Source of the DNA: Hyphomicrobiales bacterium
Lineage (GTDB): Bacteria > Pseudomonadota > Alphaproteobacteria > Rhizobiales > CAJQND01
DNA length: 64,000 nucleotides
Assembly (NCBI GenBank): GCA_028285595.1
Contig: JANQOW010000042.1
Location: forward strand, 1 to 64,000
Direction: 5' to 3'
Shown: in pieces, positions 1 through 64,000 of the stretch
How positions within the stretch are numbered: position 1 is the first letter of the stretch
Layout: the number at the start of each line of letters is the position of its first letter
Made by a program: the position numbers and the translations under genes
The notes under the pieces: model-generated
What the model saw: only the letters and a program-made list of their open reading frames with translations
Databases searched by the model: none
Told to the model about the DNA's origin: nothing

Positions 1-821
1 ACGCCTGACGCGCCGCCATTTTTGACGAGTATCTCGTTAACTTGAGCGTTGCAGACGACTTGATTGCCTTGCTCGTGAATGAGATCAACCAAGCCCGTCA
101 CCAGTGCGCCCGTACCGCCCATGGCAAAGTGCACACCCCACTTGCGTTCCAAGTAGCAGATCAAACAGTAGACAGCGCTTGCGGAAAACGGGTTGCCGCC
201 AATGAGGAGCGGATGAAAGCTTAAGACCGTCCTGAGGTTCTCGTTGGAGATGTACTTGCTTACCAAGCTGTACACGCTGCGCCAGCATTGATGTTTCGCC
301 AGGTCAGGGGCGACTTTTGCCATATCGAGCCAGGAGTTGAACGGCACATGGCCCAGCTCCTCAAAGCCGACTTCAAAAATCGCTTTGGATTTTTTCATGT
401 AGGCCAGATAGCCGGCCTCGTCCTCCGGTGCGATCCGTCTGATCTCCTGGAGCATCTTTGCGTCGTCGCGCCAACACCGGAACACCGTCCCATCGTTAAA
501 GCGGATGTCATAGAATGGGTCCATCTCCCTGAGTTCCACATCGTCAGAGAGCTTGCGGCCGCACAGCGCCCAAAGGTCTTCAAACAGAAAAGGTGCTGTG
601 ATGATGGTGGGGCCTGCGTCAAACGTGAAACCGTCTTGATGGTAAACCTGAGCTCGGCCTCCGGGGGTTGCGAGCTTCTCAAGTACGGTTACCCGATACC
701 CTCGGGCACCAAGACGTATGGCTGCTGCTAGGCCGCCAAAGCCAGAGCCAATAACGATGGCATGCTTGCCGGCCCGGCCCGCGAACTGGTGTCGATCGCT
801 CGTGTCCACACGTGTCAACAT
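1..821 (-). CDS. crtI: Phytoene desaturase CrtI (C-terminal part outside the window)
   Basis: FAD-dependent desaturase that introduces double bonds into phytoene on the way to lycopene/neurosporene-type carotenoids. The frame stays open from 821 to the left edge (273 codons seen, no stop), so the gene is truncated by the window. After about 20 residues comes the dinucleotide-binding motif (IVIGSGFGGLAAAIRLGARG, ending with an acidic residue in VLEK), then PGGRAQ and DAGPTIITAP. Near the edge is the CrtI signature SFHPLLIGGNPF followed by ERKWGVHFAMGGTGALV, which favours CrtI over the related CrtD. It lies downstream of bchO on the same strand but has its own upstream region with PpsR-type sites. 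The chosen ATG (819-821) lies inside those sites and lacks a clear ribosome binding site; an in-frame GTG four codons downstream is an alternative. Function is confident; the start is not. Confidence 0.93.
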   Translation of the reverse strand, partial: MLTRVDTSDRHQFAGRAGKHAIVIGSGFGGLAAAIRLGARGYRVTVLEKLATPGGRAQVYHQDGFTFDAGPTIITAPFLFEDLWALCGRKLSDDVELREMDPFYDIRFNDGTVFRCWRDDAKMLQEIRRIAPEDEAGYLAYMKKSKAIFEVGFEELGHVPFNSWLDMAKVAPDLAKHQCWRSVYSLVSKYISNENLRTVLSFHPLLIGGNPFSASAVYCLICYLERKWGVHFAMGGTGALVTGLVDLIHEQGNQVVCNAQVNEILVKNGGASG

Positions 822-830
822 AAGTTGACA
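803..830. promoter_or_regulatory. Two overlapping PpsR/CrtJ-type sites at crtI
   Basis: Two TGT-N12-ACA motifs overlap by 8 bp: 803-820 (TGTCCACACGTGTCAACA) and 813-830 (TGTCAACATAAGTTGACA). The second is a perfect 7+7 inverted repeat. This is the known PpsR/CrtJ recognition pattern, and ppsR is encoded nearby. The proposed crtI ATG lies inside both sites, so bound repressor would cover the translation start or a very close transcription start. Confidence 0.75.
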
Positions 831-883
831 TTTAACTATGTAAATTAAAATTGCGCAAGTAGAACTGTGGTTAAGTGCGGGCC

Positions 884-1768
884 TCAAGCTACAGAGCACC
901 ATTCCGACTTGATAATTTCGACCGCTCTTAGGGGATCTTCCTCATGCGCCAAGTGGCCCACACGTTGCAATCGAATGAATTCGGCTAGGGCATTTTCGTC
1001 CGCCACCTCCTGCGCCACCGTCGATGGCACGGCGCGATCATTTTCTCCAACAATGAATACCATCCTGGTTTCCAGGCTGGTCAGGTCGTTCTGAAAGCCG
1101 GTGAGATCCCAGTTTGCCATCATGCTTAAAGCGCCGGATGCATGTGCGGCAGAGCACATCAGCCGTTGATAATAGGCGATCCCTTCATCTGACAGATGGG
1201 ACCCTGTGCCCACGATCAAGTTTCGCACCACGTCCATATCTCTCGCCCGCCAGGCGAAGATGCGTGGCGCAAGAGGATTCCAGGTCAGCAGTTTTGCCAA
1301 GGGTGAAAACAGCTGACCGGCAACACCGCCCATTGGGGCGAAGGCACCGTTGAAACTGATTAGGGATTTCGGGTGCATGTGATCATCAATCGCCATGCGC
1401 GCGGCGATCGCTGCGCCTGCCGAATGTCCAACGGCAAGCACCGGGGCCACACCCAGCTCGCGCATCAGGCAGCCGAGCAGCGCCGCATAAGACGACAGCG
1501 ACACCTTGCCCGGTCCGGGCATGGAACTGAAGCTGTGTCCTGGGAGGTCCGGGATGACCAGTGTGAACTGTTCGGAGAGCTCGGGTACCAGGTCCCGCCA
1601 TGAATGGCCGGATGCGCCTGTGCCATGGAGCAGCAGCAGCGCGGGGCCTGAACCCAATACTTGCACGTGAAACCGAACCTTATCAGCCAGAACAAACTGG
1701 CTGGCCTCGCGATTTGGCCAATCCTTGCCGTCTTCTTCCCAGTTCAGTGGTGTTGGCTCAAATATCAT
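884..1768 (-). CDS. bchO: BchO, alpha/beta hydrolase of the magnesium chelatase operon
   Basis: Alpha/beta hydrolase-fold protein of 294 residues, found in phototrophic proteobacteria beside the magnesium chelatase genes; its biochemical role is not established. The N-terminal block WPNREASQFV and the segment LLLHGTGASGHSWRDL are typical of BchO, and the nucleophile elbow is VGHSAGAA. A C-terminal His lies in VGHLAHEEDP. It follows bchD with a 15-bp gap in the order bchI-bchD-bchO, so it is very probably co-transcribed with the chelatase. The next gene on this strand, crtI, is separated by 62 bp with its own PpsR sites. Confidence 0.93.
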   Translation of the reverse strand: MIFEPTPLNWEEDGKDWPNREASQFVLADKVRFHVQVLGSGPALLLLHGTGASGHSWRDLVPELSEQFTLVIPDLPGHSFSSMPGPGKVSLSSYAALLGCLMRELGVAPVLAVGHSAGAAIAARMAIDDHMHPKSLISFNGAFAPMGGVAGQLFSPLAKLLTWNPLAPRIFAWRARDMDVVRNLIVGTGSHLSDEGIAYYQRLMCSAAHASGALSMMANWDLTGFQNDLTSLETRMVFIVGENDRAVPSTVAQEVADENALAEFIRLQRVGHLAHEEDPLRAVEIIKSEWCSVA

Positions 1769-1783
1769 GCCGAGAGGCTTGGT

Positions 1784-3571
1784 TTAAAGGCCGGAATTGG
1801 CGCTCGCAGCTTCACGGCGCACGAGATTGGAAACAGATTGTGCGTCTGCATAGGGCAACAGTTCCAGATGCGCATCCAAGGCCGTAGCAAGTTCGGCGGC
1901 GGCAGCTCTTGGACGTGGTGAAATATCAAGGAGCAGCGATTGGATGCCCTGCGCGCGCAATGCTCTGGCAATGCTCAGTGCGTCTGCAGACGCTTGGGCA
2001 CGTCCTTGGGTGCCGTCTTTAGCTATATTCGCTTGGCCATCGGTGAGCAAAACCAGGATGGGGCTGCGGCCCCGTTTGCGTTGATCCTGTGCTAGCGATC
2101 CGCCCATATGCAATGCATCCGCTAAAGGTGTGCCGCCACCTCCGGCAAGCCCAGTTAGCGCGCGCTTTGCGCGCACGAGGGATTTGGTCGGTGGCAATAC
2201 AAGCTCAGCCGACTTTCCTCTGAAGGCAATGAGCGCGACTTGATCGCGCCGTACGTAGCAATCGGCGAGCAAGAGTTCGGCCGCTCCCTTTGCCTCACCC
2301 AGGCGCTGAGCGGCCGCAGACCCTGAGGCATCGACCAAGAAAATGATGGTGGATTCGGTCGGATGATGGAACTTCTGAATGCGGATATCGTCCGGGCGGA
2401 TTTCGATCCTCTGTCCGTTCGCACCCTGGCCTTCATTCATGCGGCGCCGGACTGTTTGCCAAGGCGCAGCGGCCCGCAACGTTTCCACTATGTTGAGCCG
2501 TTGTCCGGAGGTGAGTTGCCCCGGACGCGTTCCGGCCCGGCGGCCTCGTGGCGCCTTTGAACGCCCAACGCCCGATCGCCCCGCTGCTGCTGCGCGTGCC
2601 CGGATGGATTTTTGCATGGCGACTTTCGTCAAGAGATCGCGCGGCAAGATGGCCTTGGCCGCTTCCACCAAGATATCTGTCAGCTCTTGAAGATCTGGTG
2701 GATCATCGCTGTTTTCGCCTCTGTTGTCAGGTGCCTCGCTCGGTTCGGGCGGCTCAGGCTCTTGCTCTTCGGGCACCTCATCCTGCGGCCACTGTGTTGC
2801 GCGCGGAACGAGGACGAGGCGAAGAGCAGCCTCAGCATCTTGTTGGCTTGTTTCGGTTCTGCCTTTTAAGGCGGCATGAACAGTGGCTACATTTGCAGCC
2901 AGGGTACAGGCCCGTACCGATGAAATTCCGAGGCGCAGACTGGCCGCACAGAGCGCCTCAATGACCTGATCAGTTGTGAACACGCGGGGTAAGCGTTCGC
3001 GGGCAGCGACCAGGCAATCGGCCGTATAGTTCGGGTTGTCCAGGGCGTTTGGGGGGATATCTTCCAATCCGATCCTGAAAGCCAAAGGCTCCAATAGGGC
3101 GTCTGACGGCGGCGGCTCGTCATCAAGCGATTCATCCAACACCACAAGCCCGAATCGTGCCGAACTCTTAAGACGCAATCCCTCTCGCTCGGCGATGAGC
3201 TTGCCGTTGTCCAATGCCTGTCCGATTTGAGCGGCCAATCTGGCGTTCATTCGTTCGGCCATGGTTGCCACCAACAGGTCGCCGTTCGCGTCAGCGAGTA
3301 TGCCACGGTCGGCAACCGGAAAGCCGGCCTTCAGTGTGGCCGCCAAATCAAGGCCGCCCAAGATGCGCTGCTCTGATGCATGCGCAGGCAGGCGCCGCAA
3401 CTTCGTGGACTTTCCGCAAAGGTCATCGAGCAGGTGGAGCCACGCATCGCGCACAGGTCCATGACGCCCCCGGATCGCAACGCCCTTACAATGACGCGGG
3501 GACAGGGAAAGCAAAGCCGCGACCAGACACGCATCATCCCATTGATTAGGAATTGGATCGCTGTCTTCCAT
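1784..3571 (-). CDS. bchD: Magnesium chelatase subunit D (BchD)
   Basis: The D subunit of the ATP-dependent chelatase that inserts Mg2+ into protoporphyrin IX, the first committed bacteriochlorophyll step. It forms the AAA+ double ring with BchI and works with BchH, which is not in this window. The 595 residues show a degenerate AAA+ N-terminal half, an acidic/proline-rich linker near residues 268-300 (EQEPEPPEPSEAP) and a C-terminal von Willebrand A domain with the MIDAS motif DASGSA. The ATG overlaps the bchI stop in a TAATG arrangement, which implies translational coupling. A GTG two codons further upstream also keeps frame. Length and layout are typical. Confidence 0.96.
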   Translation of the reverse strand: MEDSDPIPNQWDDACLVAALLSLSPRHCKGVAIRGRHGPVRDAWLHLLDDLCGKSTKLRRLPAHASEQRILGGLDLAATLKAGFPVADRGILADANGDLLVATMAERMNARLAAQIGQALDNGKLIAEREGLRLKSSARFGLVVLDESLDDEPPPSDALLEPLAFRIGLEDIPPNALDNPNYTADCLVAARERLPRVFTTDQVIEALCAASLRLGISSVRACTLAANVATVHAALKGRTETSQQDAEAALRLVLVPRATQWPQDEVPEEQEPEPPEPSEAPDNRGENSDDPPDLQELTDILVEAAKAILPRDLLTKVAMQKSIRARAAAAGRSGVGRSKAPRGRRAGTRPGQLTSGQRLNIVETLRAAAPWQTVRRRMNEGQGANGQRIEIRPDDIRIQKFHHPTESTIIFLVDASGSAAAQRLGEAKGAAELLLADCYVRRDQVALIAFRGKSAELVLPPTKSLVRAKRALTGLAGGGGTPLADALHMGGSLAQDQRKRGRSPILVLLTDGQANIAKDGTQGRAQASADALSIARALRAQGIQSLLLDISPRPRAAAAELATALDAHLELLPYADAQSVSNLVRREAASANSGL

Positions 3572-4581
3572 TAGCACCCAAGATGTTCTTCCACGGCGCG
3601 GGCCACTCTTGTGCCGGAGTCGGTCTCATCCAGGGGATCGCGCCGCAAACGGTGCCGCAAAGCATGTGGCGCCGCCTCTCGCAGATGTTTCATACCCACC
3701 TCGGCCTTGCCATCGATTGCGGCCAGAGCCCGTGCCGTTCTGATCAGTGTCAGCTCTCCGCGCAGACCGTCAGTGCCTAGCGCGGCACACAATGCGGCGG
3801 CGCTGCGAATGATCTGATCGGGCACGTGCATCTCAGCCAGGAGCTTTCGACCTCTTGTGATCTTGCGCCGACGGGCGGCATCTTTGCCCTTCCATTCCTG
3901 CACGAAGGACTGTGGGTTACGCTCATAGGCATCGCGGAGTTTGACGATCTTCACGCGCGTATCCAGATCCGTCGGTGTCTTCACGTCCACAGCAAGTCCA
4001 AACCGATCGAGCAGCTGAGGTCTGAGTTCGCCTTCTTCCGGGTTCCCGCTGCCGATCAATACAAAGCGTGCCGGATGGCGGACGCTCAAACCCTCACGTT
4101 CGATAACGTTTTCCCCGGACGCAGCCACATCCAACAAAAGGTCCACAAGGTGATCCTCCAGCAGGTTGACCTCATCGATATAGAGAAAGCCCCTATTGGC
4201 TCTGGCCAGTAGACCGACTTCAAGCACTTTCTCCCCCCGGGTTAGCGCGGCCTCAAGATCGAGTGCACCGACGATCCGATCTTCCGTGGCTCCCAAGGGC
4301 AGATCCACAACCGGTGTTGGAATTTTCTCTACCTCAATCGGCTTCTTAGGGGAGGTGCCTTCATTGTGTGATTCTGGATCTGAGTTAAACCGGCACCCTC
4401 GTACAACTTGAATGGGTGGGAGTAGCCCTGCCAGTGCTCTCACCGCTGTGGACTTACCGGTGCCACGATCGCCAAAGATCAAGATGCCCCCAATTGATTG
4501 ATCGACAGCCACCGCCATCAGCGCGCGGCACACTTCGTCCTGGCCGATAATCGCAGAGAAGGGAAAGACCGGTGACGACAT
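3571..4581 (-). CDS. bchI: Magnesium chelatase ATPase subunit I (BchI)
   Basis: AAA+ ATPase subunit of magnesium chelatase, 336 residues, the usual length. Walker A is GDRGTGKST near residue 37, Walker B is in FLYIDEVNLLEDH, and sensor 1 is in LIGSGNPEEGELRPQLLDRF. It powers BchD/BchH-dependent Mg2+ insertion in the cytoplasm. It is the first gene of the bchI-bchD-bchO unit, and a PpsR-type palindrome lies 64 bp upstream of its ATG, so oxygen and light repression is likely. On the minus strand one half of that palindrome reads TTGACA and could double as a -35 hexamer. Confidence 0.97.
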   Translation of the reverse strand: MSSPVFPFSAIIGQDEVCRALMAVAVDQSIGGILIFGDRGTGKSTAVRALAGLLPPIQVVRGCRFNSDPESHNEGTSPKKPIEVEKIPTPVVDLPLGATEDRIVGALDLEAALTRGEKVLEVGLLARANRGFLYIDEVNLLEDHLVDLLLDVAASGENVIEREGLSVRHPARFVLIGSGNPEEGELRPQLLDRFGLAVDVKTPTDLDTRVKIVKLRDAYERNPQSFVQEWKGKDAARRRKITRGRKLLAEMHVPDQIIRSAAALCAALGTDGLRGELTLIRTARALAAIDGKAEVGMKHLREAAPHALRHRLRRDPLDETDSGTRVARAVEEHLGC

Positions 4582-4645
4582 CTTTGCATGTCCCTATGTG
4601 AGCTGCTGCAGGATGCGCCCAAGCATGAAGGTTTGCAGGGCAAAG

Positions 4646-4663
4646 TGTCAAGATAAATTGACA
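4646..4663. promoter_or_regulatory. PpsR/CrtJ-type site upstream of bchI
   Basis: TGTCAAGATAAATTGACA is a TGT-N12-ACA motif in the gap between the DUF3422 gene and bchI. Read on the minus strand it ends in TTGACA and is followed about 17-18 bases later by a weak -10-like TCATGC/CATGCT. Repressor binding would therefore cover the probable bchI promoter. Confidence 0.75.
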
Positions 4664-4701
4664 CATCGTGCAAAATTGGAGACCTTTTGGTGAGACCGTG
4701 C

Positions 4702-5997
4702 CTAGTCTTCGTTGAGCGATTGCTTCACCCGGTGTGTGCCCCATGCAACAACAAGAGCGACAATCGGGATGCTCGCGGCAGTGACCACGGTTTCGCTCCA
4801 GGGCAGATGCCCTGAAGTTTTCAGGGCCTTGGCCATGTAGTTGACCAAACCCACAATGTAATAGGTGATAGCGGCGATTGAGAGCCCTTCGACGGTTTGC
4901 TGCAGGCGCAGTTGCATCCGTGCGCGCCGGTTCATGCTCTCCAGCAAGGCCTGATTCTGCTTTTCCCGGGAAATATCAACGCGTGTTGAGAGAAGCTGCG
5001 TTGCCCGCGCCACTCGTTCGGAAATCGTTCCAAGTCGGTTCGCTGCTGCTTCGCAGGTCCGCATCGCCGGAGTCAAACGCCGGTCAATAAACTCTCCAAA
5101 TGTCTGAAGCCCTTCAATCCTGTGTTCTCGCAGCTCCGAGATACGTTCCTCGACAAGTTGGGAGTATGCCCTCGCTGCAGAAAAACGAAACTGCGTGCGG
5201 GTATGCTCTTGAACGATATCCGCATGCAGCAATGTGAGACGATCTAACAGGGCTGGTTCCTTGGTCTCATCAGCGCCGCGCATCTCAGCGGTAATGCCGG
5301 TAAGCTCTTGCTCAAATGAACTCAATAGGGGCGCCAGTCTTCGCGTCATTGCAAACGCGAGCAAAGCCAGCATACGATAGGTATCGATCTCCAACAGTCT
5401 CTGGACGGTGCGACCGCGCTGGCGAGGTGCCATGTCGCGTTCATAAACCAGTACTCTCCCGAACCCGTCCGCGTGAGCCCGAAAATCCGAATAAGCCCGC
5501 GCCAACCCGCCCGTCAGATCTGCGCCGATGAGCATATTGCCGTCAAAAAATTCTTTGCCCAGCTTTGCCTCATCCAGTTTGCCGGCTGGTAAGGGCAGCA
5601 GCTCCACATGGTTCGCAACCATGATTTCGCCCGACAAACCACTGAGCCAATCTTGCGGTACGGCAGCCAAGGCGAAGGTGGAGAACGGTTTCTCCTTGGG
5701 CTCTGCTGATACGAAGAACCAGTATCTTGTGAACTCCGTGTGCCGCTCCCACTTCATCCGAAACGGGCCAAGGTCCACGCTAAAATGGTTGGCGCCATCC
5801 TCTGGGGGTTCACATTCATAGCGCGCGCATAGATCGGAAACCGGGTCTGCGCCGAGTTCACCGAAGAGCACGATATAGGAGATGCGAGCCCGCTTGGGCA
5901 GATCTTCAGTAGGGCGCGCGTGCGCCTCGTTCATAAGGGCAAAACGCTCAGGATGATCTGTGGGCAAGCTTTTGCCGCTCGTTCCAAACGTCTTCAT
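4702..5997 (-). CDS. DUF3422 family protein, possibly membrane-anchored
   Basis: A 431-residue protein recognisable as the DUF3422 family; its molecular function is unknown. The opening PTDHPERFALMNEAHARP is typical of the family. The middle is mainly helical with heptad-like stretches around residues 240-365. Two hydrophobic segments lie at the C-terminus (LSIAAITYYIVGLVNYMA and TVVTAASIPIVALVVAWGT), suggesting an inner-membrane anchor. It sits between ppsR and bchI on the same strand, 120 bp upstream of bchI, so it might be expressed with either. No photosynthetic role can be assigned from sequence alone. Confidence 0.8.
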   Translation of the reverse strand: MKTFGTSGKSLPTDHPERFALMNEAHARPTEDLPKRARISYIVLFGELGADPVSDLCARYECEPPEDGANHFSVDLGPFRMKWERHTEFTRYWFFVSAEPKEKPFSTFALAAVPQDWLSGLSGEIMVANHVELLPLPAGKLDEAKLGKEFFDGNMLIGADLTGGLARAYSDFRAHADGFGRVLVYERDMAPRQRGRTVQRLLEIDTYRMLALLAFAMTRRLAPLLSSFEQELTGITAEMRGADETKEPALLDRLTLLHADIVQEHTRTQFRFSAARAYSQLVEERISELREHRIEGLQTFGEFIDRRLTPAMRTCEAAANRLGTISERVARATQLLSTRVDISREKQNQALLESMNRRARMQLRLQQTVEGLSIAAITYYIVGLVNYMAKALKTSGHLPWSETVVTAASIPIVALVVAWGTHRVKQSLNED

Positions 5998-6058
5998 TCT
6001 CAGCCTAAACTAGAACAGAAGCGTCCTTCGCTAAAAAAACGCCCTTAGCTGGCAGGCA

Positions 6059-7453
6059 TTATTCCTCCTCCGCCAACCCGAACCTGCGAAGCTTCGTGTA
6101 GAGTGCTTGACGACTAAGTCCCAGAACTTTGGCGGCGAGGGCCCGATTGTTGCCGGTGAGCTTGAGAGCTGCTTCAATGCAACTGCGCTCGATAAGATCG
6201 GTAGAATCCTTGACGAGCTCCTTGAGCGGTACTTTCCCGATCAACTCGGTAAGGTGCTCGGTAGATTTGAGTTGATCGTGCCCGTTTCCGTTCACTGATG
6301 AGACCCGCAAAGACACATTGCGCATAACCACGCCCAGGCTTGCGGGCTTAGAATTTGGCATGTTCACAATGGAAAGCTCAACATCGGTCTTCAACCCGGC
6401 AGAACTGCGTGCGGTTGCAGGTACCATATACAAACGCCCATGCTGCCTCGCATTTGACAACATGACATCCAAGTTGACGTCAGGACCGTCGAAGAAGTCG
6501 CTTAAGGGTCGTCCATTCACACGTTCGGCCGAGCTGCTTTGCGTCAGCTCAACGAATGAATCATTCGACCAGATGATGCGATTATCATCGTCAATAAGAA
6601 CAACAGCTTCGCTGGCCAATCGCAGCAGCTTCACGAGGTTTGCTTCTTGATTTTCTTCGGGAGCGTCTGTCTCAAGCGGCTTTGCAGTCAGCAAAAATAG
6701 CGAAGAGCCACGCGACCGAAAAACATCGATCTTCAGCTCGATCGCCGCACCATCATCAGTCGAGTGAGCGCGCAAAGTTAGCGGCTCTCCAGAGCTTGCA
6801 ACGGTCGTCAAACTCTGCTCGATCAGAGGCTTGTCTTGCTTTTGAAACAAACGGGTCAGTTTGCGGCCGATCAATGCGTTCACGTCAGATTGAAAAAGCT
6901 CTGCGGCACAGGGGTTCAACTCCCGCACCTGACCAGACACGCCGTCAACAATCATGAAGGCTTCAGCAGCGGTTTGGAACACCATCCGATAGCGTGCTTC
7001 GGACTGTCTCTGTTCTTCGTACTTTTGTTCCATCGACTGCTGCGCAGACACCAGCCGGCTTTGCAGCGCCGCCATTGGCGACAAATCGCGGCCCATAAGG
7101 AGCACGTCCTGGCCATTGCCCGTCGAAACGGCTGTGTACTGAACTGGCACGGTTGAGCCTGCAACGCCCAGATGATTGATCTCGCTGGATCTTGGCGCTT
7201 GGCCACCACGAGCCGATTTAACCAGCTTTTTGATTTTGCCCTGGCACTCAATCGTGACCACATCATCTAAGGGCTGACCAAACCAACTCGCGACGTCTAG
7301 CCGGCTCCGGTCAATGTCGCTGGCAGCATCTCGAATGATGCCTTCGTGATCAACAACCAAAGCGACGTCGGACGCCGACGTGATGAATGATCCCACGGTC
7401 TGAGGGTCCACATCCGTCAGATGCGCGTCAGGTTGTGTAAATTGCGTTGCCAT
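6059..7453 (-). CDS. ppsR: PpsR/CrtJ photosynthesis gene repressor
   Basis: Transcriptional regulator of photosynthesis genes that binds TGT-N12-ACA sites, usually repressing under oxygen or light. The 464 residues include PAS-like domains (about 21-130, 155-265 and 277-385), a coiled-coil-like stretch near 131-155 (QSRLVSAQQSMEQKYEEQRQ), and a C-terminal Fis-type helix-turn-helix (NNRALAAKVLGLSRQALYTK). Cysteines are at about residues 70, 182 and 425. The last lies in ERSCIEAAL and matches the conserved helix-turn-helix cysteine. No cysteine is found near residue 250, where Rhodobacter proteins have their redox partner. A near-consensus PpsR site covers its own start region. It is divergent from the bacteriophytochrome operon. 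Confidence 0.93.
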   Translation of the reverse strand: MATQFTQPDAHLTDVDPQTVGSFITSASDVALVVDHEGIIRDAASDIDRSRLDVASWFGQPLDDVVTIECQGKIKKLVKSARGGQAPRSSEINHLGVAGSTVPVQYTAVSTGNGQDVLLMGRDLSPMAALQSRLVSAQQSMEQKYEEQRQSEARYRMVFQTAAEAFMIVDGVSGQVRELNPCAAELFQSDVNALIGRKLTRLFQKQDKPLIEQSLTTVASSGEPLTLRAHSTDDGAAIELKIDVFRSRGSSLFLLTAKPLETDAPEENQEANLVKLLRLASEAVVLIDDDNRIIWSNDSFVELTQSSSAERVNGRPLSDFFDGPDVNLDVMLSNARQHGRLYMVPATARSSAGLKTDVELSIVNMPNSKPASLGVVMRNVSLRVSSVNGNGHDQLKSTEHLTELIGKVPLKELVKDSTDLIERSCIEAALKLTGNNRALAAKVLGLSRQALYTKLRRFGLAEEE

Positions 7454-7456
7454 GGG

Positions 7457-7474
7457 TGTCCAATTGCGTTGACG
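7457..7474. promoter_or_regulatory. Near-consensus PpsR site just upstream of ppsR
   Basis: TGTCCAATTGCGTTGACG matches TGT-N12-ACA except for the final base. It closely resembles the consensus site upstream of puc (TGTCCAATTTGATTGACA). It begins 4 bp from the ppsR start codon, so it could mediate weak autoregulation. The assignment rests on similarity only. Confidence 0.45.
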
Positions 7475-7688
7475 TACTAAGCACTATAACATGCTTTACT
7501 ATTGTGCAACGGCACCGAGCAAAAAAGTGTAGCTCACAAACAGGTTATCTCCGGGAGGTACTCAACGTTAATTCGGTAAATGACTCTTTCGCTCGGCGCA
7601 GCCGGAATAGGTGAAAATGTGATTGGCGTTTGCATTGGGTTGGTGAAGGATGCACGCTTCATGGGACCCGTGGGTTCGGAGAGCGGAA

Positions 7689-8345
7689 ATGGTGGAGCGC
7701 AAAAAATCAGCTAGAAGAAATGACAAAAGTCGCTTCGTGCTGCGGTCAGAAACCGCAATGATTCACGATCAGCTTCATCAAGTTGCGTGTTTCCAGGCAC
7801 TTTTTGAGGGTACCCTGACGCTCGATCAGTATGTGGCACTCATTGAGCGTATGCACGGGTTTTATGCAGATCTAGACTTACAGGTAGAAACGGCTTGCAG
7901 CCGCTACGGTCTTCCGAGTGAAGACTTTGACTATGCGCCTCGAGCGGAGCTCTTCGCACGAGATCTTGAAGCCCTCGGCCTGACACGCAAGGATATCAAC
8001 TCAGGCGCCAAGTACCATCACCCGGGGCCAATCGAATCTGCTGAAGGTCTGAGCGGAGTGCTATATGTCATTGAGGGCTCAGTTCTGGGAGGCGCTGTGA
8101 TCGCGAAAGCCCTGCAAGGTCTGCCAGCACCGGAAACGGTCCGGCGACAAAACTATTGGACCTGGTGCCAAACCCATGGCGCCCGTAGATGGGCTATGAC
8201 CCTGCGCATGTTAGATGATCTCGATCGGCGGGGAGTTGATCGAGAGGCTATGGTGGATTCAGCGAAATCGACCTTCGCGGCAATGCATGATTGGTTAAGT
8301 CCTCTGGGTTCTTCGCAGGTTGCCGCCCAGAGGCACGTCCAGTGA
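7689..8345 (+). CDS. bphO: Biliverdin-producing heme oxygenase of the bacteriophytochrome operon
   Basis: Heme oxygenase that opens heme to biliverdin IX-alpha, the chromophore for the phytochrome encoded next. The family start RSETAMIHDQL places the probable proximal His at residue 26, and the distal-helix segment is GVLYVIEGSVLGGAVIA. The ATG at 7689 was chosen because a GGAGAG-like ribosome binding site lies just upstream and it gives 218 residues; a start at 7650 is possible but lacks such a site. The stop overlaps the GTG start of bphP by 4 bp, so the two are translationally coupled. It is divergent from ppsR. Confidence 0.88.
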   Translation: MVERKKSARRNDKSRFVLRSETAMIHDQLHQVACFQALFEGTLTLDQYVALIERMHGFYADLDLQVETACSRYGLPSEDFDYAPRAELFARDLEALGLTRKDINSGAKYHHPGPIESAEGLSGVLYVIEGSVLGGAVIAKALQGLPAPETVRRQNYWTWCQTHGARRWAMTLRMLDDLDRRGVDREAMVDSAKSTFAAMHDWLSPLGSSQVAAQRHVQ

Positions 8346-10627
8346 ATAAATCTAGCGTTGATCTCACCGCTTGCGACAATGAACCGATTCATCTGATCGG
8401 AGCCATACAGCCACACGGCACGCTTTTGGTGGTGAACAAGGATGATTTCACGATCGAGTTCGCTGCGGCGAACACTATGGAGCATTTTTCTCGCTCGCCA
8501 GACGAGCTCTTGGGGCAGAACCTCGCTGAATTATTGGGAGCTTCTAACTGTGAGGAGCTTGCCCGGCATCCTTTGAGCCCGGGTACTCCGGACATTCTGC
8601 AGCCTTGGTTCCCGAAGTCCAATGAGTGTTTTCAACCGCAGCACCGATTGGAATGTCTGCCTCGCTTGCAAGGTGATCTCATCATCTTGGAGTTCATGTG
8701 GGACGAAGAGGCTTCAACCACGGTTTGGGAGCAAGAGGAACTTAGGCAGCGCATCATCTCTGAACTGATTAGACCAGATGCACTTGAGCAGCTTGCTCAG
8801 GTCAGTGCTGAAATCATTCGTAATGTCACCGGTTTTGATCGCGTGATGATATACAGATTTGCTGAAGATAAGCATGGTGAGGTCATCGCTGAAAGCACGG
8901 TGCGAGACGACAGTTTCTTTGGGCTCCATTATCCAGCGTCTGACATACCCGATCCGGCACGGCGTCACTTTGTACTCAATGTGATGCGGTCGATCCCTGA
9001 TATTAACGCCAAGCCCGTTCCCATCCTTGCCCGCGATGGTAAAGGGACCGATGCCCTATCCGACAACCCCTTAGATCTCACGTATTCGAAGTTGCGCGCA
9101 GTGGCTCCGGTTCACATCGAATATCTGAACAACATGGGGGTTGAAGCGAGCATGTCCATTTCGTTGATCACCAACGATCAGCTTTGGGGCTTGGTGGCGT
9201 GTCATCACTACAGTACGCGTTTGATTTCTTCCAACCGCCTCAGATTTGCTGAGCTTCTTGGGAGCACGATATCGGCGCTTTTGCAAAGCATCGAGAACAC
9301 TGATCAATTGCGGCAGAGTATCGATGCTGAAAAGATTGCTTTTGGGATCGAGCAAAAAGCGCGCGGTGGAACTAATTTGCGCACGGCGCTTCTCGAGAAG
9401 TCCGATAGCGTCATGCAGATTATTGATGCTCAAGGTCTGTTGTTGAAGCTGGGTGATAAGACTGATCAGATTGGATTGGTCGGGCCAGATCCCCTCGAAC
9501 TTGGCATGTTGCGAGACAATGCCGCCGATGGTGTCGCTACCACCTCACACCTCCTTCACCTTATGACGCATGATGATTTGGAAGTTCCAGCCGCTGGCGT
9601 CGCCTATCTTGAGCTCTCCGAAGATGGCGAAGACTATCTGCTGTTGTTCCGCGAGCATTATGTGCACACGATCAAGTGGGCTGGAAAGCCCGATAAGATC
9701 GAGCAGCATGATGACGGCGGCCAAGTTCGCCTTTCGCCACGCGGGTCATTTGCCCTATGGAGCGAAGAGCGTAAGGGAACCAGCAAGCCTTTCAGCGAGC
9801 TTGATCATGAAGCCTTGAGGATCATTCGCAGAGCCTTATTCGCCTTAAACAGCTTGGACCGGGAACGGGCCGCATTAAAGGCCCAGCGTCAAGCGGAAGC
9901 TGAAGAAGCGCGTCTGCGTCATGCACTGCTCGACGCTTCTCGGAGCCATGCAATGAGTGAGGTGGCAAAGGCGATTGCTCATGAGCTCAACCAGCCGCTC
10001 TCCGCGGTGGCGAACTATGTAAATGCCTGCCGGCAAGAGTTGCGCAATTCAGAAGCGAGCGTCTCTGAACAAGCTTCTGAGCTGATGGATGACGCAGTAG
10101 CAGAATCGTCACGAGCGGGAGATCTTGTGAGGCGATTGCGCGACTTTATCGCAAGAGGCGATTTGATCGCCGATAACATTGACCTCAACGCTACGGTTAA
10201 ACGTGGTCTGGATCTGTGCATCCTAACCAACGAGGACCAAGATCTCGAAGTTGTTCTCAATCTGCAAAATGATCTGAGGAAAGTATGGGCGGACCCTGTT
10301 CAAGTTGCCCAGGTTATCTTAAATCTCGCTAAGAACAGCATTGCCGCCATGCAAGGCATGCCGGATAAGACGTTGATCCTGTCAACGACCGCGCGTGATG
10401 GAGAGGTTGAAGTGTCCGTACGAGACACAGGCCATGGCTTGCCTGAGGATGTAAAAGAAACGATGTTTGAGCCGTTCCACAGTTCGACCACCAGCGGCAT
10501 GGGTATTGGCCTTTCATTGTGCAGATCCATTGTGGAAGCCCATGAGGGACGCATTTGGGCGCGCGGATTGGAAGATGGAACGGAAGTCATCTTCTCACTG
10601 CCTTATCGCGAGACGAACGATGTCTAA
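8342..10627 (+). CDS. bphP: Bacteriophytochrome histidine kinase
   Basis: Red/far-red photoreceptor kinase, 761 residues from a GTG overlapping the heme oxygenase stop. The N-terminal PAS domain carries the biliverdin-binding Cys at residue 11 (LTACDNEPIHLIGAIQPHG). The GAF domain has YPASDIPDPARRHF and the paired His in ACHHYSTRL, and the PHY tongue motif is SPRGSFALWSE. The output module is a FixL-like HisKA (AIAHELNQPLSAVANYVNA) followed by HATPase boxes (ILNLAKNSIAAM, DTGHGLPEDV, GMGIGLSLCRSIVEAHEG). No receiver is fused; the partner is the response regulator that overlaps its 3' end. The motifs indicate a photoactive, kinase-competent protein. Confidence 0.96.
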   Translation: MNKSSVDLTACDNEPIHLIGAIQPHGTLLVVNKDDFTIEFAAANTMEHFSRSPDELLGQNLAELLGASNCEELARHPLSPGTPDILQPWFPKSNECFQPQHRLECLPRLQGDLIILEFMWDEEASTTVWEQEELRQRIISELIRPDALEQLAQVSAEIIRNVTGFDRVMIYRFAEDKHGEVIAESTVRDDSFFGLHYPASDIPDPARRHFVLNVMRSIPDINAKPVPILARDGKGTDALSDNPLDLTYSKLRAVAPVHIEYLNNMGVEASMSISLITNDQLWGLVACHHYSTRLISSNRLRFAELLGSTISALLQSIENTDQLRQSIDAEKIAFGIEQKARGGTNLRTALLEKSDSVMQIIDAQGLLLKLGDKTDQIGLVGPDPLELGMLRDNAADGVATTSHLLHLMTHDDLEVPAAGVAYLELSEDGEDYLLLFREHYVHTIKWAGKPDKIEQHDDGGQVRLSPRGSFALWSEERKGTSKPFSELDHEALRIIRRALFALNSLDRERAALKAQRQAEAEEARLRHALLDASRSHAMSEVAKAIAHELNQPLSAVANYVNACRQELRNSEASVSEQASELMDDAVAESSRAGDLVRRLRDFIARGDLIADNIDLNATVKRGLDLCILTNEDQDLEVVLNLQNDLRKVWADPVQVAQVILNLAKNSIAAMQGMPDKTLILSTTARDGEVEVSVRDTGHGLPEDVKETMFEPFHSSTTSGMGIGLSLCRSIVEAHEGRIWARGLEDGTEVIFSLPYRETNDV

Positions 10628-11228
10628 CGTCGATGGCAGTCCTCTTACGGTGTACGTGGTTGACGACGACACAGCGGTTTTGAAATCGCTTTGTGCGTTG
10701 CTTCTGGCGCATGGCTATCAAGCAATTGCATGCCAGTCGGCCGAGGAGTTCTTGAGCGTCCACGACGCCGACGCGAAAGCTTGCATGCTCTTGGATCTGC
10801 GCATGCCAGGCATGAGCGGATTGGAATTGCAGGCTCATCTCAACGACCTGGGTGCCAAGATTCCCATAATCGTTGTGACAGGGCATGGTGATGTACCTGT
10901 GGCCGTAAGGGCTATGAAAGCCGGCGCGATCGACTTCATCGAGAAGCCAACCCCAGAGGATCAACTGCTAACGTCTCTTGCTATGGCAAACGAGATTCTT
11001 AATGGCCGCATTACGCGAGCCGTGCCCGCCGAGCTTGTTTCCGTTCGGCTCGGCAAACTCACTGAGCGCGAGCGCGAAGTGCTTGATCTGTTGGTGATTG
11101 GTAAGATCAACAAAGAAATCGCCGAGCATCTGGGCGTGAGCCAACGTACCGTAGAGATACACCGGGCACGCGTTCGTGAGAAAATGGGTGCACGAGGGAT
11201 TGCCGATTTGATCAGGATGCTGAGCTAG
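10620..11228 (+). CDS. FixJ-type response regulator, partner of the bacteriophytochrome
   Basis: Two-domain transcriptional regulator of 202 residues. The receiver has the acidic pair VVDDD, phospho-acceptor Asp in LLDLRMPGMSG, Thr in VVTGHGD and Lys in FIEKP. The output domain is a LuxR/FixJ helix-turn-helix (LTEREREVLDLL, NKEIAEHLGVSQRTVEIHR). The ATG overlaps the bphP stop by 8 bp, a strong sign that they form one light-signalling unit. Targets are not shown by sequence; the LH2 operon 3 kb downstream is a candidate because bacteriophytochromes control puc genes in some Rhodopseudomonas strains. Confidence 0.93.
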   Translation: MSNVDGSPLTVYVVDDDTAVLKSLCALLLAHGYQAIACQSAEEFLSVHDADAKACMLLDLRMPGMSGLELQAHLNDLGAKIPIIVVTGHGDVPVAVRAMKAGAIDFIEKPTPEDQLLTSLAMANEILNGRITRAVPAELVSVRLGKLTEREREVLDLLVIGKINKEIAEHLGVSQRTVEIHRARVREKMGARGIADLIRMLS

Positions 11229-11233
11229 GCATT

Positions 11234-11253
11234 GCATGCCGATATTGGCATGC
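11234..11253. terminator. Hairpin after the bacteriophytochrome operon
   Basis: GCATGCCGATATTGGCATGC forms a 7-bp stem with a 6-base loop, 5 bp after the response regulator stop. No T-run follows, so it is a weak or Rho-assisted terminator at best, or an operator. The rest of 11254-11448 is AT-rich near TATATACGTATACATA, with no site I can name. Confidence 0.35.
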
Positions 11254-11448
11254 GATCAAGTTGCTATATACGTATACATACCTAGGCATATATCCGATAT
11301 AGCCCGCATAGTGGCCGCGTCAGTACAATGGAACTTAGACGCGGGCAACTAGCGTGCGCCTACGATGCGAAATTTCTCTCCCAACACAGTTTGCACGTAG
11401 GCTCACATTTTCTAGGGAGGATGGGCTCGCGAGAAAGCGTGGACAAAA

Positions 11449-11685
11449 ATGTCTGGCCTAAATTCGATTGATAAATCGGACAGTATTGCAATCCGACTTG
11501 ATGAAGAAGAATTTGCTGCCATCGAAGGATGGCGAGCTGCCAATAACTGCGACACGACAAATCAGGCCGTGCGGGTACTTTTGCGACTTGGCCTCTTGAG
11601 TGAGATCTCGAAGGTCTATGAGAGCGTCTCGACTGTACGTGAAGCAGTGAATCAAAGCGGGGACGCGGCGTACAAGAGCCTCTGA
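11449..11685 (+). CDS. Small ribbon-helix-helix-like protein
   Basis: A 78-residue protein of unknown function. The segment SIAIRLDEEEFAAIEGWR, then a polar turn and TTNQAVRVLLRLGLL, has the strand-helix-helix layout of ribbon-helix-helix DNA-binding proteins. A variable polar tail follows. No toxin gene is adjacent, so an antitoxin role is not supported. It is less GC-rich than its neighbours. It lies alone between the bacteriophytochrome operon and a DUF2177 gene. A real coding region is likely but the family call is tentative. Confidence 0.55.
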   Translation: MSGLNSIDKSDSIAIRLDEEEFAAIEGWRAANNCDTTNQAVRVLLRLGLLSEISKVYESVSTVREAVNQSGDAAYKSL

Positions 11686-11809
11686 AGAGGTCACACTTTG
11701 CTGCAGGACAATGCACCGCTGGTGCTGTTCTCCAGCGCGCCTGCCTCTTGTCTGCGGCGTCGCACCTGCCCCGCTGCACAATGATAACACGCTGGGAGGT
11801 TTCACTCGT

Positions 11810-12220
11810 ATGCAATGGGTGGCAGCTTACGTGGGGGCGGCCGTTGTGTTCTTGTCAATTGAGTACGTCTGGCTGGGAAAACTCGCGAAATCCTTTTACT
11901 GGTCACGGCTCGGTGAGCTTCTGCGGGAGCGTCCGATGGCTTCGGCCGCAGTCATATTTTATGTGACCTACATCGCAGGGATCGTTCTGTTTGCCGTTGC
12001 GCCGGCTGTGAACACTGGCACCTGGCAGACGTCTTTGCTTCTTGGATCTCTGTTCGGATTTTTCGCATATATGACCTACGACATGACCAACTTGGCCACG
12101 CTCAAGAACTGGCCGGTGTCGGTGGCTGTTGTGGACGTTGCATGGGGAACCGCACTGACTGGCGTGACGGCATTGGCCGGATACTTCGCCGCGCAGAGCT
12201 TTCAAGCGCCGGTGGGCTGA
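11810..12220 (+). CDS. DUF2177 family membrane protein
   Basis: A 136-residue integral membrane protein with four predicted transmembrane segments and the family features VFLSIEYVWLGKLAKSFYW and the motif GFFAYMTYDMTNLATLKNWP. The ATG at 11810 is preceded by a good ribosome binding site (GGGAGG), which excludes the longer upstream extension. DUF2177 has no established function. It is the only gene between the RHH-like gene and the ScfR-type regulator, and operon membership is unclear. Confidence 0.82.
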   Translation: MQWVAAYVGAAVVFLSIEYVWLGKLAKSFYWSRLGELLRERPMASAAVIFYVTYIAGIVLFAVAPAVNTGTWQTSLLLGSLFGFFAYMTYDMTNLATLKNWPVSVAVVDVAWGTALTGVTALAGYFAAQSFQAPVG

Positions 12221-12360
12221 AAAATGTGTCGCACACTCATCCAGTTGTCGCCCGGCTATGCTTTTTCTGAAATATGCGGTGACAATCTAATCCCCCTGAA
12301 GCACGATGACGCGAACCTACTGCTCAGGGCAGCGCGACTTTAAGCTTCAGCGATCCTCTC

Positions 12361-13779
12361 GTGAGAACCACCAAAACATATCTCGGCCCAAAACTTCGAC
12401 AGCTCCGTAAAGATGCAGGTCAAACCCAAGCGGAAATGGCCCGGGCTCTGGGCCTCAGTGTGTCCTACGTCAATCTTCTTGAAAACAATCAGCGCAGTTT
12501 GTCCGTTCAAGTTTTGATGCGCGTGTCGGAGGTCTATGGGGTCGAGTGGCGCGACTTGGTCAAGGACACCACTCCAACGAAGCTGGCGGATCTGAGAAAC
12601 GCGTTTCAAGACACAGTCTTCAACGAGAACCGGCCGGACTTGGCCGAACTGCGCGCAAGTCTGGACCACTGCCCCGCCGTTGCTCAAAGCTTGCTCGATC
12701 TGCACAAGGCCTATCGTGGGTTGATGGAACGCACGCTCACGGCCTTTGGAAACGTAAAGTCAGACCAACACCAGCTTGTGGCAACGAGTCCCGAAACCGC
12801 GGTCCACGATTTCTTTCGCCGCGAGCACAATCACTTTCCTGTATTGGAGGAGGCTGCAGAAGATTTCTTCGGTGAGGACGAGGTCGAGCCGGATGAGCTG
12901 TACCATTATCTCAAGTCGCGTCTCCAGACGGGCTTGGACATTTCGGTGAAAACAGTAAACGCAACCGCCTTGCCGAACGCCTTGCGCGTTTATGACCGTG
13001 CCGAGAAACAGTTGCTGCTTGCCGAAACACTTGATTTCCCAAACCGCGTCTTTCAGTTAACCCATATGATCGGCTTGCTTGAGTTTGGTGCTCTCATCGA
13101 CGGTCTGGTCGAGGACGCTCAAATAGCAGAACCGCGCCTGCGCTCGCGTTGCCGTGTGGAACTTGCCAACTATTTTGCGGCGGCATTGCTTATGCCGTAC
13201 GGCGCTTTCTTAGATGAAGCCCAAGCGTGCCACTATGACCTTGATCATTTGGCAGTGCGTTTTCGCGTCTCCTTTGAGCAAGTCTGCCACCGCGTCACAA
13301 CACTGCAACGAGATGGTGCGCGGGGTGTGCCGTTCTTTTTCCTTCGCATAGACCGGGCCGGCAACGTCACTAAGCGGTTTAACTCCACCAGCTTTCATCT
13401 GGCAGACTATGGTGGATCGTGCCCGAAGTGGGACCTTCACATGAGCTTCCGAACGCCTAACCGGATCTTGCCTCAGTTTGTGGAGATGCCCGATGGCTCA
13501 CGCTATTTCACCATCAACAGGACGGTAGATCGACCGAATTCGGACTACCATGCTCAAGACAATTGCTTAGCGATAACACTCGGCTGTTCGATTGAGCATG
13601 CGGGCGAACTCATCTATGCCCAACCGTTTCAGCTCGGCTCTGAATCAATCTTTACGCCTATCGGCATCAATTGCAGGCTGTGCCCGCGGCAAGCATGCAC
13701 ACAGCGCGCCCAGGAGCCCCTTCATTTGGATTGGCCTATTGACGAAGACAGAAAGGGCCGAACCCGGTTTGAAGGCTAG
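12361..13779 (+). CDS. ScfR-type XRE transcriptional regulator
   Basis: A 472-residue regulator of the short-chain fatty acyl-CoA responsive family (relatives: RamB, PccR, MccR). An N-terminal XRE helix-turn-helix spans residues 8-62 (RQLRKDAGQTQAEMARALGL, SYVNLLENNQR). An IrrE-like central domain follows, with RCRVELANYFAAALLMPYG, and a DUF2083-like C-terminus contains the Cys cluster CRLCPRQAC. Known members sense acyl-CoA intermediates and control propionyl-CoA, methylcitrate or glyoxylate-type genes. None of those targets is adjacent. The start is a GTG. Its place between the phytochrome and puc genes may be incidental. Confidence 0.85.
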   Translation: MRTTKTYLGPKLRQLRKDAGQTQAEMARALGLSVSYVNLLENNQRSLSVQVLMRVSEVYGVEWRDLVKDTTPTKLADLRNAFQDTVFNENRPDLAELRASLDHCPAVAQSLLDLHKAYRGLMERTLTAFGNVKSDQHQLVATSPETAVHDFFRREHNHFPVLEEAAEDFFGEDEVEPDELYHYLKSRLQTGLDISVKTVNATALPNALRVYDRAEKQLLLAETLDFPNRVFQLTHMIGLLEFGALIDGLVEDAQIAEPRLRSRCRVELANYFAAALLMPYGAFLDEAQACHYDLDHLAVRFRVSFEQVCHRVTTLQRDGARGVPFFFLRIDRAGNVTKRFNSTSFHLADYGGSCPKWDLHMSFRTPNRILPQFVEMPDGSRYFTINRTVDRPNSDYHAQDNCLAITLGCSIEHAGELIYAQPFQLGSESIFTPIGINCRLCPRQACTQRAQEPLHLDWPIDEDRKGRTRFEG

Positions 13780-13785
13780 CTCGTG

Positions 13786-14004
13786 TTAGCCCATCGGCAC
13801 GGGCTGCTTCGGTTTGTACCAGAATTTTTGATGGTGAAGGTGCGCGAGCAATTCGTTCACCTTGCGAACAGCCTGTTTCTTGCCGCCGCCGTCCTGCGTC
13901 AATTCATCAGGCGACCTGACAAGACTTTTGACTTGTTCGCGCAAAGCATCTTCGATCATCTCAAGCTGTGTCGGATCAAGACTGAATTTCGGATTATAGC
14001 CCAT
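13786..14004 (-). CDS. Small conserved protein divergent from puc
   Basis: A 72-residue, charged, mainly helical protein beginning MGYNPKFSLDPTQLEMIEDA; no domain is recognised. It is convergent with the ScfR-type gene (6-bp gap) and divergent from the LH2 operon, sharing a 354-bp regulatory region. A GGAGG-like site precedes the ATG. The nested inverted repeats at 14076-14122 lie about 70-120 bp upstream of its start. The distinct composition and good ribosome binding site support it as a real gene of unknown function. Confidence 0.6.
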   Translation of the reverse strand: MGYNPKFSLDPTQLEMIEDALREQVKSLVRSPDELTQDGGGKKQAVRKVNELLAHLHHQKFWYKPKQPVPMG

Positions 14005-14075
14005 CTCAAACCTCCTATGTCTGGGCCTTTAATCGCGCAGAAAAGGCCCACAATGCCAGATGTTTCGGGTCGTTT

Positions 14076-14122
14076 TGTAAATAATGTGATTTACATAATT
14101 CACATTTTGTAAAATTGTGAAT
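14076..14122. promoter_or_regulatory. Cluster of overlapping inverted repeats in the puc upstream region
   Basis: Three nested palindromes. TGTAAAT...ATTTACA has a 6-base spacer (14076-14095). TGTGA...TCACA spans 14085-14104. ATTCACA...TGTGAAT has an 11-base spacer (14098-14122). The first two have the TGT/ACA ends of PpsR sites but with 14 rather than 12 bases between. The region is very AT-rich. A regulator operator is likely; which regulator is unknown. Confidence 0.5.
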
Positions 14123-14235
14123 ATTAGGCATTGCATGGACCTATCTGCCGCAGTGTGCGTCCGGATTTACACGTCCGCGCCAAATACAAATCTCTGCGAC
14201 ATTTTTCCTGGGGTGAGGGTGGTTTTGATCGAATA

Positions 14236-14253
14236 TGTCCAATTTGATTGACA
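14236..14253. promoter_or_regulatory. PpsR/CrtJ-type site upstream of pucB
   Basis: TGTCCAATTTGATTGACA is a TGT-N12-ACA motif 106 bp before pucB and about 20 bp upstream of a sigma70-like promoter. It suggests aerobic repression of LH2 by PpsR. Confidence 0.72.
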
Positions 14254-14272
14254 TTATTTATGACCGCTATAC

Positions 14273-14301
14273 TTGACACTTTTGCGAAGCAGCGCTACGC
14301 T
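14273..14301 (+). promoter_or_regulatory. Probable sigma70-type puc promoter
   Basis: TTGACA (14273-14278) is followed after 17 bases by TACGCT (14296-14301). A start near 14308 would give a leader of about 50 bases before pucB. The PpsR site lies immediately upstream. Inferred from hexamers only. Confidence 0.45.
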
Positions 14302-14358
14302 CGTAAGGCTCGAGAAAGGTCTTCTCGTGCCAATCTAGCCTAAAGTGGAGAACAGCTT

Positions 14359-14538
14359 ATGGCCCACGAAACACAAACCGCCGATCTGGACGACCCTGAT
14401 CGGATCTGGCCCACCGGTCTTACCATCAGAGAATCCGAGGAGATCCACAAGCACATCATTGATGGCTCGCGTGTGTTCTTTTTCATCGCGCTCATCGCGC
14501 ACATCCTGGCGTACTTGTATACGCCCTGGTCCTTCTGA
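14359..14538 (+). CDS. pucB: LH2 light-harvesting beta polypeptide
   Basis: Single-helix antenna protein of 59 residues that binds bacteriochlorophyll in the peripheral LH2 ring of the photosynthetic membrane. The core GLTIRESEEIHKHIIDGSRV, then the membrane helix with ALIAHILAY and C-terminal TPWSF, aligns well with LH2 beta chains. The His of AHILAY is the B850 ligand, the His in EEIHKH is near the carotenoid/B800 pocket, and the Arg in DGSRVF is the residue that hydrogen-bonds B800. It has a polar N-terminal extension of about 19 residues. It is followed 13 bp later by pucA. Confidence 0.96.
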   Translation: MAHETQTADLDDPDRIWPTGLTIRESEEIHKHIIDGSRVFFFIALIAHILAYLYTPWSF

Positions 14539-14551
14539 GGGGAGATAAGTA

Positions 14552-14698
14552 ATGAACCAAGGTAGAATCTGGTGCATAGTGAATCCGACAGTTGGCTTGC
14601 CGCTGTTTCTCGGCAGCGTTGCCATCATCTCATTGATCGTTCACTACTCAATTTTAAGCAGCACAACTTGGATGGCCGCATTTTTCCAAGGTGGCTAG
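14552..14698 (+). CDS. pucA: LH2 light-harvesting alpha polypeptide
   Basis: Alpha chain of LH2, 48 residues, starting [17 protein letters not shown] as in the Rhodopseudomonas acidophila (Rhodoblastus) B800-850 protein. The B850-ligand His falls at residue 31 (SLIVHYSIL) and Trp at 40 (STTW), so numbering is collinear with that protein. The C-terminal pair that hydrogen-bonds the B850 C3-acetyl groups, Tyr44-Trp45 in B800-850 complexes, is Phe44-Phe45 here (MAAFFQGG). B800-820 type chains are Phe-Leu there, so a blue-shifted complex is predicted. A GGGGAG ribosome binding site precedes the ATG. Confidence 0.96.
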
Positions 14699-14746
14699 CA
14701 TCTGCTAGACTGATCTTGCGACTACTGCGCAGCGTAAAGATTTTGA

Positions 14747-14769
14747 TGCCCTGAACTGGTCTCAGGGCA
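14747..14769 (+). terminator. Intercistronic stem-loop after pucA
   Basis: TGCCCTGA (14747-14754) pairs with TCAGGGCA (14762-14769) across a 7-base loop, 49 bp after the pucA stop and 46 bp before the next gene. Such hairpins downstream of antenna genes in other purple bacteria stabilise the short antenna mRNA and limit read-through. No strong U-run directly follows the stem, so partial read-through to the next gene is plausible. Confidence 0.55.
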
Positions 14770-14814
14770 GGGCATTGGATCTTTTCAATCCCCAAACGTG
14801 AATGGAGGGCCGCC

Positions 14815-15507
14815 ATGACGTTAAACGTCCGTATCTATGACACGGAGGACAACGCAAAGGCCGCCGATGCGGCGCTCGCCAAAGCCGGGTTTACCGAACG
14901 ATCCGTTTTCCTTCCCAGCAAATCCAAAGGTAAGGAGCGGGCTACGGTCCAAACGGCTATCGAGAAAGGCCAGTTGCCGGCGAGGAACGTGCTAATCTGC
15001 ACACAGACTCTGGAAAAAGGGCGTGCTCTGGTTTCCGTGGAAGCACCTTTTGGGAGCGGGCAAGCCGCGCTCAACATCATGGACGGCATCAAAGGCGTAG
15101 ATGGGGATTTACTTAGCCGTTATGTGCCGAGTGATCCTTCGCCATTCTCTGATAGTCTGGGTTGGAGCACCCTATCGAACTCCGAGCCATCGTCTGGTTT
15201 GCTTCGGCACGACTGGGCGTTCTCCAGGCTCTTTGGCATGGGTTTGCTCAGCGACAAAGCGGCACCATTCTCCTCTATGTTTGGCATGAAGGTGCTGAGT
15301 GCTGCCAAGAAAAATTGGAATTCCAGTTTCGGAATGCCAATGCTGAGCAACAAGGCGGCTCCCCTCTCATCCATGTTTGGAATGACAACCGTTCTCAAGT
15401 CGAAGAGAAACTGGGAGTGGAGTTGGGGCTTGCCACTGTTGTCGAAAAATCCTGCGCCCTTCTCGAGCCTGCTTGGCCTGAAGACGCTGTCTAAGCCTGA
15501 CCGTTAG
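14815..15507 (+). CDS. Unrecognised puc-operon protein with 16-residue C-terminal repeats
   Basis: A 230-residue protein between pucA and pucC that I cannot assign to a named family. Residues 1-95 look like a small alpha/beta domain of the general stress/DUF1269-like type (VRIYDTEDNAKAADAALAKA), which is a weak resemblance. From about residue 106 it is built of repeats. Gly recurs at 141, 157, 173, 189, 205 and 221, an exact 16-residue period, in the pattern [FWL]SSx[FLW]G[ML]xxLS. Two 32-residue double repeats are clear (146-177 and 178-209), starting SDKAAPFSSMFGM and SNKAAPLSSMFGM; a displaced copy has Gly116. The repeats look amphipathic and aromatic-rich, with no obvious long transmembrane helix. 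A GGAGGG-like ribosome binding site precedes the ATG. Context suggests a role in LH2 or membrane organisation. Confidence 0.8.
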   Translation: MTLNVRIYDTEDNAKAADAALAKAGFTERSVFLPSKSKGKERATVQTAIEKGQLPARNVLICTQTLEKGRALVSVEAPFGSGQAALNIMDGIKGVDGDLLSRYVPSDPSPFSDSLGWSTLSNSEPSSGLLRHDWAFSRLFGMGLLSDKAAPFSSMFGMKVLSAAKKNWNSSFGMPMLSNKAAPLSSMFGMTTVLKSKRNWEWSWGLPLLSKNPAPFSSLLGLKTLSKPDR

Positions 15508-15578
15508 GTTGCCTTGGAGCGCGTGGCTGCAGACATGTGATTCAAAATGACTCTGGTCATCGCCCCGGAGGGCGGGAC

Positions 15579-17039
15579 ATGGGTAGATATAGAGAACGTT
15601 TGCTGAGCGTATGGGCCTCGTTAGGCCCTCGGTATATGCCGTTTGCGGACGTTGTCACGCCTGACCTCCCCTTGCATAAGCTTGCGCGTCTTTCGCTCTT
15701 CCAGGTATCGGTTGGCATGACCATGGTTCTCCTTGTGGGAACTCTTAACCGAGTCATGATCGTCGAACTTGAGGTTCCTGCCGCCATCGTGGGCGTTATG
15801 ATTGCGCTCCCCTTGTTGATCGCGCCCTTCCGCACAGTGATCGGTTACAAGTCTGATACGCATAGGTGCGAGTTGGGCTGGCGGCGCGTGCCGTTCATTT
15901 GGAAGGGCACGCTCCTTCAATTTGGCGGCTTTGCTATCATGCCGTTTGCCCTCCTTGTGTTGGCGGGGAAGGGTCAGGCAGATGCGGTGCCAGCTTGGGT
16001 TGGCCAATCGTCAGCCGCGCTCGCATTTTTGTTGGTGGGAGCCGGAGCACATGTTGTTCAAACCACCGGATTGGCGCTCGCCACCGATCTAACGCCGTCC
16101 AAGTCCCATCCCAAGGTGGTTGGCTTTATGTATGTCATGCTGCTTGTCGGCATGTTTGCCAGCGCATTGATATTCGGTGCTGTGTTGGCCGATTTCACGC
16201 CTGGCCGCTTGGTTCAAGTCATCCAAGGGGCCGCGCTTGCCTCTCTGGTCTTGAACAGTGTGGCCATCTGGAAACAAGAGGCGCGGCGTCCACCCCGCGG
16301 TGCGCCCAGGCCAGAGGCAGATCCGTCGTTCCGTGAGTCTTGGGATCGTTTTTGCCAAGGTGAGCACGCCATCAGGCGGTTGGTGATTGTGGGACTGGGC
16401 ACAATGGCTTTCGGAATGGCAGACGTTCTCCTTGAGCCCTATGGCGGGCAAATCCTGAATTGGTCGGTGGCTGATACCACGAAGCTGACGGCTCTGCTTG
16501 CGATTGGCGGGCTGTTGGGCTTTGTCTTTGCATCCCATGTTCTCAAGCCTGGAAGCGATCCTTACCGCCTAACGCAGAATGGTGCGCTGATTGGACTACC
16601 AGCATTCGCGCTGGTAATTGCTGCGGCACCATTGGACTTGAGTGCACCGTTCTTGGTTGGAAACTTTCTGATCGGCTTCGGCGCCGCGGTGTTCGGTCAT
16701 GCGACGCTAACAGCTACGATGAGCCAGGCGCCAAAAGAACAAGCCGGTCTTGCCCTTGGCGCTTGGGGTGCCGTTCAAGCAACAGCGGCGGGCGTGGCGT
16801 TGGCCTTAAGTGGTGCAATTCGCGACATCGTTGGGATATTCATGGCCGGAACGGAGAGCGTGTTTGGGCTGGCCGGTCCGGCGTTGGGATACATCTCCGT
16901 TTATGCGCTTGAGATTGCGCTCTTGCTGATCACGGTGGCGGCCACAATTCCTCTTGTAGGCCGCATCACCAAACATCATCGCACGAATGACAGCGGCGTT
17001 GCTGAGGATGTAACGGCAGCCCGGCCTTCTCAGAGTTAA
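15579..17039 (+). CDS. pucC: PucC, BCD-family major facilitator needed for LH2 assembly
   Basis: Polytopic membrane protein of the bacteriochlorophyll delivery/LhaA-PucC family (major facilitator fold), required for LH2 formation and thought to help deliver pigment or assemble the complex. The 486 residues have about 12 hydrophobic helices. Recognisable segments are HKLARLSLFQVSVGM, GTLNRVMIVELEVPA, GYKSDTHRCELGWRRVPFIW and TGLALATDLTPSKSHPKVVG. The ATG at 15579 follows GGAGGG by about 7 bases and is preferred to an upstream GTG at 15537. It lies 71 bp after the repeat-protein gene and 15 bp before the deformylase gene, so the three are likely one transcript with pucBA. Confidence 0.94.
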   Translation: MGRYRERLLSVWASLGPRYMPFADVVTPDLPLHKLARLSLFQVSVGMTMVLLVGTLNRVMIVELEVPAAIVGVMIALPLLIAPFRTVIGYKSDTHRCELGWRRVPFIWKGTLLQFGGFAIMPFALLVLAGKGQADAVPAWVGQSSAALAFLLVGAGAHVVQTTGLALATDLTPSKSHPKVVGFMYVMLLVGMFASALIFGAVLADFTPGRLVQVIQGAALASLVLNSVAIWKQEARRPPRGAPRPEADPSFRESWDRFCQGEHAIRRLVIVGLGTMAFGMADVLLEPYGGQILNWSVADTTKLTALLAIGGLLGFVFASHVLKPGSDPYRLTQNGALIGLPAFALVIAAAPLDLSAPFLVGNFLIGFGAAVFGHATLTATMSQAPKEQAGLALGAWGAVQATAAGVALALSGAIRDIVGIFMAGTESVFGLAGPALGYISVYALEIALLLITVAATIPLVGRITKHHRTNDSGVAEDVTAARPSQS

Positions 17040-17054
17040 ACATAGGGACCGGCT

Positions 17055-17567
17055 ATGGCGATCTTAGGCATTCTCGAATATCCCGACCCACAGCTCCGCC
17101 TCTCCGCAAATCCGGTCACAGAGTTTGATGTAAGCATGACCCGGCTGGTCGATGATATGATTGAGACGCTTCATGCGTCCAAAGCCATTGGTCTATCTGC
17201 CACCCAGGTGAATGATCAGCGACAGATTTTGGTCATGGACCTATCTGAAAACGCAGAAGCCCCAGAGGTCTATATTAATCCTGAGATCATCAAGAAGGCG
17301 GCTTGGGGGATCGTGGAAGAGAGTTGCCTCTCCGTGCCCGATATCGTTGGCAATGTGTTCAGAGCCACCAAGCTGCAGGTGCGCGCGCAAGATCAGGCAG
17401 GCAACCTTTTTGAGCGAGAGCTTTCGGGGATGCATGCAGTTTGTCTGCAACACGAGATGGATCATCTCGCGGGAAAACTGTTCATCGACAAACTGTCCAT
17501 ATTCCGCAGATTGAGCATTCGCGCCCGCGCCCACAAGAAAGCGCGCGAAAAGAAGGCGGCCGCATAA
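17055..17567 (+). CDS. def: Peptide deformylase encoded in the puc operon
   Basis: Metal-dependent enzyme that removes the formyl group from N-terminal Met of new proteins; 170 residues, typical length. The zinc/iron-binding HExDH motif is intact (LQHEMDHLAGKLF) and the Cys ligand is in EESCLSVP. Motif 1 reads AIGLSATQ and motif 2 ESCLS, where housekeeping enzymes usually have GIGLAAxQ and EGCLS, so this looks like a divergent paralogue. The basic C-terminus (RARAHKKAREKK) may bind ribosome or membrane. It starts 15 bp after pucC. No fmt gene is adjacent, as would be expected for a housekeeping def. A dedicated role in processing antenna N-termini is possible but unproven. Confidence 0.9.
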   Translation: MAILGILEYPDPQLRLSANPVTEFDVSMTRLVDDMIETLHASKAIGLSATQVNDQRQILVMDLSENAEAPEVYINPEIIKKAAWGIVEESCLSVPDIVGNVFRATKLQVRAQDQAGNLFERELSGMHAVCLQHEMDHLAGKLFIDKLSIFRRLSIRARAHKKAREKKAAA

Positions 17568-17610
17568 CAGGACCGCCTGTCCGTGTGCAACGGGTGAGGA
17601 GTGAGCGCGG

Positions 17611-18003
17611 CTACTCCGTTTTGGAGAAGGTTTTCAAGTAAGCGATGACGTTCTGTCTGTCGGCTTCCTTCTTCAGTCCAGGAAAGGCCATCTTGGTGCC
17701 TTTTACATAGCTCCTTGGTTTTGTGAGGTAGAGGTCCAGCGTTTCTTCATTCCAGACAAGGCTCTCGTCGGCTCCCTTCGCCTTCATGGCTTTGGAGTAT
17801 TTGTAACCCTCCATCGAACCAGCTTGGCGCCCGAACAGGTTCACCAGATGTGGCCCAACCTTGTTCTTTTCCTTCATGACCTCATGGCACGCTTTGCATT
17901 TGCGAAACACTTTCTTGCCCTTGTCGATGTCCGGCTCGGCTGCATGCGACAGGCTCGCGAATGTGACGGCGATGATTGAAGTCAAAACTATCTTTGTTTT
18001 CAT
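17611..18003 (-). CDS. Soluble periplasmic cytochrome c (c2/c550 type)
   Basis: Class I cytochrome c of 130 residues with a Sec signal peptide (MKTKIVLTSIIAVTFASLSHA). The heme-binding motif is CKACH and the sixth-ligand Met is in YVKGTKMAFPGLKK. This matches periplasmic cytochrome c2-type donors that shuttle electrons from cytochrome bc1 to the reaction centre, a role supported by context but not provable here. The second Met was chosen because it begins a normal signal peptide with an upstream GAGGA; starting at 18021 adds six residues. It is convergent with def and 56 bp downstream of bciA. Confidence 0.87.
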   Translation of the reverse strand: MKTKIVLTSIIAVTFASLSHAAEPDIDKGKKVFRKCKACHEVMKEKNKVGPHLVNLFGRQAGSMEGYKYSKAMKAKGADESLVWNEETLDLYLTKPRSYVKGTKMAFPGLKKEADRQNVIAYLKTFSKTE

Positions 18004-18059
18004 TATCAGTCTGGTCCTCATTTTGTTTCGTGAGTCATAGAGTTCGTTTGGTCTGCTTG

Positions 18060-19079
18060 TCAGAAGATCGCATGGTCTCCTCGATCAACGCTCCTGTTCT
18101 CGCGCAGTGCTTGAGCATAAAAATCGAATAACGTCTCGGTGCCCGTTGAAGGCGTCGCATCAGCGTCGTATTGGCCCGTCTCCGGGTTAAGCAGCAACAT
18201 TGATTCTGTTGCGTAATAGCGGCCTATGCGGGCAAGCTCAGATTTACTTGAAAGGCAAGGCGCGATCCTGCTGAGCACGTTGAGTGAAGCAACCGCAGCG
18301 TCAATGAATGCCAGAGGCACATGCCGTATCCGGGCAGGGCGTTTCAGGAGTGAGAACAGATACTCACCTTGCTCTTGCGGTGTGAGGGCATTGCCAGGAC
18401 CGCCGACCGGCAAGACGCGGTTGTATCGATCACGGCGCTCCAGGCAATCAACTAGATAGGAAGCTAGGTCTTTATCGCTGATGGGCTTGCAAGCTGTTTG
18501 ACGTCCATCACCAAAAACAAGAAACGGCTTGCCCTGTCTTACCCGGTCCAGTTGACCAGATAGTGACTTAAAGTAAGCCGTGGGCCGTACGATCGAATAT
18601 GTAATTCCAGAACCAATCAGTGCGTCCTCAAAAGCAAGCTTTGCATACTGAAAGGCCAATCGGGGTTTTTGGACGCAGATGGCGGAGAGAAGAACCATAT
18701 GTGGGACTTGGTGTTCCAGTGCAATGGTGAGTACGTTCTTATGCGCTTGATAGTCGATCGCCCAGGCGTCATCCGGAGCTCCAGTCCGAGAGGCCATGCA
18801 AGAGATGATGGCGTCAAATTGCTCACCACAAAATCCGTCAAGGCGAACAGAGTCCAGATCAGAAACGTCAACGCAGCGGTGATACGATCTGGGATGATGC
18901 ACGCAGGTTGAGTTCTCAGTTTCATGCGCTCCAACCCATGATCCGGGCCGCAAGAAGCAAACAACATTGTGTCCCCGTTCGATCAGAGCTTGTGTGGTTG
19001 CGAGGCCTATGGTGCCTGTCGCGCCAAGCACCAAAATCCTCTTCCGAGCGGAAGGCTGTCTTTGATTCCCCCTTTTCAT
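18060..19079 (-). CDS. bciA: BciA, NADPH-dependent 8-vinyl reductase
   Basis: Reduces the C8 vinyl group of divinyl (proto)chlorophyllide in bacteriochlorophyll synthesis. The 339 residues form an extended-SDR/NmrA-like fold: NADPH-binding LVLGATGTIGLATTQALIER at the N-terminus, then the BciA/DVR signature YSIVRPTAYFKSLSGQ and GDGRQTACKPISDKDLA. It is divergent from bchE across 127 bp containing PpsR and FNR-like sites, so both directions may share control. It lies upstream of the cytochrome c gene on the same strand. This is the BciA type, not the ferredoxin-dependent BciB. Confidence 0.92.
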   Translation of the reverse strand: MKRGNQRQPSARKRILVLGATGTIGLATTQALIERGHNVVCFLRPGSWVGAHETENSTCVHHPRSYHRCVDVSDLDSVRLDGFCGEQFDAIISCMASRTGAPDDAWAIDYQAHKNVLTIALEHQVPHMVLLSAICVQKPRLAFQYAKLAFEDALIGSGITYSIVRPTAYFKSLSGQLDRVRQGKPFLVFGDGRQTACKPISDKDLASYLVDCLERRDRYNRVLPVGGPGNALTPQEQGEYLFSLLKRPARIRHVPLAFIDAAVASLNVLSRIAPCLSSKSELARIGRYYATESMLLLNPETGQYDADATPSTGTETLFDFYAQALRENRSVDRGDHAIF

Positions 19080-19140
19080 GTGATGCCGGGTAACAGCGAC
19101 CCATACATGTATCTGCGCATTATCAGCTCAGTCGCAGTCG

Positions 19141-19154
19141 TTGATTTATGTCAA
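19141..19154. promoter_or_regulatory. FNR-like (FnrL) box upstream of bchE
   Basis: TTGATTTATGTCAA fits TTGAT-N4-(A/G)TCAA, the FnrL pattern of purple bacteria. Its centre (19147.5) lies about 41 bases upstream of a start that would follow a -10-like TAAATT (19176-19181), a class II activator position. It overlaps the first PpsR site by 6 bp. Confidence 0.6.
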
Positions 19155-19191
19155 TAAACATTGACATTATATGTGTAAATTTTAAGTTACA
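19149..19191. promoter_or_regulatory. Tandem PpsR/CrtJ sites at bchE
   Basis: Two TGT-N12-ACA motifs lie at 19149-19166 (TGTCAATAAACATTGACA) and 19174-19191 (TGTAAATTTTAAGTTACA), separated by 7 bp. This close spacing resembles cooperative CrtJ site pairs. The downstream site would cover the predicted -10 and start point, just before the bchE ribosome binding site AGGAGG (19196-19201). Confidence 0.78.
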
Positions 19192-19206
19192 CAATAGGAG
19201 GTGATG

Positions 19207-20829
19207 ATGCGCATAGCTTTGGTCCATCCGAACTATCACTCTGGCGGTGCTGAGATTGCCGGCAGTTGGCCACCTGCTTGGGTTGCCTATCTTGCGGGGC
19301 ACCTAAAAGATGCAGGCTTCTCCGATATTCACTTCATCGATGCGATGACCAACGATATTGCAGACGAGGATTTGCGCACTCGCTTAAAAGAGTTGCAGCC
19401 GGACGTGGTGGGCTGCACAGCCATTACGCCATCAATCTATGTTGCTGAGCAAGTTTTGAAGCTCGCCAAAGAAGCCTGTCCGAAAGCGGTTCGCGTCCTT
19501 GGCGGCATCCATGCAACATTTATGTACAAGCAGGTGCTGTCGGAAGCGCCCTGGATTGATGTGATCGTCAGGGGTGAAGGCGAGGAGATCTTCAGAGAGC
19601 TGATCAGGTGCATCGATGAGGGCAGGTGGCCTCAGGATCGGCGCAAGATTAAAGGTCTGGCCTTTGCGGAAGGTGAACAGTTTGTTGCCACCCAGGCCGC
19701 CTCGACCGTGAAAGAGCTCGACGCCATAAACCCGGATTGGTCGCTCCTGGAGTGGTCGAAATACATCTATGTGCCCTTAGGTGTGCGGGTCGCTATTCCC
19801 AACATGGCTCGCGGATGCCCGTTCACCTGCTCGTTTTGTTCCCAATGGAAATTCTGGCGCGATTACCGGGTGCGCGATCCCAAAAAGGTCGCCGATGAGA
19901 TCGAGACCTTGGTTGATAAGCACGACATCGGCTTCTTTATCCTGGCGGACGAAGAGCCCACCATCAACCGGAAAAAGTTCATCGCCTTTTGCCAGGAGTT
20001 GATCGACCGCGGTTTGAATCACAAAGTGAAGTGGGGGATCAATACTCGGGTTACCGATATCTATAGAGATCGGAAGTTGCTCTCGTTCTACCGCGAAGCC
20101 GGACTTGTTCACGTGTCGCTTGGCACAGAGGCGGCCGCACAACTAAAACTCGACCGCTTCAATAAGGAAACCAAGGTGGAGGAGAACAAAGAGGCGATCC
20201 GCCTGCTGCGGGAGGCCGATATTTTCGTGGAGGCCCAGTTTATTGTTGGCCTGGACAACGAAACGCCGGAGACCTTGGAAGAAACGTTCCAAATGGCTTG
20301 GGACTGGCAACCAGATCTTGCCAACTGGGCGATGTACACGCCTTGGCCCTTCACGTCCCTGTTTGCAGAAATCAAGGACAAGGTCGAAATCTTCGACTTC
20401 TCCAAGTACAACTTCGTGACGCCGATCATGGCACCGGAGGCGATGGATCGTGCCACCCTGCTTGACGGCGTGATGAAGAATTATCGACGCTTCTATTCGC
20501 GTAAAGCCCTGTTCCACTATCCTTGGCGCGGAACCGGCTTTCGCAGGCGCTATCTGTTAGGCTGTCTAAAAGCCTTCTTGAAAGCAGGTTTTCAGCGCAA
20601 GTTCTACGACCTTGGCAAAGCAAACTATTGGGGGCCGCAATCGAAGAAGGGCGTCAATTTCAATTTTGATCGCACCCGCACAATTGCGCCTGCCCAGATG
20701 GATGATTGGGAGGCAGCAGCCGATCGGGCCGCCAAAGCCCGTGCATTGAGAGAGGGTGCCGCTGTAAAGGCGTGTGGAGGAGGTGATCTCCAGATGGCTG
20801 AAGAAGCTGCCCCGGCCCCAAGTCCATGA
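19207..20829 (+). CDS. bchE: BchE, anaerobic Mg-protoporphyrin monomethyl ester cyclase
   Basis: Oxygen-independent enzyme that forms ring E of bacteriochlorophyll with water-derived oxygen, using cobalamin and radical SAM chemistry. The N-terminal B12-binding-like region starts [20 protein letters not shown]. The radical SAM cluster motif CPFTCSFC (CX3CX2C) is near residue 203, in the block [20 protein letters not shown]. The ATG at 19207 is 5 bases after AGGAGG, giving 540 residues; GTG 19201 and ATG 19204 are in frame but too close. It starts the bchE-bchJ-hemN operon. The oxygen-dependent cyclase AcsF is absent from this window. Confidence 0.97.
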
Positions 20830-21428
20830 CCGTTGCGTTGACCGGTGAGAACGTTGGCCAAATTGGCCCCAATGCCGTGATTCAGCTCGAGCGCGCGCTG
20901 AAGGTTATGCAAGGGGTGGATGCTGCCGAAGTGCTTTTTCGCCGCGCCGGTCATGGCGATTTGCTGATCGAGCCGCCTGCGCACATGGTGGATGAACGCA
21001 TCCCGGCGCGGCTGTTTGCACAGCTCTGGCAAGACCAGCCGGGACAAGCGTCGCGTATTGCACGTGAAGCCGGCCACCTAACAGCTGATTACGTCATCGC
21101 CAACCGGATCCCACAAGCGGTCAAGCTGGCAATGAGGGTCCTGCCCTCACGCGTTGCCGCTTTCTTGTTGCTCAGTGCAATCAGGCGCAACGCCTGGACC
21201 TTTGCCGGCTCCGGCACCTGCGAGATCTCCCTGGTGCCGCACCTGTTGATCGCGATCAAAAACAATCCGATCAAAATGCCGGAATGTGCCTGGCACACAG
21301 CGGTAATCGAGCGACTTTTCCAGCGCTTGGTCGTCCGTCACGCCTGTGTTCGTCACATTGCTTCTGATGACGCCGGTACAAGCACAAACCGTTTCGAGAT
21401 TGAGCTCAATGGGCGCAGGAGGAGATAG
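20826..21428 (+). CDS. bchJ: BchJ, V4R-domain protein of bacteriochlorophyll synthesis
   Basis: A 200-residue BchJ protein with a C-terminal V4R-like domain ([22 protein letters not shown]; Cys in [15 protein letters not shown]). It was once annotated as the 4-vinyl reductase, but vinyl reduction is now credited to BciA/BciB or COR; BchJ is more likely an accessory that supports flux at the cyclase or chelatase step. Its ATG overlaps the bchE stop by 4 bp (ATGA), and hemN starts 3 bp after its stop, so translation is tightly coupled. Confidence 0.92.
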
Positions 21429-21431
21429 GCC

Positions 21432-22784
21432 ATGTCCACTCAAAACCTCAACAGACATGCCACGCGAAATGTGCCGCGTTATACCAGCTATCCGACGGCG
21501 CCACACTTCAGCGATGCGGTGGACGGGGCCGAGTACGCACGGTGGTTGGCTGATCTGGATCCAGCTAAACCGATTTCGCTCTATCTGCATGTGCCATTCT
21601 GCCGCCAGCTTTGCTGGTATTGCGGCTGTAACATGAAGCTCGCAACGCGGCAGGAGCCAATTGAGCGGTATCTCGCTACACTGATCGAAGAGATAGAGTT
21701 GCTCGCAAGTCATTTACCCGCGCGCATGCGGATCTCGCATCTCCACTGGGGCGGTGGAACGCCCACGGCACTTTCTCCCGATCAGCTTGAGCGGGCGATG
21801 GCGGCGGTCGGTGTGTACTTCGATGTCTCCGCTGATGCGGAGCTTGCGATTGAAAGTGATCCTAGAACCCTGACCTCCGATATGATCCGGCGAATTGGTA
21901 GGCTTGGTTTCACGCGCGCAAGTTTTGGGGTTCAAGAGTTCGATCCGAAGGTACAAGCCGCCATCAACCGTATCCAACCACCTAAGATGGTTCGCGCAAG
22001 CGTTGATGGTTTGCGTGAGGCCGGTGTTGGCGGGATCAATTTCGATCTGATTTACGGACTGCCGCATCAGAAAACCGAAACGCTTTTGAAGACGATATCG
22101 CTCTGCGCGGAAATGCGGCCCAACCGCATCGCCTTGTTCGGCTATGCCCATGTTCCGTGGATGGCGAAAAAACAACGTCTCATCGACGAAACCGCCCTGC
22201 CGGGCGCTAGTGAACGTCTCGATCAGGCGCAGGCCGCTTCTGTCGCATTGCTCGAAGCGGGTTACAACTCAATCGGCCTTGATCATTTTGCCTTGCCCAA
22301 CGACCCGCTTGCACGCGCGTTCACTGAAGGCACGCTGCGCCGCAACTTCCAAGGGTATACGACCGATCAAGCAGATGCTCTGTTAGGCGTGGGTGTAACG
22401 TCTATCGCACGTACTCCTTCCGGCTATGTTCAAAACACGGCCGAGACGGGAGCTTGGTCCCGCGCCGTAAAAGCAGGCAGCTTGCCGGTGGCTCGGGGCG
22501 TTGGACTAACCAAGGAGGACCGTCTTAACGGGCATATCATCGAGCAACTCATGTGCTTTGGCCGGGTCGACCTGGCAGATGCTGCTAATCGTTTCGATTT
22601 GCTGCCAGGTGTGTTCTCCGAACTTAGTGATGAGCTTGAGGAATTGCAGACCGATGGGGTCATTTCGTTGGACGGCAATGATATTTGCATGACGGATGAA
22701 GGGGCGCCACTGGTGCGCGTGGTTGCATCCATGTTCGACACCTACCTCCCCAAGAACACCACTCGCCACGCCGTTGCGATCTGA
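21432..22784 (+). CDS. hemN: Oxygen-independent coproporphyrinogen III oxidase (HemN type)
   Basis: Radical SAM enzyme that converts coproporphyrinogen III to protoporphyrinogen IX without oxygen; 450 residues, full length. Diagnostic features are YTSYPTAPHFSDAV near the start, LYLHVPFCRQLCWYCGCN with the CX3CX2C cluster motif, HWGGGTPT, and GINFDLIYGLPHQ in the barrel. The Cys-Gly-Cys-Asn extension is typical of true HemN rather than HemW. It closes the bchE-bchJ-hemN operon, coupling anaerobic porphyrin supply to ring E formation and placing it under the PpsR/FNR-like control seen upstream of bchE. Confidence 0.95.
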   Translation: MSTQNLNRHATRNVPRYTSYPTAPHFSDAVDGAEYARWLADLDPAKPISLYLHVPFCRQLCWYCGCNMKLATRQEPIERYLATLIEEIELLASHLPARMRISHLHWGGGTPTALSPDQLERAMAAVGVYFDVSADAELAIESDPRTLTSDMIRRIGRLGFTRASFGVQEFDPKVQAAINRIQPPKMVRASVDGLREAGVGGINFDLIYGLPHQKTETLLKTISLCAEMRPNRIALFGYAHVPWMAKKQRLIDETALPGASERLDQAQAASVALLEAGYNSIGLDHFALPNDPLARAFTEGTLRRNFQGYTTDQADALLGVGVTSIARTPSGYVQNTAETGAWSRAVKAGSLPVARGVGLTKEDRLNGHIIEQLMCFGRVDLADAANRFDLLPGVFSELSDELEELQTDGVISLDGNDICMTDEGAPLVRVVASMFDTYLPKNTTRHAVAI

Positions 22785-23023
22785 TCGTCTGCACCGCTCA
22801 CTGAGACGCGCTTGTAAACTCAAGTGCTTAGTAGGTTCTTGGGCCCGGCTATCAGGCTGTTTAGTGGCTACGCCAGTCCCTTGGAGGCTCGATGTCGATC
22901 AACACCAAACTCCGCCGCCGCATCAGATGTGAGGCGAATGCTCGTTGCTGGCCGCAGGCTCGTCAGCCCCAACATGCTGGAAGGTTTTTGAGTTTTGCCC
23001 GGTTCACCACAAAGTAGTCCGGG

Positions 23024-23947
23024 TTAATCAGAGAAAATGTCCGGGCCGGCTTGCGCTTTGAGGTATTCGCCGGCATCTCGGCCCATAGCCTCAGCCTCAG
23101 ACAGTGGTCCATTACGTTCTGTCTGAAAGTACTTTTTGCCGTCCATAGACAGCACGCAGGCTCGGATTCGCAGCTGATCGCCAGAAATCTCCGCCAGGCC
23201 CGCGAGGGGCGTTCTGCAAGACCCATCCAGCACGGCGAGAAAGGCACGCTCGGCGCTGACCGTGATTTCAGTCGCCTCATCGTTAAGCGGTTTCAAGAGG
23301 TCGCGCGTGGCGCTGTCATCAGCCCGTACCTCAATGCCAATGGCCCCTTGTGCCACCGCAGGGAGCATTTCATCAGGAGAAATGGGGGCTGAGACGAGGT
23401 CGCTTTGGCCAAGCCGGTTCAGCCCGGCGCAAGCCAAGAAGGTGGCCGAGGCAACCCCCTCCTCAAGTTTCCTGAGCCGAGTTTGTACATTTCCACGAAA
23501 CGGCACGATCTCAACGTCAGGCCGGAGCCGCCGGAGCTGTGCTGCTCGCCGCACGGAGGATGTGCCGACAACCGTTCCCTCGGGCAATGCGGCTATTGAG
23601 GTGTAGTTTGGGCTGATCAGGCCGTCACGCACGTCCTCGCGCTTCAGAAGACAGTCGATCATCAAGCCTGGAGGCAGTTCGGCGGGCATGTCTTTCATGG
23701 AATGTACGGCCAAGTGAAGACTGCCCTCATAGAGACCGTCTTCAATCTCTTTCGTGAAGAGCCCTTTGCCGCCAATCTCGACCAAGGGCCGATCCTGCAC
23801 TTTATCGCCAGTGGTTTTGATAACAACGATTTCAATTTCATCCGCCGCCAATCCATGCGCGGCGATGATAGCATCGCGCACTTCCTCGGCTTGCAGCAAG
23901 GCCAAGGGCGATCCCCGCGTCCCAATACGCAAGCGGCCTGGCTTCAC
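23024..23947 (-). CDS. hemC: Porphobilinogen deaminase (hydroxymethylbilane synthase)
   Basis: Polymerises four porphobilinogens to hydroxymethylbilane, an early shared step of heme and bacteriochlorophyll synthesis. The 307 residues begin LRIGTRGSPLALLQAEEV. Substrate-binding segments include HSMKDMPAELP and GTSSVRRAAQLRRLRPD, and the dipyrromethane-cofactor Cys is in DGSCRTPLAG. The start is GTG at 23947; no in-frame ATG is close. It is convergent with hemN across about 240 bp, in which I see only a weak CCCGG/CCGGG inverted repeat. No hemD follows, so it stands alone. Confidence 0.95.
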   Translation of the reverse strand: MKPGRLRIGTRGSPLALLQAEEVRDAIIAAHGLAADEIEIVVIKTTGDKVQDRPLVEIGGKGLFTKEIEDGLYEGSLHLAVHSMKDMPAELPPGLMIDCLLKREDVRDGLISPNYTSIAALPEGTVVGTSSVRRAAQLRRLRPDVEIVPFRGNVQTRLRKLEEGVASATFLACAGLNRLGQSDLVSAPISPDEMLPAVAQGAIGIEVRADDSATRDLLKPLNDEATEITVSAERAFLAVLDGSCRTPLAGLAEISGDQLRIRACVLSMDGKKYFQTERNGPLSEAEAMGRDAGEYLKAQAGPDIFSD

Positions 23948-24504
23948 AGCTTCATCCCTTCTTCTTGTTGGCGCCGTTCAAGACGATGCACGCTTAATGT
24001 CTGTCTTAACATCAAAGATGGGCCGAAGTGGACTGCAAATGATGGTTTTTCGATGCCAGAAGGGATCGTAGCGGTTGGGATGGTTTGTGAAAGATCCTTC
24101 CTGGGTTGGGTCTACCGCGGTGAGCCGCCCTCCCAAGCAAGGGTAGCTTCGGCCTGATTCTACAATGTGCTTGTAACGGAAACAGGTTGGCACAAGCCCT
24201 TAACGAATGCTCTATGTGCCTCAAAACCTATTTAATCGCAAAAGGCTGTCCCACAGCTCTCTAAGCAACGTTTGCCTAACTCAAAGCCGTTGAATCGTGG
24301 CCAACTTTTACGCATGAGCCTAACCTTCAGTAGGGCAGGCTCTAACATTTTGCACCGAGATAGTGCCCGCCTGAGTCAATGCCAACCGTCCATCTGATTA
24401 GGGCGTTTTAAGGTCAGGATTGAGGTAAAGCGGACATCAAGCTTACCAAATCCGATGTTTGCAAAGTGCCATTTCCAGACATTCACAAAATTGCTTCGGA
24501 GCCA
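23948..24504. other. Intergenic region, no supported gene
   Basis: The 557 bp between hemC (transcribed leftwards) and the 3' end of the hydrolase gene hold no frame with convincing composition or ribosome binding site. I see no tRNA, no PpsR site and no strong terminator. It should contain the hemC promoter in its left part. Confidence 0.5.
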
Positions 24505-25323
24505 CTAAAGCCTGGCTATGTGAGATTGAATAATTCCGGCCACTTCTGTTGGATGGGTCAAGGAGCACATGTGGCCTGCGGTCGGGATGGTTTTCAGCCG
24601 CGCTCTTGGCACTGCACGCGCTATGTTTATGGCCAAGCTGGCATGCACGTTGTCAGTCTCTGCTCCGGCCACGACAAGGGTGGGAATTTGTAACTGGCCC
24701 AGCTCATTCAGCGTGCTGTCAGATGCGTGTACGGCTTCAAGGGCTGCCGCAACCGGTTTTGCAACCGACATCAACCGTTGCTGCGCCGAACTTGAAAGAT
24801 CGGCCCACTTTCGCGGCCCCGTATTGTAAAAGTCGAAGTAGATCTGGAAGGCCGTATCGTTATCGCCCTCACGAACATGAGCGATAAACTCCTGATTGAT
24901 CTGCAGCACATCTTTGGCCAATTCCAGTTCACCCGCCTGACTGAGCATTGGATACGCTGCAGGCTCGATTAGTGTCAGGGATGAAAAGCGGTGCTCATTA
25001 TGTAGCACCAGCCTTATCGCTACTGCCCCACCGTAAGAATGACCTACCAAGTGAACTTCGCCCTTGTGAGAGTCCATCAGCGCAAGCACGGCTAAGGCCT
25101 CGTCATCCAGTGTCATGGGTCGATTAGAATGGAACGCCTCGGTTTCGGCATAGCCTGACAGATTGACGGCAAGACACTCAAACCTTGCCGTTAAGTCCGC
25201 CGTAACGTCACGCCATGCTGCCGCTGAACTTGCACCTGGCGGCAACAATACGATCAGGGGGCCATCGCCAGTTCGCATTGCGGAAATCTGCCGCCCCTCA
25301 TAAGTTGAGGTTTCTAGCGGCAT
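24505..25323 (-). CDS. Alpha/beta hydrolase
   Basis: A 272-residue alpha/beta hydrolase-fold enzyme, substrate unknown. The oxyanion/N-terminal block is PLIVLLPPGASSAAAWRDV, the nucleophile elbow VGHSYGGAVAIRL, the acid probably lies in VVAGAETDNV, and the catalytic His in IPTAGHMCSLTHP. Its start overlaps the end of the PLP-decarboxylase gene by 10 bp, so the two are translationally coupled and probably act in one pathway. Candidates are esterase, lactonase or amide hydrolase; none is favoured by the sequence. Confidence 0.75.
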   Translation of the reverse strand: MPLETSTYEGRQISAMRTGDGPLIVLLPPGASSAAAWRDVTADLTARFECLAVNLSGYAETEAFHSNRPMTLDDEALAVLALMDSHKGEVHLVGHSYGGAVAIRLVLHNEHRFSSLTLIEPAAYPMLSQAGELELAKDVLQINQEFIAHVREGDNDTAFQIYFDFYNTGPRKWADLSSSAQQRLMSVAKPVAAALEAVHASDSTLNELGQLQIPTLVVAGAETDNVHASLAINIARAVPRARLKTIPTAGHMCSLTHPTEVAGIIQSHIARL

Positions 25324-26744
25324 TGCACTTCCCGCGAGCGGTTCAGTTCATCCACAAGAATGTCTATATGCTCTTCGCGCGTGAAGTGGCTTGTGATGCA
25401 GGCCCGCAAAACGCTCTGTCCCTCGAACTTTGCTGACGAAAGCCAGGCACGGCCCGAGTTCACAACGTCAGCAGCAGTTCGCACCGGCTCTGCCTGCCCC
25501 TCGTCATCGATGAAGCATAGCACTGCAAGCGGACTATCGTTCAGAAGGCGCCAGCCATTTTCCTTGAGTCCAGATTTCAGCCGTTCAGCCATTTGTAGCG
25601 CATGATCGATATGGTGCCGATAGCCATCCCAGCCCATGCAGGCTAGCGACATGAAGAGCTTCAAGCCTATAAATCGACGCGACCACTGCAGGGAGTGCGT
25701 ATAGGGATCAACGCCGTCATCCGTGCTCTCAGGCATATAGCTTGCTGCTACTCGAAAAGTCTCTGCAAGCAGGCTCTGGTCTCTGCACAGCAGTATCCCT
25801 GCACCCATGGGCACCGCGAACCATTTATGCGCGTCGAGCGTAATGGAATCCGCATTTTCAATTCCGCTCAGATGCTGGGCTGCCTCTGCGTTGAGAAGCC
25901 CGGCTCCACCCCAGGCCGCATCGACATGAAACCACATGTTGTTGGCACGGCAAATCGCGTGGCATTCAGGAAGAGGGTCGATCATGCCCGCATTTGTGGT
26001 TCCGGCGGTTGCGCCAACGAAAACCGGGACATTGCCCGCGCTGACATCTTCACTTACGAGCGTTTCCAGCGCACTGGCGTCGAGTCGTCCCGTGCCATCC
26101 GTCGGAACGAGCCTTACTGCACTCCTCCCAATCCCTACTTGATGGGCAATTTTGAGCCAGGCCAGGTGGCTTTCTGCAGAGACATAGATGCAGGGCGTGC
26201 CTGCAAACGCCTTTGCGCCAGCTTCGGCGTACGCGGGATTGGCCTTGGTAAGAGCCATAAGCACGGCGCTGTAGTTCGCTTCGGCGCCGCCGCTGGTGAA
26301 ATGGCCGGACGTCTCGCCAGAGCTCCAGCCGACCAGCCCACCGACCGCTTCAATGGTGTGACGTTCGATCTCTACAGCGGCTGGTGCATGAGACCACACA
26401 GCGAGCTGAGGATTGAAATGCGCGGAAATCTGATCGGCTAGAATTCCAGGGAATGCTACACTTGGGTTAAACAGCCCGAAGTGAGCTGGATGCATCATAT
26501 GCACCATTCCTGACTGGAGAAGTTCGATCACTTGCCCAGAGGCGCTAAGCATCTCGATTGGCCGTTTAAAATCGAATTGTCCCAGCTTGCTGCGCAACAT
26601 TGCCGGATCAGATGGTGGCGCAACACAGCCAGCCTGAACGGCATCGATTGCATCAGCTAGTGCTGCGTTGAGTTTTTGCTGAACCTCAAGACGTTCGGTC
26701 TTCAGGGGCCATCGTGGGGTTGCGGCGTTTTCGGCGTTAGTCAT
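25314..26744 (-). CDS. PLP-dependent group II decarboxylase family protein
   Basis: A 476-residue fold-type I PLP enzyme of the aromatic-amino-acid/glutamate decarboxylase family. Motifs include the phosphate-binding HFTSGGAEANYSAVLMAL, the cofactor-Asp segment HVDAAWGGAGLL and the Schiff-base Lys in SITLDAHKWFAVPMGAG. Candidate substrates are aromatic amino acids, 2,4-diaminobutyrate or aspartate; the sequence does not decide. It overlaps the following hydrolase gene by 10 bp, an arrangement that suggests a small biosynthetic or catabolic unit. No transporter or regulator is adjacent. Confidence 0.85.
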   Translation of the reverse strand: MTNAENAATPRWPLKTERLEVQQKLNAALADAIDAVQAGCVAPPSDPAMLRSKLGQFDFKRPIEMLSASGQVIELLQSGMVHMMHPAHFGLFNPSVAFPGILADQISAHFNPQLAVWSHAPAAVEIERHTIEAVGGLVGWSSGETSGHFTSGGAEANYSAVLMALTKANPAYAEAGAKAFAGTPCIYVSAESHLAWLKIAHQVGIGRSAVRLVPTDGTGRLDASALETLVSEDVSAGNVPVFVGATAGTTNAGMIDPLPECHAICRANNMWFHVDAAWGGAGLLNAEAAQHLSGIENADSITLDAHKWFAVPMGAGILLCRDQSLLAETFRVAASYMPESTDDGVDPYTHSLQWSRRFIGLKLFMSLACMGWDGYRHHIDHALQMAERLKSGLKENGWRLLNDSPLAVLCFIDDEGQAEPVRTAADVVNSGRAWLSSAKFEGQSVLRACITSHFTREEHIDILVDELNRSREVQCR

Positions 26745-27047
26745 GGGTCGGGTTGGGCTCAGTTTGATTGGCGCTCTAAGTCAATCCTATTGCTACCAAG
26801 GGAAATGGACGTCGCCCACCCGAAACCTGTGATCCGGTCGATTGATTTTGACATCCATGATCGTTTCGGTTCGCCGTCCTGTTGACCTCTCGCGCCTGCA
26901 CCACACTTCCGATATGGGTCATTTTCTGCCGTGTGTTTTCCACCCAGAGACTTCCGCTTTAGGACAAGAAGTGGACATAGCATCTGTTCGCACACTGTCG
27001 AAAGGGTGACTCGACAACCTTTACGCTATTCAGGCAGAACCTTCTGC
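26745..27047. other. Intergenic region, no supported gene
   Basis: About 300 bp between the decarboxylase start and the end of the HEPN-like gene. No coding frame, RNA gene or clear operator is seen. It marks the boundary between the chromosomal gene pair and the lower-GC accessory stretch. Confidence 0.4.
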
Positions 27048-27620
27048 TCAGGCAGATACGACTTTTACACTTTGGCTTGCATGAGATAGTAGCTCAGTCC
27101 CAGGTATCTCTGCCTTCGCTATGAGTAATTGTTCAACCGCCTTCAAATCTTCGTAGCAAGTATCAACATGCTCGGCGGATAACCACTCTTCCCACTCACC
27201 TTTGAGCGAGTCAAAGATGTCAGGGGTTTCATCAAACAAGTCAGTGACCGATTGGGCGTCAGGCTGACCATGTGCGATTTTGTTTCGAAACGAATCGTGA
27301 AGATGGCCGAGTGTGCTCAATGGACGAGCATCCCAGGAAAGTTCCAGTTCCAAAGTTTTGATCAAAAGGTCGACCTTCTTCCAAAATGATTTTCTCTCGG
27401 GCCATTCTCCTTTCAGAAGTTTCCAACCCACAAAATTCACGACCGCCTCTGTCGAAAAAGCTGTGAATGCTAAGCTTGCCATCATCAAATGCGAAACGCC
27501 CGTGCGATCATCAGATTGAAGCTTTCCATGCATCATTTTACGAAGGCTATGGGCACAGTTGGTCAAATCGTTGTGGATTAGCTTCTCATAGTCAGAAGTG
27601 ACCTCATACTTGGTGGCCAT
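27048..27620 (-). CDS. Hypothetical protein, HEPN-like
   Basis: A 190-residue mainly helical protein not assigned to a named family. It contains FRNKIAHGQ, which fits the Rx4-6H motif of HEPN domains and resembles the RN..AHG core of abortive-infection and RiboL-PSP-type HEPN proteins. Helices before the motif (TAFSTEAVVNFVGWKLL) are compatible. It is less GC-rich than flanking genes and lies with the next gene between the decarboxylase operon and a tRNA-Gly, a typical place for acquired DNA. A ribosome binding site-like AAGGAAGG precedes the ATG. No partner nucleotidyltransferase is adjacent. Confidence 0.5.
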   Translation of the reverse strand: MATKYEVTSDYEKLIHNDLTNCAHSLRKMMHGKLQSDDRTGVSHLMMASLAFTAFSTEAVVNFVGWKLLKGEWPERKSFWKKVDLLIKTLELELSWDARPLSTLGHLHDSFRNKIAHGQPDAQSVTDLFDETPDIFDSLKGEWEEWLSAEHVDTCYEDLKAVEQLLIAKAEIPGTELLSHASQSVKVVSA

Positions 27621-27684
27621 TTGAACCTTCCTTGCGAATTGCAGTATCGATCTGTTCTGATGCTTCTGACACCGGTCGCGCCCA

Positions 27685-28485
27685 CTAGAAGGGTGCTGAC
27701 AGCAGGGTAAGCCAGCGGCCTACAACATCAGCAACATTTGCAATTTGATCACGCAAAGCAATATAGATTGCGCCGCCGATCGTTGCGGCTTTTATGGTCG
27801 ACTTGATTGTCTCGTCGACTGCTAGGTCGGCTTTTTTGGCTAACCAAACTCCGACTTTCTTTGAAGCTGCCCTAAGTGTCTCGATCGATCGGGTTATATT
27901 CGTGACATCCGGAGCATCGGAGCTAGCTTCGTTATCTAGGTCTTCCACTGCTTCCAGAATGGCGGAATGGTCTGCTTCGCCAAGCGGAATATCTTCGATC
28001 CGATTGGGAGGTTGGTTATGGCCAATCATCGAGTTCGGCGGTGGGAGGTTCTCGATAATCGAGCGGAGATTTTTGATCTCACCTCTCAGCTCTGCTCGGC
28101 TCGCTCTGATTTGTTCCCGCCAGTCCGATGCTCCACCGCCGAGAACTGTCCGCTCAGCCCGTAAACTCTTGGATCTGGGATTGTTGGTCTCATGCTCGTC
28201 AAACCGCATGAAGAACTCGTGATCGATCTTTTCGTCGATTAGGCGAAGCAGCTCTTCCCTTACTTCGCGCGCATCTTCCAACAAGTAAGTATTGCGGATT
28301 TCATCTTCAATTGGTGACAACCAAGGGAGTTCTGCATGGCCAAAGCTATTAAGGGGCAGCTCTCCGTGCAATTCTACGTACCTCTTGAGATTCTCGATGG
28401 CCCAATCTGCTACGCGATCAATCAATTCGCCTCTCTCCATTAATTGGAGGGGCGGCCGTTTTGTTGGCTCGAAGTCGGTTGCCAT
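27685..28485 (-). CDS. Hypothetical protein with GHNQPP motif and C-terminal hydrophobic region
   Basis: A 266-residue protein of unknown function. It has an acidic, helical N-terminal half, then NSMIGHNQPPNRIEDI; GHNxPP motifs recur in alphaproteobacterial and phage-related hypothetical proteins. A helical region with TRSIETLRAASKKVGVWLAK follows, then a hydrophobic C-terminal stretch (ATIGGAIYIALRDQIA) that may be a membrane anchor or amphipathic helix. Base composition is lower in GC than flanking housekeeping genes. It lies 64 bp upstream of the HEPN-like gene on the same strand, so the two may be one unit. Confidence 0.5.
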   Translation of the reverse strand: MATDFEPTKRPPLQLMERGELIDRVADWAIENLKRYVELHGELPLNSFGHAELPWLSPIEDEIRNTYLLEDAREVREELLRLIDEKIDHEFFMRFDEHETNNPRSKSLRAERTVLGGGASDWREQIRASRAELRGEIKNLRSIIENLPPPNSMIGHNQPPNRIEDIPLGEADHSAILEAVEDLDNEASSDAPDVTNITRSIETLRAASKKVGVWLAKKADLAVDETIKSTIKAATIGGAIYIALRDQIANVADVVGRWLTLLSAPF

Positions 28486-28976
28486 TCTAAATCTGCACGC
28501 TGCTTAAAACCCCGGAACGCAAGGCGAGCAGCATCCTTTCGCCATACCCACGAGCATTAAACAATAATTCGATCGCAATTTGCAGAGATTCATGCAAGTG
28601 GACTACGCGAAATGCGCGAGCACCTCGCGGCATTGACTTGCAGAGGTTCGACAAGCGCCAAAAAGAACTCTTGAATCTGTCCACGCAGGAACGGTTGGTA
28701 TCGGCTTGGATTATGTCCTCTGCCAAGATAGGTCTGCCTTTGTCCAAGCCCTAACGACGCATGCGGATCGGCCTTTCCTACATGGAACCGGTTGGCACAT
28801 TTCGGAAGCGATGACGGGCAAGCGCTCCAGAATTTAAGCCATTGATATTCTGCTTAGATTTTGCGGTGGACGATATTTTACGTCTTGCCGCTCCCCCGGC
28901 TGCTCCCCCGGACCAGATTCCAGCAATGCAGAGATTCCGGATTATCGGGTAAACATTTGTTTTTTATGAGAAAATT
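28486..28976. other. Gene-poor stretch beside tRNA-Gly, one doubtful small frame
   Basis: It contains an 86-codon minus-strand frame (28487-28747, MDKGRPILAEDI...) of unclear reality: no recognised domain and no good ribosome binding site. The rest, up to the tRNA 3' end, shows no integrase and no evident copy of the tRNA end. It may be residue of an integrated element. Confidence 0.3.
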
Positions 28977-29051
28977 TGGAGCGGGCGATGAGATTCGAAC
29001 TCACGACCCTAACCTTGGCAAGGTTATGCTCTACCCCTGAGCTACGCCCGC
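28977..29051 (-). tRNA. tRNA-Gly (anticodon GCC), CCA encoded
   Basis: The acceptor stem GCGGGCG/CGCCCGC pairs perfectly (7 bp). The D-arm contains AGCTCAGGGGTAGAGC, the anticodon loop reads CTTGCCAAG with anticodon GCC, and the T-arm contains GTTCGAATC. The minus-strand 3' end reads TCCA, so discriminator and CCA are encoded. Accessory-looking genes lie on its 3' side. Confidence 0.97.
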
Positions 29052-29176
29052 GTCCATATGTTGCGGCCCGGTGATTGGTGCCGGGCGCGCAGGTTTATTG
29101 CGCAACCGCAGATGAAATGCAATAGGAACCTTGCCCCAAAGTGATCACACCACTCACAAAGCAAACCAAGAGAGAA

Positions 29177-29677
29177 ATGACGGCCATGCCGGCAACACGT
29201 GAAGACCTCTTCGCCCGCCTCGATCAGCTGGGCATCACAACCAAAACAACAGACCATGCCCCGGTCTATACGGTTGAGGAATCCCAGGCTCTTTGTGGCG
29301 GAATTCCCGGTGGCCATTGTAAGAACCTGTTCTTAAAAGATAAAAAGGGCGTGCTCTGGCTCGTGGTCACCCTGGAGAACGCTCAGGTTGATCTCAAAAC
29401 ACTGCCGAAAACCATCGGTTCAGGCCGGCTCAGCTTCGGTAAGAGTGAGCTGCTCGGTGAAGTGCTGGGTGTCGAGCCGGGTTCGGTGACCCCATTTGCC
29501 CTGATTAACGATGTGGAACAGAAAGTTGAAGTGGTGTTGGATGAGACCATGCTCAGCCACGAGGTGCTGAACTATCATCCGCTGAAGAACGATGCCACCA
29601 CCTCGATCTCTTCGTCGGATCTGATCACGTTCGTCCAATCGTGCGGCCATACGCCAAAAATTGTCAAAGTCGCCTGA
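29177..29677 (+). CDS. Prolyl-tRNA editing protein (ProX/YbaK family)
   Basis: Trans-editing deacylase that hydrolyses mischarged Ala-tRNA(Pro) (ProXp-ala type); 166 residues from the ATG at 29177, which follows AAGAGAG. Family features are TTDHAPVYTVEES, then GGHCKNLFLKDKKGVLWLVV with the conserved Lys of the YbaK fold, SFGKSELLGEVLGVEPGSVTPF and NYHPLKNDATTSISSSDL. It is a free-standing editing domain, not fused to a synthetase. It reads away from tRNA-Gly and is probably monocistronic. Confidence 0.9.
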   Translation: MTAMPATREDLFARLDQLGITTKTTDHAPVYTVEESQALCGGIPGGHCKNLFLKDKKGVLWLVVTLENAQVDLKTLPKTIGSGRLSFGKSELLGEVLGVEPGSVTPFALINDVEQKVEVVLDETMLSHEVLNYHPLKNDATTSISSSDLITFVQSCGHTPKIVKVA

Positions 29678-29821
29678 TCGGGGTGCTCTTAGCGGCAATT
29701 TATCGGGCAAGGCTCGTGGTGGTGTTGTATTTTATGGCATAAACACGCACATAAGAGGCAATCTGGTCCACGCCTTGCGACGTATTGAAGTGGACCGACC
29801 CTAAAGAATAATAGGCTCGAT

Positions 29822-30760
29822 ATGTCCTTCACTTTCTCCTATGGCGCCGGGAACGGAAAAAGCGCTGATCCTCAGGCTGCGGCGCCTGGCGATCTCATTA
29901 AAGATGCAACCCAAGATACGTTCATGGCCGATGTGATCGAAGCTTCGCGCTCGGTCCCGGTGATCGTGGACTTCTGGGCTGATTGGTGCGGGCCCTGCAA
30001 GCAGTTGACGCCGGTGCTGGAAAAGGCCGTAACGGCTGCAAAAGGCACCGTGAAGCTTGTGAAAGTGAATGTGGACGAAAACCGCGAGATTGCAGCCCAG
30101 CTTAGGGTCCAGTCTCTGCCGACGGTCTATGCCTTCAAGGACGGCCGGCCGGTCGATGCCTTCATGGGTGCGCTGCCGGAGAGCCAAATCAAGACGTTTA
30201 TAGAAAAGGTCACCGGCTCGGCTGTGGGGCCGAGCGACGACGAGATGATGATTGAGGCGGGCCAGCAAGCGCTGGAAGCTGAAGATTTCCAATCGGCAGT
30301 GGGCGCGTTTTCGGGCGCGCTGCAGGCCGATCCGGAGAACCTCTCTGCCATTGCCGGACTGGCCAGGGCGCTTATTGGTGCAGGTGATCTGGAAGGGGCG
30401 GAGAAGGCCCTGGCTCTTGCGCCTGAGGGTAAAGAAAACTCGACCGAGATCAGCTCGGCGCGCGCAGCCCTTGAAGTGGCCGCAACGCCGGTGGATTCAG
30501 AGGAAATCGTGGCGTTGAGCGCCAAGGTCGAGGCCGATGAGAAGGACCATCAATCGCGCATCGATCTTGCCGTGGCGCTGAACGCCGCCGGGCGCTCGGA
30601 AGAGGCGATGGAGCATCTCATGATCTCCATTGGCCAGGATCGGGCCTGGAACGAGGAGGCCGCGCGCAAGCAGCTTCTGCAGTTCTTTGAAGCTTGGGGC
30701 CATGCTGATGAACGCACGGTCGCCGGGCGCCGGCAATTGTCCTCCATTTTGTTCTCATAA
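29822..30760 (+). CDS. Thioredoxin-TPR protein, CnoX/YbbN family
   Basis: A 312-residue cytoplasmic chaperone-redox protein. The thioredoxin domain (about residues 25-130) keeps the active site FWADWCGPCKQLTPVLE and cis-Pro in VQSLPTVYAF. The C-terminal half is TPR-like (QALEAEDFQSAVGAFSGALQ and following helices). CnoX proteins hold oxidation-damaged proteins for GroEL or DnaK; retention of both Cys residues suggests redox activity as well, as in alphaproteobacterial members. It leads a plus-strand run with the LON-domain, Trm112-like and DUF971 genes. Confidence 0.92.
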   Translation: MSFTFSYGAGNGKSADPQAAAPGDLIKDATQDTFMADVIEASRSVPVIVDFWADWCGPCKQLTPVLEKAVTAAKGTVKLVKVNVDENREIAAQLRVQSLPTVYAFKDGRPVDAFMGALPESQIKTFIEKVTGSAVGPSDDEMMIEAGQQALEAEDFQSAVGAFSGALQADPENLSAIAGLARALIGAGDLEGAEKALALAPEGKENSTEISSARAALEVAATPVDSEEIVALSAKVEADEKDHQSRIDLAVALNAAGRSEEAMEHLMISIGQDRAWNEEAARKQLLQFFEAWGHADERTVAGRRQLSSILFS

Positions 30761-30775
30761 AGAGCTGGGTTCACG

Positions 30776-31477
30776 TTGAGTCTGCACGAAACATATCGCT
30801 CTACAAATGATCTGCCCAAGCAGGTGCCCATATTCCCGCTGGCCGGCGCGCTCTTGCTCCCGCGGGCGCATTTGCCGCTCAACATCTTTGAGCCGAGATA
30901 TCTGCAGATGGTGGACGATGCCATGCGCGGAGACCGGATCATCGCCATGGTCCAGCCGAACACCGCCGAGGGCATTCAGGCGCAAGGCGATGCCAATGTG
31001 AAACCCAGTCTGTATCGTACGGCGTGCGCCGGGCGCATCACCTCGTTTTCAGAGACAGGCGACAACCGGTTCCTGATCTCGCTCACAGGCATTTGCCGGC
31101 TGCATCTGGGCATTGAGTTGGAGAAGCAGACGCCGTACCGGATTTGCAAGGCGGATTTTGACGCTTTTGCCGATGATCTCTCGCCCGGCCGAGGCGAAGA
31201 GGAGGTGGACCGTGAGGCGTTGCTGGTGGCGTTCCGCAAATTTCTTGAAGCCAATGGCATGCAGGCCGACTGGGACGAAGTGCACGAAACGCCGACCGAG
31301 GTCTTGGTGAACACCCTATGCGTGCTCAGCCCTTATGATGCGGCCGACAAGCAGGCCATGTTGGAGGCGGGCACCTTGAAGGCGCGCTGCGATACACTCA
31401 TTGCGCTCACCGAGATGGTGCTGGCGAGCCATGGCCCGTCGCGCCGGACGGGCGGCCCTGGCCCCACGCTGCAATAG
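30776..31477 (+). CDS. LON substrate-binding domain protein
   Basis: A 233-residue protein consisting of the Lon N-terminal (peptidase S16, PUA-like) domain without ATPase or protease parts. The opening [26 protein letters not shown] is diagnostic, and the C-terminal half is helical. The start is probably TTG at 30776. It lies 15 bp after the CnoX gene, a pairing common in Alphaproteobacteria that suggests a shared proteostasis role. Its biochemical function is not defined. Confidence 0.88.
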
Positions 31478-31494
31478 ACGAAAACGGAGCACCG

Positions 31495-31716
31495 ATGGCC
31501 GATAGCACAAATGACACGCCGCGCGCGAAATCAGACGCTCATGCGGTGGATCCGAAACTGCTGGAAATCCTGGTCTGCCCCCTCACCAAGCAAACCCTGA
31601 GCTATGACCGGGAGGCCCAGGAATTGATCTCGAAGAAGGCGCGTCTGGCCTATCCGATCCGCGACGGGATACCGATCATGCTGGTGGAAGAGGCCCGTGA
31701 GCTTGGCGATGAGTGA
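31495..31716 (+). CDS. Trm112 family (UPF0434) small protein
   Basis: A 73-residue Trm112/YcaR-like protein. The core is [20 protein letters not shown], then [19 protein letters not shown]. Zinc-binding Cys are reduced to one (VCPLT), as in many bacterial members. Eukaryotic Trm112 activates methyltransferases; the bacterial role is unclear. The ATG is 17 bp after the LON-domain gene, and its end overlaps the next gene by 8 bp. Confidence 0.88.
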
Positions 31717-32083
31717 CCCTTACGATCCCAACAAGCCGTGGCCCACGGAATTGCGCCTGAAGGATAAGGGCAAGACCCTGGCCGTGACGTTCGACAATGG
31801 CGAGGCTTTTGAGTTTTCCGCAGAGTTTCTGAGGGTCGAAAGTCCCAGTGCGGAAGTGAAGGGCCATGGACCAGGCCAGGAAGTGACGGTGGCCGGCAAA
31901 CGCAATGTGGCCATTTTGTCCATCGAGCCGGTGGGCAATTATGCGGCCAAGCTGTTCTTTTCCGACAATCATTCCACGGGCCTTTATGCCTGGAGCAATC
32001 TGCTCACCATGGGCCGCACGCAAGACGAGATGTGGCAAGCCTATCTGGGCAAGCTGGAAGCGGAAGGCAAAAGCCGCGATTAG
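31709..32083 (+). CDS. DUF971 family protein
   Basis: A 124-residue protein of the DUF971 (gamma-butyrobetaine hydroxylase N-terminal-like) family, with [35 protein letters not shown] and [14 protein letters not shown]. Free-standing members are linked to Fe-S or P-loop ATPase maturation, but no function is firmly assigned. The ATG at 31709 overlaps the Trm112-like gene by 8 bp; an ATG four codons upstream (31697) is possible. It ends the CnoX-LON-Trm112 run. Confidence 0.87.
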
Positions 32084-32110
32084 AGCGGTTCCATATGACA
32101 AAGAACTGCT

Positions 32111-32866
32111 CTAGGCAATGAGCCGATAGGTGATGCGGGCGATGATCACCAGCCCGACCAGGATCAGCACTGAAGCGACGATCCTCTTCAACCCCTCTTT
32201 GGGCAGTTTGTGGGCAAGTTGCGCCCCGCCGTAGGAGCCAATGGCGAGGGCGACGCCCAGAATGACGCCCAGCAGGACATTTGGCGTGCCAAAGGCAAAG
32301 TTGCCGGCGGTGGCCAATGTGGCAATCGGCAGTTGGACGGCCTGGCTGAGGCCGATGGCTGTGAGCACGGGGACTTTCAGCCATAGCATCAATGGCACCA
32401 GAACCAGTGGCCCGCCGGTTCCTGTGATGGCGGAGAGGACGCCGGTGAGGCCGCCTATGGGCACGAGCCTGGATTTGGTGAGCGTGACCGGCCGATCGTT
32501 GGCCTCATCGCCGCTGAGGAGCGTGTGAAGGCCGGAGCCTGCGGTGAGGATACCGATGAAGAATTCCAGCACAGCGCCGGGCATATTGTTGCTGAGCCAT
32601 GCCCCGGCCACGGCGGCCGGCATGGCGCCTGCGCACAGCCATCCGGCCATCGCCCAGTTGATCGATTTGTTGCGGGCGTAGACCACCGTGCCGACCGCTC
32701 CGGTCAAGAGATAGCCCATCATGGCGGCGGCGATGGCGGTTTGGATCGGAATGCCGCCAAGATAGAACAGGCCCGGCACAAGGATAACGCCGCCAATGCC
32801 GATACATCCGATCGACAGGCCGGAAATCAGGCCCAGGGCCATAACGAGGATCAGACCATCAGGCAT
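32111..32866 (-). CDS. TauE/SafE family permease
   Basis: A 251-residue inner-membrane protein with about eight hydrophobic segments. Duplicated family blocks read GLSIGCIGIGGVILVPGL near the N-terminus and GGLTGVLSAITGTGGPLVLV in the middle. The TauE/SafE family exports sulfite, sulfoacetate or other organic anions. Substrate cannot be inferred here because no sulfur gene is adjacent; a TauD-like gene lies 9 kb away and is not linked. It is convergent with the DUF971 gene and divergent from the amidase. Confidence 0.88.
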   Translation of the reverse strand: MPDGLILVMALGLISGLSIGCIGIGGVILVPGLFYLGGIPIQTAIAAAMMGYLLTGAVGTVVYARNKSINWAMAGWLCAGAMPAAVAGAWLSNNMPGAVLEFFIGILTAGSGLHTLLSGDEANDRPVTLTKSRLVPIGGLTGVLSAITGTGGPLVLVPLMLWLKVPVLTAIGLSQAVQLPIATLATAGNFAFGTPNVLLGVILGVALAIGSYGGAQLAHKLPKEGLKRIVASVLILVGLVIIARITYRLIA

Positions 32867-32992
32867 GGGGGTGGACTGGCAAGGTAGCGGTCAAGGCGAA
32901 TGCCTCATGGGTTGCAGGCATCAGTGATCTACAGCAAATTGCCTGCCTGGCCAATGGGCCGCAGGGGCGGCGCTGAAAGAGGGCGGACCACC

Positions 32993-34366
32993 ATGATCTT
33001 TTCATCTGCTGTGTCCATGGCGCGGGCCATCCGCAGTAAAGAGATTTCATCGCAAGACCTTGTGGCGCTGCATCTGAAGAGAATTGAGGAGGTCAATCCA
33101 AAGCTCAATGCCGTTGTGTGCCTGGCCGCGGAACGGGCCTTGGAGGAAGCGCGTGCCGCCGATGCCCGCCCGGGACAGGGCGTCTTGCATGGTGTGCCGG
33201 TTACGCTGAAGGATTCGTTTGATACGGAAGGTATTGTATCGACCGGCGGAACGGCGGGCCGCAAACACCATGTGCCCGCTGCGGATGCAGTGGCCGTGGC
33301 GCGACTGCGTGCTCAAGGCGCGATCATATTGGGCAAGACGAACACGCCGGAAATGACGATCGCGTCTGAGTGCTGCACCACCAATGATCTCTTCGGTCGC
33401 ACAAACAATCCCTATGACGTGGCCCGCACCACCAGCGGGAGCAGCGGGGGTGCGGCAGCAATCGTTGCGGCGGGCGGCGCGCCGCTGGATCTGGGCACGG
33501 ACACCGGGGGCAGCATCCGTGACCCGGCCCATCACTGCGGTATTGCCGGCATCAAACCCACCTCCGGCCGGGTACCGAAGACCGGGCATATCATCTCTCA
33601 TGGCCTCGGACCTCTGGACTATCTCACACAGGTCGGCCCCATGGCCCGGTACGTGGAGGATCTCGCGCTGGTGCTGCCGCTGATCTGCGGTTCAGACGGC
33701 GTGGACCCTGGTGTTGTGGATATGCCGCTTGGAGATCCGGCCAAGGTGGAACTGTCGGAGCTTCGGGTGGCGACGTACACAGACAATGGCGTTTGTGCGC
33801 CCGGGCCTGATGTGACCACGGCTGTTGAGGCGGCTGCTCAGGTGATCGGTGCAGCCCATGCCCAAGTGCGCCATGCGATCCCCGAGGCAATTGGGGATGC
33901 CGGAACTCTAGGGCATCAAATGAGAAGTGCGGATGGTCATGCCTGGTTGCGGCGCCTCTTGGCGCGCGCCGGGAGTGACGTGGAGAGCTCATCGGTAGCC
34001 TGGATGCTGGAGGCTTCAAAGCCGGTAACGGCGGAGGCGTTCTCGTGCATTCTGGAGCGGGTTGAAGCGTTTCGCAGCCGGATGCTCCAGTTCATGGCCG
34101 ATTACGATGCCATCGTCTGCCCTGTGGTGCCTTGGCCGGCTTTGCCCCATGATGCGACGGTGCGGGACGACTTCGACAATTGGAGCAACCTGGGTGCCTA
34201 CAACCTCACAGGCTGGCCCTGCGCGGTCGTGCGGGCGGGCACCAGCAAGGAGGGTTTGCCGGTCGGGGTGCAGATCGTGGGCAAGCCTTGGCGTGAGGAT
34301 GTGGTGCTTGCGCTCGCGGCCCATGTGGAGCGCGAACTGGGCGGCTATCGCAAGCCGGACCTTTAG
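32993..34366 (+). CDS. Amidase signature family protein
   Basis: A 457-residue hydrolase with the Ser-cisSer-Lys triad of amidase-signature enzymes: Lys in PVTLKDSFDTEG, the loop TTSGSSGGAAAIVAAG and nucleophile region DLGTDTGGSIRDPAHHCG. Substrate could be a free amide; GatA is unlikely, since gatC and gatB are absent and the C-terminal part is closer to stand-alone amidases. The ATG at 32993 (MIFSSAV) follows AAAGAGGG; an upstream in-frame start at 32900 would add 31 unlikely residues. Its stop overlaps the typA stop on the other strand. Confidence 0.88.
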   Translation: MIFSSAVSMARAIRSKEISSQDLVALHLKRIEEVNPKLNAVVCLAAERALEEARAADARPGQGVLHGVPVTLKDSFDTEGIVSTGGTAGRKHHVPAADAVAVARLRAQGAIILGKTNTPEMTIASECCTTNDLFGRTNNPYDVARTTSGSSGGAAAIVAAGGAPLDLGTDTGGSIRDPAHHCGIAGIKPTSGRVPKTGHIISHGLGPLDYLTQVGPMARYVEDLALVLPLICGSDGVDPGVVDMPLGDPAKVELSELRVATYTDNGVCAPGPDVTTAVEAAAQVIGAAHAQVRHAIPEAIGDAGTLGHQMRSADGHAWLRRLLARAGSDVESSSVAWMLEASKPVTAEAFSCILERVEAFRSRMLQFMADYDAIVCPVVPWPALPHDATVRDDFDNWSNLGAYNLTGWPCAVVRAGTSKEGLPVGVQIVGKPWREDVVLALAAHVERELGGYRKPDL

Positions 34367-36186
34367 GCCACCTCTGCCTGTTTGGCCCGTTCGGCGCGCT
34401 TGCGCTCATGCGGGTCGAGAATGGCTTTGCGCATCCGGATAGAGTCGGGTGTCACTTCCACCAGCTCATCATCCTTGATGAACGAGAGGGCCTTCTCCAA
34501 CGTGAGCTTGATTGGCGGAGTGAGCTGGACCGCATCGTCCTTGCCCGAGGCGCGCATGTTCGTGAGCTTCTTGCCCTTCAGCACGTTCACTTCCAGATCA
34601 TTGCCGCGGGTGTGCTCACCCACGATCATGCCGTGGTAAACCTTCGTGCCCGGCGTGATGAACATGGGCCCGCGGTCTTCCAGGTTCCACAGAGCGAAAG
34701 CAACCGCGCCGCCTTCTGCGTTTGAGATCAGAACGCCGGTGTGCCGCGAGGCGATCGCGCCCATGTAAGGGGCGTAGTCCAAGAAGACCCGGTTCATGAT
34801 GGCTGTGCCGCGGGTGTCGGTCATAAGCTCACCGTGATAGCCGATGAGGCCGCGGGTGGGCGCATTAAAGATCAGGCGCTGGCGGTCAAGACCCGATGGG
34901 CGCATATCGGTGAGCTCTGCCTTGCGTTCAGACAGCTTTTGGATCACGGCGCCAGCATAATCATCATCCACATCGATGGTGACCTCTTCCACCGGTTCCA
35001 TGCGCTGGCCGTTGTCGCCCTCGCGCATCACAACCCGCGGGCGGCCGACGCACAGTTCGAAGCCTTCGCGGCGCATGGTCTCAATCAACACGGAGAGCTG
35101 CAGTTCGCCGCGGCCGGCCACCTCAAAGGAATCGGAATCTTGCGTGGTGGTGACGCGCAGGGCCACATTGCCTTCCGCCTCGCGCATCAGCCGGTCGCGG
35201 ATGACCCGGCTTTGCACCTTGGAGCCTTCCTGGCCGGCCAGGGGGCCGTCATTGATGCGGAAGGTCATGGTGAGGGTCGGCGGGTCCACGGGATCGGCCA
35301 TGAGAGGCTCAGACACCGCGGCATCGCACAGCGTGTCGGCCACCGTTGCCTTGGTGAGCCCCGCGAGGGCCACAATGTCTCCGGCTTCGCCCAACTCGAT
35401 GGGTTGGCGTTCAAGCCCGCGGAAGGCCAACACCTTGGACACACGGCCTTGCTCAATCACCTTGCCGTCACGTGACAGCGCCTTGATGGGCTGGTTCGGA
35501 CGGATCTGTCCAGAGCGGATGCGGCCGGTGAGAATGCGCCCCAAGAAAGGATCGGATTCAACCGTAGTGGCCAGCAGCCGGAACGGCCCTTCCTCGGTTT
35601 CCGGCTGCGGTACATGGCTTGCCACCAGCTCGAACAGCGCGCTCATATCTTCTTTCGGGCCGGCAGGCTCTGTGGCGATCCAGCCGTCTTTGGCGGAGCC
35701 ATAAAGGATCGGGAAGTCGAGCTGCTCATCTGTGGCGTCCAGGGCGGCGAAGAGATCGAAAACCTCGTTCACCACCTCTTCGTGGCGCTCGTCGGGTTTG
35801 TCGATCTTGTTGATCACCACAATGGGTTTCAGGCCGATCTTCAGGGCCTTGGCCAGCACGAACTTGGTCTGCGGCATCGGTCCTTCTGAAGCGTCCACCA
35901 GCAGAACGGCGCTATCCACCATGTTGAGGATGCGCTCCACCTCGCCGCCAAAGTCGGCGTGGCCAGGGGTGTCCACAATGTTGATGCGGGTGTCCTGCCA
36001 CAGGATCGATGTGACCTTGGCCAGAATGGTGATGCCGCGCTCACGTTCCAAATCGTTGGAATCCATGGCCCGTTCGGCCACGCGCTGATTGGCGCGCACG
36101 GTGCCGCTTTCCGCCAGCAGCCGGTCAATGAGGGTGGTTTTGCCATGGTCCACATGGGCAATGATGGCGATATTTCTGAGAGACAT
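34363..36186 (-). CDS. typA: Translational GTPase TypA/BipA
   Basis: Ribosome-associated GTPase of 607 residues that aids 50S assembly and stress or cold adaptation. G1 is [16 protein letters not shown], the switch region [11 protein letters not shown]3 [14 protein letters not shown] and G4 INKIDKP. EF-G-like domains III and V and the BipA C-terminal domain follow ([20 protein letters not shown]). The start [11 protein letters not shown] at 36186 is canonical; the frame extends 13 codons further without family similarity. It is convergent with the amidase, overlapping by 4 bp. Confidence 0.96.
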
Positions 36187-36251
36187 CACAGTTCCAATCG
36201 CTGCGCCGAAAATCGCAGTCGTCAAACGTTGCGGGTCATGTAGCCCGCTTA

Positions 36252-36268
36252 TTGTTGCATTGCAACAA
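36252..36268. promoter_or_regulatory. 17-bp palindrome upstream of typA
   Basis: TTGTTGCATTGCAACAA, a perfect inverted repeat of 8+1+8 bases, sits between the argG stop and the typA start. It may be an operator or part of a hairpin. No regulator is assigned. Confidence 0.35.
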
Positions 36269-36279
36269 AGAACAGAAGA

Positions 36280-37497
36280 CTAACGCCGGTCACGCATTCC
36301 CAAAGTGCGCAGGCGCAGGGCGTTGAGGCGAATGAAGCCCTTGGCGTCCACCTGATCGTAAGCGCCCTCATCGTCCTCGAAAGTCACCAACGCATCGTCA
36401 TAGAGGGATTTCTCGCTCTCGCGGCCAACAACGATCACGTTGCCCTTGTAGAGCTTCAGGCGCACGCTGCCTTCAACATGTTCTTGCGACTTGTCGATGG
36501 CTGCCTGCAGCATCTCGCGTTCGGGGGCAAACCAGAAGCCGTTATAGATCAGCTCCGCATAGCGGGGCATCAGCTCGTCTTTCAGGTGAGCCGCGCCGCG
36601 GTCGAGCGTGATCGATTCCATGGCCCGGTGCGCAGTGAGCAGGATGGTGCCACCGGGCGTCTCATAAACACCGCGGCTCTTCATGCCCACGAACCTGTTT
36701 TCCACCAGATCAAGGCGGCCGATGCCGTTGTCATGGCCCAGCACATTGAGCGCGGTGAGGAGCTCTGCCGGGGAATGGGCCTTGCCGTTGATGGAGACAG
36801 CGTCGCCCTTCTCAAAGCCGATCTCCACATAGGTGGGCGTGTCGGGTGCATCCTCCGGGGCAATGGTGCGCTGGTAGACGTAAGGCTCTGGCTCAATGGC
36901 CGGATCTTCCAGCACCTTGCCCTCAGACGACGAGTGCAGGAGGTTGGCATCCACGGAAAAGGGGGCTTCGCCGCGCTTGTCCTTCGGAACCGGAATCTGA
37001 TGTTTCTCCGCAAAATCGATGAGCTGGGTGCGGCTCTTCAGGTCCCACTCGCGCCAGGGGGCGATCACTTTAATGCCCGGATCGAGGGCATACGCCGCCA
37101 GTTCGAAGCGCACCTGATCATTGCCCTTGCCGGTGGCGCCATGAGAAATGGCATCGGCGCCGGTTTCGTGCGCGATTTCCACGAGGCGCTTGGAGATGAG
37201 CGGCCGGGCGATGGACGTGCCCAACAGGTAGACGCCTTCATACACCGCATTGGCGCGGAACATGGGGAAGACAAAGTCGCGGCAGAACTCTTCGCGCAGA
37301 TCCTCGATGTAGATCTCCTTGATGCCCAGCATCTCCGCTTTCTTGCGCGCCGGCTCCAGTTCCTCGCCCTGTCCTAAGTCTGCGGTGAACGTTACGACCT
37401 CGCAGTCATAGGTTTCTTTCAGCCATTTCAGGATGATGGAAGTGTCCAAGCCACCGGAATAGGCGAGCACCACCTTGTTGATTTTTGGATCTGACAT
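36280..37497 (-). CDS. argG: Argininosuccinate synthase
   Basis: Joins citrulline and aspartate with ATP in arginine biosynthesis; 405 residues, standard length. The PP-loop is [18 protein letters not shown]. Further family blocks are [17 protein letters not shown]-like (here [14 protein letters not shown]), the [13 protein letters not shown] segment and [18 protein letters not shown]. The start [10 protein letters not shown] at 37497 is chosen because the frame upstream (to 37674) runs into the SDR gene and has no homologous sequence. It lies 19 bp after the SDR gene; co-transcription is likely but functionally incidental. Confidence 0.97.
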
Positions 37498-37516
37498 CTG
37501 AATTCTTGTCCTTAGA

Positions 37517-38302
37517 TTACCGGGGCTCAAGCCGAATGGCGCCGTCCAGGCGGATGATTGAGCCGTTGAGCATAACGTTCTCCACGATGTGGCGCACGGT
37601 GGCGGCATATTCGGCCGGATCGCCGAGACGCGACGGGTAGGGCACTGTGGCCGCCAGAGCATCGCGTGCCTCATCGGGCAGGGTGTCGAACATGGGGGTG
37701 TGGAAGAGGCCGGGCATGATGGTCATGCATCGGATGCCGTCGCGGGCGAGGTCCCTGGCCACCGGCAGGGTCATGCCCGCAACACCGCCCTTTGAGGCAG
37801 AATAGGCTACCTGGCCGATTTGACCTTCAACGCCGGCAATCGAGGAGGTGTTGACCATCACGCCGCGTTCCCCGTCATCGCCCATGGGCTCGGCGCTGAG
37901 CATGCCGGCGGCGCACTTGGCCATCATGTGGAAGGTGCCGATCAGATTGATCTGAATGACCTTGCTGAAAGAGGCCAGGTCATGGGCCACGGCTTCGCCC
38001 GTCTTACGGTCGCGGGCAGCGGTCTTGCGGCCGATGGCGATCCCGGCGCAGTTCACCAGAATGCGTTCTTGTCCATGGGCACCGCGGGCCTTGGCCAGGC
38101 CAGCATCGACGCTCTCCTCATCGGTCACGTCCACCTGGCAGAACAGGCCGCCGATCTCCGCCGCCAGCGCTTCGCCCCGCTCCACATTGAGGTCGAACAG
38201 AGCGACTTTTGCCCCGTCTGCCGCCAAGTTCCGTGCTGTGGCTTCCCCCAGTCCCGACGCGCCACCGGTCACAATGGCACTGATTGACCCATTTATCTTC
38301 AT
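37517..38302 (-). CDS. Short-chain dehydrogenase, 3-hydroxyacyl-CoA dehydrogenase type
   Basis: A 261-residue NAD-dependent SDR. The cofactor motif is [20 protein letters not shown] with Asp in [10 protein letters not shown], then NCAG, catalytic Ser in [12 protein letters not shown] and YSASK. The pattern [31 protein letters not shown] (here seen across residues 155-185) resembles type II 3-hydroxyacyl-CoA dehydrogenases (HSD17B10/FabG-like), suggesting fatty acid or branched-chain acyl-CoA oxidation. It is upstream of argG on the same strand. Confidence 0.88.
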
Positions 38303-38421
38303 TTAACCCTCGTTTTTCAGGAAAAGGGCCGATTTTGGCGGCAAACTTGTGCAGCAGCGCCAGGCACCCCATATATTGTGAGACTATGTAGATCAGGGCG
38401 TTCTCAGAAGGCAAGGACCCG

Positions 38422-38853
38422 ATGGCCGCAGGCACCAGGAAAACACCACCGGAAACTGAGCCGGACTATGCACCGAAGGACGAAGACTCCGTGAAGCCTG
38501 AGGTGATGGCTGAGAACCAAAAGTCCGTGGACGAAGGGTTCTGGGGAAAGATGGGGCGGTATGCGGCCCATGTTCCGTTCGCGAAAGACGCCTTGGCGCT
38601 GTACTATTGCGCGCGTGACCCCGAAACGCCCATGCACGCCAAGGGTATTCTGCTGGCGGCACTGGCTTACTTCATTCTTCCCACCGACGCCATGCCGGAT
38701 CTGCTGCCCGTTCTGGGCTTTACCGACGATGCGGCTGTCGTGGCCCTGGCCATCGCCAAGATCCGCCAATACCTGAAGCCGGAGCATGGCGAGCAGGCGG
38801 AGGCCAAGTTGGAGGAACTGAAGGCCAGTGCGTTGGAAGACGCAGAGGCTTAA
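38422..38853 (+). CDS. DUF1232 (YkvA-like) protein
   Basis: A 143-residue protein with the DUF1232 core KGILLAALAYFILPTDAMPD followed by LLPVLGFTDDAAVVALAIAK, likely a short membrane-associated hairpin. The N-terminus is polar and low complexity (TPPETEPDYAPKDEDS). Function unknown. It is divergent from the SDR gene and convergent with the SbtA-like gene. Confidence 0.86.
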   Translation: MAAGTRKTPPETEPDYAPKDEDSVKPEVMAENQKSVDEGFWGKMGRYAAHVPFAKDALALYYCARDPETPMHAKGILLAALAYFILPTDAMPDLLPVLGFTDDAAVVALAIAKIRQYLKPEHGEQAEAKLEELKASALEDAEA

Positions 38854-38864
38854 GGCGCTTCTCC

Positions 38865-39935
38865 TCAACTCCCGATAAGCCACTCCGCCAAAGCCATGTA
38901 GAGCGGTATGGACAAAATGGCCACCGGCGTGCCGATGCCTGTGGACGTGCCGACATAGGCGGAGGGGTTGGCCTCGGGCAATGCGGCGCGCATTGTGGGC
39001 GGGCCTGAGATATCCGAACTCGATCCGGCCATCACCGCGAGAAGCACCACGCCACCGGCCGAGAACCCCGTCAGGTGATGGGCGGCGAGCCCCACACCGA
39101 AGCCCAGCAGACCATGCACCACTGGCGCCAGCAGGCCATACAAAACATAGGCGTGCGCGACGCGCCGCATCTCCGATAGCCGCGCCCAGGCCTCCATGCC
39201 CATGATCAGCATCAGAACCGACAGAAGGCCCTGGAACAGGACGGCGTAGAAACTCTCATAAACCCCATCCGGGCGCGCAAACAGCCCCAACCCCAGCCCC
39301 AGCACGAGCGCGGAGATGGCCGGGCTGCGGAATGTGTCCACCAGGATCGCCTTGATCGCGCTGCCGTCAAATCCCTCTACTGACAAGCCGCCGGACCCGC
39401 CTCCCAGAGAGAGTGCGGCTGTGCCAGAGCCTTGCGGCGCTGCGACCGTGCTGCGCGCGGCAGCCAGGCGGGCCAGCACGATGGCCGTGACCAGCGCGGC
39501 CACATCCATGAACGGATAAAGCGCGCCGATAAAGCCTTCATAGGCGATGCCCTCCGCATCCAGCATGGCCATGCCGGCGGCAAGGGTTGAGGCGGAAACG
39601 GCGCCGAAGAGGCCGGCGGTGGCGAACGCGTCCGGCGCGGATACCCCGCGCCATCTGGAGAGCGCCTTGCTGCTGAGAAGAACGATGGCCACGCCCAGGA
39701 CGACGGCGCCCAAGGCTGGAACGATCAGCGCCACAAAGTCAGCCTCGCGCACGGAGATCCCGGCGCCCATGCCCACCTTGAGCAGCAGAAGCACGACAAT
39801 GAACTTGTAGATCGCGGCGGGTATCTCAAGCTTGCTGCCGGCTGCCGCAATCAACATACCGCCGATCAGAAAAGCCAACGTGGGCTTCTGAAACTGGCTC
39901 ACCACGGTGGCGGCAATGTCGGCGATCATCTCCAT
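38865..39935 (-). CDS. SbtA-like sodium-dependent bicarbonate permease family protein
   Basis: A 356-residue membrane protein of the SbtA (DUF897) family. The N-terminal signature PTLAFLIGGMLIAAAGSKLE then IPAAIYKFIVVLLLLKVGMG is close to cyanobacterial SbtA, and the total of about ten helices fits. SbtA imports bicarbonate with Na+; transport by proteobacterial homologues is less studied. The ATG at 39935 follows AGGAG by 7 bases; an in-frame ATG 16 codons upstream lacks a ribosome binding site. It is divergent from a LysR regulator with palindromes between them. No SbtB-like PII gene is adjacent. Confidence 0.87.
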   Translation of the reverse strand: MEMIADIAATVVSQFQKPTLAFLIGGMLIAAAGSKLEIPAAIYKFIVVLLLLKVGMGAGISVREADFVALIVPALGAVVLGVAIVLLSSKALSRWRGVSAPDAFATAGLFGAVSASTLAAGMAMLDAEGIAYEGFIGALYPFMDVAALVTAIVLARLAAARSTVAAPQGSGTAALSLGGGSGGLSVEGFDGSAIKAILVDTFRSPAISALVLGLGLGLFARPDGVYESFYAVLFQGLLSVLMLIMGMEAWARLSEMRRVAHAYVLYGLLAPVVHGLLGFGVGLAAHHLTGFSAGGVVLLAVMAGSSSDISGPPTMRAALPEANPSAYVGTSTGIGTPVAILSIPLYMALAEWLIGS

Positions 39936-39986
39936 CTTGGTCTCCTGGTCCCCGTGTTCAAATCGGTAGATAGGAGATTCCATGTG

Positions 39987-40033
39987 AGATAAAAATTATA
40001 TCTTTTATCTAATTTTGTTCTATAAAATAGAAC
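39987..40033. promoter_or_regulatory. Two palindromes between the SbtA-like gene and the LysR gene
   Basis: AGATAAAA-N8-TTTTATCT (39987-40010) and GTTCTAT-AAA-ATAGAAC (40017-40033) are perfect inverted repeats in a very AT-rich divergent promoter region. The second ends 1 bp before the lysR ATG. They are likely binding sites for the LysR protein, including autoregulation. Confidence 0.6.
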
Positions 40034-40034
40034 G

Positions 40035-40907
40035 ATGAACCAATTGAACTATCATCATCTCCGGCACTTTCGCGAGGTGGCTCACGAGGGCAATCTGGGC
40101 CGTGCGGCAAAACGTTTGAACGTCTCGCAATCAGCGCTTTCAAGCCAGATCAAGACCCTCGAAGCCCGGCTCGGGCACCCGTTGTTTGAACGGGTGGGGC
40201 GCGGATTGGTGCTCACCGAAGTGGGACACATGACATTGGATCACGCCGACAGGATTTTCGACGTGGGCGATGAGCTGCTGGCCACATTGGCGCAGACAAA
40301 CGTCTCCTATCCCGCGCTGCGTGTGGGGGCCTTGTCCACGCTGTCGCGGAATTTCCAGATGATGTTTCTGCGCCCGGCGATCGCCCACGGTGAGGTGGAC
40401 ATCGTTTTGAAGTCCGGCAACACCCCTGTCTTGCTTGACGGCTTGCGGTCGCTTTCGCTGGATGTGGTGCTGACCACCGAGGCCCCTCAAGGCGAGCAGG
40501 GATCAGAATTTGCCGCGCGGCGCATTGCCGAACAGTCAGTGGGCATTCATGGCCGCCCGGAGATGTTGGGTCATTCCAGCCTCGCGGATCTGTTGGCCAA
40601 TGAGCCCCTGATACTGCCCACGGACAGTGCCATACGGTCCGGCTTTGAGGGCCTGATCGCCAGCTTGGGGGTGACGCCGCGGATCGCCGCGGTGGTCGAT
40701 GACATGGCGATGGTGCGTTTGTTGGCGCGTGATGGGGCGGGTCTCGCCATCGCGCCACCTATTGTGCTGGCTGATGAGATCCGCACCGGCCTGCTGCAGA
40801 CGGCACCGTTCGAGCTGGACATTGTCGAGCCGTTCTATGCGGTCTCCGTGCGCCGCAAATATCCCCATCCACTTTTGGCAGAGCTTCTGAAGGTGGGGCT
40901 TGGCTAA
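40035..40907 (+). CDS. LysR family regulator, NhaR-like, divergent from the SbtA-like gene
   Basis: A 290-residue LysR-type regulator. The winged helix-turn-helix is at the N-terminus (LRHFREVAHEGNLGRAAKRL, NVSQSALSSQIKTLEARLGH) and the effector-binding domain from about residue 90. The opening LNYHHLRHFREVAHEGNL resembles NhaR-like members linked to ion transport. Its position back-to-back with the SbtA-like gene over two palindromes makes that permease the probable target. The inducer (bicarbonate, Na+ or a carbon metabolite) is unknown. Confidence 0.9.
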   Translation: MNQLNYHHLRHFREVAHEGNLGRAAKRLNVSQSALSSQIKTLEARLGHPLFERVGRGLVLTEVGHMTLDHADRIFDVGDELLATLAQTNVSYPALRVGALSTLSRNFQMMFLRPAIAHGEVDIVLKSGNTPVLLDGLRSLSLDVVLTTEAPQGEQGSEFAARRIAEQSVGIHGRPEMLGHSSLADLLANEPLILPTDSAIRSGFEGLIASLGVTPRIAAVVDDMAMVRLLARDGAGLAIAPPIVLADEIRTGLLQTAPFELDIVEPFYAVSVRRKYPHPLLAELLKVGLG

Positions 40908-40914
40908 AAGAAAA

Positions 40915-40934
40915 GGCACGCCCGAAGGCGTGCC
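40915..40934. terminator. Hairpin between convergent lysR and a secreted-protein gene
   Basis: GGCACGCC-CGAA-GGCGTGCC forms an 8-bp GC-rich stem with a stable tetraloop, flanked by an A-rich side on the left. It lies 8 bp after the lysR stop and 30 bp from the end of the facing gene, so it could end transcription from either side. Confidence 0.65.
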
Positions 40935-40963
40935 TCTCCGCGACGGCAGTTATGCCTTTGTGT

Positions 40964-41518
40964 TCAGTCGTAGGTGAAGCCCACGCTGGAGAACGGATCC
41001 TTGCCTTGTGTCCGCGCGTATTGGGTGGCGCAACGGTAGAGCTTGGAGAGCATCCGGTCCGTGCCGGTCAGCTTGAAGCGCATGACCCGGTTGTCAGCGG
41101 CCACCTTGAGGGTGTGACCGATCTTGAAATGGCGGAACATGCGGTCCTTTGGAGGCAGGTGCACTTGCACCATTTTCGGGTTCTTGGCGGTTGCGATGCC
41201 TTTCATGATGGGCCCGTTGTCGACCTGGTAACGCACCGGATACTTGCGGCCCGGTGTCAGGTCCCAATGGTTGTTGAAGAAGCCCATGGACCATTGGCGG
41301 TCGTGCGTGACGGAGAACAAGAGGGCGACACCGCTCTTGTAGCGTGCGTTGGCCGCGCAATGCGAGAAGTTACCGGTGGCGTTATTGGTGTAGACCCCGC
41401 CTTTCCATGCACCTGAGTTCAGGTTGGCGATCTTTTCGGCCGAAGCCGTGGTGGCAGTGAATGCCAAAGCGGCGGTCATAGCGATGGCGGCGGCGAACGT
41501 TTTGATGGTGTTGGTCAT
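40964..41518 (-). CDS. Secreted hypothetical protein
   Basis: A 184-residue protein with a Sec signal peptide (hydrophobic IAMTAALAFTATTASA, cleavage before EKIAN). The mature part is rich in aromatic and basic residues, has Cys near both ends (SHCAANAR, LYRCATQYA) and ends PFSSVGFTYD. I recognise no domain. A strong ribosome binding site (GGAGGAAA) precedes the ATG. It is probably periplasmic. It is alone between the lysR terminator and the dioxygenase gene. Confidence 0.7.
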   Translation of the reverse strand: MTNTIKTFAAAIAMTAALAFTATTASAEKIANLNSGAWKGGVYTNNATGNFSHCAANARYKSGVALLFSVTHDRQWSMGFFNNHWDLTPGRKYPVRYQVDNGPIMKGIATAKNPKMVQVHLPPKDRMFRHFKIGHTLKVAADNRVMRFKLTGTDRMLSKLYRCATQYARTQGKDPFSSVGFTYD

Positions 41519-41734
41519 TTTGGTTTCCTCCAGGAAAGTCTTGAGTTGTGATGCGCCCCTTCCGTGCGCGTCGTTGAGGAGGAGAATGACGTTTCAACGT
41601 TTGACCCTGATTGCTGAAACGGTTTCTTTTGTTACGGCTTTGTTTCAGCATCCCCGTCTGGGCCTTGGCAGCACTTGAGCGAGGGGATAGGTTTTGAAGC
41701 CAATGAACAGACCAAAAGGTGAGGATTTTCCGAT

Positions 41735-42739
41735 ATGGCCTCGACTGCGCTGGATTTGAGCAGGGAAGTTACCCCATTTCCGGGAACGCCGATTGGCACG
41801 GAGCGGTCCTGGGTTGCTGCGGATGTGGCCGATGAGGATTGGCTGGTTACGCTCGGTCCGGACGCGTTGGGCGAAATCTGCGCGATGGCCGATCAGATGG
41901 CCTCCCGTCCGCTGCCGGTGATCCTCAGATCCCGCGAAGAGTTCAAGCTTGATGCGCTGAGCGCCTTGGCGGCGCGGGCGAAAGCCATAATGGACGAGGG
42001 CCGGGGGTTCGTGGTGCTCGACCGTTTGCCGATGGATGACTATCCAGAAGAGGTGATGCTGGGGTGCTTCTGGGTGATCGGCCAGTTCTTCGGGCTCCCT
42101 GTGGCGCAGAAGTGGGACGGCACCGTGCTCTACGACGTCACGGATACGGGCAAGGCCTGGCAATACGGCGTGCGCGGCTCGGCCACCAATGTGGAATTGG
42201 TGTTCCATGTGGACAATGCCTTTGGTGTGCGGCCGCCGGACTATGTGGGGTTGCTGTGCAAACACCCGGCGCTTGAGGGGGGCTTGAGCCGGTTCTGCAG
42301 CCTTTACACGTTGCACAACCGGATGCTGGCCGAATGCCCTGAGCTGCTGCAACGGCTCTACGAACCCATGTATTACGACCGCCAGGCCGAACACGCACCT
42401 GATGCGCCCAAGACCTCCTGGGCCCCGTTCTTTGCGCTTGAGGAGGACCGCTTTGCGGTGAGGGCCAATGTGTCTTTGGTGCGTAACGGCTATAAGGTGG
42501 CGGGACGGGAGATGGATGAGGCGCTGGTGGCCGCGCTGGACGCTGTGGAGCGGATCTCGCGCTCAGAAGATCTCTGGTATGAGGCGCCGATTGAACGCGG
42601 CCAGATGCAGTATCTCAACAACCGGCATCTGGGGCACTATCGCAGTGAGTTCCGTGACAATCCCGATCCTGCACTCAAGCGGCACCTGTTCCGTACGTGG
42701 CACCGGAATTCAGGGTCGCGGGCCTATGACGGCGGCTAG
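41735..42739 (+). CDS. TauD/TfdA-family dioxygenase-like protein
   Basis: A 334-residue Fe(II)/2-oxoglutarate dioxygenase-family protein. The metal-binding HxD is in ELVFHVDNAFGV, and the C-terminal part has the distal His/Arg region RHLFRTWHRNSGSR. The block LNNRHLGHYRSEF near residue 300 is also typical of members with unassigned substrates. No taurine or sulfonate transport gene is adjacent, so a taurine role should not be assumed. It is convergent with the lytic transglycosylase gene. Confidence 0.82.
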   Translation: MASTALDLSREVTPFPGTPIGTERSWVAADVADEDWLVTLGPDALGEICAMADQMASRPLPVILRSREEFKLDALSALAARAKAIMDEGRGFVVLDRLPMDDYPEEVMLGCFWVIGQFFGLPVAQKWDGTVLYDVTDTGKAWQYGVRGSATNVELVFHVDNAFGVRPPDYVGLLCKHPALEGGLSRFCSLYTLHNRMLAECPELLQRLYEPMYYDRQAEHAPDAPKTSWAPFFALEEDRFAVRANVSLVRNGYKVAGREMDEALVAALDAVERISRSEDLWYEAPIERGQMQYLNNRHLGHYRSEFRDNPDPALKRHLFRTWHRNSGSRAYDGG

Positions 42740-42761
42740 AGCTTAACCCCGCGACGCGACC

Positions 42762-44822
42762 TCAACACTGCACGATCAAACTGGCAATCGACAGCGCGCC
42801 GCCACAGGTGCCTTTCGATTTCTTGACCGAGCCGGTGTGAAGGCTGCCCAAGTGTAAGTCCGCCAGCAAGCTGCGCCGTTCCTTCTTGCCGAAGCGGGCG
42901 CGGTAGACCTGCACGTTTTGCAGCACCTTCTTCACGTAGTTCCGGGTTTCCTGGAACGGGATGGATTCCGTCCAGTCAATCGGATCTATCGACTTGGACC
43001 GGGGATCGCCAAACTTGGCCACCCATTTGCGTACATTGCCCGGGCCGGCGTTGTAGGCCGCCAGGGTCATGACCTTGGAGCCGTTATAGTCCGCCAAAAG
43101 GTCGCCCAAGTGCGCCGCGCCCAACATGACATTATAGGCCGGATCGCGGGTGAGCTTGGCGCGTGAATGGCGCACGCGGTGTTTTCGGGCAATGATCTTG
43201 GCGGTGCCCGGCATAATCTGCATCAAACCCTTGGCGCCTGCATGGCTGCCGGCGTGCGCCACAAACTCGCTTTCTTGGCGGGTGAGGCCAAAAACAAGAG
43301 CTTTTTCAACAGGATGACCGATCTGCTTCCACCGCGGTATGGCGTTTCTGGGGTAGGCCCAATTGTCGATCTTAAAGCCGCGAATCCTGGCGATTTTGGC
43401 GTAGCGCAGCGCGTTGCCATAGCCCGCATGGGTGTGGATGATGCCCGCCACGGCAGCATGCTGGCCGTCGGACTTGAAGCGGCGGCTGAGGGCCCAGAGG
43501 AAGCCGCGCTGATGGCGCTTGGCGCCGGCCCGCGAGATCAGCCGGAAGGCCCGAACCACCTCATCGCGCTGGGCGACGGCTTTATCGGCAGCCGTGGGCG
43601 TTACGATGTTGAGCGGCAAGGGGCGCTTGCCATAGCCCAGGGCATCGCGGGCCAGTTGGCCGTAGAACATGGTGGGATAGGCTGAGGCAGCCGCAAAGGA
43701 CTTCTTGGCGTCGGCCGGCCGGCCAAGTGCCAATTGGGCCCGGCCTTGCCAGTAAAGGCCGCGGGACCGCTCGCTGCCCAACTTGGCTGCGGGGGGGATT
43801 TTCGAGAAATGCTTATACGCCGTGGCAGGGTCGTTCAAATAACGCAGGGCGATCCAGCCGGAGAGGAAATTGCCTTGCGCGTAGAACTTACCGGAACTGA
43901 AGCCGTGCCCTGCGGCCACCTGATAGGCAGCGCGCCATTTGGTTTTCGTTTTCTGGCCCAACAGCTCGCGCGCCACTCTTTGGCGCAAGACCCACCAGGC
44001 ATCCCCTGCGCCTTGGTTCGCCACCCTCTGCTTGGTGCCCACCAACAGCTTGCGCGCCGTATCAACCTTGCCGGTCCAGCGGTAGTAATGGGTGATGGCA
44101 AAGCGCATGGCGTTGGTGTTGCGCACGCTGGCCGGCAGTTTGCGGTAAGCGGAAACGGCGCCCTTGCGCCGCTTGAAGAGGAGACCGGCAACCCGTGTGG
44201 CTTGGGCATGGCTGCGGGAAATGTGGTTGGCGTTGCGCCGCGCGCCGCCCAGTTTGCGGTGATAGATAAAGCTCGCCCAGCGGCGCTCCATATCACCGCG
44301 GTTGAGCAGGGATTTGTACTTTTGCAGCACGATTTTCTCACCGCCCGAGGACAGCTTCCGGTCCAGCCAGGCTTCACGGATCAGGCGCTTGGCGGTTTTC
44401 TTGTCGCCGGCGGCCAGTTTCACGCGGGCAAGGGCGATCTTGCCTTCCGGACCAATAGGCCGGCGCTCGGCCACATGGGCCTGCAGGCGGGCCAGGGGCA
44501 CGGAGGCACCGATCAGGTGGCGCTCGGCCTTTTTCTCCAAGGTTTGCACATAGGGCCAGCGCGGATTACGGCGCACGAAGGTCATCAAGCGCTCGTAGGG
44601 TGCCTTTGCGTCTGCGCGCAGATAGAGCCATTCCACGGTTTTGCGGGCCAACGGATCCTTGGCGCGGGAGAAGGCCGCTTGATACTTGCCTTTGGCGGCG
44701 AGTTTAACGGCCTGTTCTGACGATCCTGCCTCGGCCTTCGGGGCGATGAACAGAATGCTCAATAAGATCAGGGAAAGCACATAAATGCCGGTACGTCCGG
44801 TCGTGGCCCAGTTCGTGTCCAT
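42762..44822 (-). CDS. Soluble lytic murein transglycosylase (Slt70-like)
   Basis: A 686-residue periplasmic enzyme that cleaves peptidoglycan with formation of 1,6-anhydroMurNAc. A signal or anchor helix (IYVLSLILLSILFIAPKAEA) is followed by a long helical superhelix and a C-terminal SLT domain: catalytic Glu in LTRQESEFVAHAGS, GAKGLMQIMPGTAK and AYNAGPGNVRKWV. The start MDTNWATT at 44822 gives a normal signal peptide; the frame extends 14 codons further. It is a cell-wall recycling enzyme, unlinked to neighbours. Confidence 0.92.
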   Translation of the reverse strand: MDTNWATTGRTGIYVLSLILLSILFIAPKAEAGSSEQAVKLAAKGKYQAAFSRAKDPLARKTVEWLYLRADAKAPYERLMTFVRRNPRWPYVQTLEKKAERHLIGASVPLARLQAHVAERRPIGPEGKIALARVKLAAGDKKTAKRLIREAWLDRKLSSGGEKIVLQKYKSLLNRGDMERRWASFIYHRKLGGARRNANHISRSHAQATRVAGLLFKRRKGAVSAYRKLPASVRNTNAMRFAITHYYRWTGKVDTARKLLVGTKQRVANQGAGDAWWVLRQRVARELLGQKTKTKWRAAYQVAAGHGFSSGKFYAQGNFLSGWIALRYLNDPATAYKHFSKIPPAAKLGSERSRGLYWQGRAQLALGRPADAKKSFAAASAYPTMFYGQLARDALGYGKRPLPLNIVTPTAADKAVAQRDEVVRAFRLISRAGAKRHQRGFLWALSRRFKSDGQHAAVAGIIHTHAGYGNALRYAKIARIRGFKIDNWAYPRNAIPRWKQIGHPVEKALVFGLTRQESEFVAHAGSHAGAKGLMQIMPGTAKIIARKHRVRHSRAKLTRDPAYNVMLGAAHLGDLLADYNGSKVMTLAAYNAGPGNVRKWVAKFGDPRSKSIDPIDWTESIPFQETRNYVKKVLQNVQVYRARFGKKERRSLLADLHLGSLHTGSVKKSKGTCGGALSIASLIVQC

Positions 44823-45094
44823 CAAGTTGCCTCTAGCCCGGTTGATGAGAGATCTGCACGTCACGTCATTTACGGCACGCCTGGTGCCGGCCCAGAATTT
44901 GCGAATATGGCGTTCATCATGACCGGATAATGGCGAAACTCTTAAGGAACGTTAACGAAACGCGACTTAAGTGGTTAAATTGCGGCTCAGCGGGCCTTGG
45001 GGCGGGGTGCCATGGTTAAATGCAACACAAAAGAAACCATAATTCTGCTAGTTTGCCGCAAACGACCCTACCGGCCCCTTAGAAGAGGATTGCC

Positions 45095-45751
45095 ATGAAA
45101 TTCTTTATCGATACCGCTGACGTTGATGCCATCCGCGAACTTGCCGACACAGGGCTGGTGGACGGGGTGACCACAAACCCCTCGTTGGTGGCCAAGAGCG
45201 GCAGAGATTTTAAAGAAGTGATCGCCGAAATCTGCGAAATCGTGCCGGGCCCCGTAAGCGCCGAGGTGACCGCGCTTGAGGCCGACAAGATGATCGAGCA
45301 GGGCAAACATCTGGCCGAGATTGCGAAGAATGTGGCGGTGAAGGTGCCACTCACCATGGACGGACTGAAAGCCTGCAAGGCGCTGAGCGGTGAGGGTCTG
45401 ATGGTCAACGTGACCTTGTGCTTTAACTCCACCCAGGCGCTCTTGGCCGCCAAAGCCGGCGCCACGTTCATTTCCCCGTTCATTGGCCGGCTGGACGATA
45501 TCGGCCTTGACGGCATGGATCTAATTGAGGAAATCCGCGAGATTTACGACAATTATGATGCGCTGGAGACCGAGATTCTGGCCGCTTCGATCCGGACCGT
45601 CGGCCATGTGCGCGACAGTGCTCTGGCCGGGGCGGATGTGGCGACCTTGCCCCCTAAGATCCTTTCAGCCCTTGCCGCCCATCCCCTGACCGACAAGGGT
45701 CTTGAAGCGTTCCTGGCGGACTGGGAGAAGACCGGGCAATCCATCCTTTAA
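45095..45751 (+). CDS. Transaldolase/fructose-6-phosphate aldolase family protein
   Basis: A 218-residue short transaldolase (TalC/Fsa-like). Features are [33 protein letters not shown], the Schiff-base Lys in [15 protein letters not shown] and [15 protein letters not shown]. Bacterial proteins of this size annotated as probable transaldolase act in the pentose phosphate cycle; fructose-6-phosphate aldolase activity is the alternative. It lies 18 bp upstream of xerC on the same strand, and a ribosome binding site (AGAGGA) precedes the ATG. Confidence 0.93.
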
Positions 45752-45768
45752 GCTCAACGGAGGGCTTC

Positions 45769-46719
45769 ATGTCTGAGCGCACATTGGTCTCGGTGGATCA
45801 GGAGGCGGGTGCGGCTGCGCGCGCCTGGATCAGCCATCTTGAGACCGAACGCCGGATGGCCGCCAAGACGGTTGAAGCCTACTTGCGCGACTGCGGGCAG
45901 TTTTTTGACTTTCTGCAGCAGCATTTCGGTGCGCTTGTCTCGATCTCCATGTTGAGCGCGCTCAAAGTGAGCGATTTCAGGGCGTTTCTGGCCAATCGCC
46001 GGCGCGGCGGTACGTCCTCGCGCTCGCTTGCCCGGCAGCTCTCGGCCATCCGCTCTCTGTTTCATTTCATGGAGAAGCAGGATCTGGTGAAGAATCCGGC
46101 GATCAGCGCCATTCAAACGCCCAAGCTGCCCCATTCTGTGCCGAAACCCTTGTCGGTTCCCGCGGCCAAGAAGGTGATGCGCGATGCCCACGAAGCGGCT
46201 CATCATGAGGCGGCCAAATGGGTGTTGAGCCGGGACACGGCGGTTCTGATGCTGCTCTACGGCTGCGGTCTTCGGATTTCAGAGGCCTTGGATCTGGACG
46301 CAGAGCATGCGCCCAAGCCCGGCGATGACGTTATGCGGGTCACCGGTAAAGGCAGCAAAGTGCGGCTTGTGCCGGTGCTGGAGCCGGCGCGCACGGCAAT
46401 TGAGGATTACATGAAGCTGTGCCCGTTTCCGCTGGAAGCCGGAACGGCGCTGTTTCGCGGGGTCAGGGGCAAGCGGCTGAATGCGCGCAATGTTCAGCTT
46501 CTGGTGCAAAAGCTGCGTGGCTATCTGGGGCTGCCGGACACGGCAACGCCTCATGCGCTGCGCCACTCGTTCGCCACGCACCTGTTGGGCAATGGGGCGG
46601 ACCTGCGCTCTATTCAGGAATTGCTCGGCCATGCCAGCCTCTCCACCACGCAGGTTTACACCCAAGTGGACCGGGCGCACCTGTTGAAGGCCTACGAAAG
46701 CGCCCATCCGCGCGCATAA
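45769..46719 (+). CDS. xerC: Tyrosine recombinase XerC
   Basis: Site-specific recombinase that with XerD resolves chromosome dimers at dif; 316 residues. The catalytic set is visible: Arg in YGCGLRISEALDL, Lys in TGKGSKVRLVPV, His-Arg in PHALRHSFATHLL, His in LLGHASLSTTQVYTQV and nucleophile Tyr within it. The N-terminal SAM-like domain is present, so it is a full housekeeping Xer protein and not an integron or phage integrase. It follows the transaldolase gene by 17 bp. Confidence 0.92.
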   Translation: MSERTLVSVDQEAGAAARAWISHLETERRMAAKTVEAYLRDCGQFFDFLQQHFGALVSISMLSALKVSDFRAFLANRRRGGTSSRSLARQLSAIRSLFHFMEKQDLVKNPAISAIQTPKLPHSVPKPLSVPAAKKVMRDAHEAAHHEAAKWVLSRDTAVLMLLYGCGLRISEALDLDAEHAPKPGDDVMRVTGKGSKVRLVPVLEPARTAIEDYMKLCPFPLEAGTALFRGVRGKRLNARNVQLLVQKLRGYLGLPDTATPHALRHSFATHLLGNGADLRSIQELLGHASLSTTQVYTQVDRAHLLKAYESAHPRA

Positions 46720-46805
46720 TTTTGCCCCTGTTTACGAATTATCATGATTACTCTGAGAGGATCGGGGCCTTGAGGACCTGAAGGGAGCTGGAGGAGAACC
46801 CCGTC

Positions 46806-47828
46806 ATGATTATGCGCCAAGTTGCCAAACTGCTTGCCGCTCTGGCCATTGTCGCCTTGACGTTGGTGCCCACCACGAGCAGCGCAGAGGCCGCCGTGTG
46901 CAAGGGCAAGGACCTCCTTAAGCAGCTCGAAGCGGAAAATCCCAAGGCCTATGCCAGCATTATGGGCGAAGCCGGCCGCACGTTGAACGGCAATGCTCTG
47001 CTCTGGAAGGTTGAGAAGGGCGAAGATCAGCCCGTCTCCTATCTCTTCGGCACCATGCACCTTACCGATGAGCGCCTGTTGGATGTGCCCGATGAGGTCT
47101 TGAATGCGCTCAACGGTGCGGAGATCGTGGCGCTGGAAAATCTGGATGTCCTGGACGCCTCGGTGACCAAGCAGCGGATGAAGGAAATCACGGAGCTGTG
47201 GAAGTTCCAGGATGGCAAGAGCCTGCGCGACTATATGAGCGAGGAAGAGCTGGAAACCCTGCGCCAAGCTGCGCGGCGGTTCAAAGTCGGGTTCTTCAAG
47301 ATGCTGAAATACAAGCCTTGGATGGTGATGTCGATGATCAGCACGTCCAAGTGCGAGCGCCTGCGTAAGTCCAAGGGCCAGCCTTTCCTGGACAAAGCCA
47401 TCGGCGCCCGGGCGCAGCGGATCAATGCGGATCTGGTGGGTCTTGAGACCCTGCGGGAGCAACTGGCGGCCATGGATTCCATGCCCATGAAATCGCAAGT
47501 GGCCTATCTGGTGGGAACCGCTGAGTTGGCGAGCCGTTCAGAGGATGGCCTGGAGACCATGATCCAGCTTTATCTGCAACGGAAGATCGGCGCCATTCAG
47601 CCCATGTTCTCTTACTATTCCAGCAAGAACAAAACCCTGAAAACGGCCTACTCTGAATTCCAGACCCACCTGATCGACAAGCGCAACGTCGTGATGCGCG
47701 ACCGCTCCCTGCCGCTGTTTGAGAAGGGCAGCTCGTTCATCGCTGTGGGCGCGCTGCATCTGCCCGGCGAAATGGGTCTGGTGAACTTGATCCGTGAGGC
47801 CGGCTACACGGTAACCGCCGTCTGGTAG
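46806..47828 (+). CDS. TraB/GumN family secreted protein
   Basis: A 340-residue protein with an N-terminal signal (AKLLAALAIVALTLVPTTSSA). TraB/GumN features are SYLFGTMHLTDERLL and the C-terminal IAVGALHLPGEMGLVNLIRE, the paired GxxH motifs of this putative metalloprotease family (related to Tiki). The role in bacteria is unclear. GGAGGAG is the ribosome binding site. It is convergent with lpd with a 1-bp gap. Confidence 0.88.
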   Translation: MIMRQVAKLLAALAIVALTLVPTTSSAEAAVCKGKDLLKQLEAENPKAYASIMGEAGRTLNGNALLWKVEKGEDQPVSYLFGTMHLTDERLLDVPDEVLNALNGAEIVALENLDVLDASVTKQRMKEITELWKFQDGKSLRDYMSEEELETLRQAARRFKVGFFKMLKYKPWMVMSMISTSKCERLRKSKGQPFLDKAIGARAQRINADLVGLETLREQLAAMDSMPMKSQVAYLVGTAELASRSEDGLETMIQLYLQRKIGAIQPMFSYYSSKNKTLKTAYSEFQTHLIDKRNVVMRDRSLPLFEKGSSFIAVGALHLPGEMGLVNLIREAGYTVTAVW

Positions 47829-47829
47829 A

Positions 47830-49233
47830 TCACATATGGATTGTGCGGCCTTCAACGCCGAGGGCTGCTTCCTTAACCGCCTCCGAAAGGGTCGGGTGGG
47901 CATGACACGTGCGCGCCAGATCCTCGGAGGAGCCGCCGAATTCCATAAGCACGGCGGCTTCGTGGATCATGTCCCCGGCGCCGGCCGCGATGATGTGAAC
48001 CCCTAAGACCCGGTCGGTTGTGGCATCGGCCAGCACCTTCACAAATCCATCCGTCTTGCGCATGGACTTGGCGCGGCCGTTGGCGGTGAAGGGGAATTTG
48101 CCCACCTTGTACTCCACCCCGGCCTCTTTCAGCTCTTCTTCCGTTTTGCCCACGGAGGCCACTTCCGGCATGGTGTAGACCACGCCCGGGATCACGTCAT
48201 AGTTCACGTGGCCGGCCTGGCCTGCAATGATTTCCGCCACCGCGATGCCCTCATCCTCACCCTTATGGGCGAGCATCGGGCCGCGCACCACGTCGCCGAT
48301 GGCATAGATGCCCGGCACATTGGTTTGGAAGTGATCGTCGATTTCCACAATGCCGCGCGGACCCATGGCGACGCCGACCTCCTCCAGGCCTAAGCCTTCG
48401 GTGTAGGGCACCCGGCCAATGGCCACCAGAACCACGTCAGCGTCGAGCACTTCGGCATCGCCGCCCGCGGCCGGCTCAACGGTCACCTTGAGGCCGGACT
48501 TCTGCTTTTCGACGCCCGTGACCTTTTTGGACAGCATAAAGGTCATGCCCTGCTTCTTCAGCATCCGCTGGAAGTTCTTGGCAATGTCGGCATCCATGCC
48601 GGGCAGAATCCGGTCAAGGAACTCCACCACTGTGACCTGCGCGCCCAGGCGGCGCCACACGGACCCCAGCTCCAGGCCGATCACGCCGCCGCCCACCAGG
48701 ATCATGTGCTTGGGCACTTTGGTGAGTTCAAGGGCGCCGGTTGAGGAGACCACATGTTCTTCATCGATCTCAATGCCCGGAAGCTGAGCCACATCTGAGC
48801 CCGTGGCGATGACGATGTTTTTGGTTTCGATCACCTGGGTGTCGCCCTCGCCGGAGATCTCAACCTTGCCGGGTGCGATGATCTTGCCGGTGCCTTTGAA
48901 GCCCGTAATCTTGTTCTTCTTGAAGAGGAACTCGATGCCCTTGGTGTTGGCTTCGATGGTCTCGGTCTTGTGTTGCATCATCGCCGGCAGATCGAGTTTG
49001 GGCTTGGCGATCTTGATGCCGAGGCTGGCAAAGTCGTGGCCGGCCTCCTCGAACAGCTCGCTGGCATGGAGCAGCGCCTTGGACGGGATGCAGCCAATGT
49101 TCAAGCACGTGCCGCCATAGGTAGGGCTCTTTTCCACCACTGCGGTTTTGAGGCCAAGCTGAGCGCAGCGGATGGCGCAAACGTAGCCGCCTGGTCCGGA
49201 GCCGATGACCGTGACATCAAACTGATCTGACAT
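47830..49233 (-). CDS. lpd: Dihydrolipoyl dehydrogenase (E3)
   Basis: FAD-dependent E3 of the 2-oxoglutarate dehydrogenase complex; 467 residues. FAD motif [19 protein letters not shown], redox disulfide in [20 protein letters not shown] motif [14 protein letters not shown], and C-terminal His-Glu in [14 protein letters not shown]. It lies 30 bp downstream of odhB on the same strand, so it serves this complex and may be shared with pyruvate dehydrogenase. Confidence 0.97.
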
Positions 49234-49263
49234 GTCTTCTTCTTTCGTTGAGACGCTTAAGGT

Positions 49264-50499
49264 CTAAAGGTCGAGCACCAGGCGCTGCGGATCCTCAATG
49301 GCTTCCTTCACGCGCACCAGGAAGGTAACGGCCTCTTTGCCATCCACGATCCGGTGGTCATAGGACAGCGCCAAATACATCATGGGCCGCACCTTGATTT
49401 CGCCGTCGACCACCATGGGGCGCTGCTGGATCTTGTGCATGCCCAAAATGCCCGATTGCGGGGCGTTCAAGATGGGCGTGGACATGAGCGAGCCATAGAC
49501 CCCGCCGTTTGAGATGGTGAAGGTACCGCCCTGCATGTCTTCGATCTTCAGCTCGCCATCGCGGGCCCGGCGACCGAGCTCGGCAATGGTCATCTCAATG
49601 CCGGCCAGGGAGAGCATGTCGGCATCGCGCACCACAGGCACCACCAGCCCTTTGTCGGTGCCGACGGCAACGCCCACGTGATAGTAATTCTTGTAGATCA
49701 GATCCGTGCCGTCGATCTCCGCGTTCACCGCGGGCACATCCTGCAGGGCCGAGATGCAGGCCTTCACGAAGAAGCTCATGAAGCCGAGCTTGACCCCGTG
49801 CTTCTTCTCAAACAGGTCTTTGTATTGCGAACGCATGGCCATAACGTTGGTCATGTCCACCTCGTTGAAGGTGGTGAGCATGGCCGCCGTGTTCTGCGCG
49901 TCCTTCAGGCGGCGCGCAATGGTCTGGCGCAGGCGGGTCATGCGGACCCGTTCTTCGCGGCTCTCGTCGTCTGCCGCCACGGGCGCGCGCACCTGCACGG
50001 GGGCCTCGGGTGCGGCCGCAGGCGCGGTCTCGATATGTTTCAGAACATCGCCCTTGGTCACCCGGCCATCCTTGCCGGAGCCTGCGACGCTCGCCGGGTC
50101 GACGCCGGCATCAGCCGCCACCTTGCGCACCGCCGGCGACACGGGCGCATCGTTGGCTGCGGCCGGCTTTGCTTCGGGTTCCGGTTTTGGCTCAGGCTTC
50201 GGCTCTTCAGCCTTGGCCGGCTCGGCCTTAGCCGCAGGAGCAGGTGCGGCGGCTGCGGCGGCACCTTCGGCAATCGCACCCAGCAATGCGCCCACTTCCA
50301 CCGTTGCCCCGTCTGACACATCGATCGCTTCCAAAACGCCGGAGGCAGGCGCCGGCACTTCGATTGTGACCTTATCGGTCTCCAATTCCACCAGCGGCTC
50401 ATCGGCAGAGACGGCTTCACCGGCTTTCTTGAACCACTGGGCGACAGTGGCTTCGGTAACGGATTCACCTAGTGTTGGCACACGGATTTCAGTGGTCAT
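49264..50499 (-). CDS. odhB: 2-oxoglutarate dehydrogenase E2 (dihydrolipoyl succinyltransferase)
   Basis: Core subunit of the 2-oxoglutarate dehydrogenase complex, 411 residues. The lipoyl domain has the lipoylated Lys in [14 protein letters not shown], then an Ala/Pro/Lys/Glu-rich linker (residues 85-118). The E3-binding domain is [17 protein letters not shown] and the catalytic domain ends [16 protein letters not shown] with the active His. It transfers succinyl to CoA in the TCA cycle. It is flanked by odhA and lpd in the same direction. Confidence 0.97.
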
Positions 50500-50554
50500 G
50501 AGGTGTTGCCTTTCTATCGGCGTGGCAAGTGGAGTGGCATAACAAGCAAGGCGG

Positions 50555-53509
50555 TCAAAGGGTCAACGCCTCATTCAGGAAGGTTTCAACTTCTTTCAGG
50601 TGAACGCTCATCAACCCGGTGGCCGGCGAGGCCGCCGCCGGGCGGCCCACATAGCGCGGGCGCTTTGATTTCACATCGAGGCGGCCGAGCACAGATTCGA
50701 TGTTCGGTTCAACGAAGGTCCATGAGCCCATGTTCTTCGGCTCTTCCTGACACCAGACGATCTCCGCATTGGGAAAGCGCGGCAGATCCTTCATCAGCGC
50801 CCGGTAGGGGAACGGATAAAGCTGCTCAAGGCGCATCAGGTAGATATCGTTGATGCCGCGTTTCTCGCGCTCCTCGTAGAGGTCGTAATAGACCTTGCCG
50901 GTGCACAGAATGACCCGTTCGATCTGCTCGTCATTGCGCAGTTTGATGGCCTGATCGGGCAAAATCTCCGCATCGTCCCACAGAACGCGGTGGAACGAGG
51001 TTTCCGCATCAAACTCATCCAGCTTGGAGATACAGCGCTTGTGGCGCAGCAGCGACTTGGGCGACATGACGAACAAGGGCTTGCGGAAGTCCCGGTGCAT
51101 CTGACGGCGCAGCACGTGGAAATAGTTCGACGGCGTGGTGCAGTTCACTACCTGCATATTGTCTTCTGCACAGAGCTGCAAAAAGCGCTCGAGCCGCGCC
51201 GAGGAGTGTTCCGGCCCCTGGCCCTCAAAGCCGTGGGGCATGAGGAGCACCAGACCGGACATGCGCAGCCATTTGCGCTCGCCCGACGAGATGAACTGGT
51301 CGATCACCACTTGGGCGCCGTTGACGAAGTCGCCGAACTGAGCTTCCCAGATCACCAGCGCCTTGGGCTCGGCCAGGGAATAGCCGTACTCGAACGCCAA
51401 AATCGCCTCTTCAGACAGCATGGAGTTGATGACTTCGTAATGGGCCTGGTCTGAGGAGATATTGTTCAGCGGCACATAGCGGCTTTCGTCCACCTGGTCG
51501 TTAAACACCGAATGGCGATGGGAGAACGTGCCGCGCTCGCAATCCTGGCCTGACAGGCGCACCGGATAGCCTTCTTCCAGCAGGGTGCCAAAGGCCAGAT
51601 GTTCGGCCATGGCCCAATCCACCGGCACCTCGCCGTCCATCATCTTGGCGCGGTTGCCGATGATCCGCTTGAGGGTTCTGTGGATGTTGAAGTCTTCAGG
51701 GTATTCGGTCAGCTTCTTGCCGATGGCGGTCAGGGTTTCAAGCTCAACGCCGGTTTTGCCGCGCCGGGCCCGGCCTTCTTCCTTGACCGCTTTAAGACCC
51801 ATCCAGGCCCCATCCAGCCAGTCCGCCTTGTTGGGCTTGTAGGAATCGGCGCTGTCGAAATCGCCTTCCAGTTGGGTGCGGAAGTCCTCTTTCATTTTCT
51901 GGACATCTGCTGCGGTGACCACACCTTCCTTGATCAGCTTTTCAGAGTAGATCTCCAGGACAGGCGGGTGCTTGGCGATGCGCTGATACATGATCGGCTG
52001 GGTGAATGCCGGTTCGTCGCCCTCATTGTGGCCGAAGCGCCGGTAGCAGAACATATCGATGACCACCGGCTTGCCGAAGAGCTGGCGGAACTCGGTGGCA
52101 ATCTTGGCCGCGTAGACAACAGCTTCCGGATCATCTCCGTTCACATGGAAGATGGGAGCCTCGATCATCTTGGCCACATCGGACGGATAGGGCGATGAGC
52201 GCGATTGGATCGGGCTGGTGGTGAAGCCGATCTGGTTGTTCACGATGAAGTGGATCGAGCCGCCGGACCGATGGCCGTTGAGACCTGAGAGACCGAAGCA
52301 CTCTGCCACGACGCCCTGACCGGCAAAGGCTGCGTCCCCGTGGAGGAGCAGCGGAATGACCGAAGAGCGCTCGCTGTCTCCATGTTGGTCCTGCTTGGCG
52401 CGGGCCTTGCCCAGCACCACCGGGTCCACGATTTCCAGGTGCGAGGGGTTTGCCGTCAGCGACAAGTGGACAGTGTTGCCGTCCAAGATCCGGTCGGATG
52501 ATGAGCCCAGGTGGTACTTCACGTCCCCTGAACCTTCCACTTCGTCCGGCTTGAACGAGCCGCCCTTGAATTCATTGAAGATGGCCTGGAAGGGCTTGCC
52601 CATCACGTTGGCCAGCACGTTCAGCCGGCCGCGGTGGGGCATCCCGATGACCACTTCCTTCACGCCCATTTGCCCGCCGCGCTTGATGACGCGTTCCAGC
52701 GCCGGCAGAATGGCCTCACCGCCGTCCAGGCCGAAGCGCTTGGTGCCGGTATATTTCACGTTGAGGAAGTTCTCAAAGCCCACGCTTTCGATCAGCTTGC
52801 GCAGAATGTTCTTCTTGCCCTGGGTGTCCAGCGCAATGCCCTTTTCGGCGCCTTCGATCCGCTGCTGCAGCCAACCCTTTTGCTGCGGGTCGGAGATGTG
52901 GATGAACTCCACGCCCAAGGTGGAACAATAGGTCTTGCGCAGGATTTCAACGATCTCGCGGATGGTGGCCATTTCCAGGCCCAGCACGTTGTCGATGAAG
53001 ATCGGCCGGTCCAGATCCTCCGGTCCGAAGCCATAGGTTGCGGGCTCAAGCTCGGGCATGGCTTCCTGGGCGCGCAGTTTGAGCGGATCAAGGTCTGCGG
53101 CCAGGTGGCCCCGCATGCGGTAGGCGCGCACCATCATGAGGGCGCGGACGGAGTCCAACGTGGCCTGACGCAGCTCTTCATCAGACAAACTGACGCCGCC
53201 GCTTTGGGCGCGGGCGGACACCTTGCCGGCCATATGGGTCTCAACCTGCGCCCAGTCGCCATCCAGCGCGCTGACCAGCTCGCCATTGGCCGCCGGCGGC
53301 CAATCGGCCCGCTCCCAGGAGGCGCCCTTGGCGGTGGCCCTTACCTGATCCGGCTCATCGGCCAGTTCGGCGAAAAATTCCTGCCATTCAGGATCCAGCG
53401 AATTGGGATTGTCCTGATATTGGGCGTGAAGCTGTTCGATGAAGTTGGCGTTGCCGCCATAAAGGAACGAAGTGCGCGAAAACGCATCGTTCTGGGCCGA
53501 CTTGGTCAT
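50555..53509 (-). CDS. odhA: 2-oxoglutarate dehydrogenase E1
   Basis: Thiamine diphosphate-dependent decarboxylase of the TCA cycle, 984 residues, typical length. It begins with the E1o N-terminal segment [19 protein letters not shown]. Further blocks are [39 protein letters not shown] and the C-terminal [20 protein letters not shown]. Co-directional with odhB and lpd downstream and sucD and sucC upstream, it forms the alphaproteobacterial mdh-sucCD-odhAB-lpd cluster. Confidence 0.98.
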
Positions 53510-53592
53510 GTTGCGTTGCCGCCAGAATTACCGACCGTCAGAGCCGCCGCATCTGGCCCATCCCATGGTTGATACAAATTTCCTCAGCTCCA

Positions 53593-53611
53593 CCTGGGCT
53601 TAACGCCCAGG
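53593..53611 (-). terminator. Hairpin between sucD and odhA
   Basis: CCTGGGC-5 bases-GCCCAGG forms a 7-bp stem 17 bp after the sucD stop. Without a T-run it is more likely an attenuating or mRNA-stabilising structure within the TCA cluster than a full terminator. Confidence 0.4.
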
Positions 53612-53628
53612 CGCCGACCGAAGCCGGA

Positions 53629-54504
53629 CTATCTATTTAAGACTTCTTGCAGTGTCGTGCCAAGGGCTGCAGGTGAATTTGCAACTTCAATTCCTGCTGA
53701 ACGCATGGCTTCCATTTTGTCTTCGGCACCGCCCTTGCCGCCGGAAATGATCGCGCCCGCATGGCCCATGCGGCGTCCGGGAGGCGCGGTGACACCGGCG
53801 ATGAAGCCCACCACGGGCTTTTTCACCTTGCTGGCTTTCAGGAATTCAGCGGCTTCTTCTTCCGCCGTGCCCCCGATTTCACCGATCATTACGATGGAAT
53901 GGGTGTCGTCATCGCCCAGGAACATGTCCAGGCAGTCAATGAAGTTTGTGCCGTTCACCGGGTCGCCGCCAATGCCGATGCAGGTGGACTGACCGAGCCC
54001 TGCGGCTGTGGTTTGCGCCACTGCCTCATAGGTCAAGGTGCCGGAGCGCGAGACGATGCCGACCGAGCCGGGTTTGTGAATGTGGCCCGGCATGATGCCG
54101 ATTTTGCATTCATCCGGCGTGATCACGCCCGGGCAGTTGGGCCCCACCAGGCGGGTGTTGGAGCCGGTGAGGGCCCGCTTGACCTTCACCATGTCCATCA
54201 CCGGAATGCCCTCGGTGATGCAGACGGCGAGATCCAGTTCAGCGGCAATGGCCTCCAGAATGGCATCGCCCGCAAAGGGAGGCGGGACGTAGATCACCGT
54301 GGCGTTGGCGCCGGTGGCCTCTTTGGCTTCGGCCACCGTGTCGAAAACCGGCAGGTCCAGATGGGTGCTGCCGCCCTTGCCGGGGGTGACCCCGCCCACC
54401 ATCTGCGTGCCGTAGGCGATCGCCTGTTCGGTGTGAAAGGTGCCGGTGTTGCCGGTGATGCCCTGGCAGATGACCTTGGTGTCTTTGTTGACGAGAACAG
54501 ACAT
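53629..54504 (-). CDS. sucD: Succinyl-CoA synthetase alpha subunit
   Basis: The alpha subunit of succinate-CoA ligase (291 residues), which carries the phospho-His: [20 protein letters not shown]. The CoA-binding N-terminus is [19 protein letters not shown], and the motif [11 protein letters not shown]-like is seen as [12 protein letters not shown]. It converts succinyl-CoA to succinate with nucleotide triphosphate formation. Its start overlaps the sucC stop by 1 bp. Confidence 0.98.
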
Positions 54505-55673
54505 TATGCGGCCTCCTTCACGGCAGCGACGATCTTCTGGGCCGCGTCGTTCAAATCGTCGGCCGGAATGACGTTGAGGCCGCTGTCGGTGAGGATCTTC
54601 TTGCCCTTCTCCACATTGGTGCCCTCAAGGCGCACCACCAGAGGCACTTGCAGCCCCACATCCTTAATGGCGGTGACCACCCCTTCGGCGATCACGTCAC
54701 AACGCATGATGCCGCCGAAAATGTTCACCAGAATGCCCTCAACCTGCGGGTCTGAGGTGATGATCTTAAAGGCCGCCGTCACCTTCTCCGTGGTGGCGCC
54801 GCCGCCCACGTCCAGGAAGTTGGCGGGCTCTGAGCCATAGAGCTTGATGATGTCCATGGTGGCCATGGCGAGGCCGGCGCCGTTCACCATGCAGCCGATC
54901 TTGCCGTCCAGCGCGATGTAGTTAAGGTCGAACTTGGAGGCTTCCAGCTCTTTTTCGTCCTCTTCGGTCTCGTCGCGCAGCTCTTCGAGGTCTTTGTGGC
55001 GATAGAGTGCGTTGGAATCGAAGTTCACCTTGGCATCCAGGCAAAGCAGTTCGCCGCCTTCGGTGACCACGAGCGGGTTGATCTCCAACAAACTCATGTC
55101 GCTTTCCGTGAAAGCCTTGTATAGGTTGGAGATCAGCTTGACGCACTGCTTGACCTGATCGCCTTCCAGCTTCAGGGCATAGGCAATGTCGCGGCCCACA
55201 TAGGGGCTGAAACCGGAGGCCGGATCCACCGTGATGGTGAGGATCTTCTCAGGGGTTTCCGCAGCCACCGCCTCAATGTCCATGCCGCCTTCAGTGGAGG
55301 CGATGAAGGCGATGCGCGAGGTGGCCCGGTCCACCAGGCAGGAGAGATAGAGCTCGCGGGCAATGGCGCTGCCGGCTTCGATGTAAAGCCGGCCCACTTC
55401 CTTGCCTTGAGGTCCGGTCTGGTGGGTCACCAGGTTCATGCCCAGAATGCGGTCAGCCTCGGTGCGCACTTCGTCGATGGATTTGACCACCTTCACGCCG
55501 CCGCCTTTGCCGCGTCCGCCCGCATGGATCTGCGCTTTGACCACCCAAACAGGGCCGCCCAGCTTTTCCGCCGCTTCAACGGCCTCATCGACCGTGAACG
55601 CCGGGTAGCCGTGCCCGGTGGGCACGCCGAAGCCGCGCAGCAGTTCTTTGGCCTGATATTCGTGGATATTCAT
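54504..55673 (-). CDS. sucC: Succinyl-CoA synthetase beta subunit
   Basis: ATP-grasp subunit of succinate-CoA ligase, 389 residues. Family features are [37 protein letters not shown], the metal/nucleotide site [20 protein letters not shown] and [16 protein letters not shown]. It begins 37 bp after mdh and is coupled to sucD. Confidence 0.98.
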
Positions 55674-55710
55674 CTATTCTCCCCTCCTTGGCCTTGTCAC
55701 CTTAGCGTAT

Positions 55711-56748
<1,038 letters not shown>

Positions 56749-56826
56749 CTATCGCGATTGCAGGGCAACTGCAAGCCTACTAAAGACTCTGGCAGGCAGA
56801 CCCCTTTAGCGTTGGAGGTGAAGACT

Positions 56827-57783
56827 ATGACAGCAAACATGCGCGGAGCTGATGGCCGGCTCAACCGGGCCTATAGCGGCGTGCCGACCTTTCTCAGAAG
56901 CGATTACTGCGATGATATCGGCACATTGGACGCGGACTATGCGGTTCTCGGTGTGCCGTACGACGATGGCTCGCCCTTTGTGGGAGGATCGCGCTTCTGT
57001 GCCCGGGCGGTGCGGGAGCATTCCTTACGCTTCGGCGGCGGCGCGCTTTATGACATTGCCGAGGATAAGGAATATCTGCGCGAGGCCATGGCCGAACGGC
57101 GGATCGTGGACTGCGGGGACGTGGATGTGGCCCCCAGCCGGGGCGATCTCACCATGGCGAACCTCACACAGGACGTGATCGCCATTCGCGGGCGCGGCGC
57201 CATGCCCATCGTGCTGGGGGGAGATCATACGCTCACCTATCCGGTGGTGCGGGCCTACGAGGCGCCCATGCATGTGATCCAGTTGGATGCCCATTTGGAC
57301 TACACGCCCGATACGGAGGGGCTGACCTACACCAACTCCACCTCCATGCGCCTGATCCATCAGATGGAGCATGTGACCAGCCTCACCCAGGTGGGCATCC
57401 GTTCCATGCGGGACATGAAGCAGAACGCCGATGATGCCAGGGCCAATGGCGGACGCATCGTGACCATGCCGGAGATCCGGCGGAACGGTGCGGCATCCAT
57501 TGTGGATCATCTGCCGGCCGGGGATGATTGCTATGTGACCATCGATATTGATGCCTATGACATGTCGCTCTGTCCGGGGTGTATCTCGGCGGAACCGGGC
57601 GGGCTGACGTTTGAGGAGATGCAGGAGGCGCTGAAAGCGATCAGCTCGAGCCTCAATGTGGTGGGGTTTGACTTTGTGGAGGTGAACCCGCCGCTCGATG
57701 TGGGGACGGGGGTAACGTCCTATCTGGGCGCGCTGACCGTGGCGATGTTCTTAGGCTATATCGACGAGGCGCGGCGGGGGTAG
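56827..57783 (+). CDS. Agmatinase/arginase (ureohydrolase) family protein
   Basis: A 318-residue ureohydrolase. The binuclear Mn site is visible: GGDHTLTYPV, LDAHLDYTPD and TIDIDAYDMSLCPG. The last motif is close to agmatinase-type DxDxxDP but lacks the usual Pro directly after the last Asp. The ring of loops that sets substrate (agmatine, guanidinobutyrate, guanidinopropionate or others) cannot be read from sequence here. GGAGG lies just before the ATG at 56827. It is divergent from mdh and followed by the repeat region. Confidence 0.88.
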   Translation: MTANMRGADGRLNRAYSGVPTFLRSDYCDDIGTLDADYAVLGVPYDDGSPFVGGSRFCARAVREHSLRFGGGALYDIAEDKEYLREAMAERRIVDCGDVDVAPSRGDLTMANLTQDVIAIRGRGAMPIVLGGDHTLTYPVVRAYEAPMHVIQLDAHLDYTPDTEGLTYTNSTSMRLIHQMEHVTSLTQVGIRSMRDMKQNADDARANGGRIVTMPEIRRNGAASIVDHLPAGDDCYVTIDIDAYDMSLCPGCISAEPGGLTFEEMQEALKAISSSLNVVGFDFVEVNPPLDVGTGVTSYLGALTVAMFLGYIDEARRG

Positions 57784-57785
57784 CC

Positions 57786-57886
57786 ACACCGTCATCCCGG
57801 AATTTGCGCCAGCAAATATCCGGGACCCAGAGCGGCGTGCTTAGAGGGTGGCTGCCCCTAGGTCCCCGCGTTCGCGGGGATGACGG
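57786..57886. repeat. 101-bp palindromic repeat, copy 1
   Basis: The copy begins just after the stop of the ureohydrolase gene. It has outer inverted ends CGTCATCCC/GGGATGACG. Inside are two hairpins: CCCGGAATTTGC with GCAAATATCCGGG, and TCCCCGCG with CGCGGGGA. It differs from copy 2 at only a few positions (GCTTAGAGG versus GCTCTGAGG). No coding capacity is evident. Confidence 0.85.
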
Positions 57887-58067
57887 GGGGAAAGCGGGGA
57901 TGACGGAGGGGACAGTTGGGATGATGGAGGGGTAAGTACTTGGCTCGCGCCCTTGCGTACGCGAGGGCCCATGGCCGGGACCACTCCTGTCGCTCAGAAG
58001 GTTCCTGCTTTCGCAGGAACGCGGGGTTCGGTTTCCGCTCCCCTGCGCACGCAGGCGGGGGTAGCCC
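57887..58067. repeat. GGGGATGACGG-type tandem tract and hairpins between copies 1 and 2
   Basis: Degenerate short repeats of the form GGGGATGACGGAGGGG follow copy 1. Further on are two hairpins with related stems: GTTCCTGC-TTTC-GCAGGAAC (58001-58020) and CCTGCG-CA-CGCAGG. The spacer looks built from fragments of the same repeat family and has no gene. Confidence 0.6.
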
Positions 58068-58168
58068 ACACCGTCATCCCGGAATTTGCGCCAGCAAATA
58101 TCCGGGACCCAGAGCGGCGTGCTCTGAGGGTGGCTGCCCCTAGGTCCCCGCGTTCGCGGGGATGACGG
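58068..58168. repeat. 101-bp palindromic repeat, copy 2
   Basis: Same length and structure as copy 1, with start offset 282 bp. Both internal hairpins and the outer CGTCATCCC/GGGATGACG ends are intact. Confidence 0.85.
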
Positions 58169-58302
58169 AGGGGAAAGCGGGGATGACGTAGGGGAAGGCG
58201 GGGATGACGGAGGGGACAGTTGGGATGACGGGGGGAAGCGGGGATGATGGAGGGGATAGTTGAGATGATGGAGGGGAAAGCGGGGGTAGGCGACGTGGCA
58301 CC
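58169..58302. repeat. GGGGATGACGG-type tandem tract between copies 2 and 3
   Basis: A run of degenerate units such as GGGGATGACGGAGGGGA and GGGATGATGGAGGGGA. These look like partial tandem duplications of the right end of the 101-bp element. Confidence 0.65.
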
Positions 58303-58403
58303 ATCACGTCATCCCGGAATTTGCGCCAGCAAATATCCGGGACCTAGAGCGGCATGCTCGGAGGGTGGTTGCCCCTAGGTCCCCGCGTTCGCGGGGATGA
58401 CGG
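58303..58403. repeat. 101-bp palindromic repeat, copy 3
   Basis: Third copy, slightly more diverged (GACCTAGAGCGGCATGCTCG in the middle), ending 22 bp before the ridA stop. Orientation is the same as in copies 1 and 2. Confidence 0.83.
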
Positions 58404-58424
58404 AAGGGGCAACGCCGCGTTCCC

Positions 58425-58820
58425 CTACTCCCCCACAACCGCAACCGCCTCGATCTCCACCAGCATGGTCTCCTCCGCCAGGGGCGTCTGGACCGTGGTC
58501 CTTGCCGGGGGATCGTTCGGGAAGATCTTGGCGAACTCCTCGTTCATGATCTGAAAGTCCGCCATATCCTTCAAATAAACATTGCACTTCACCACATCAT
58601 CCCAGGTGGCCCCGCCCTCTTTCAGCACCGCCTCAACATTCGCCAAAGTCTGGATGGTCTGCGCGCGTACATCGCCGATGCCGGTCACCTCGCCGGTTGC
58701 GTCCCAGGCCACCTGACCGGCGGTGAAGATCATTCCGCCGCCTTTGGCACCTGGGGAATAGGGGTAGGTGGGGCGAGGCTGGAAATCCAGGCTGGCGGGT
58801 TTCAGAACGGTGCGGGGCAT
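58425..58820 (-). CDS. RidA (YjgF/UK114) family protein
   Basis: A 131-residue RidA-family protein, possibly an enamine/imine deaminase. Features are GGMIFTAGQVAWDATGEV, QTIQTLANVEAVLKEGGATW and the conserved Arg in NDPPARTTVQTPLAEETMLV near the C-terminus, which binds substrate carboxylate in RidA. Typical length. It is divergent from the EamA transporter, and its 3' end abuts repeat copy 3. Confidence 0.9.
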   Translation of the reverse strand: MPRTVLKPASLDFQPRPTYPYSPGAKGGGMIFTAGQVAWDATGEVTGIGDVRAQTIQTLANVEAVLKEGGATWDDVVKCNVYLKDMADFQIMNEEFAKIFPNDPPARTTVQTPLAEETMLVEIEAVAVVGE

Positions 58821-58909
58821 CGCGGGCCTTCTCCTTTGCGCATTGAGCGCTTTCCTTGAGCAAAAAACTGCTCTAGCATTTTTGCTCCACTCCGGCCACG
58901 GCCCTGATC

Positions 58910-59830
58910 ATGACCACCACAGACACCTCTTCAAGGCGCGATGCGAATGCTCCCCTGGTGGGCATCGCACTGGTGATCCTCGGGGTGTCCCTCGGTGCGG
59001 TGAACGGCGCCATCTTCAAGGCGCTCACGCCGCTGCTGCCGGAAGTGATGGTGACCTTCGGGCGCTATGTGGTCTATCTCGCCATCATGCTGCCCGTGGC
59101 CCTATGGCGCCGGGGTACGCTGGTGTTCTGGCCGCCGCGCCCGGGATTGCAGATCGCCCGCGGGGTGATCCAATGTCTGGGCACGCTTGCCTTTGTGGCC
59201 GCCGCCGTGGGGATGCCCGTCGCCGATGCCATTGCGCTGCTCTATGTCTATCCCTTCCTGGTGACGGCCCTGGCGCCCTTTGCGCTGGCTGAGAAGGTGC
59301 CGCGCATCGCCTGGGCCGGTGTGGCCGGAGGCTTTCTGGGGGTGCTGATCATCATGAAGCCCGGTTTTGACGGGGTGAACGTTTATGCGCTCTGGGCGGT
59401 GCTGTGCGGCTGTTGCGTGGCGGTGCAACTGGTGATCAGCCGCAAGCTCGCGCTCGTCTCCGGGGTGATCACCACATCCACATTCGGCGCCCTCGTGGGC
59501 ACCATCGTACTCGGCCTTCTGGCCCCGTTCTTCTGGCAGGAGGTCAGCTTGCAGGCGGTTCTCCTGCTCCTGATCCTGGGCGGGGTCACCGCGCTCAACC
59601 AGTCGGTTCTGCTCGCCGCCTTTGCCCGCGCCGAGGCCTCAACCTTGGCCCCGTTCGGCTATTTTGAGATCGTGGCCGCCGTGATTGTCGGCTTCTTGTG
59701 GTTCGGCGACTTCCCGGATGCCGTCGCCTGGACCGGCATCGCCATCATCATCGTCAGCGGCCTGTTGGTGGCCCGCTCCCAGGCCACCGCCCGCAGTCTC
59801 ATCGGGCGCCGCCGGGGGCGGCCGGTTTAG
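58910..59830 (+). CDS. EamA-family (DMT) transporter
   Basis: A 306-residue membrane protein with ten hydrophobic helices in two EamA repeats; conserved points include FGRYVVYLAIMLPVAL and, in the second half, FGYFEIVAAVIVGFLWFGDFPD. These transporters usually export metabolites or amino acids; substrate unknown. It is convergent with the PhoD-type phosphatase gene. Confidence 0.9.
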   Translation: MTTTDTSSRRDANAPLVGIALVILGVSLGAVNGAIFKALTPLLPEVMVTFGRYVVYLAIMLPVALWRRGTLVFWPPRPGLQIARGVIQCLGTLAFVAAAVGMPVADAIALLYVYPFLVTALAPFALAEKVPRIAWAGVAGGFLGVLIIMKPGFDGVNVYALWAVLCGCCVAVQLVISRKLALVSGVITTSTFGALVGTIVLGLLAPFFWQEVSLQAVLLLLILGGVTALNQSVLLAAFARAEASTLAPFGYFEIVAAVIVGFLWFGDFPDAVAWTGIAIIIVSGLLVARSQATARSLIGRRRGRPV

Positions 59831-59839
59831 GGGGCCTGA

Positions 59840-61405
59840 TCAGACACTGCGTGTGGGATCGAGCGTCACCTTGTAGAGCTCCTCATCTGCCCGGTCCATC
59901 AGGCGGACGGTCATCTGTTCGGTCTGGCCGTCAATGTCCACAAGGCCGAAGAACTGCAGACCCATGGAGGGTGGCAGGTTCGCGCCTTGCTCCTTGGTGG
60001 GGGCCTTGAAGAACTTGGCTTGCGGGCCGAACGTGCCATCCAGAGCGCCGGGGCCGAACGTGCCCGCATGGAGCGGACCGGAGACAAACTCCCAGAACGG
60101 GTTGAAGTCCTGAAACTGCGCCCTGTTGGGATCATAGTAATGCGCCGCGGTGTAGTGCACGTCGGCGGTGAACCAGACCGTGTTGGTGATGCCGGCGGTT
60201 TTGATGAAGCGCAGGAGATCTGCAAACTCCAGCTCGCGGCCCTTGGCGGGACCACTGTCGCCATTGGCCACGGCCTCAGCACCGGCCTTCTCCTTCCAGT
60301 TGTCCCACACGATCAGACCGATGGGCATGTCGGAGGCGATGACCTTCCAGGTGGCCTTGGAGTTGGCGAGCGCCCGCTTCAACCAGGCCACTTGCCGCTC
60401 GCCCAGAATGCGGGCATCGGGCGTCAGCTCGGTTTCCATGGAAGGGCCATTGGGGCCGCGGTAGGAGCGCAGGTCCAGGAAGAACACATCCAGGAGCGGG
60501 CCATAGGAGATCTTGCGATAGACCCGTCCGGGCTCTGCCGGCGTAATGCGCAGCGGGGTCATCTCATGGAAGGCCCGGGCCGCGCGGGCGGTGAGCACCG
60601 GCACGGATTTCTCCGTGTACCGGTCATCATTGGTGAGGTCCTTGGAGCCGGACCAGTTATTGACCACCTCATGGTCATCCCACTGGAAGAAGGTGGGACA
60701 GACCGCGTTCATGGCCTGAACATGAGTGTCCATCATGTTGTACTTCCATTGGGCACGGAATTCATCGAGGGTCTCGGCCACCTTGCGCTTTTCATCGATC
60801 AACACCGTGTTGCGCCACTTGGAGCCGTCTTTGAGGTCCACCTCGTCCTTCATGGGACCGTCTGCATAGACCGTGTCGCCGGAATGGATGAAGAAGTTGG
60901 GCCGGTGCTTGGCCATGGTGGCATAGGTGGCCATGCCCATATCGTCGATGCCCCAGCCCTGGCCGGCCGTGTCGCCGGACCAGGCAAACCGCACATCGCG
61001 GCGCGAGGCTGGCGCGGTCTTGAACCGGCCGACAATGGGCTCTGAGGTGATGGACATGTTGGAGAGGTCCGCGGCCACCATGCGGTAGAAGATGTCCTGG
61101 TCGGACGGCAAGTCGGCCAGCAGGCGTTTTACCGCAAAATCGCTCTGCGGCAGCGCGTCCATGGGTGGCAGCTTGATGGCGTTGGCGAAGCTCTCAGTGG
61201 TGGAGACCTCGAACATGACCTTTGAAGGCCGGTCGACCCGGGTCCAGATCATGCCCGAACTCATGTCCACATCGCCGGACTGGACACCGTGGGTAAACCG
61301 AGGCCGGGCATTGGCCAGCGAATAAGAGGGCAGGGCCAGGGAAAAGGCGGCGGCTGAAGACGCGGCCATAACGTTTCGCCGGGTGAGGAGGAGTTTATCG
61401 GACAT
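59840..61405 (-). CDS. PhoD-type alkaline phosphatase family protein, Tat-exported
   Basis: A 521-residue PhoD-like phosphodiesterase/alkaline phosphatase (metallophosphoesterase using Ca2+/Fe3+ in PhoD). The N-terminus has a twin-arginine signal (LLTRRNVMAASSAAAF). Metal-site blocks include FAWSGDTAGQGWG, FFIHSGDTVYADG, FFQWDDHEVVNNW and VWFTADVHYTAAHYY. The start MSDKLLL at 61405 is preferred over a Met four codons upstream. It probably releases phosphate from esters in the periplasm. No Pho box was identified. Confidence 0.92.
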   Translation of the reverse strand: MSDKLLLTRRNVMAASSAAAFSLALPSYSLANARPRFTHGVQSGDVDMSSGMIWTRVDRPSKVMFEVSTTESFANAIKLPPMDALPQSDFAVKRLLADLPSDQDIFYRMVAADLSNMSITSEPIVGRFKTAPASRRDVRFAWSGDTAGQGWGIDDMGMATYATMAKHRPNFFIHSGDTVYADGPMKDEVDLKDGSKWRNTVLIDEKRKVAETLDEFRAQWKYNMMDTHVQAMNAVCPTFFQWDDHEVVNNWSGSKDLTNDDRYTEKSVPVLTARAARAFHEMTPLRITPAEPGRVYRKISYGPLLDVFFLDLRSYRGPNGPSMETELTPDARILGERQVAWLKRALANSKATWKVIASDMPIGLIVWDNWKEKAGAEAVANGDSGPAKGRELEFADLLRFIKTAGITNTVWFTADVHYTAAHYYDPNRAQFQDFNPFWEFVSGPLHAGTFGPGALDGTFGPQAKFFKAPTKEQGANLPPSMGLQFFGLVDIDGQTEQMTVRLMDRADEELYKVTLDPTRSV

Positions 61406-61620
61406 GTTTCGCTCCATTTCCGTGTCTTGAAAAGTGGGGGGACGTGCAGTCTCGCAAACCCGTGCGACAGCCAGCCTTCAGGCGGACGATGGTTTGATGA
61501 CCGATTTGTAACGCCGCCAAAACAGCTCGAATTGCACGGCGCGGGTTCACAAAGTGGCAACCAGGGCCGTGTAGGCTTGGACGCTTGTGAGTTGCGTGTT
61601 GAGTAGCGGGAGTTGGGGCA

Positions 61621-62373
61621 ATGGTTGCGGCGGAATGGGCGCTGGAGATTTCCGGCCTGGAGAAGAGCTTTGACCGGCCCGCCGTGCGCGGCCTTGATCT
61701 TCGGGTGAAAGGCGGCGAGTTCTACGCGCTGTTGGGCCCCAACGGCGCCGGCAAAACCACCACTTTGCGCATGGTCTCAGGCCTGTTGATGCCAGATGAG
61801 GGGGCGATTTCGGTCTTTGGGGTCGATGTGAAGCGCGATCCCGTGGCCGCCAAGAAGATCATGGCCTGGGTCTCCGATGAGCCCATGATCTACGACAAGC
61901 TGACCCCTTATGAATATCTGGAATTCGTTGCCGGCCTTTGGGACATCGATGCCGGGGAGGCGGAACGCCGGGCCAGCGAATTGCTGGACTGGCTGGAGCT
62001 GGCCCCCCATGCCCACGAGCGCTGCGGCGGCTTTTCCAAGGGCATGCGCCAGAAGGTGGCGCTGGCCGGTGCCCTGGTGCACGATCCTAAGCTGATCATT
62101 CTGGATGAACCGCTCACCGGCCTTGATGCCGGCTCGGCCCGCCTGGTGAAGGACGTTCTGCTTAACCGGGTGCGCGGCGGGGTGACGGTTATTATGACTA
62201 CACATATTCTGGAAGTGGCCGAACGCATGGCTGAGCGCATCGGGGTGATTGCCGAGGGCCGCCTGATTGCCGAAGGCACTCTGGACGAGCTGCGCGCCAA
62301 GGCCGGCCAGGACGGCTCGAGCCTTGAGGATGTGTTCCTCAATCTTGTGGCAGAACACGCCGAGGCCGCCTGA
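61621..62373 (+). CDS. ABC transporter ATP-binding protein
   Basis: A 250-residue ABC ATPase. Walker A is GPNGAGKTTTLRM, the signature is the variant GGFSKGMRQKVALAGALVH, Walker B is LIILDEPLTGLD and the switch His is in MTTHILEVAERMAERIG. The pattern is that of ABC-2/NatA-like exporters. Its stop overlaps the ATG of the permease gene (TGATGG), so they form one transporter. No substrate can be inferred. Confidence 0.93.
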   Translation: MVAAEWALEISGLEKSFDRPAVRGLDLRVKGGEFYALLGPNGAGKTTTLRMVSGLLMPDEGAISVFGVDVKRDPVAAKKIMAWVSDEPMIYDKLTPYEYLEFVAGLWDIDAGEAERRASELLDWLELAPHAHERCGGFSKGMRQKVALAGALVHDPKLIILDEPLTGLDAGSARLVKDVLLNRVRGGVTVIMTTHILEVAERMAERIGVIAEGRLIAEGTLDELRAKAGQDGSSLEDVFLNLVAEHAEAA

Positions 62374-63902
62374 TGGCTGCGCCCACCACGCTCACCTGGT
62401 TCGCCCGTCATGAGCTGAACCTGGTCTGGCGCGACTGGCTGTCGATGATGACCGCCGGCAAGCGCGGCAAGGAGATGCTGCTGGCCCTGGTGCTGACGGC
62501 CATGGCCGCAGGGGCCCATTGGATTGCCGGCACAATTGTCGATGCCTGGGCCGCCAACGGCGTGGCGCTCACCAAGCCCAATCTGGTGCTGCTGAGTGGC
62601 GGCGGTTTGTTGTTTTTCACACTGATGCTCTCCCAAGCCATGGAATCGGTTACGCGGGCCTACTACGCGCGCTCTGATCTGGACTTGATCTTGTCGTCGC
62701 CGGCCTCATCGCGGCGGCTGTTTGCTATCAGAACCGGTGCGATCGGGCTCTCCACCCTGATGCTGTCCGGGCTCATTGCGGCACCCTTCATCAACATGTT
62801 GATCCTGCGCGATGGCTGGCACTGGTTCGCCGCTTATGGGGTTATGGCGAGTTTTGCAGCCCTGGCCGCAGCCCTCGCGGTGCTCAGTGTGCTCGCGCTT
62901 TTCCGCACCGTGGGGCCCAAACGCACCCGGCTGATATCCCAGATCGTGGCCGCCATTGTGGGCGCCGGCTTCATCATCGGCATTCAGGCCGTGGCCATTG
63001 TCTATTACGGCAGCCTGTCACGCTTCACGCTTTTGCAGTCGCCGGAAGTGATTGCCCTTGCCCCGGAGGTGACGAGCTGGCTCTGGCTGCCGGCCCGGGC
63101 CGCCATGGGCGACATTGGCGCGCTTGCCGGCCTGGCCGCAGGCGCATTCGGGCTGTTTGCCGTGGTGATCGCCATGAGCTCGGCAAGCTTTGGAGACCAT
63201 GCGGTCTCTGCCGCCGGGGTCAGTGAGGTCAAGCACCACGAGACGCGCCGCGCGGCCGGCTTCAGAGCCATGAGCCCGCGCCGGGCTTTGCGCGCCAAGG
63301 AATGGGTGCTGCTGAAACGCGATCCCTGGCTGATCTCGCAAACGCTGATGCAGATCCTTTACCTGCTGCCGCCGGCCATGATGCTGTGGCTCTATTACGG
63401 GGAGAGTTCAGGGGTTCTGGTGATCATCATCACGGTGTTGGTGATGGCATCAGGTCAGCTTGCAGGCGGCCTGGCCTGGCTTGCCATTTCCGGAGAAGAC
63501 GCTCCCGATCTGGTGGCCACCGCGCCGGTGAGCGAGCGGGCCATTATCTGGGCCAAGGTTGAGGCGGTGCTCTCCATCATCGCTATCGTGGCGGCGCCGT
63601 TCATTGTGGCCATGGCATTCGTTTCGATGCACCAGGCCGTTGCCGCGGCGGCCGGCATTCTTCTGGCCGCGGGCTCGGCCACCGCCATCCAGCTTTGGTT
63701 TCGGGTTCAAGCCAAGCGGACCTTGTTTCGCCGTCGCCAAATCTCTTCGCGCACCGCCACATTGGGCGAAGCGTTCGCCTCGATCATGTGGGCCGGCACC
63801 GCCGGTCTTGCGGCTGGGGGGACCTGGCTTGCGGTGATCCCCGGGGTCCTGGCGCTGTGCGTTGTCGTGGCGATGAAGCTGGTCGCTCCGAAAGAGGCCT
63901 GA
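62373..63902 (+). CDS. ABC transporter permease
   Basis: A 509-residue membrane subunit with about twelve hydrophobic helices and short loops, partner of the overlapping ATPase gene. It includes RAYYARSDLDLILSSPASSR, a pattern of large exporter permeases in Alphaproteobacteria, but no named family is firmly recognised. Together they probably export a lipid, peptide or drug-like compound. The remaining 98 bp of the window hold no feature I can support. Confidence 0.85.
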   Translation: MAAPTTLTWFARHELNLVWRDWLSMMTAGKRGKEMLLALVLTAMAAGAHWIAGTIVDAWAANGVALTKPNLVLLSGGGLLFFTLMLSQAMESVTRAYYARSDLDLILSSPASSRRLFAIRTGAIGLSTLMLSGLIAAPFINMLILRDGWHWFAAYGVMASFAALAAALAVLSVLALFRTVGPKRTRLISQIVAAIVGAGFIIGIQAVAIVYYGSLSRFTLLQSPEVIALAPEVTSWLWLPARAAMGDIGALAGLAAGAFGLFAVVIAMSSASFGDHAVSAAGVSEVKHHETRRAAGFRAMSPRRALRAKEWVLLKRDPWLISQTLMQILYLLPPAMMLWLYYGESSGVLVIIITVLVMASGQLAGGLAWLAISGEDAPDLVATAPVSERAIIWAKVEAVLSIIAIVAAPFIVAMAFVSMHQAVAAAAGILLAAGSATAIQLWFRVQAKRTLFRRRQISSRTATLGEAFASIMWAGTAGLAAGGTWLAVIPGVLALCVVVAMKLVAPKEA

Positions 63903-64000
63903 TCTGAAAAGACCGGCGGTGCCGGTTTTGAAGACGCCACTAAATAGTTGATATTGTTGCCACGAAAAGTGCGAGTCTGCGAAACGAACCCAATTTCGCG

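Follow-up and report, generated by a model that had tools for sequence, protein, structure and literature searches.

A Phe44-Phe45 LH2 alpha chain and a gamma-family protein encoded in the puc operon of a Hyphomicrobiales bacterium

Background

The position of the B850 band of LH2 has been linked to how many hydrogen bonds reach the C3-acetyl groups: two bonds correspond to about 850 nm, one to about 825 nm and none to about 800 nm (Qian et al. 2022, PMC9618040). The PDB sequences 1kzu and 1nkz carry Tyr44-Trp45 in the alpha chain, and that of the Rhodoblastus acidophilus 7050 LH3 (1ijd) reads Trp40-Tyr41 and Phe44-Leu45. The latter complex, with a band at 820-824 nm, retains one hydrogen bond, donated by alpha-Tyr41 (PMC9618040, Table 1). 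There is no B850 hydrogen bond in the PucD-LH2 of Rps. palustris, which peaks at 803 nm (PMC9618040) and whose PDB sequence has Val41, Phe44 and Met45. A Rba. sphaeroides mutant without both donors absorbs at 826 nm, as cited in PMC9618040, and in P. molischianum a Trp of the beta chain serves as donor (PMC9618040). PDB entry 9dwz, labelled B-800/820, has Phe41, Phe44 and Gln45. The LH2 bands of Pseudohaliea rubra lie at 804 and 821 nm (PMC3679898), and the peripheral LH of Bradyrhizobium BTAi1 is given in Table 2 of PMC12654162 with about 800 nm only and no 820 band. Roseobacter-type antennas with F44-L45 have one peak at about 800-806 nm.

In Rps. palustris, LH2 also contains a gamma subunit, an extended ribbon of six repeats that runs round six of the nine alpha/beta pairs and whose repeat serines bind BChl; a published BLASTp search placed gamma in Rhodopseudomonas only (PMC9618040). 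The ligand of B800 is an N-carboxy-methionine at alpha-Met1 (PMC8775250; PMC9618040). Here we analyse a puc operon within a 64,000-nucleotide stretch of a Hyphomicrobiales genome (contig JANQOW010000042.1, positions 1 to 64,000), hereafter the window.

Results and discussion

The puc operon and its surroundings

The features discussed below are as follows:

14236..14253, + strand: PpsR/CrtJ-type box TGTCCAATTTGATTGACA, 5' of pucB (TGT-N12-ACA scan, consensus match)
14359..14538, + strand: pucB, 59-aa beta chain of LH2, containing IDGSRVF and the His that ligates B850 (PF00556, 35 bits; top PDB matches are LH2 beta chains)
14552..14698, + strand: pucA, LH2 alpha chain, 48 aa, with Met41 and Phe44-Phe45 (translation, PF00556, alignment)
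14681..14686, + strand: codons TTT TTC of Phe44-Phe45, where Tyr44-Trp45 is expected (read in the sequence, aligned to 1kzu/1ijd)
14815..15507, + strand: LH2 gamma-family protein, 230 aa, with a PII/ferredoxin-like N-domain (about 1-92) and seven repeats (homologues, profiles, periodicity, AF2)
15537..17039, + strand: pucC, LH2 assembly/BChl-delivery MFS protein (PF03209 PUCC, E 1e-144)
17055..17567, + strand: second, puc-linked peptide deformylase, 170 aa, with GLSATQ, EESCLS and QHEMDH (PF01327, over cut-off)

The genes form a run on the same strand, pucB-pucA-gamma-like-pucC-def. The pucA product scores 43 bits against the Pfam family PF00556 (LHC) and gives a gap-free alignment with structurally solved LH2 alpha chains, which places His31, Trp40, Phe44 and Phe45; the collinearity with Rhodoblastus acidophilus LH2 (His31, Trp40) proposed in a preliminary description was thereby borne out. 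It possesses all the features of an LH2 alpha chain, i.e. the LHC domain, the MNxG N-terminus (intact, MNQG), the B850 ligand His31, Trp40 and the collinearity, and its gene is paired with that of an LH2 beta, lies by pucC and is apart from puf. Taken alone, pucA is one more member of the known LH2 alpha kind. LH1 is encoded by a single gene pair in the genome (99.36% complete), on contig C16, and LH2 by the pair at this locus alone; pucA is the alpha chain of the sole peripheral antenna of this alphaproteobacterium. The search for further pucBA copies with Tyr-Trp, suggested along with the preliminary description, found none in the genome that might provide a B850 band. Neither pucBA nor the ORF at 14815-15507 matched the plasmid collection.

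TGT-N12-ACA palindromes occur 15 times in the window, as against 8.5 by chance. A regulatory role of the TGTCCAATTTGATTGACA box is suggested by its likeness to the known PpsR target sequence. Palindromes of the PpsR type lie close to photosynthesis genes at 813-830, 4646-4663, 14236-14253 and 19149-19166. The stretch that separates pucA from the gamma-like ORF folds with an ordinary energy (z -1.08), and the idea of an attenuating hairpin there was rejected.

Upstream of the operon, positions 6059-11228 harbour a ppsR-like regulator (minus strand), a heme-oxygenase-like ORF, a bacteriophytochrome histidine kinase and a response regulator; the pucBA operon of BTAi1 is reportedly under the control of a bacteriophytochrome. 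Closer to pucB on its 5' side (12361-13779), there is a ScfR-type regulator with HTH, IrrE-like and ScfRs domains, an uncommon partner for LH2 genes. At 18060-20829, two PpsR-type boxes separate a divinyl-reductase-like gene (minus strand) from its neighbour bchE.

Predicted absorption of the antenna

The codons TTT TTC and the 1kzu/1nkz sequences confirmed the reading that Phe44-Phe45 replaces Tyr44-Trp45, and the 1ijd sequence likewise agrees with the earlier remark that LH3 carries Phe-Leu at these positions. The determinants of B800 are kept as claimed, the alpha MNQG being intact and the beta IDGSRVF present. Because Phe44-Phe45 replace both donors, and no Tyr41 stands in for them, a blue shift of the inner ring is expected, and we consider it very likely that the inner BChl ring absorbs to the blue of 850 nm. 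Lacking aromatic C3-acetyl donors at 44-45 as well as Tyr41, the B850 ring would shift to the blue while B800 would stay. As for LH3 (B800-820), pucA shares with it the absence of donors at 44/45; the one C3-acetyl hydrogen bond left in strain 7050, from Tyr41, has no counterpart, position 41 being Met.

An ordinary B850 band could arise nevertheless if other residues donated the bonds, namely alpha Ser27 or, in the beta chain, the Trp at His+9 or the tyrosines at +4/+6. A beta Trp does act as donor in P. molischianum, and the C-terminal region of the window's pucB carries AYLYTPW. However, the beta chains of PucD-LH2 and LH3, both blue-shifted complexes, align with this one through its C-terminal PW, and none of the published complexes compared absorbs at 850 nm with Phe44 or without both donors. 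We therefore regard an ordinary B850 as quite improbable.

A blue shift thus being the preferred reading, two outcomes can be distinguished. In the first, resembling LH4, B850 would collapse into B800 to give a single peak at about 800-806 nm. The window has Met41 and no Tyr41, in parallel with PucD-LH2 (Val41/Phe44/Met45, 803 nm), the Roseobacter F44-L45 antennas peak at about 806 nm, and the closest cultured match around the chromophores, BTAi1 (Trp40-Met41-Phe44-Phe45, beta AYIYSPW), is listed with about 800 nm only. P. rubra, on the other hand, absorbs at 821 nm in spite of Met41-Phe44-Phe45, and the donor-less Rba. sphaeroides mutant is at 826 nm. A single peak therefore falls just short of being probable in our judgement. 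In the second outcome, that of the preliminary description, two resolved bands would be present as in LH3 (B800-820/830). The 804 and 821 nm bands of P. rubra, the 826 nm of the mutant, and 9dwz with Phe41, Phe44 and Gln45 under its B-800/820 label all agree with it, but the LH3 of strain 7050 retains the Tyr41 bond where the window has Met41, and for BTAi1, which shares the Phe-Phe pair, the published table gives no 820 band. Two resolved bands are accordingly a real possibility, to which we give somewhat less than an even chance.

Both P. rubra and BTAi1 have Met41-Phe44-Phe45 and a single LH2 pair per genome. Phe-Phe thus goes with 821 nm in the former and with about 800 nm in the latter. 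The wavelength is not set by the dyad alone, and as these two single-LH2 strains lie some 20 nm apart, other residues must contribute. The window LH2 is thus predicted to absorb somewhere within 800-826 nm (LH3- or LH4-like) with B800 kept. The 820-830 nm given previously for the Phe-Phe pair accordingly stands as regards the blue shift, both donors being gone from a single LH2 alpha; the value itself is not secure, as Met41 replaces Tyr41. The Phe-Phe pair thereby lets the hydrogen-bond rule for antenna colour be tested on natural variants.

The Phe-Phe dyad in related antennas

We compared 81 alpha chains, i.e. that of the window and 80 relatives. In this sample, which is biased (loci were picked by likeness to the window alpha, with MAAFFQGG among the search patterns), positions 44-45 were Phe-Phe in 35 chains, Tyr-Trp in 21, Phe-Trp in nine and other pairs in 16. 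No donor at either position was found in 50 of the 81 chains, none of the 50 having Tyr41. Phe44-Phe45 is spread over many lineages; since it recurs in 35 of 81 chains across these, the pair is neither chance nor error. On a pucC tree obtained from a short search, the label donor/no-donor changes at least nine times over well-supported branches, from which it can be inferred that the trait flips easily.

Two Halieaceae loci illustrate such variation. P. rubra (L023, Phe-Phe) and an uncultured relative (L071, Tyr-Trp) have near-alike pucC, beta and gamma-like sequences and differ in the alpha dyad, which we interpret as a natural colour switch among close relatives. In another pair of loci (L006 and L012), the alpha and beta chains on a MAG contig labelled 'Anaerolineae' are identical to those of an alphaproteobacterial MAG. 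This contig is likely mis-binned, and MAG phylum labels call for care.

A gamma-family protein between pucA and pucC

The ORF at 14815-15507, between pucA and pucC, matched no family in Pfam or NCBIfam. The tail of its product is composed of seven units, mostly of 16 residues, the last five being spaced exactly 16 aa apart; its autocorrelation at lag 32 or 16 was equalled in none of 5000 shuffles. Across the family, neighbouring anchors are spaced exactly 16 apart in 65 cases, far more often than at any other distance. In the AF2 model, the N-domain (residues 1-92) has pLDDT mostly 94-98, and the tail, with pLDDT 51-72, has little secondary structure. Structural matches of the N-domain are PII-like (E 0.1 with Foldseek; Z up to 8.0 with VIA, whose top rows are subunit D of alternative complex III). 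Such scores are typical of common arrangements, and a function deduced from these matches was set aside.

Of 80 related LH2 loci, 73 yielded a homologue in tblastn, located between pucA and pucC, 3' of pucC or 5' of pucB. The hosts include the isolates BTAi1, STM3809, P. rubra, Salinarimonas rosea and Aestuariivirga litoralis, as well as MAGs labelled Gemmatimonadota and Myxococcota, labels which may be wrong. Among 385 alphaproteobacterial genomes examined, a member is present in 11 of the 12 that bear an LH2 alpha, and the 373 without LH2 alpha contained none, the matches being at most weak and partial and nearly all to the N-domain. The sole LH2 genome without a member (G384) has a divergent alpha chain and no homologue by its puc genes.

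The likeness of the repeats to Rhodopseudomonas gamma had been noticed prior to the PDB profile search. When a profile of the whole family was run against 177,635 PDB sequences, gamma ranked first with its repeats in register (E 0.079); a repeat-only profile against the PDB did not recover it. The comparison of family and gamma profiles gave E 4e-6 and probability 87 with a shared repeat register and a common spacing of 16 residues. Shuffled gamma scored as high in 0 of 2316 controls, and column-permuted gamma in 18 of 1788.

The decisive comparison was one of genomes. When 248 genomes from the family to which BTAi1 belongs were searched, 19 proved to hold gamma, and in those examined the gene order is pucB-pucA-pucC-[220-aa ORF]-gamma. 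The 220-aa ORF encodes the family N-domain, which a profile built without that ORF picked out of 812 ORFs with E values from 1e-20 to 1e-14. It also contains several gamma-type units YKSYSGTPLLLDSSGP (YSGTPLL repeats) and a final canonical unit NNPTPLSSWLGLPVLSK; between profiles of the family and of the 220-aa proteins, E was 9.5e-33 over 210 columns. One locus (L132, G014:C1:440000-456000) has two pucBA-pucC-[220-aa]-gamma modules in tandem, one with alpha Tyr44-Met45.

Because a homologue located between pucC and gamma bears both the family N-domain and gamma-type repeats, gamma belongs to the widespread family; its homology to the family of the ORF at 14815-15507 is almost certain. We conclude that gamma is a family member without the N-domain. 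Although seen by cryo-EM in a single species and reported from Rhodopseudomonas only, it seems to represent just one branch of a family found alongside most LH2 operons of this type, in several phyla. The window protein possesses repeats of about 16 residues with a G-x-[PK]-L-L core and is homologous to Rps. palustris gamma, both through the 220-aa homologue and by the direct profile comparison. It does not, however, possess a Mg-ligand Ser in each repeat: Phe, Leu or Trp occupy the aligned position in the window, and in the canonical repeats it is taken by Phe or Leu, with Ser common at the second and third residues ahead of it.

Role of the gamma-family protein

By analogy with gamma, the repeat tail would most likely lie as an extended ribbon on the cytoplasmic side, outside the LH2 ring, with about one repeat per alpha/beta pair, and might possibly carry extra BChl. 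That the product of the ORF at 14815-15507 is a structural subunit of LH2 seems to us somewhat more probable than its opposite, and it may then wrap the ring; binding of BChl by its repeats is doubtful, albeit conceivable. Alternatively, the protein might be an assembly or regulatory factor of LH2 that is not stoichiometric, the Rhodopseudomonas gamma being a derived truncated copy turned subunit. The additional PII-like N-domain (absent from gamma), the missing Mg-ligand Ser in canonical repeats and Rhodoblastus structures without such a chain speak for a factor of this kind, but the repeat period and register match gamma, the co-occurrence with LH2 is near-perfect and the full-length Rhodopseudomonas homologue has gamma-type repeats, so that we hold it to be a minority possibility, if a serious one.

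A Rhodoblastus MAG (L049) encodes a family member, and to our knowledge no gamma chain has been seen in crystal structures of Rhodoblastus LH2. Either purification removes the protein, or in Rhodoblastus it does not form part of the complex. If the members are true subunits, many LH2 complexes, harsh-detergent preparations included, may have lost a component. Taken as a whole, a blue-shifted LH2 together with a gamma-like subunit encoded in the puc operon is the likely reading of this locus.

A puc-linked peptide deformylase

A further def gene is present in the genome, on contig C115. Deformylase genes lie closely 3' of pucC at 46 of the 73 loci where this region is visible. With respect to the deformylase motifs (GxGxAAxQ, EGCLS, QHExDH), the window copy has its catalytic residues intact and two motif residues altered; puc-linked copies mostly read EESCLS, most others EEGCLS or EGCLS. 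In a quick tree, the puc-linked enzymes group together, the label changing twice where shuffled labels gave a mean of 13. The row L174, from another contig of G007, was labelled 'other', but with its puc-type motif it probably represents a puc copy.

Since alpha-Met1 is N-carboxylated, a deformylated amine is required by chemistry. The puc-linked deformylase may thus be a dedicated maturation enzyme that frees alpha-Met1 for N-carboxylation and B800 ligation. BTAi1 and a Rhodoblastus MAG have one deformylase each, and therefore a dedicated enzyme cannot be a general need. Among the papers listed by a search limited to open-licence literature, none named both peptide deformylase and LH2. A puc-specific deformylase would give a handle on the unexplained N-carboxy-methionine of B800. 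The broader generalisation, that purple-bacterial LH2 operons encode a dedicated ring-wrapping gamma-family subunit, serving either to brace the ring or to add pigments of the B800 type, and that those of many lineages also encode a dedicated alpha-Met1 deformylase, is in our opinion unlikely to hold in full. An operon combining the widespread gamma family with a puc-specific deformylase makes two open questions testable.

Comparison with known systems

The P. rubra LH3 (B804-821) shares with the window alpha Met41, Phe44-Phe45, the single LH2 pair and, at its locus, a gamma-family ORF and a puc-linked def. P. rubra is, however, a gammaproteobacterium, its alpha chain is 74% identical and has Tyr40 instead of Trp40, and its beta reads AAVLTPW. 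BTAi1 (about 800 nm) has alpha Trp40, Met41 and Phe44-Phe45, the beta tyrosines and 79% alpha identity, together with a gamma-family ORF 3' of pucC, a bacteriophytochrome nearby and one LH2 pair. It differs in the long C-terminal tail of alpha, the gene order pucBA-pucC-gamma-like and the absence of a puc-linked deformylase. The window is nearer to BTAi1 than to P. rubra in Trp40 and in the beta motif (AYLYTPW, AYIYSPW in BTAi1).

As for the structurally characterised complexes, Rhodoblastus acidophilus 7050 LH3 (1IJD, B800-820) likewise has Phe44 and has lost both canonical donors, but carries Leu45 and keeps one hydrogen bond through Tyr41. Rps. palustris PucD-LH2 (7ZE3, 803 nm) also lacks donors at 44/45 and 41, with Met45 and Val41 in their place, and belongs to a multigene puc family. 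Rps. palustris gamma (7ZCU chain S) resembles the window protein in its GxPL[LI] repeats of about 16 residues, its puc-locus gene and its profile similarity, and differs from it in having no N-domain, in the Mg-ligand Ser of each repeat and in its reported restriction to Rhodopseudomonas. Finally, the housekeeping deformylase (PF01327) has the same catalytic Gln, Cys and HExxH but reads EEGCLS and GLAAPQ, whereas puc-linked copies mostly have EESCLS and GLSAPQ and form a tree group of their own.

Follow-up and report, generated by a model that had tools for sequence, protein, structure and literature searches.

PucD and PucE are small extra products of the puc operons of Rhodobacter and Rhodovulum. 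The closest described system is the LH2-gamma chain (RPA1495) of Rhodopseudomonas palustris, present in the structures 7ZCU, 7ZDI, 7ZE3 and 7ZE8. As described in the corresponding report (PMC9618040), gamma is a ribbon that winds, close to the cytoplasmic side, round six of the nine alpha-beta pairs. It bears six additional bacteriochlorophylls (BChls), with each serine of its six repeats, given as EYKGHSGHPLIKQEG, binding one BChl. This 2022 structural report places gamma only in Rhodopseudomonas. In the PDB chain each gamma repeat comprises 16 residues, EYKGHSGHPLILKQEG, and the bound BChls lie 27.6 Å apart, one per alpha-beta pair.

The window, the whole stretch of 64,000 nucleotides analysed here, contains a puc operon in the order pucBA-X-pucC (Table 1), in which X has an ATG start preceded by GGAGG. 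The first-pass annotation had placed a 230-residue protein between pucA and pucC, in agreement with the open reading frame and with the Pfam assignments of both neighbors. A gap of 116 bp, containing a stable hairpin, separates pucA from X, and one of 71 bp separates X from pucC; co-transcription of pucA, X and pucC is likely. The TGTN12ACA site, a match to the PpsR/CrtJ-type consensus, precedes pucB by about 105 bp. The window contains 15 such sites compared with 8.5 expected, further ones being found at 803-830, 4646-4663 and 19149-19191, some of them paired. Apart from the window pair, the source genome has one other LHC pair, on contig C16, which is presumably puf. Comparison with PDB chains placed the window PucA nearest to LH2 alphas with nine copies per complex, and its best match is a B800/820 alpha (9dwz). 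The window PucA carries Phe44-Phe45 at the B850 hydrogen-bonding positions, where B850-type alphas have Tyr or Trp that hydrogen-bond to B850. From its sequence, the window LH2 is predicted to be blue-shifted and B800-820-like. No protein identical to the Rbl. acidophilus LH2 alpha was found when 15 genomes of a single family were searched for it.

Table 1. Features of the puc operon and of gene X in the window.
Feature	Position	Strand	Evidence
TGTN12ACA site upstream of pucB	14236..14253	+	pattern match; consensus match only
pucB, LH2 beta	14359..14538	+	PF00556, 35.4 bits
pucA, LH2 alpha	14552..14698	+	PF00556, 43 bits; closest solved chains are nine-copy LH2 alphas
Hairpin between pucA and X, without T run after it	14736..14784	+	RNA fold of 14690-14815, z=-3.0
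Gene X in the puc operon, 230-aa protein with head and repeat tail	14815..15507	+	open frame, Shine-Dalgarno, conserved puc-linked family
Head of X, residues 1-95, predicted alpha/beta domain with PII/ferredoxin-like arrangement	14815..15099	+	AlphaFold2 pLDDT about 90; structural comparison Z 6-7.5; weak YflT matches in relatives
Repeat unit 1, residues 108-123, PSPFSDSLGWSTLSNS	15136..15183	+	unit profile 25.8 bits; displaced, 25 residues ahead of unit 2
Repeat unit 2, residues 133-148, DWAFSRLFGMGLLSDK	15211..15258	+	unit profile 23.2 bits
Repeat unit 3, residues 149-164, AAPFSSMFGMKVLSAA	15259..15306	+	unit profile 28.9 bits
Repeat unit 4, residues 165-180, KKNWNSSFGMPMLSNK	15307..15354	+	unit profile 22.3 bits
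Repeat unit 5, residues 181-196, AAPLSSMFGMTTVLKS	15355..15402	+	unit profile 24.7 bits
Repeat unit 6, residues 197-212, KRNWEWSWGLPLLSKN	15403..15450	+	unit profile 22.0 bits
Repeat unit 7, residues 213-228, PAPFSSLLGLKTLSKP	15451..15498	+	unit profile 31.1 bits
pucC, LH2 assembly factor family	15579..17039	+	PF03209, 483 bits, E=9.5e-145

The C-terminal part of X is a repeat tail. Seven units were identified by a unit profile that had been refined on 45 members of the family, and six of them are spaced exactly 16 residues apart. The glycines listed in the first-pass annotation (116, 141, 157, 173, 189, 205 and 221, the last six 16 apart) each occupy position 9 of a unit. The lag-16 identity of this part is 0.24, a value reached by none of 2000 shuffles (p=0.0005, the floor of the test), and lag 16 is the strongest among lags 5 to 40 in the average of 19 family members. 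The lag-32 identity is 0.37, indicating that the two 32-residue double repeats described earlier are real. The single unit pattern proposed at the same time fits most units, but the ones at residues 165 and 197 belong to another type (KNWNSSFGMPMLS and RNWEWSWGLPLLS). Across the family, the unit consensus is [PA]-[AT]-P-[LF]-S-S-x-[FL]-G-[LM]-P-x-L-[TS]-[KRD]-x. The commonest unit spacing over all members is 16 (85 cases), followed by 32 (13), and linkers in some subfamilies stretch it to 24-27. Several members depart from this plan. The tails of L090 (11984-12937) and L101 (12045-12995) have about twelve 16-residue slots, too many for a nine-membered ring, and the last repeat of the Roseiarcus fermentans protein (L069, 11337-12191) is shortened to about 12 residues (GLPLLTAKGKPT). 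Five Rhodobacteraceae genes adjoining pucC (L106, L112, L120, L125 and L130) encode the family head with His-rich repeats of 15 or 25 residues, such as MAKFPFAHIVPGHKY.

The distribution of X follows that of the puc genes. A profile of four members run against 397 Rhizobiales genomes found full-length relatives, with head and repeat tail, in 19 including the window; the remaining matches were weak and mostly covered the head alone. X adjoins pucBA and pucC in all 18 carriers other than the window, three of which (L042, L046 and L053) were detected by the profile and not by BLAST. The PucC profile has a clear score gap, with PucC above 740 bits in 23 genomes, 18 of which have X; the puc genes of the nineteenth carrier (G261) lie on a 4.6-kb contig. 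No full-length X was found in the 50 Rhizobiales genomes with only lower-scoring PucC-like proteins, and among the 397 genomes X is confined to those with a puc-type PucC. X was undetected in five of the 23, four belonging to one genus with two pucBA pairs and the fifth (G089) having a short contig. Two pucBA pairs and a pucC, with no X detected, occur at L182, L183, L184 and L186 of one Rhizobiales genus.

Named genomes were also scanned, independently, with a PucC alignment. Of the 80 best-matching loci listed, 75 hold pucBA, and X or a relative was present at 35 of these 75. The carriers include Rhodopseudomonas, Roseiarcus, Hoeflea, Aestuariivirga, Elioraea, Caulobacterales, Kiloniellales, Rhodobacteraceae, Granulosicoccus, Halieaceae and one Myxococcota MAG. 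Among the matches listed, X thus reaches through Alpha- and Gammaproteobacteria with the one Myxococcota MAG, and was undetected in Betaproteobacteria and sphingomonads; this sample is biased towards the query and many records are MAGs, in which single taxon labels may be wrong. The assignment of X to the LH2 (puc) operon made in the first-pass annotation is well supported by this neighborhood survey, and spread in non-phototrophs with another function, which that annotation had named as counting against its idea, was seen neither in the 397 Rhizobiales genomes nor at the named loci listed. Other repeat proteins adjoining pucC at the loci lacking X amounted to a tandem DNA repeat at L078 and low-complexity frames. 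Near puc in Rhodovulum (L128, 8743-9183 on the minus strand and 524-1039 on the plus strand) and in a related MAG (L118, 8742-9152, minus strand), we observed short proteins that lack the head and contain two or three family units, with more copies elsewhere in both genomes; these may be PucD/PucE-like. A lone unit-profile match in the window at 31723-31938 (minus strand) is antisense to a 128-aa open reading frame (31697-32083, plus strand) and was rejected. Searches of the genome contigs with X alone and of plasmid records for X found nothing.

No family for X was found in Pfam or NCBIfam, and a match to Nucleoporin_FG was weak and probably compositional. In an AlphaFold2 model built with 14 sequences, residues 1-90 have pLDDT values of roughly 90 or higher, while most of residues 103-230 fell below 50 without helix or strand, which would be compatible with an extended ribbon. 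Structural comparison of the head retrieved ActD of alternative complex III, PII proteins and others at Z 6-7.5, a modeled likeness that may reflect only a common arrangement; Foldseek with the X model returned nothing at E <= 0.001. YflT (PF11181) gave no match in the window X, and its best match in relatives (E 0.0073) is below the Pfam cut-off. These weak YflT matches, together with the PII and ActD likeness at modest Z, would fit a stress or regulatory protein with a YflT-like head that sits in the puc operon by chance and whose tail has no LH2 function. We regard this as highly improbable, as no full-length relative was found away from puc genes in the 397 Rhizobiales genomes and the unit profile shows the repeats, not the head alone, to be conserved across the family.

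The relationship between X and gamma emerges through Rhodopseudomonas, where two genomes have the order pucBA-pucC-X-gamma. A family model built without Rhodopseudomonas X matches it over its whole length (E=1.7e-37 and 1.2e-34). The repeats at either end of Rhodopseudomonas X belong to the family type (ATPFSNILHAPVLLDN and NNPTPLSSWLGLPVLSK in L092), whereas its inner repeats are of the gamma type (GPYKSFSGTPLLLDTS in L072); Rhodopseudomonas X therefore joins both repeat types in one protein. Against PDB sequences, the L072 protein has the gamma chain as its sole match (E=1.3e-28), and a profile including Rhodopseudomonas X reaches gamma at E=4.7e-10. Searches of PDB sequences with the window X alone gave no match, and those with the L120 and L118 Rhodobacteraceae relatives or with a profile lacking Rhodopseudomonas gave no credible match, the latter not reaching gamma. 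A core G9-x-P11-L-[IL]13 is common to the X family and gamma in the same register. At position 8 of the unit, where gamma has its Mg-ligand serine, the units of the window X have Leu, Phe or Trp; the most conserved polar residues of the family unit are Ser5 (82%) and then Ser6 (51%). X is thus not filed as LH2-gamma, since it does not conserve the position of the Mg-ligand serine and no profile reaches gamma without Rhodopseudomonas X. Nevertheless, sequence comparison indicates that X is related to LH2-gamma by repeat and by operon, through Rhodopseudomonas X. The first-pass annotation had found the known puc products unlike X, which does not hold for Rps. palustris LH2-gamma, a relative with 16-residue repeats of its own.

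Taken without Rhodopseudomonas X, the direct sequence case for this kinship is weak. The likeness to gamma could then have arisen by convergence, or Rhodopseudomonas X could have taken gamma-type units from the adjoining gamma gene, and the window X would have another membrane role, such as linking LH2 to RC-LH1 or membrane shaping. The failure of direct profiles to reach gamma, a held-out register test between the X family and gamma with p of only about 0.02, and the tails of L090 and L101, too long for one ring, are in line with such an origin. We consider it unlikely, because the two share the period, the operon and the G-x-P-L-[IL] core in register, and because one protein carries both unit types in a row.

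We propose that X is probably a peripheral, headed belt protein of LH2 with one unit per alpha-beta pair. Packing around antenna rings, one of the roles suggested in the first-pass annotation, is the explanation we favor, since gamma, a relative of X, packs in this way in solved structures. The tail, with its seven 16-residue units, would follow the cytoplasmic edge of the LH2 ring as an extended ribbon, each unit corresponding to one alpha-beta pair like those of gamma in Rps. palustris, and the small folded head would stay on the cytoplasmic side. Given the BChl spacing in gamma, a seven-unit tail could cover seven pairs. X may hold extra bacteriochlorophyll, stabilize the ring, or break ring symmetry for packing; LH2 binding, topology and any pigment binding by X are what we infer from these comparisons. 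The proposal draws on the 16-residue period of both proteins and on the adjacency of X to a puc-type PucC in every fetched carrier. Counted against it are the L090 and L101 tails, the lack of serine at position 8 in the window, the five genomes with high-scoring PucC and no detected X, and the dependence of the profile match on Rhodopseudomonas. A further point against it is that the accessible text of PMC9618040 on the Rps. palustris LH2 structures has gamma in the complex and mentions no X.

This last point also bears on the main rival, in which X is an assembly factor acting with PucC, its repeats ordering nascent alpha-beta pairs or bacteriochlorophyll before X leaves. X directly adjoins pucC, itself an assembly-factor gene, and in the window the intercistronic hairpin separates it from pucBA; an assembly role would also agree with the silence on X in that text. 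The related gamma chain, however, is a lasting subunit, and the repeat period fits the finished ring, so that we judge an assembly role rather unlikely.

X represents a genuine and conserved family that is linked to puc and has apparently not been described before; no description of it was found in the literature searched, and PMC9618040 was the only paper found there on this type of protein. With a headed puc-linked family sharing the repeat period of gamma, many native LH2 complexes may carry, or be built with, an overlooked component, one left out of structures and energy-transfer models, and belts so far reported only in Rhodopseudomonas may be common. More tentatively, and with less than even confidence, belts might be widespread in the LH2 of Alpha- and Gammaproteobacteria and carry pigment, normally with a cytoplasmic head and another ligand position (Ser5/6, perhaps His in Rhodobacteraceae), tail length setting the number of extra pigments. 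The headless gamma of Rhodopseudomonas would in that case be a derived copy. The survey points to specific genes, and to X-bearing organisms in culture such as Roseiarcus fermentans, Hoeflea olei and Rhodopseudomonas rhenobacensis, where such a component could be sought.

Compared with known systems, the predicted strand and helix order of the X head is that of small alpha-beta domains of the YflT, ActD and PII type, but its sequence falls below Pfam cut-offs, and to our knowledge no repeat tail is expected in those families. PucD and PucE resemble X by description only, as small extra products of puc operons. LH2-gamma is similar to X in its 16-residue tandem repeats, its G-x-P-L-[IL] core and its location in the puc operon, where its gene directly follows X in Rhodopseudomonas. 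Gamma is an extended chain, and for the X tail neither helix nor strand is predicted, though with pLDDT values that mostly stay under 50. However, gamma has 97 residues and no head, whereas X has 230 with a folded head of about 95, and where gamma has its ligand serine directly before the repeat glycine, the units of the window X carry Leu, Phe or Trp.

Follow-up and report, generated by a model that had tools for sequence, protein, structure and literature searches.

A peptide deformylase gene fixed behind pucC in one lineage of LH2 antenna operons

Introduction

Why should an operon for a light-harvesting antenna carry a gene for a peptide deformylase (PDF)? The question is raised by a locus in the window, that is, the whole stretch of 64,000 nucleotides of Hyphomicrobiales DNA analysed in this study, in which a def gene closes an LH2 operon of the order pucB-pucA-orfE-pucC-def on the + strand (Table 1). 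In Rba. sphaeroides LH2, the Mg ligand of B800 was modelled as the N-carboxylated Met1 of the alpha chain (PMC8775250), and the B800 Mg of Rps. palustris LH2 is likewise bound by alpha-COO-Met1 (PMC9618040). The evidence on N-carboxy-Met1 is conflicting, however: the group is present in structures, whereas mass spectrometry, in the passage of PMC8775250 that cites it, found the Rba. sphaeroides alpha-Met1 without carboxylation. Among open-access full texts, we found no account of a deformylase linked to puc genes, to B800 or to a photosynthesis cluster, and the main text of a survey of accessory PDFs mentions neither photosynthesis nor puc genes (PMC12690207). With the pucC-linked def described here, a known enzyme family gains a new branch that is dedicated to one operon.

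Table 1. The LH2 operon of the window and two genes beside it
Feature	Coordinates	Strand	Product	Basis
regulator	12361-13779	+	RamB/ScfR-type regulator with IrrE-like peptidase domain, upstream of the puc operon	
pucB	14359..14538	+	LH2 beta chain, 59 aa (MAHETQTADLDDPDRIWPTGLTIRESEEIHKH...)	open reading frame; aligns with other LH2 beta chains
pucA	14552..14698	+	LH2 alpha chain, 48 aa	PF00556, 43 bits; aligned with 50+ LH2 alphas
orfE	14815..15507	+	230 aa; folded N-terminal domain of ~100 aa plus 6-7 Ser/Gly-rich repeats of ~16 aa (APFSSMFGMKVLS...)	
pucC	15537..17039	+	LH2-type antenna assembly factor (PUCC family)	PF03209, 482.9 bits
def	17055..17567	+	pucC-linked peptide deformylase, 170 aa, ATG start	PF01327/TIGR00079, clade, signature residues
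cytochrome	17611-18021	-	small c-type cytochrome (cytochrome c550-like), convergent to def	

Results and Discussion

A divergent PDF gene at the end of the LH2 operon

The window def is a complete open reading frame, the product of which matches the PF01327 profile across the whole protein with 153.6 bits (cut-off 22.8) and TIGR00079 with 147 bits (cut-off 103.95). Its AF2 model (pLDDT 94.8) has the PDF fold, the best match in the PDB being E. coli PDF (1icj, TM 0.92). A sequence-only reading of the locus had placed a divergent PDF 15 bp behind pucC, and both points proved right: the pucC stop ends at 17039, leaving a gap of 15 nt, and motifs I and II read AIGLSATQ and ESCLS, with motif III, HEMDH, intact. 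The protein therefore departs from the exact PDF consensus (G-Phi-G-Phi-A-A-x-Q together with EGCxS). As the exact motifs are not essential for PDF activity according to a 2025 survey (PMC12690207), the departure makes it a variant and does not exclude it from the family. The metal ligands (the motif II Cys and the His pair of HExxH), the catalytic Glu and the motif I Gln are all present, and Q51, C91, H133, E134 and H137 are invariant in the PDF alignment; judged by these residues, the window enzyme looks catalytically competent. Its C-terminal helix (residues 149-169) is amphipathic and basic.

The housekeeping def lies elsewhere in the genome

No fmt gene adjoins the window def, which the sequence-only reading had taken as a sign that this is probably not the housekeeping copy. 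The window genome (5.96 Mb in 170 contigs, 99% complete) contains exactly two PF01327 matches: the window def and a def on another contig (G000:C115:22046), which is directly followed by fmt and has the canonical motifs GIGLAAPQ, EGCLS and HEIDH. The window def is thus a paralogue and not the housekeeping copy, which also disposes of the objection that it might be the only def in the genome. All ten sampled genomes with a pucC-linked def (see below) likewise have at least one fmt-linked def. The fmt-linked def is present too in the def-bearing genome G088, a single contig that is 100% complete, so that the pairing is not a binning artefact. Among the 27 LH2 genomes without a linked def that were searched whole, none has a pucC-type def elsewhere. 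In one group of such def-less genomes (f74: L212, L213, L220, L222, L223, L226 and L227), two or three tandem defs stand beside fmt; some of the extra copies have the motif II EACLS, EQCLS or ERCLS and represent another accessory PDF cluster.

Linkage of def to one LH2 lineage

The def protein was scanned against 85k species genomes and the best 80 relatives were taken. Eighteen of these 80, counted as contig loci, are directly behind an LH2-type pucC, and nearly all the rest are beside fmt. For a sample chosen without regard to def, pucC was searched in 385 evenly drawn genomes of the class, 398 of the phylum and 397 of the order. Wherever pucC was at least 70% identical to that of the window, def was next door (10/10 sampled genomes, the window's included; nine in the class sample and the tenth in the order sample), whereas def was adjacent in none of the 31 other LH2 operons, in which pucC is about 54-65% identical and an alpha gene is adjacent. 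Among the LhaA-type loci inspected, none had def beside it. The linkage between pucC and def is not due to chance and is specific to one LH2 lineage. The sequence-only reading had raised the idea of a deformylase dedicated to LH2 N-termini and had suggested a survey of its co-occurrence with puc operons: the divergent paralogue stands, its co-occurrence with one lineage of LH2 operons is strict, and its action on LH2 chains is what the operon linkage suggests.

Distinct pucC-linked PDFs number 26, two of the ten sampled genomes repeating contig loci. In these operons def is always on the strand of pucC, typically 3-17 nt behind it (the gaps of L104, L028, L036 and L106 were left out because of apparent errors in start or alignment assignment); by its conserved position and strand across species, def is a component of the LH2 operon. 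A spread to Longimicrobiales or Anaerolineae, as the MAG labels of the small contigs L031 and L035 would have it, was not accepted as evidence; L035 is nearly identical to the alphaproteobacterial L108 and its label is thus likely a binning error.

Origin of the pucC-linked PDFs

A maximum-likelihood tree was built from 109 PDFs. All 26 pucC-linked proteins fall into a single clade (SH-aLRT 99), which lies within the fmt-linked, i.e. housekeeping, PDFs of gammaproteobacteria; the housekeeping PDF of the window genome groups with alphaproteobacteria. In the pucC tree, the window pucC groups with LH2 pucC, apart from the LhaA type, and 25 of the 26 def-bearing operons fall into one clade (support 100), the exception being L056, from a gammaproteobacterial MAG, in which pucC is distant and def branches early. 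These data demonstrate that a gammaproteobacterial def of the housekeeping type became fixed behind an LH2 pucC and is now found in alpha- and gammaproteobacteria. The simplest story would be that an LH2 operon in gammaproteobacteria captured a housekeeping def and that the operon was then transferred to several alphaproteobacterial families. A plasmid or phage source for the window def was considered and rejected, the best such matches being about 50% identical, with no close relative.

The operon has clearly moved between classes, as it would if def were a neutral or selfish gene transferred along with it and without any functional tie to LH2. We nevertheless regard such hitchhiking as very improbable. 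The gene has stayed intact across 26 divergent sequences, and dN/dS is 0.06-0.35 among pairs with unsaturated dS, showing that it is under purifying selection; L056 keeps def despite its distant pucC and with no orfE nearby; and no broken or missing copies occur within the lineage in the 10/10 sampled genomes.

Changes at the substrate groove and in the C-terminal helix

The 26 pucC-linked PDFs were compared with 82 other PDFs using E. coli numbering; the counts come from related sequences and the small p-values are therefore descriptive only. The catalytic and metal-binding residues Q, E, C, H, E and H are retained in 26/26 pucC-linked proteins. The Gly of motif II, G89, is replaced by S, R or T in 26/26 and in 0/82 of the others, and the same holds for the change of M38 to L or V (26/26 versus 0/82), of A47 to S or C (24/26 versus 0/82) and of G43 to A or S (23/26 versus 0/82). 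In addition, the position of E. coli Arg97 is Val in 19/26 and Tyr/His145 is Arg in 23/26. The G89 replacement separates the pucC-linked PDFs from all 82 used for comparison and is not unique to them, since some of the tandem accessory PDFs mentioned above also carry altered motifs at this site.

These changes (G89, M38, A47, G43, 97 and Y145) are located in or next to substrate-groove segments: G43 and I44 belong to a segment that lines the groove (PMC3101196), and G89 and R97 were placed at the groove by docking (PMC4964514). For Gly41 of AtPDF, the equivalent of G43, dramatic effects were reported only for bulky replacements (PMC3101196); in the pucC-linked PDFs this residue is Ala, Ser or Gly. 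The C-terminal helix, which in other PDFs is the part that associates with the ribosome (PMC12690207, PMC5591237), contains a mean of 0.5 acidic residues in pucC-linked proteins versus 2.6 in the others, and its hydrophobic fraction is 0.45 versus 0.29.

Might an enzyme with Ser or Arg in motif II have lost efficient hydrolysis, to serve as an assembly chaperone that binds the LH2 N-terminus, or to perform N-carboxylation itself? A Gly that is invariant in the 82 other PDFs is gone from every pucC-linked one, and altered-motif PDFs include type 3 enzymes that are weakly active or inactive (PMC5591237). However, no sequence has lost a metal ligand, the catalytic Glu or the Gln, and accessory PDFs without the full motifs can be active (PMC12690207); the loss of deformylase function is in our estimate unlikely. 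Nor do we expect that def is an inhibitor-resistant spare, an accessory PDF of the actinonin-resistant type that happened to lodge in the LH2 operon. Accessory PDFs can lower susceptibility to PDF inhibitors through Arg replacement (PMC12690207), and Val at the Arg97-aligned position of most pucC-type PDFs would agree with this. Yet most of the housekeeping PDFs compared also lack Arg97 (Y/F), so that the loss of Arg is not specific to the recruitment, and it would go unexplained why, in two classes, def is strictly linked to a single LH2 lineage, making this origin improbable.

The alpha-chain N-terminus, B800 and a possible role for def

The alpha chains of def-bearing operons start with Met-Asn in 25/25 intact N-termini, and methionine aminopeptidase should spare such starts. 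N-carboxylation of Met1 requires a free alpha-amine, so the formyl group must be removed first. The sequence-only reading had imagined an enzyme that tunes, or competes for, the formyl group making the B800 site; this does not fit the modelled ligand, N-carboxy-Met, which needs a free amine (PMC8775250, PMC9618040), and it is more likely that a deformylase would provide the precursor of the B800 ligand than that it would compete for formyl.

In the def-less operons L167-L170, the first ten alpha residues are identical to those of def-bearing alphas, from which it follows that this B800 site does not in general depend on def. Carboxy-Met1 was modelled in the LH2s of Rba. sphaeroides and Rps. 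palustris, which to our knowledge also have no puc-linked def, so the housekeeping PDF can serve. With identical decapeptides on both sides, the alpha N-terminus was discarded as a discriminator between def-bearing and def-less operons. A short alpha chain or orfE as the feature served by def was likewise discarded, as L056 combines def with a tailed alpha of 68 aa and no orfE nearby.

We hold with roughly even confidence that the pucC-linked enzyme is a PDF dedicated to the antenna, with nascent LH2 chains as its substrate, and that it serves efficiency or timing in one LH2 lineage without being universally required. By its place in the operon, def would be co-expressed with pucB, pucA and pucC, and its product may remove the formyl group from newly made LH2 chains, which are very abundant, while PucC assists in their assembly. 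Deformylation of the alpha chain (Met1-Asn2) would leave a free Met1 amine able to take up CO2, giving the N-carboxylate (carbamate) modelled as the B800 Mg ligand; on the beta chain, which mostly starts with Met-Ala, Met-Ser or Met-Thr, it would permit Met removal. The enzyme may raise the speed or the completeness of these steps, or act where or when PucC inserts the chains.

The same position would also provide co-induction if def merely added capacity, an ordinary active PDF furnishing extra deformylation for massive antenna synthesis with no special substrate and no tie to B800. The retained catalytic residues and the def-less operons sharing the alpha N-terminus are compatible with this explanation, which we consider possible and clearly less probable than a dedicated role, as dosage alone leaves unexplained both the clade-wide changes in the groove, at positions invariant in the 82 other PDFs, and the remodelled C-terminal helix. 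A narrower version of the antenna-dedicated role, which we advance only tentatively, is that the pucC-linked PDF belongs to the B800-ligand pathway, deformylating alpha-Met1 at the site of assembly for N-carboxylation; the altered C-terminal helix would then attach the enzyme to PucC or to the membrane and not to the ribosome. If true, pigment occupancy of the antenna would depend on a dedicated N-terminal processing enzyme. Def-bearing and def-less LH2 with identical alpha N-termini offer two natural backgrounds against which deformylation can be judged as a possible committed step. More generally, the pucC-linked branch suggests that selection has favoured a function in one group of accessory deformylases at least, and is a case of an essential enzyme of translation that was duplicated to serve what would be a dedicated pathway.

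Relation to known PDFs and to other LH2 operons

The closest known relatives are type 1B PDFs encoded beside fmt, such as the Def proteins of E. coli and P. aeruginosa (1icj, 1ix1, 1n5n), which have the same fold (TM 0.92-0.93) at 46-49% identity, share the metal ligands, HEMDH and the length of the window protein, and constitute its ancestor group in the tree. The window def differs in not being beside fmt, in the changes from GIGLAA to AIGLSA and from EGCLS to ESCLS, in Val at position 97, in a basic residue in place of Tyr145 and in a basic-hydrophobic C-terminal helix almost devoid of acids. Plasmids, integrons and Vibrio also carry accessory PDFs (Def2; PMC12690207), again in addition to an fmt-linked PDF and with a divergent C-terminal tail. 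Unlike plasmid and phage copies, to which its identity is about 50% at best, the pucC-linked def is fixed behind pucC and forms one clade. Cyanophage and chloroplast PDFs are tied to the photosynthetic proteins D1/D2. The cyanophage S-SSM7 PDF and chloroplast PDF1B thus resemble the window def in their tie to photosynthetic proteins, but they are other PDF branches and concern photosystem II or organelle proteins, not purple-bacterial LH2. The PDF of Synechococcus phage S-SSM7 figures in PMC5591237.

The pucBAC(DE) operons of known purple bacteria share with the window pucB, pucA and pucC, along with one more protein associated with LH2, but have no def. Alpha chains are 65-133 aa long with C-terminal tails in the sampled def-less operons versus 47-50 aa in nearly all def-bearing ones; that of the window starts with Met1-Asn2, is free of the tail and has F44F45 where standard LH2 has the B850 hydrogen-bonding pair Y44W45, which predicts a blue-shifted, B800-820-like complex.

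The product of orfE has no match in Pfam or NCBIfam. Its AF2 model reaches a pLDDT of ~90 at residues 1-95 and is unstructured past ~105, in the repeat region; when the model was used for a structure search, no hit reached E 0.001. The gene is kept in nearly all def-bearing operons, and many def-less LH2 operons have a relative of it behind pucC, so that orfE is more widespread than def among LH2 operons. In Rps. palustris LH2, an extended, BChl-binding gamma subunit partly encircles the complex, has six repeats of ~15 residues and contacts the alpha carboxy-Met1 (PMC9618040); orfE, a folded domain plus repeats, looks like it in overall design.

Some further features of the neighbourhood were observed. 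A second pucC homologue is present on another contig of the window genome (G000:C16:132853) and is 51% identical to the first, within the LhaA range; LH1 and LH2 assembly factors are thus probably separate in this genome. In L108 and L111 the operon reads pucA-orfE-pucA-pucC-def, the two pucA copies that flank orfE reflecting an internal pucA duplication. Upstream of the window's puc operon lies the RamB/ScfR-type regulator gene of Table 1, and homologues of the cytochrome c550-like gene convergent to def are also found near def in L029 and L035.
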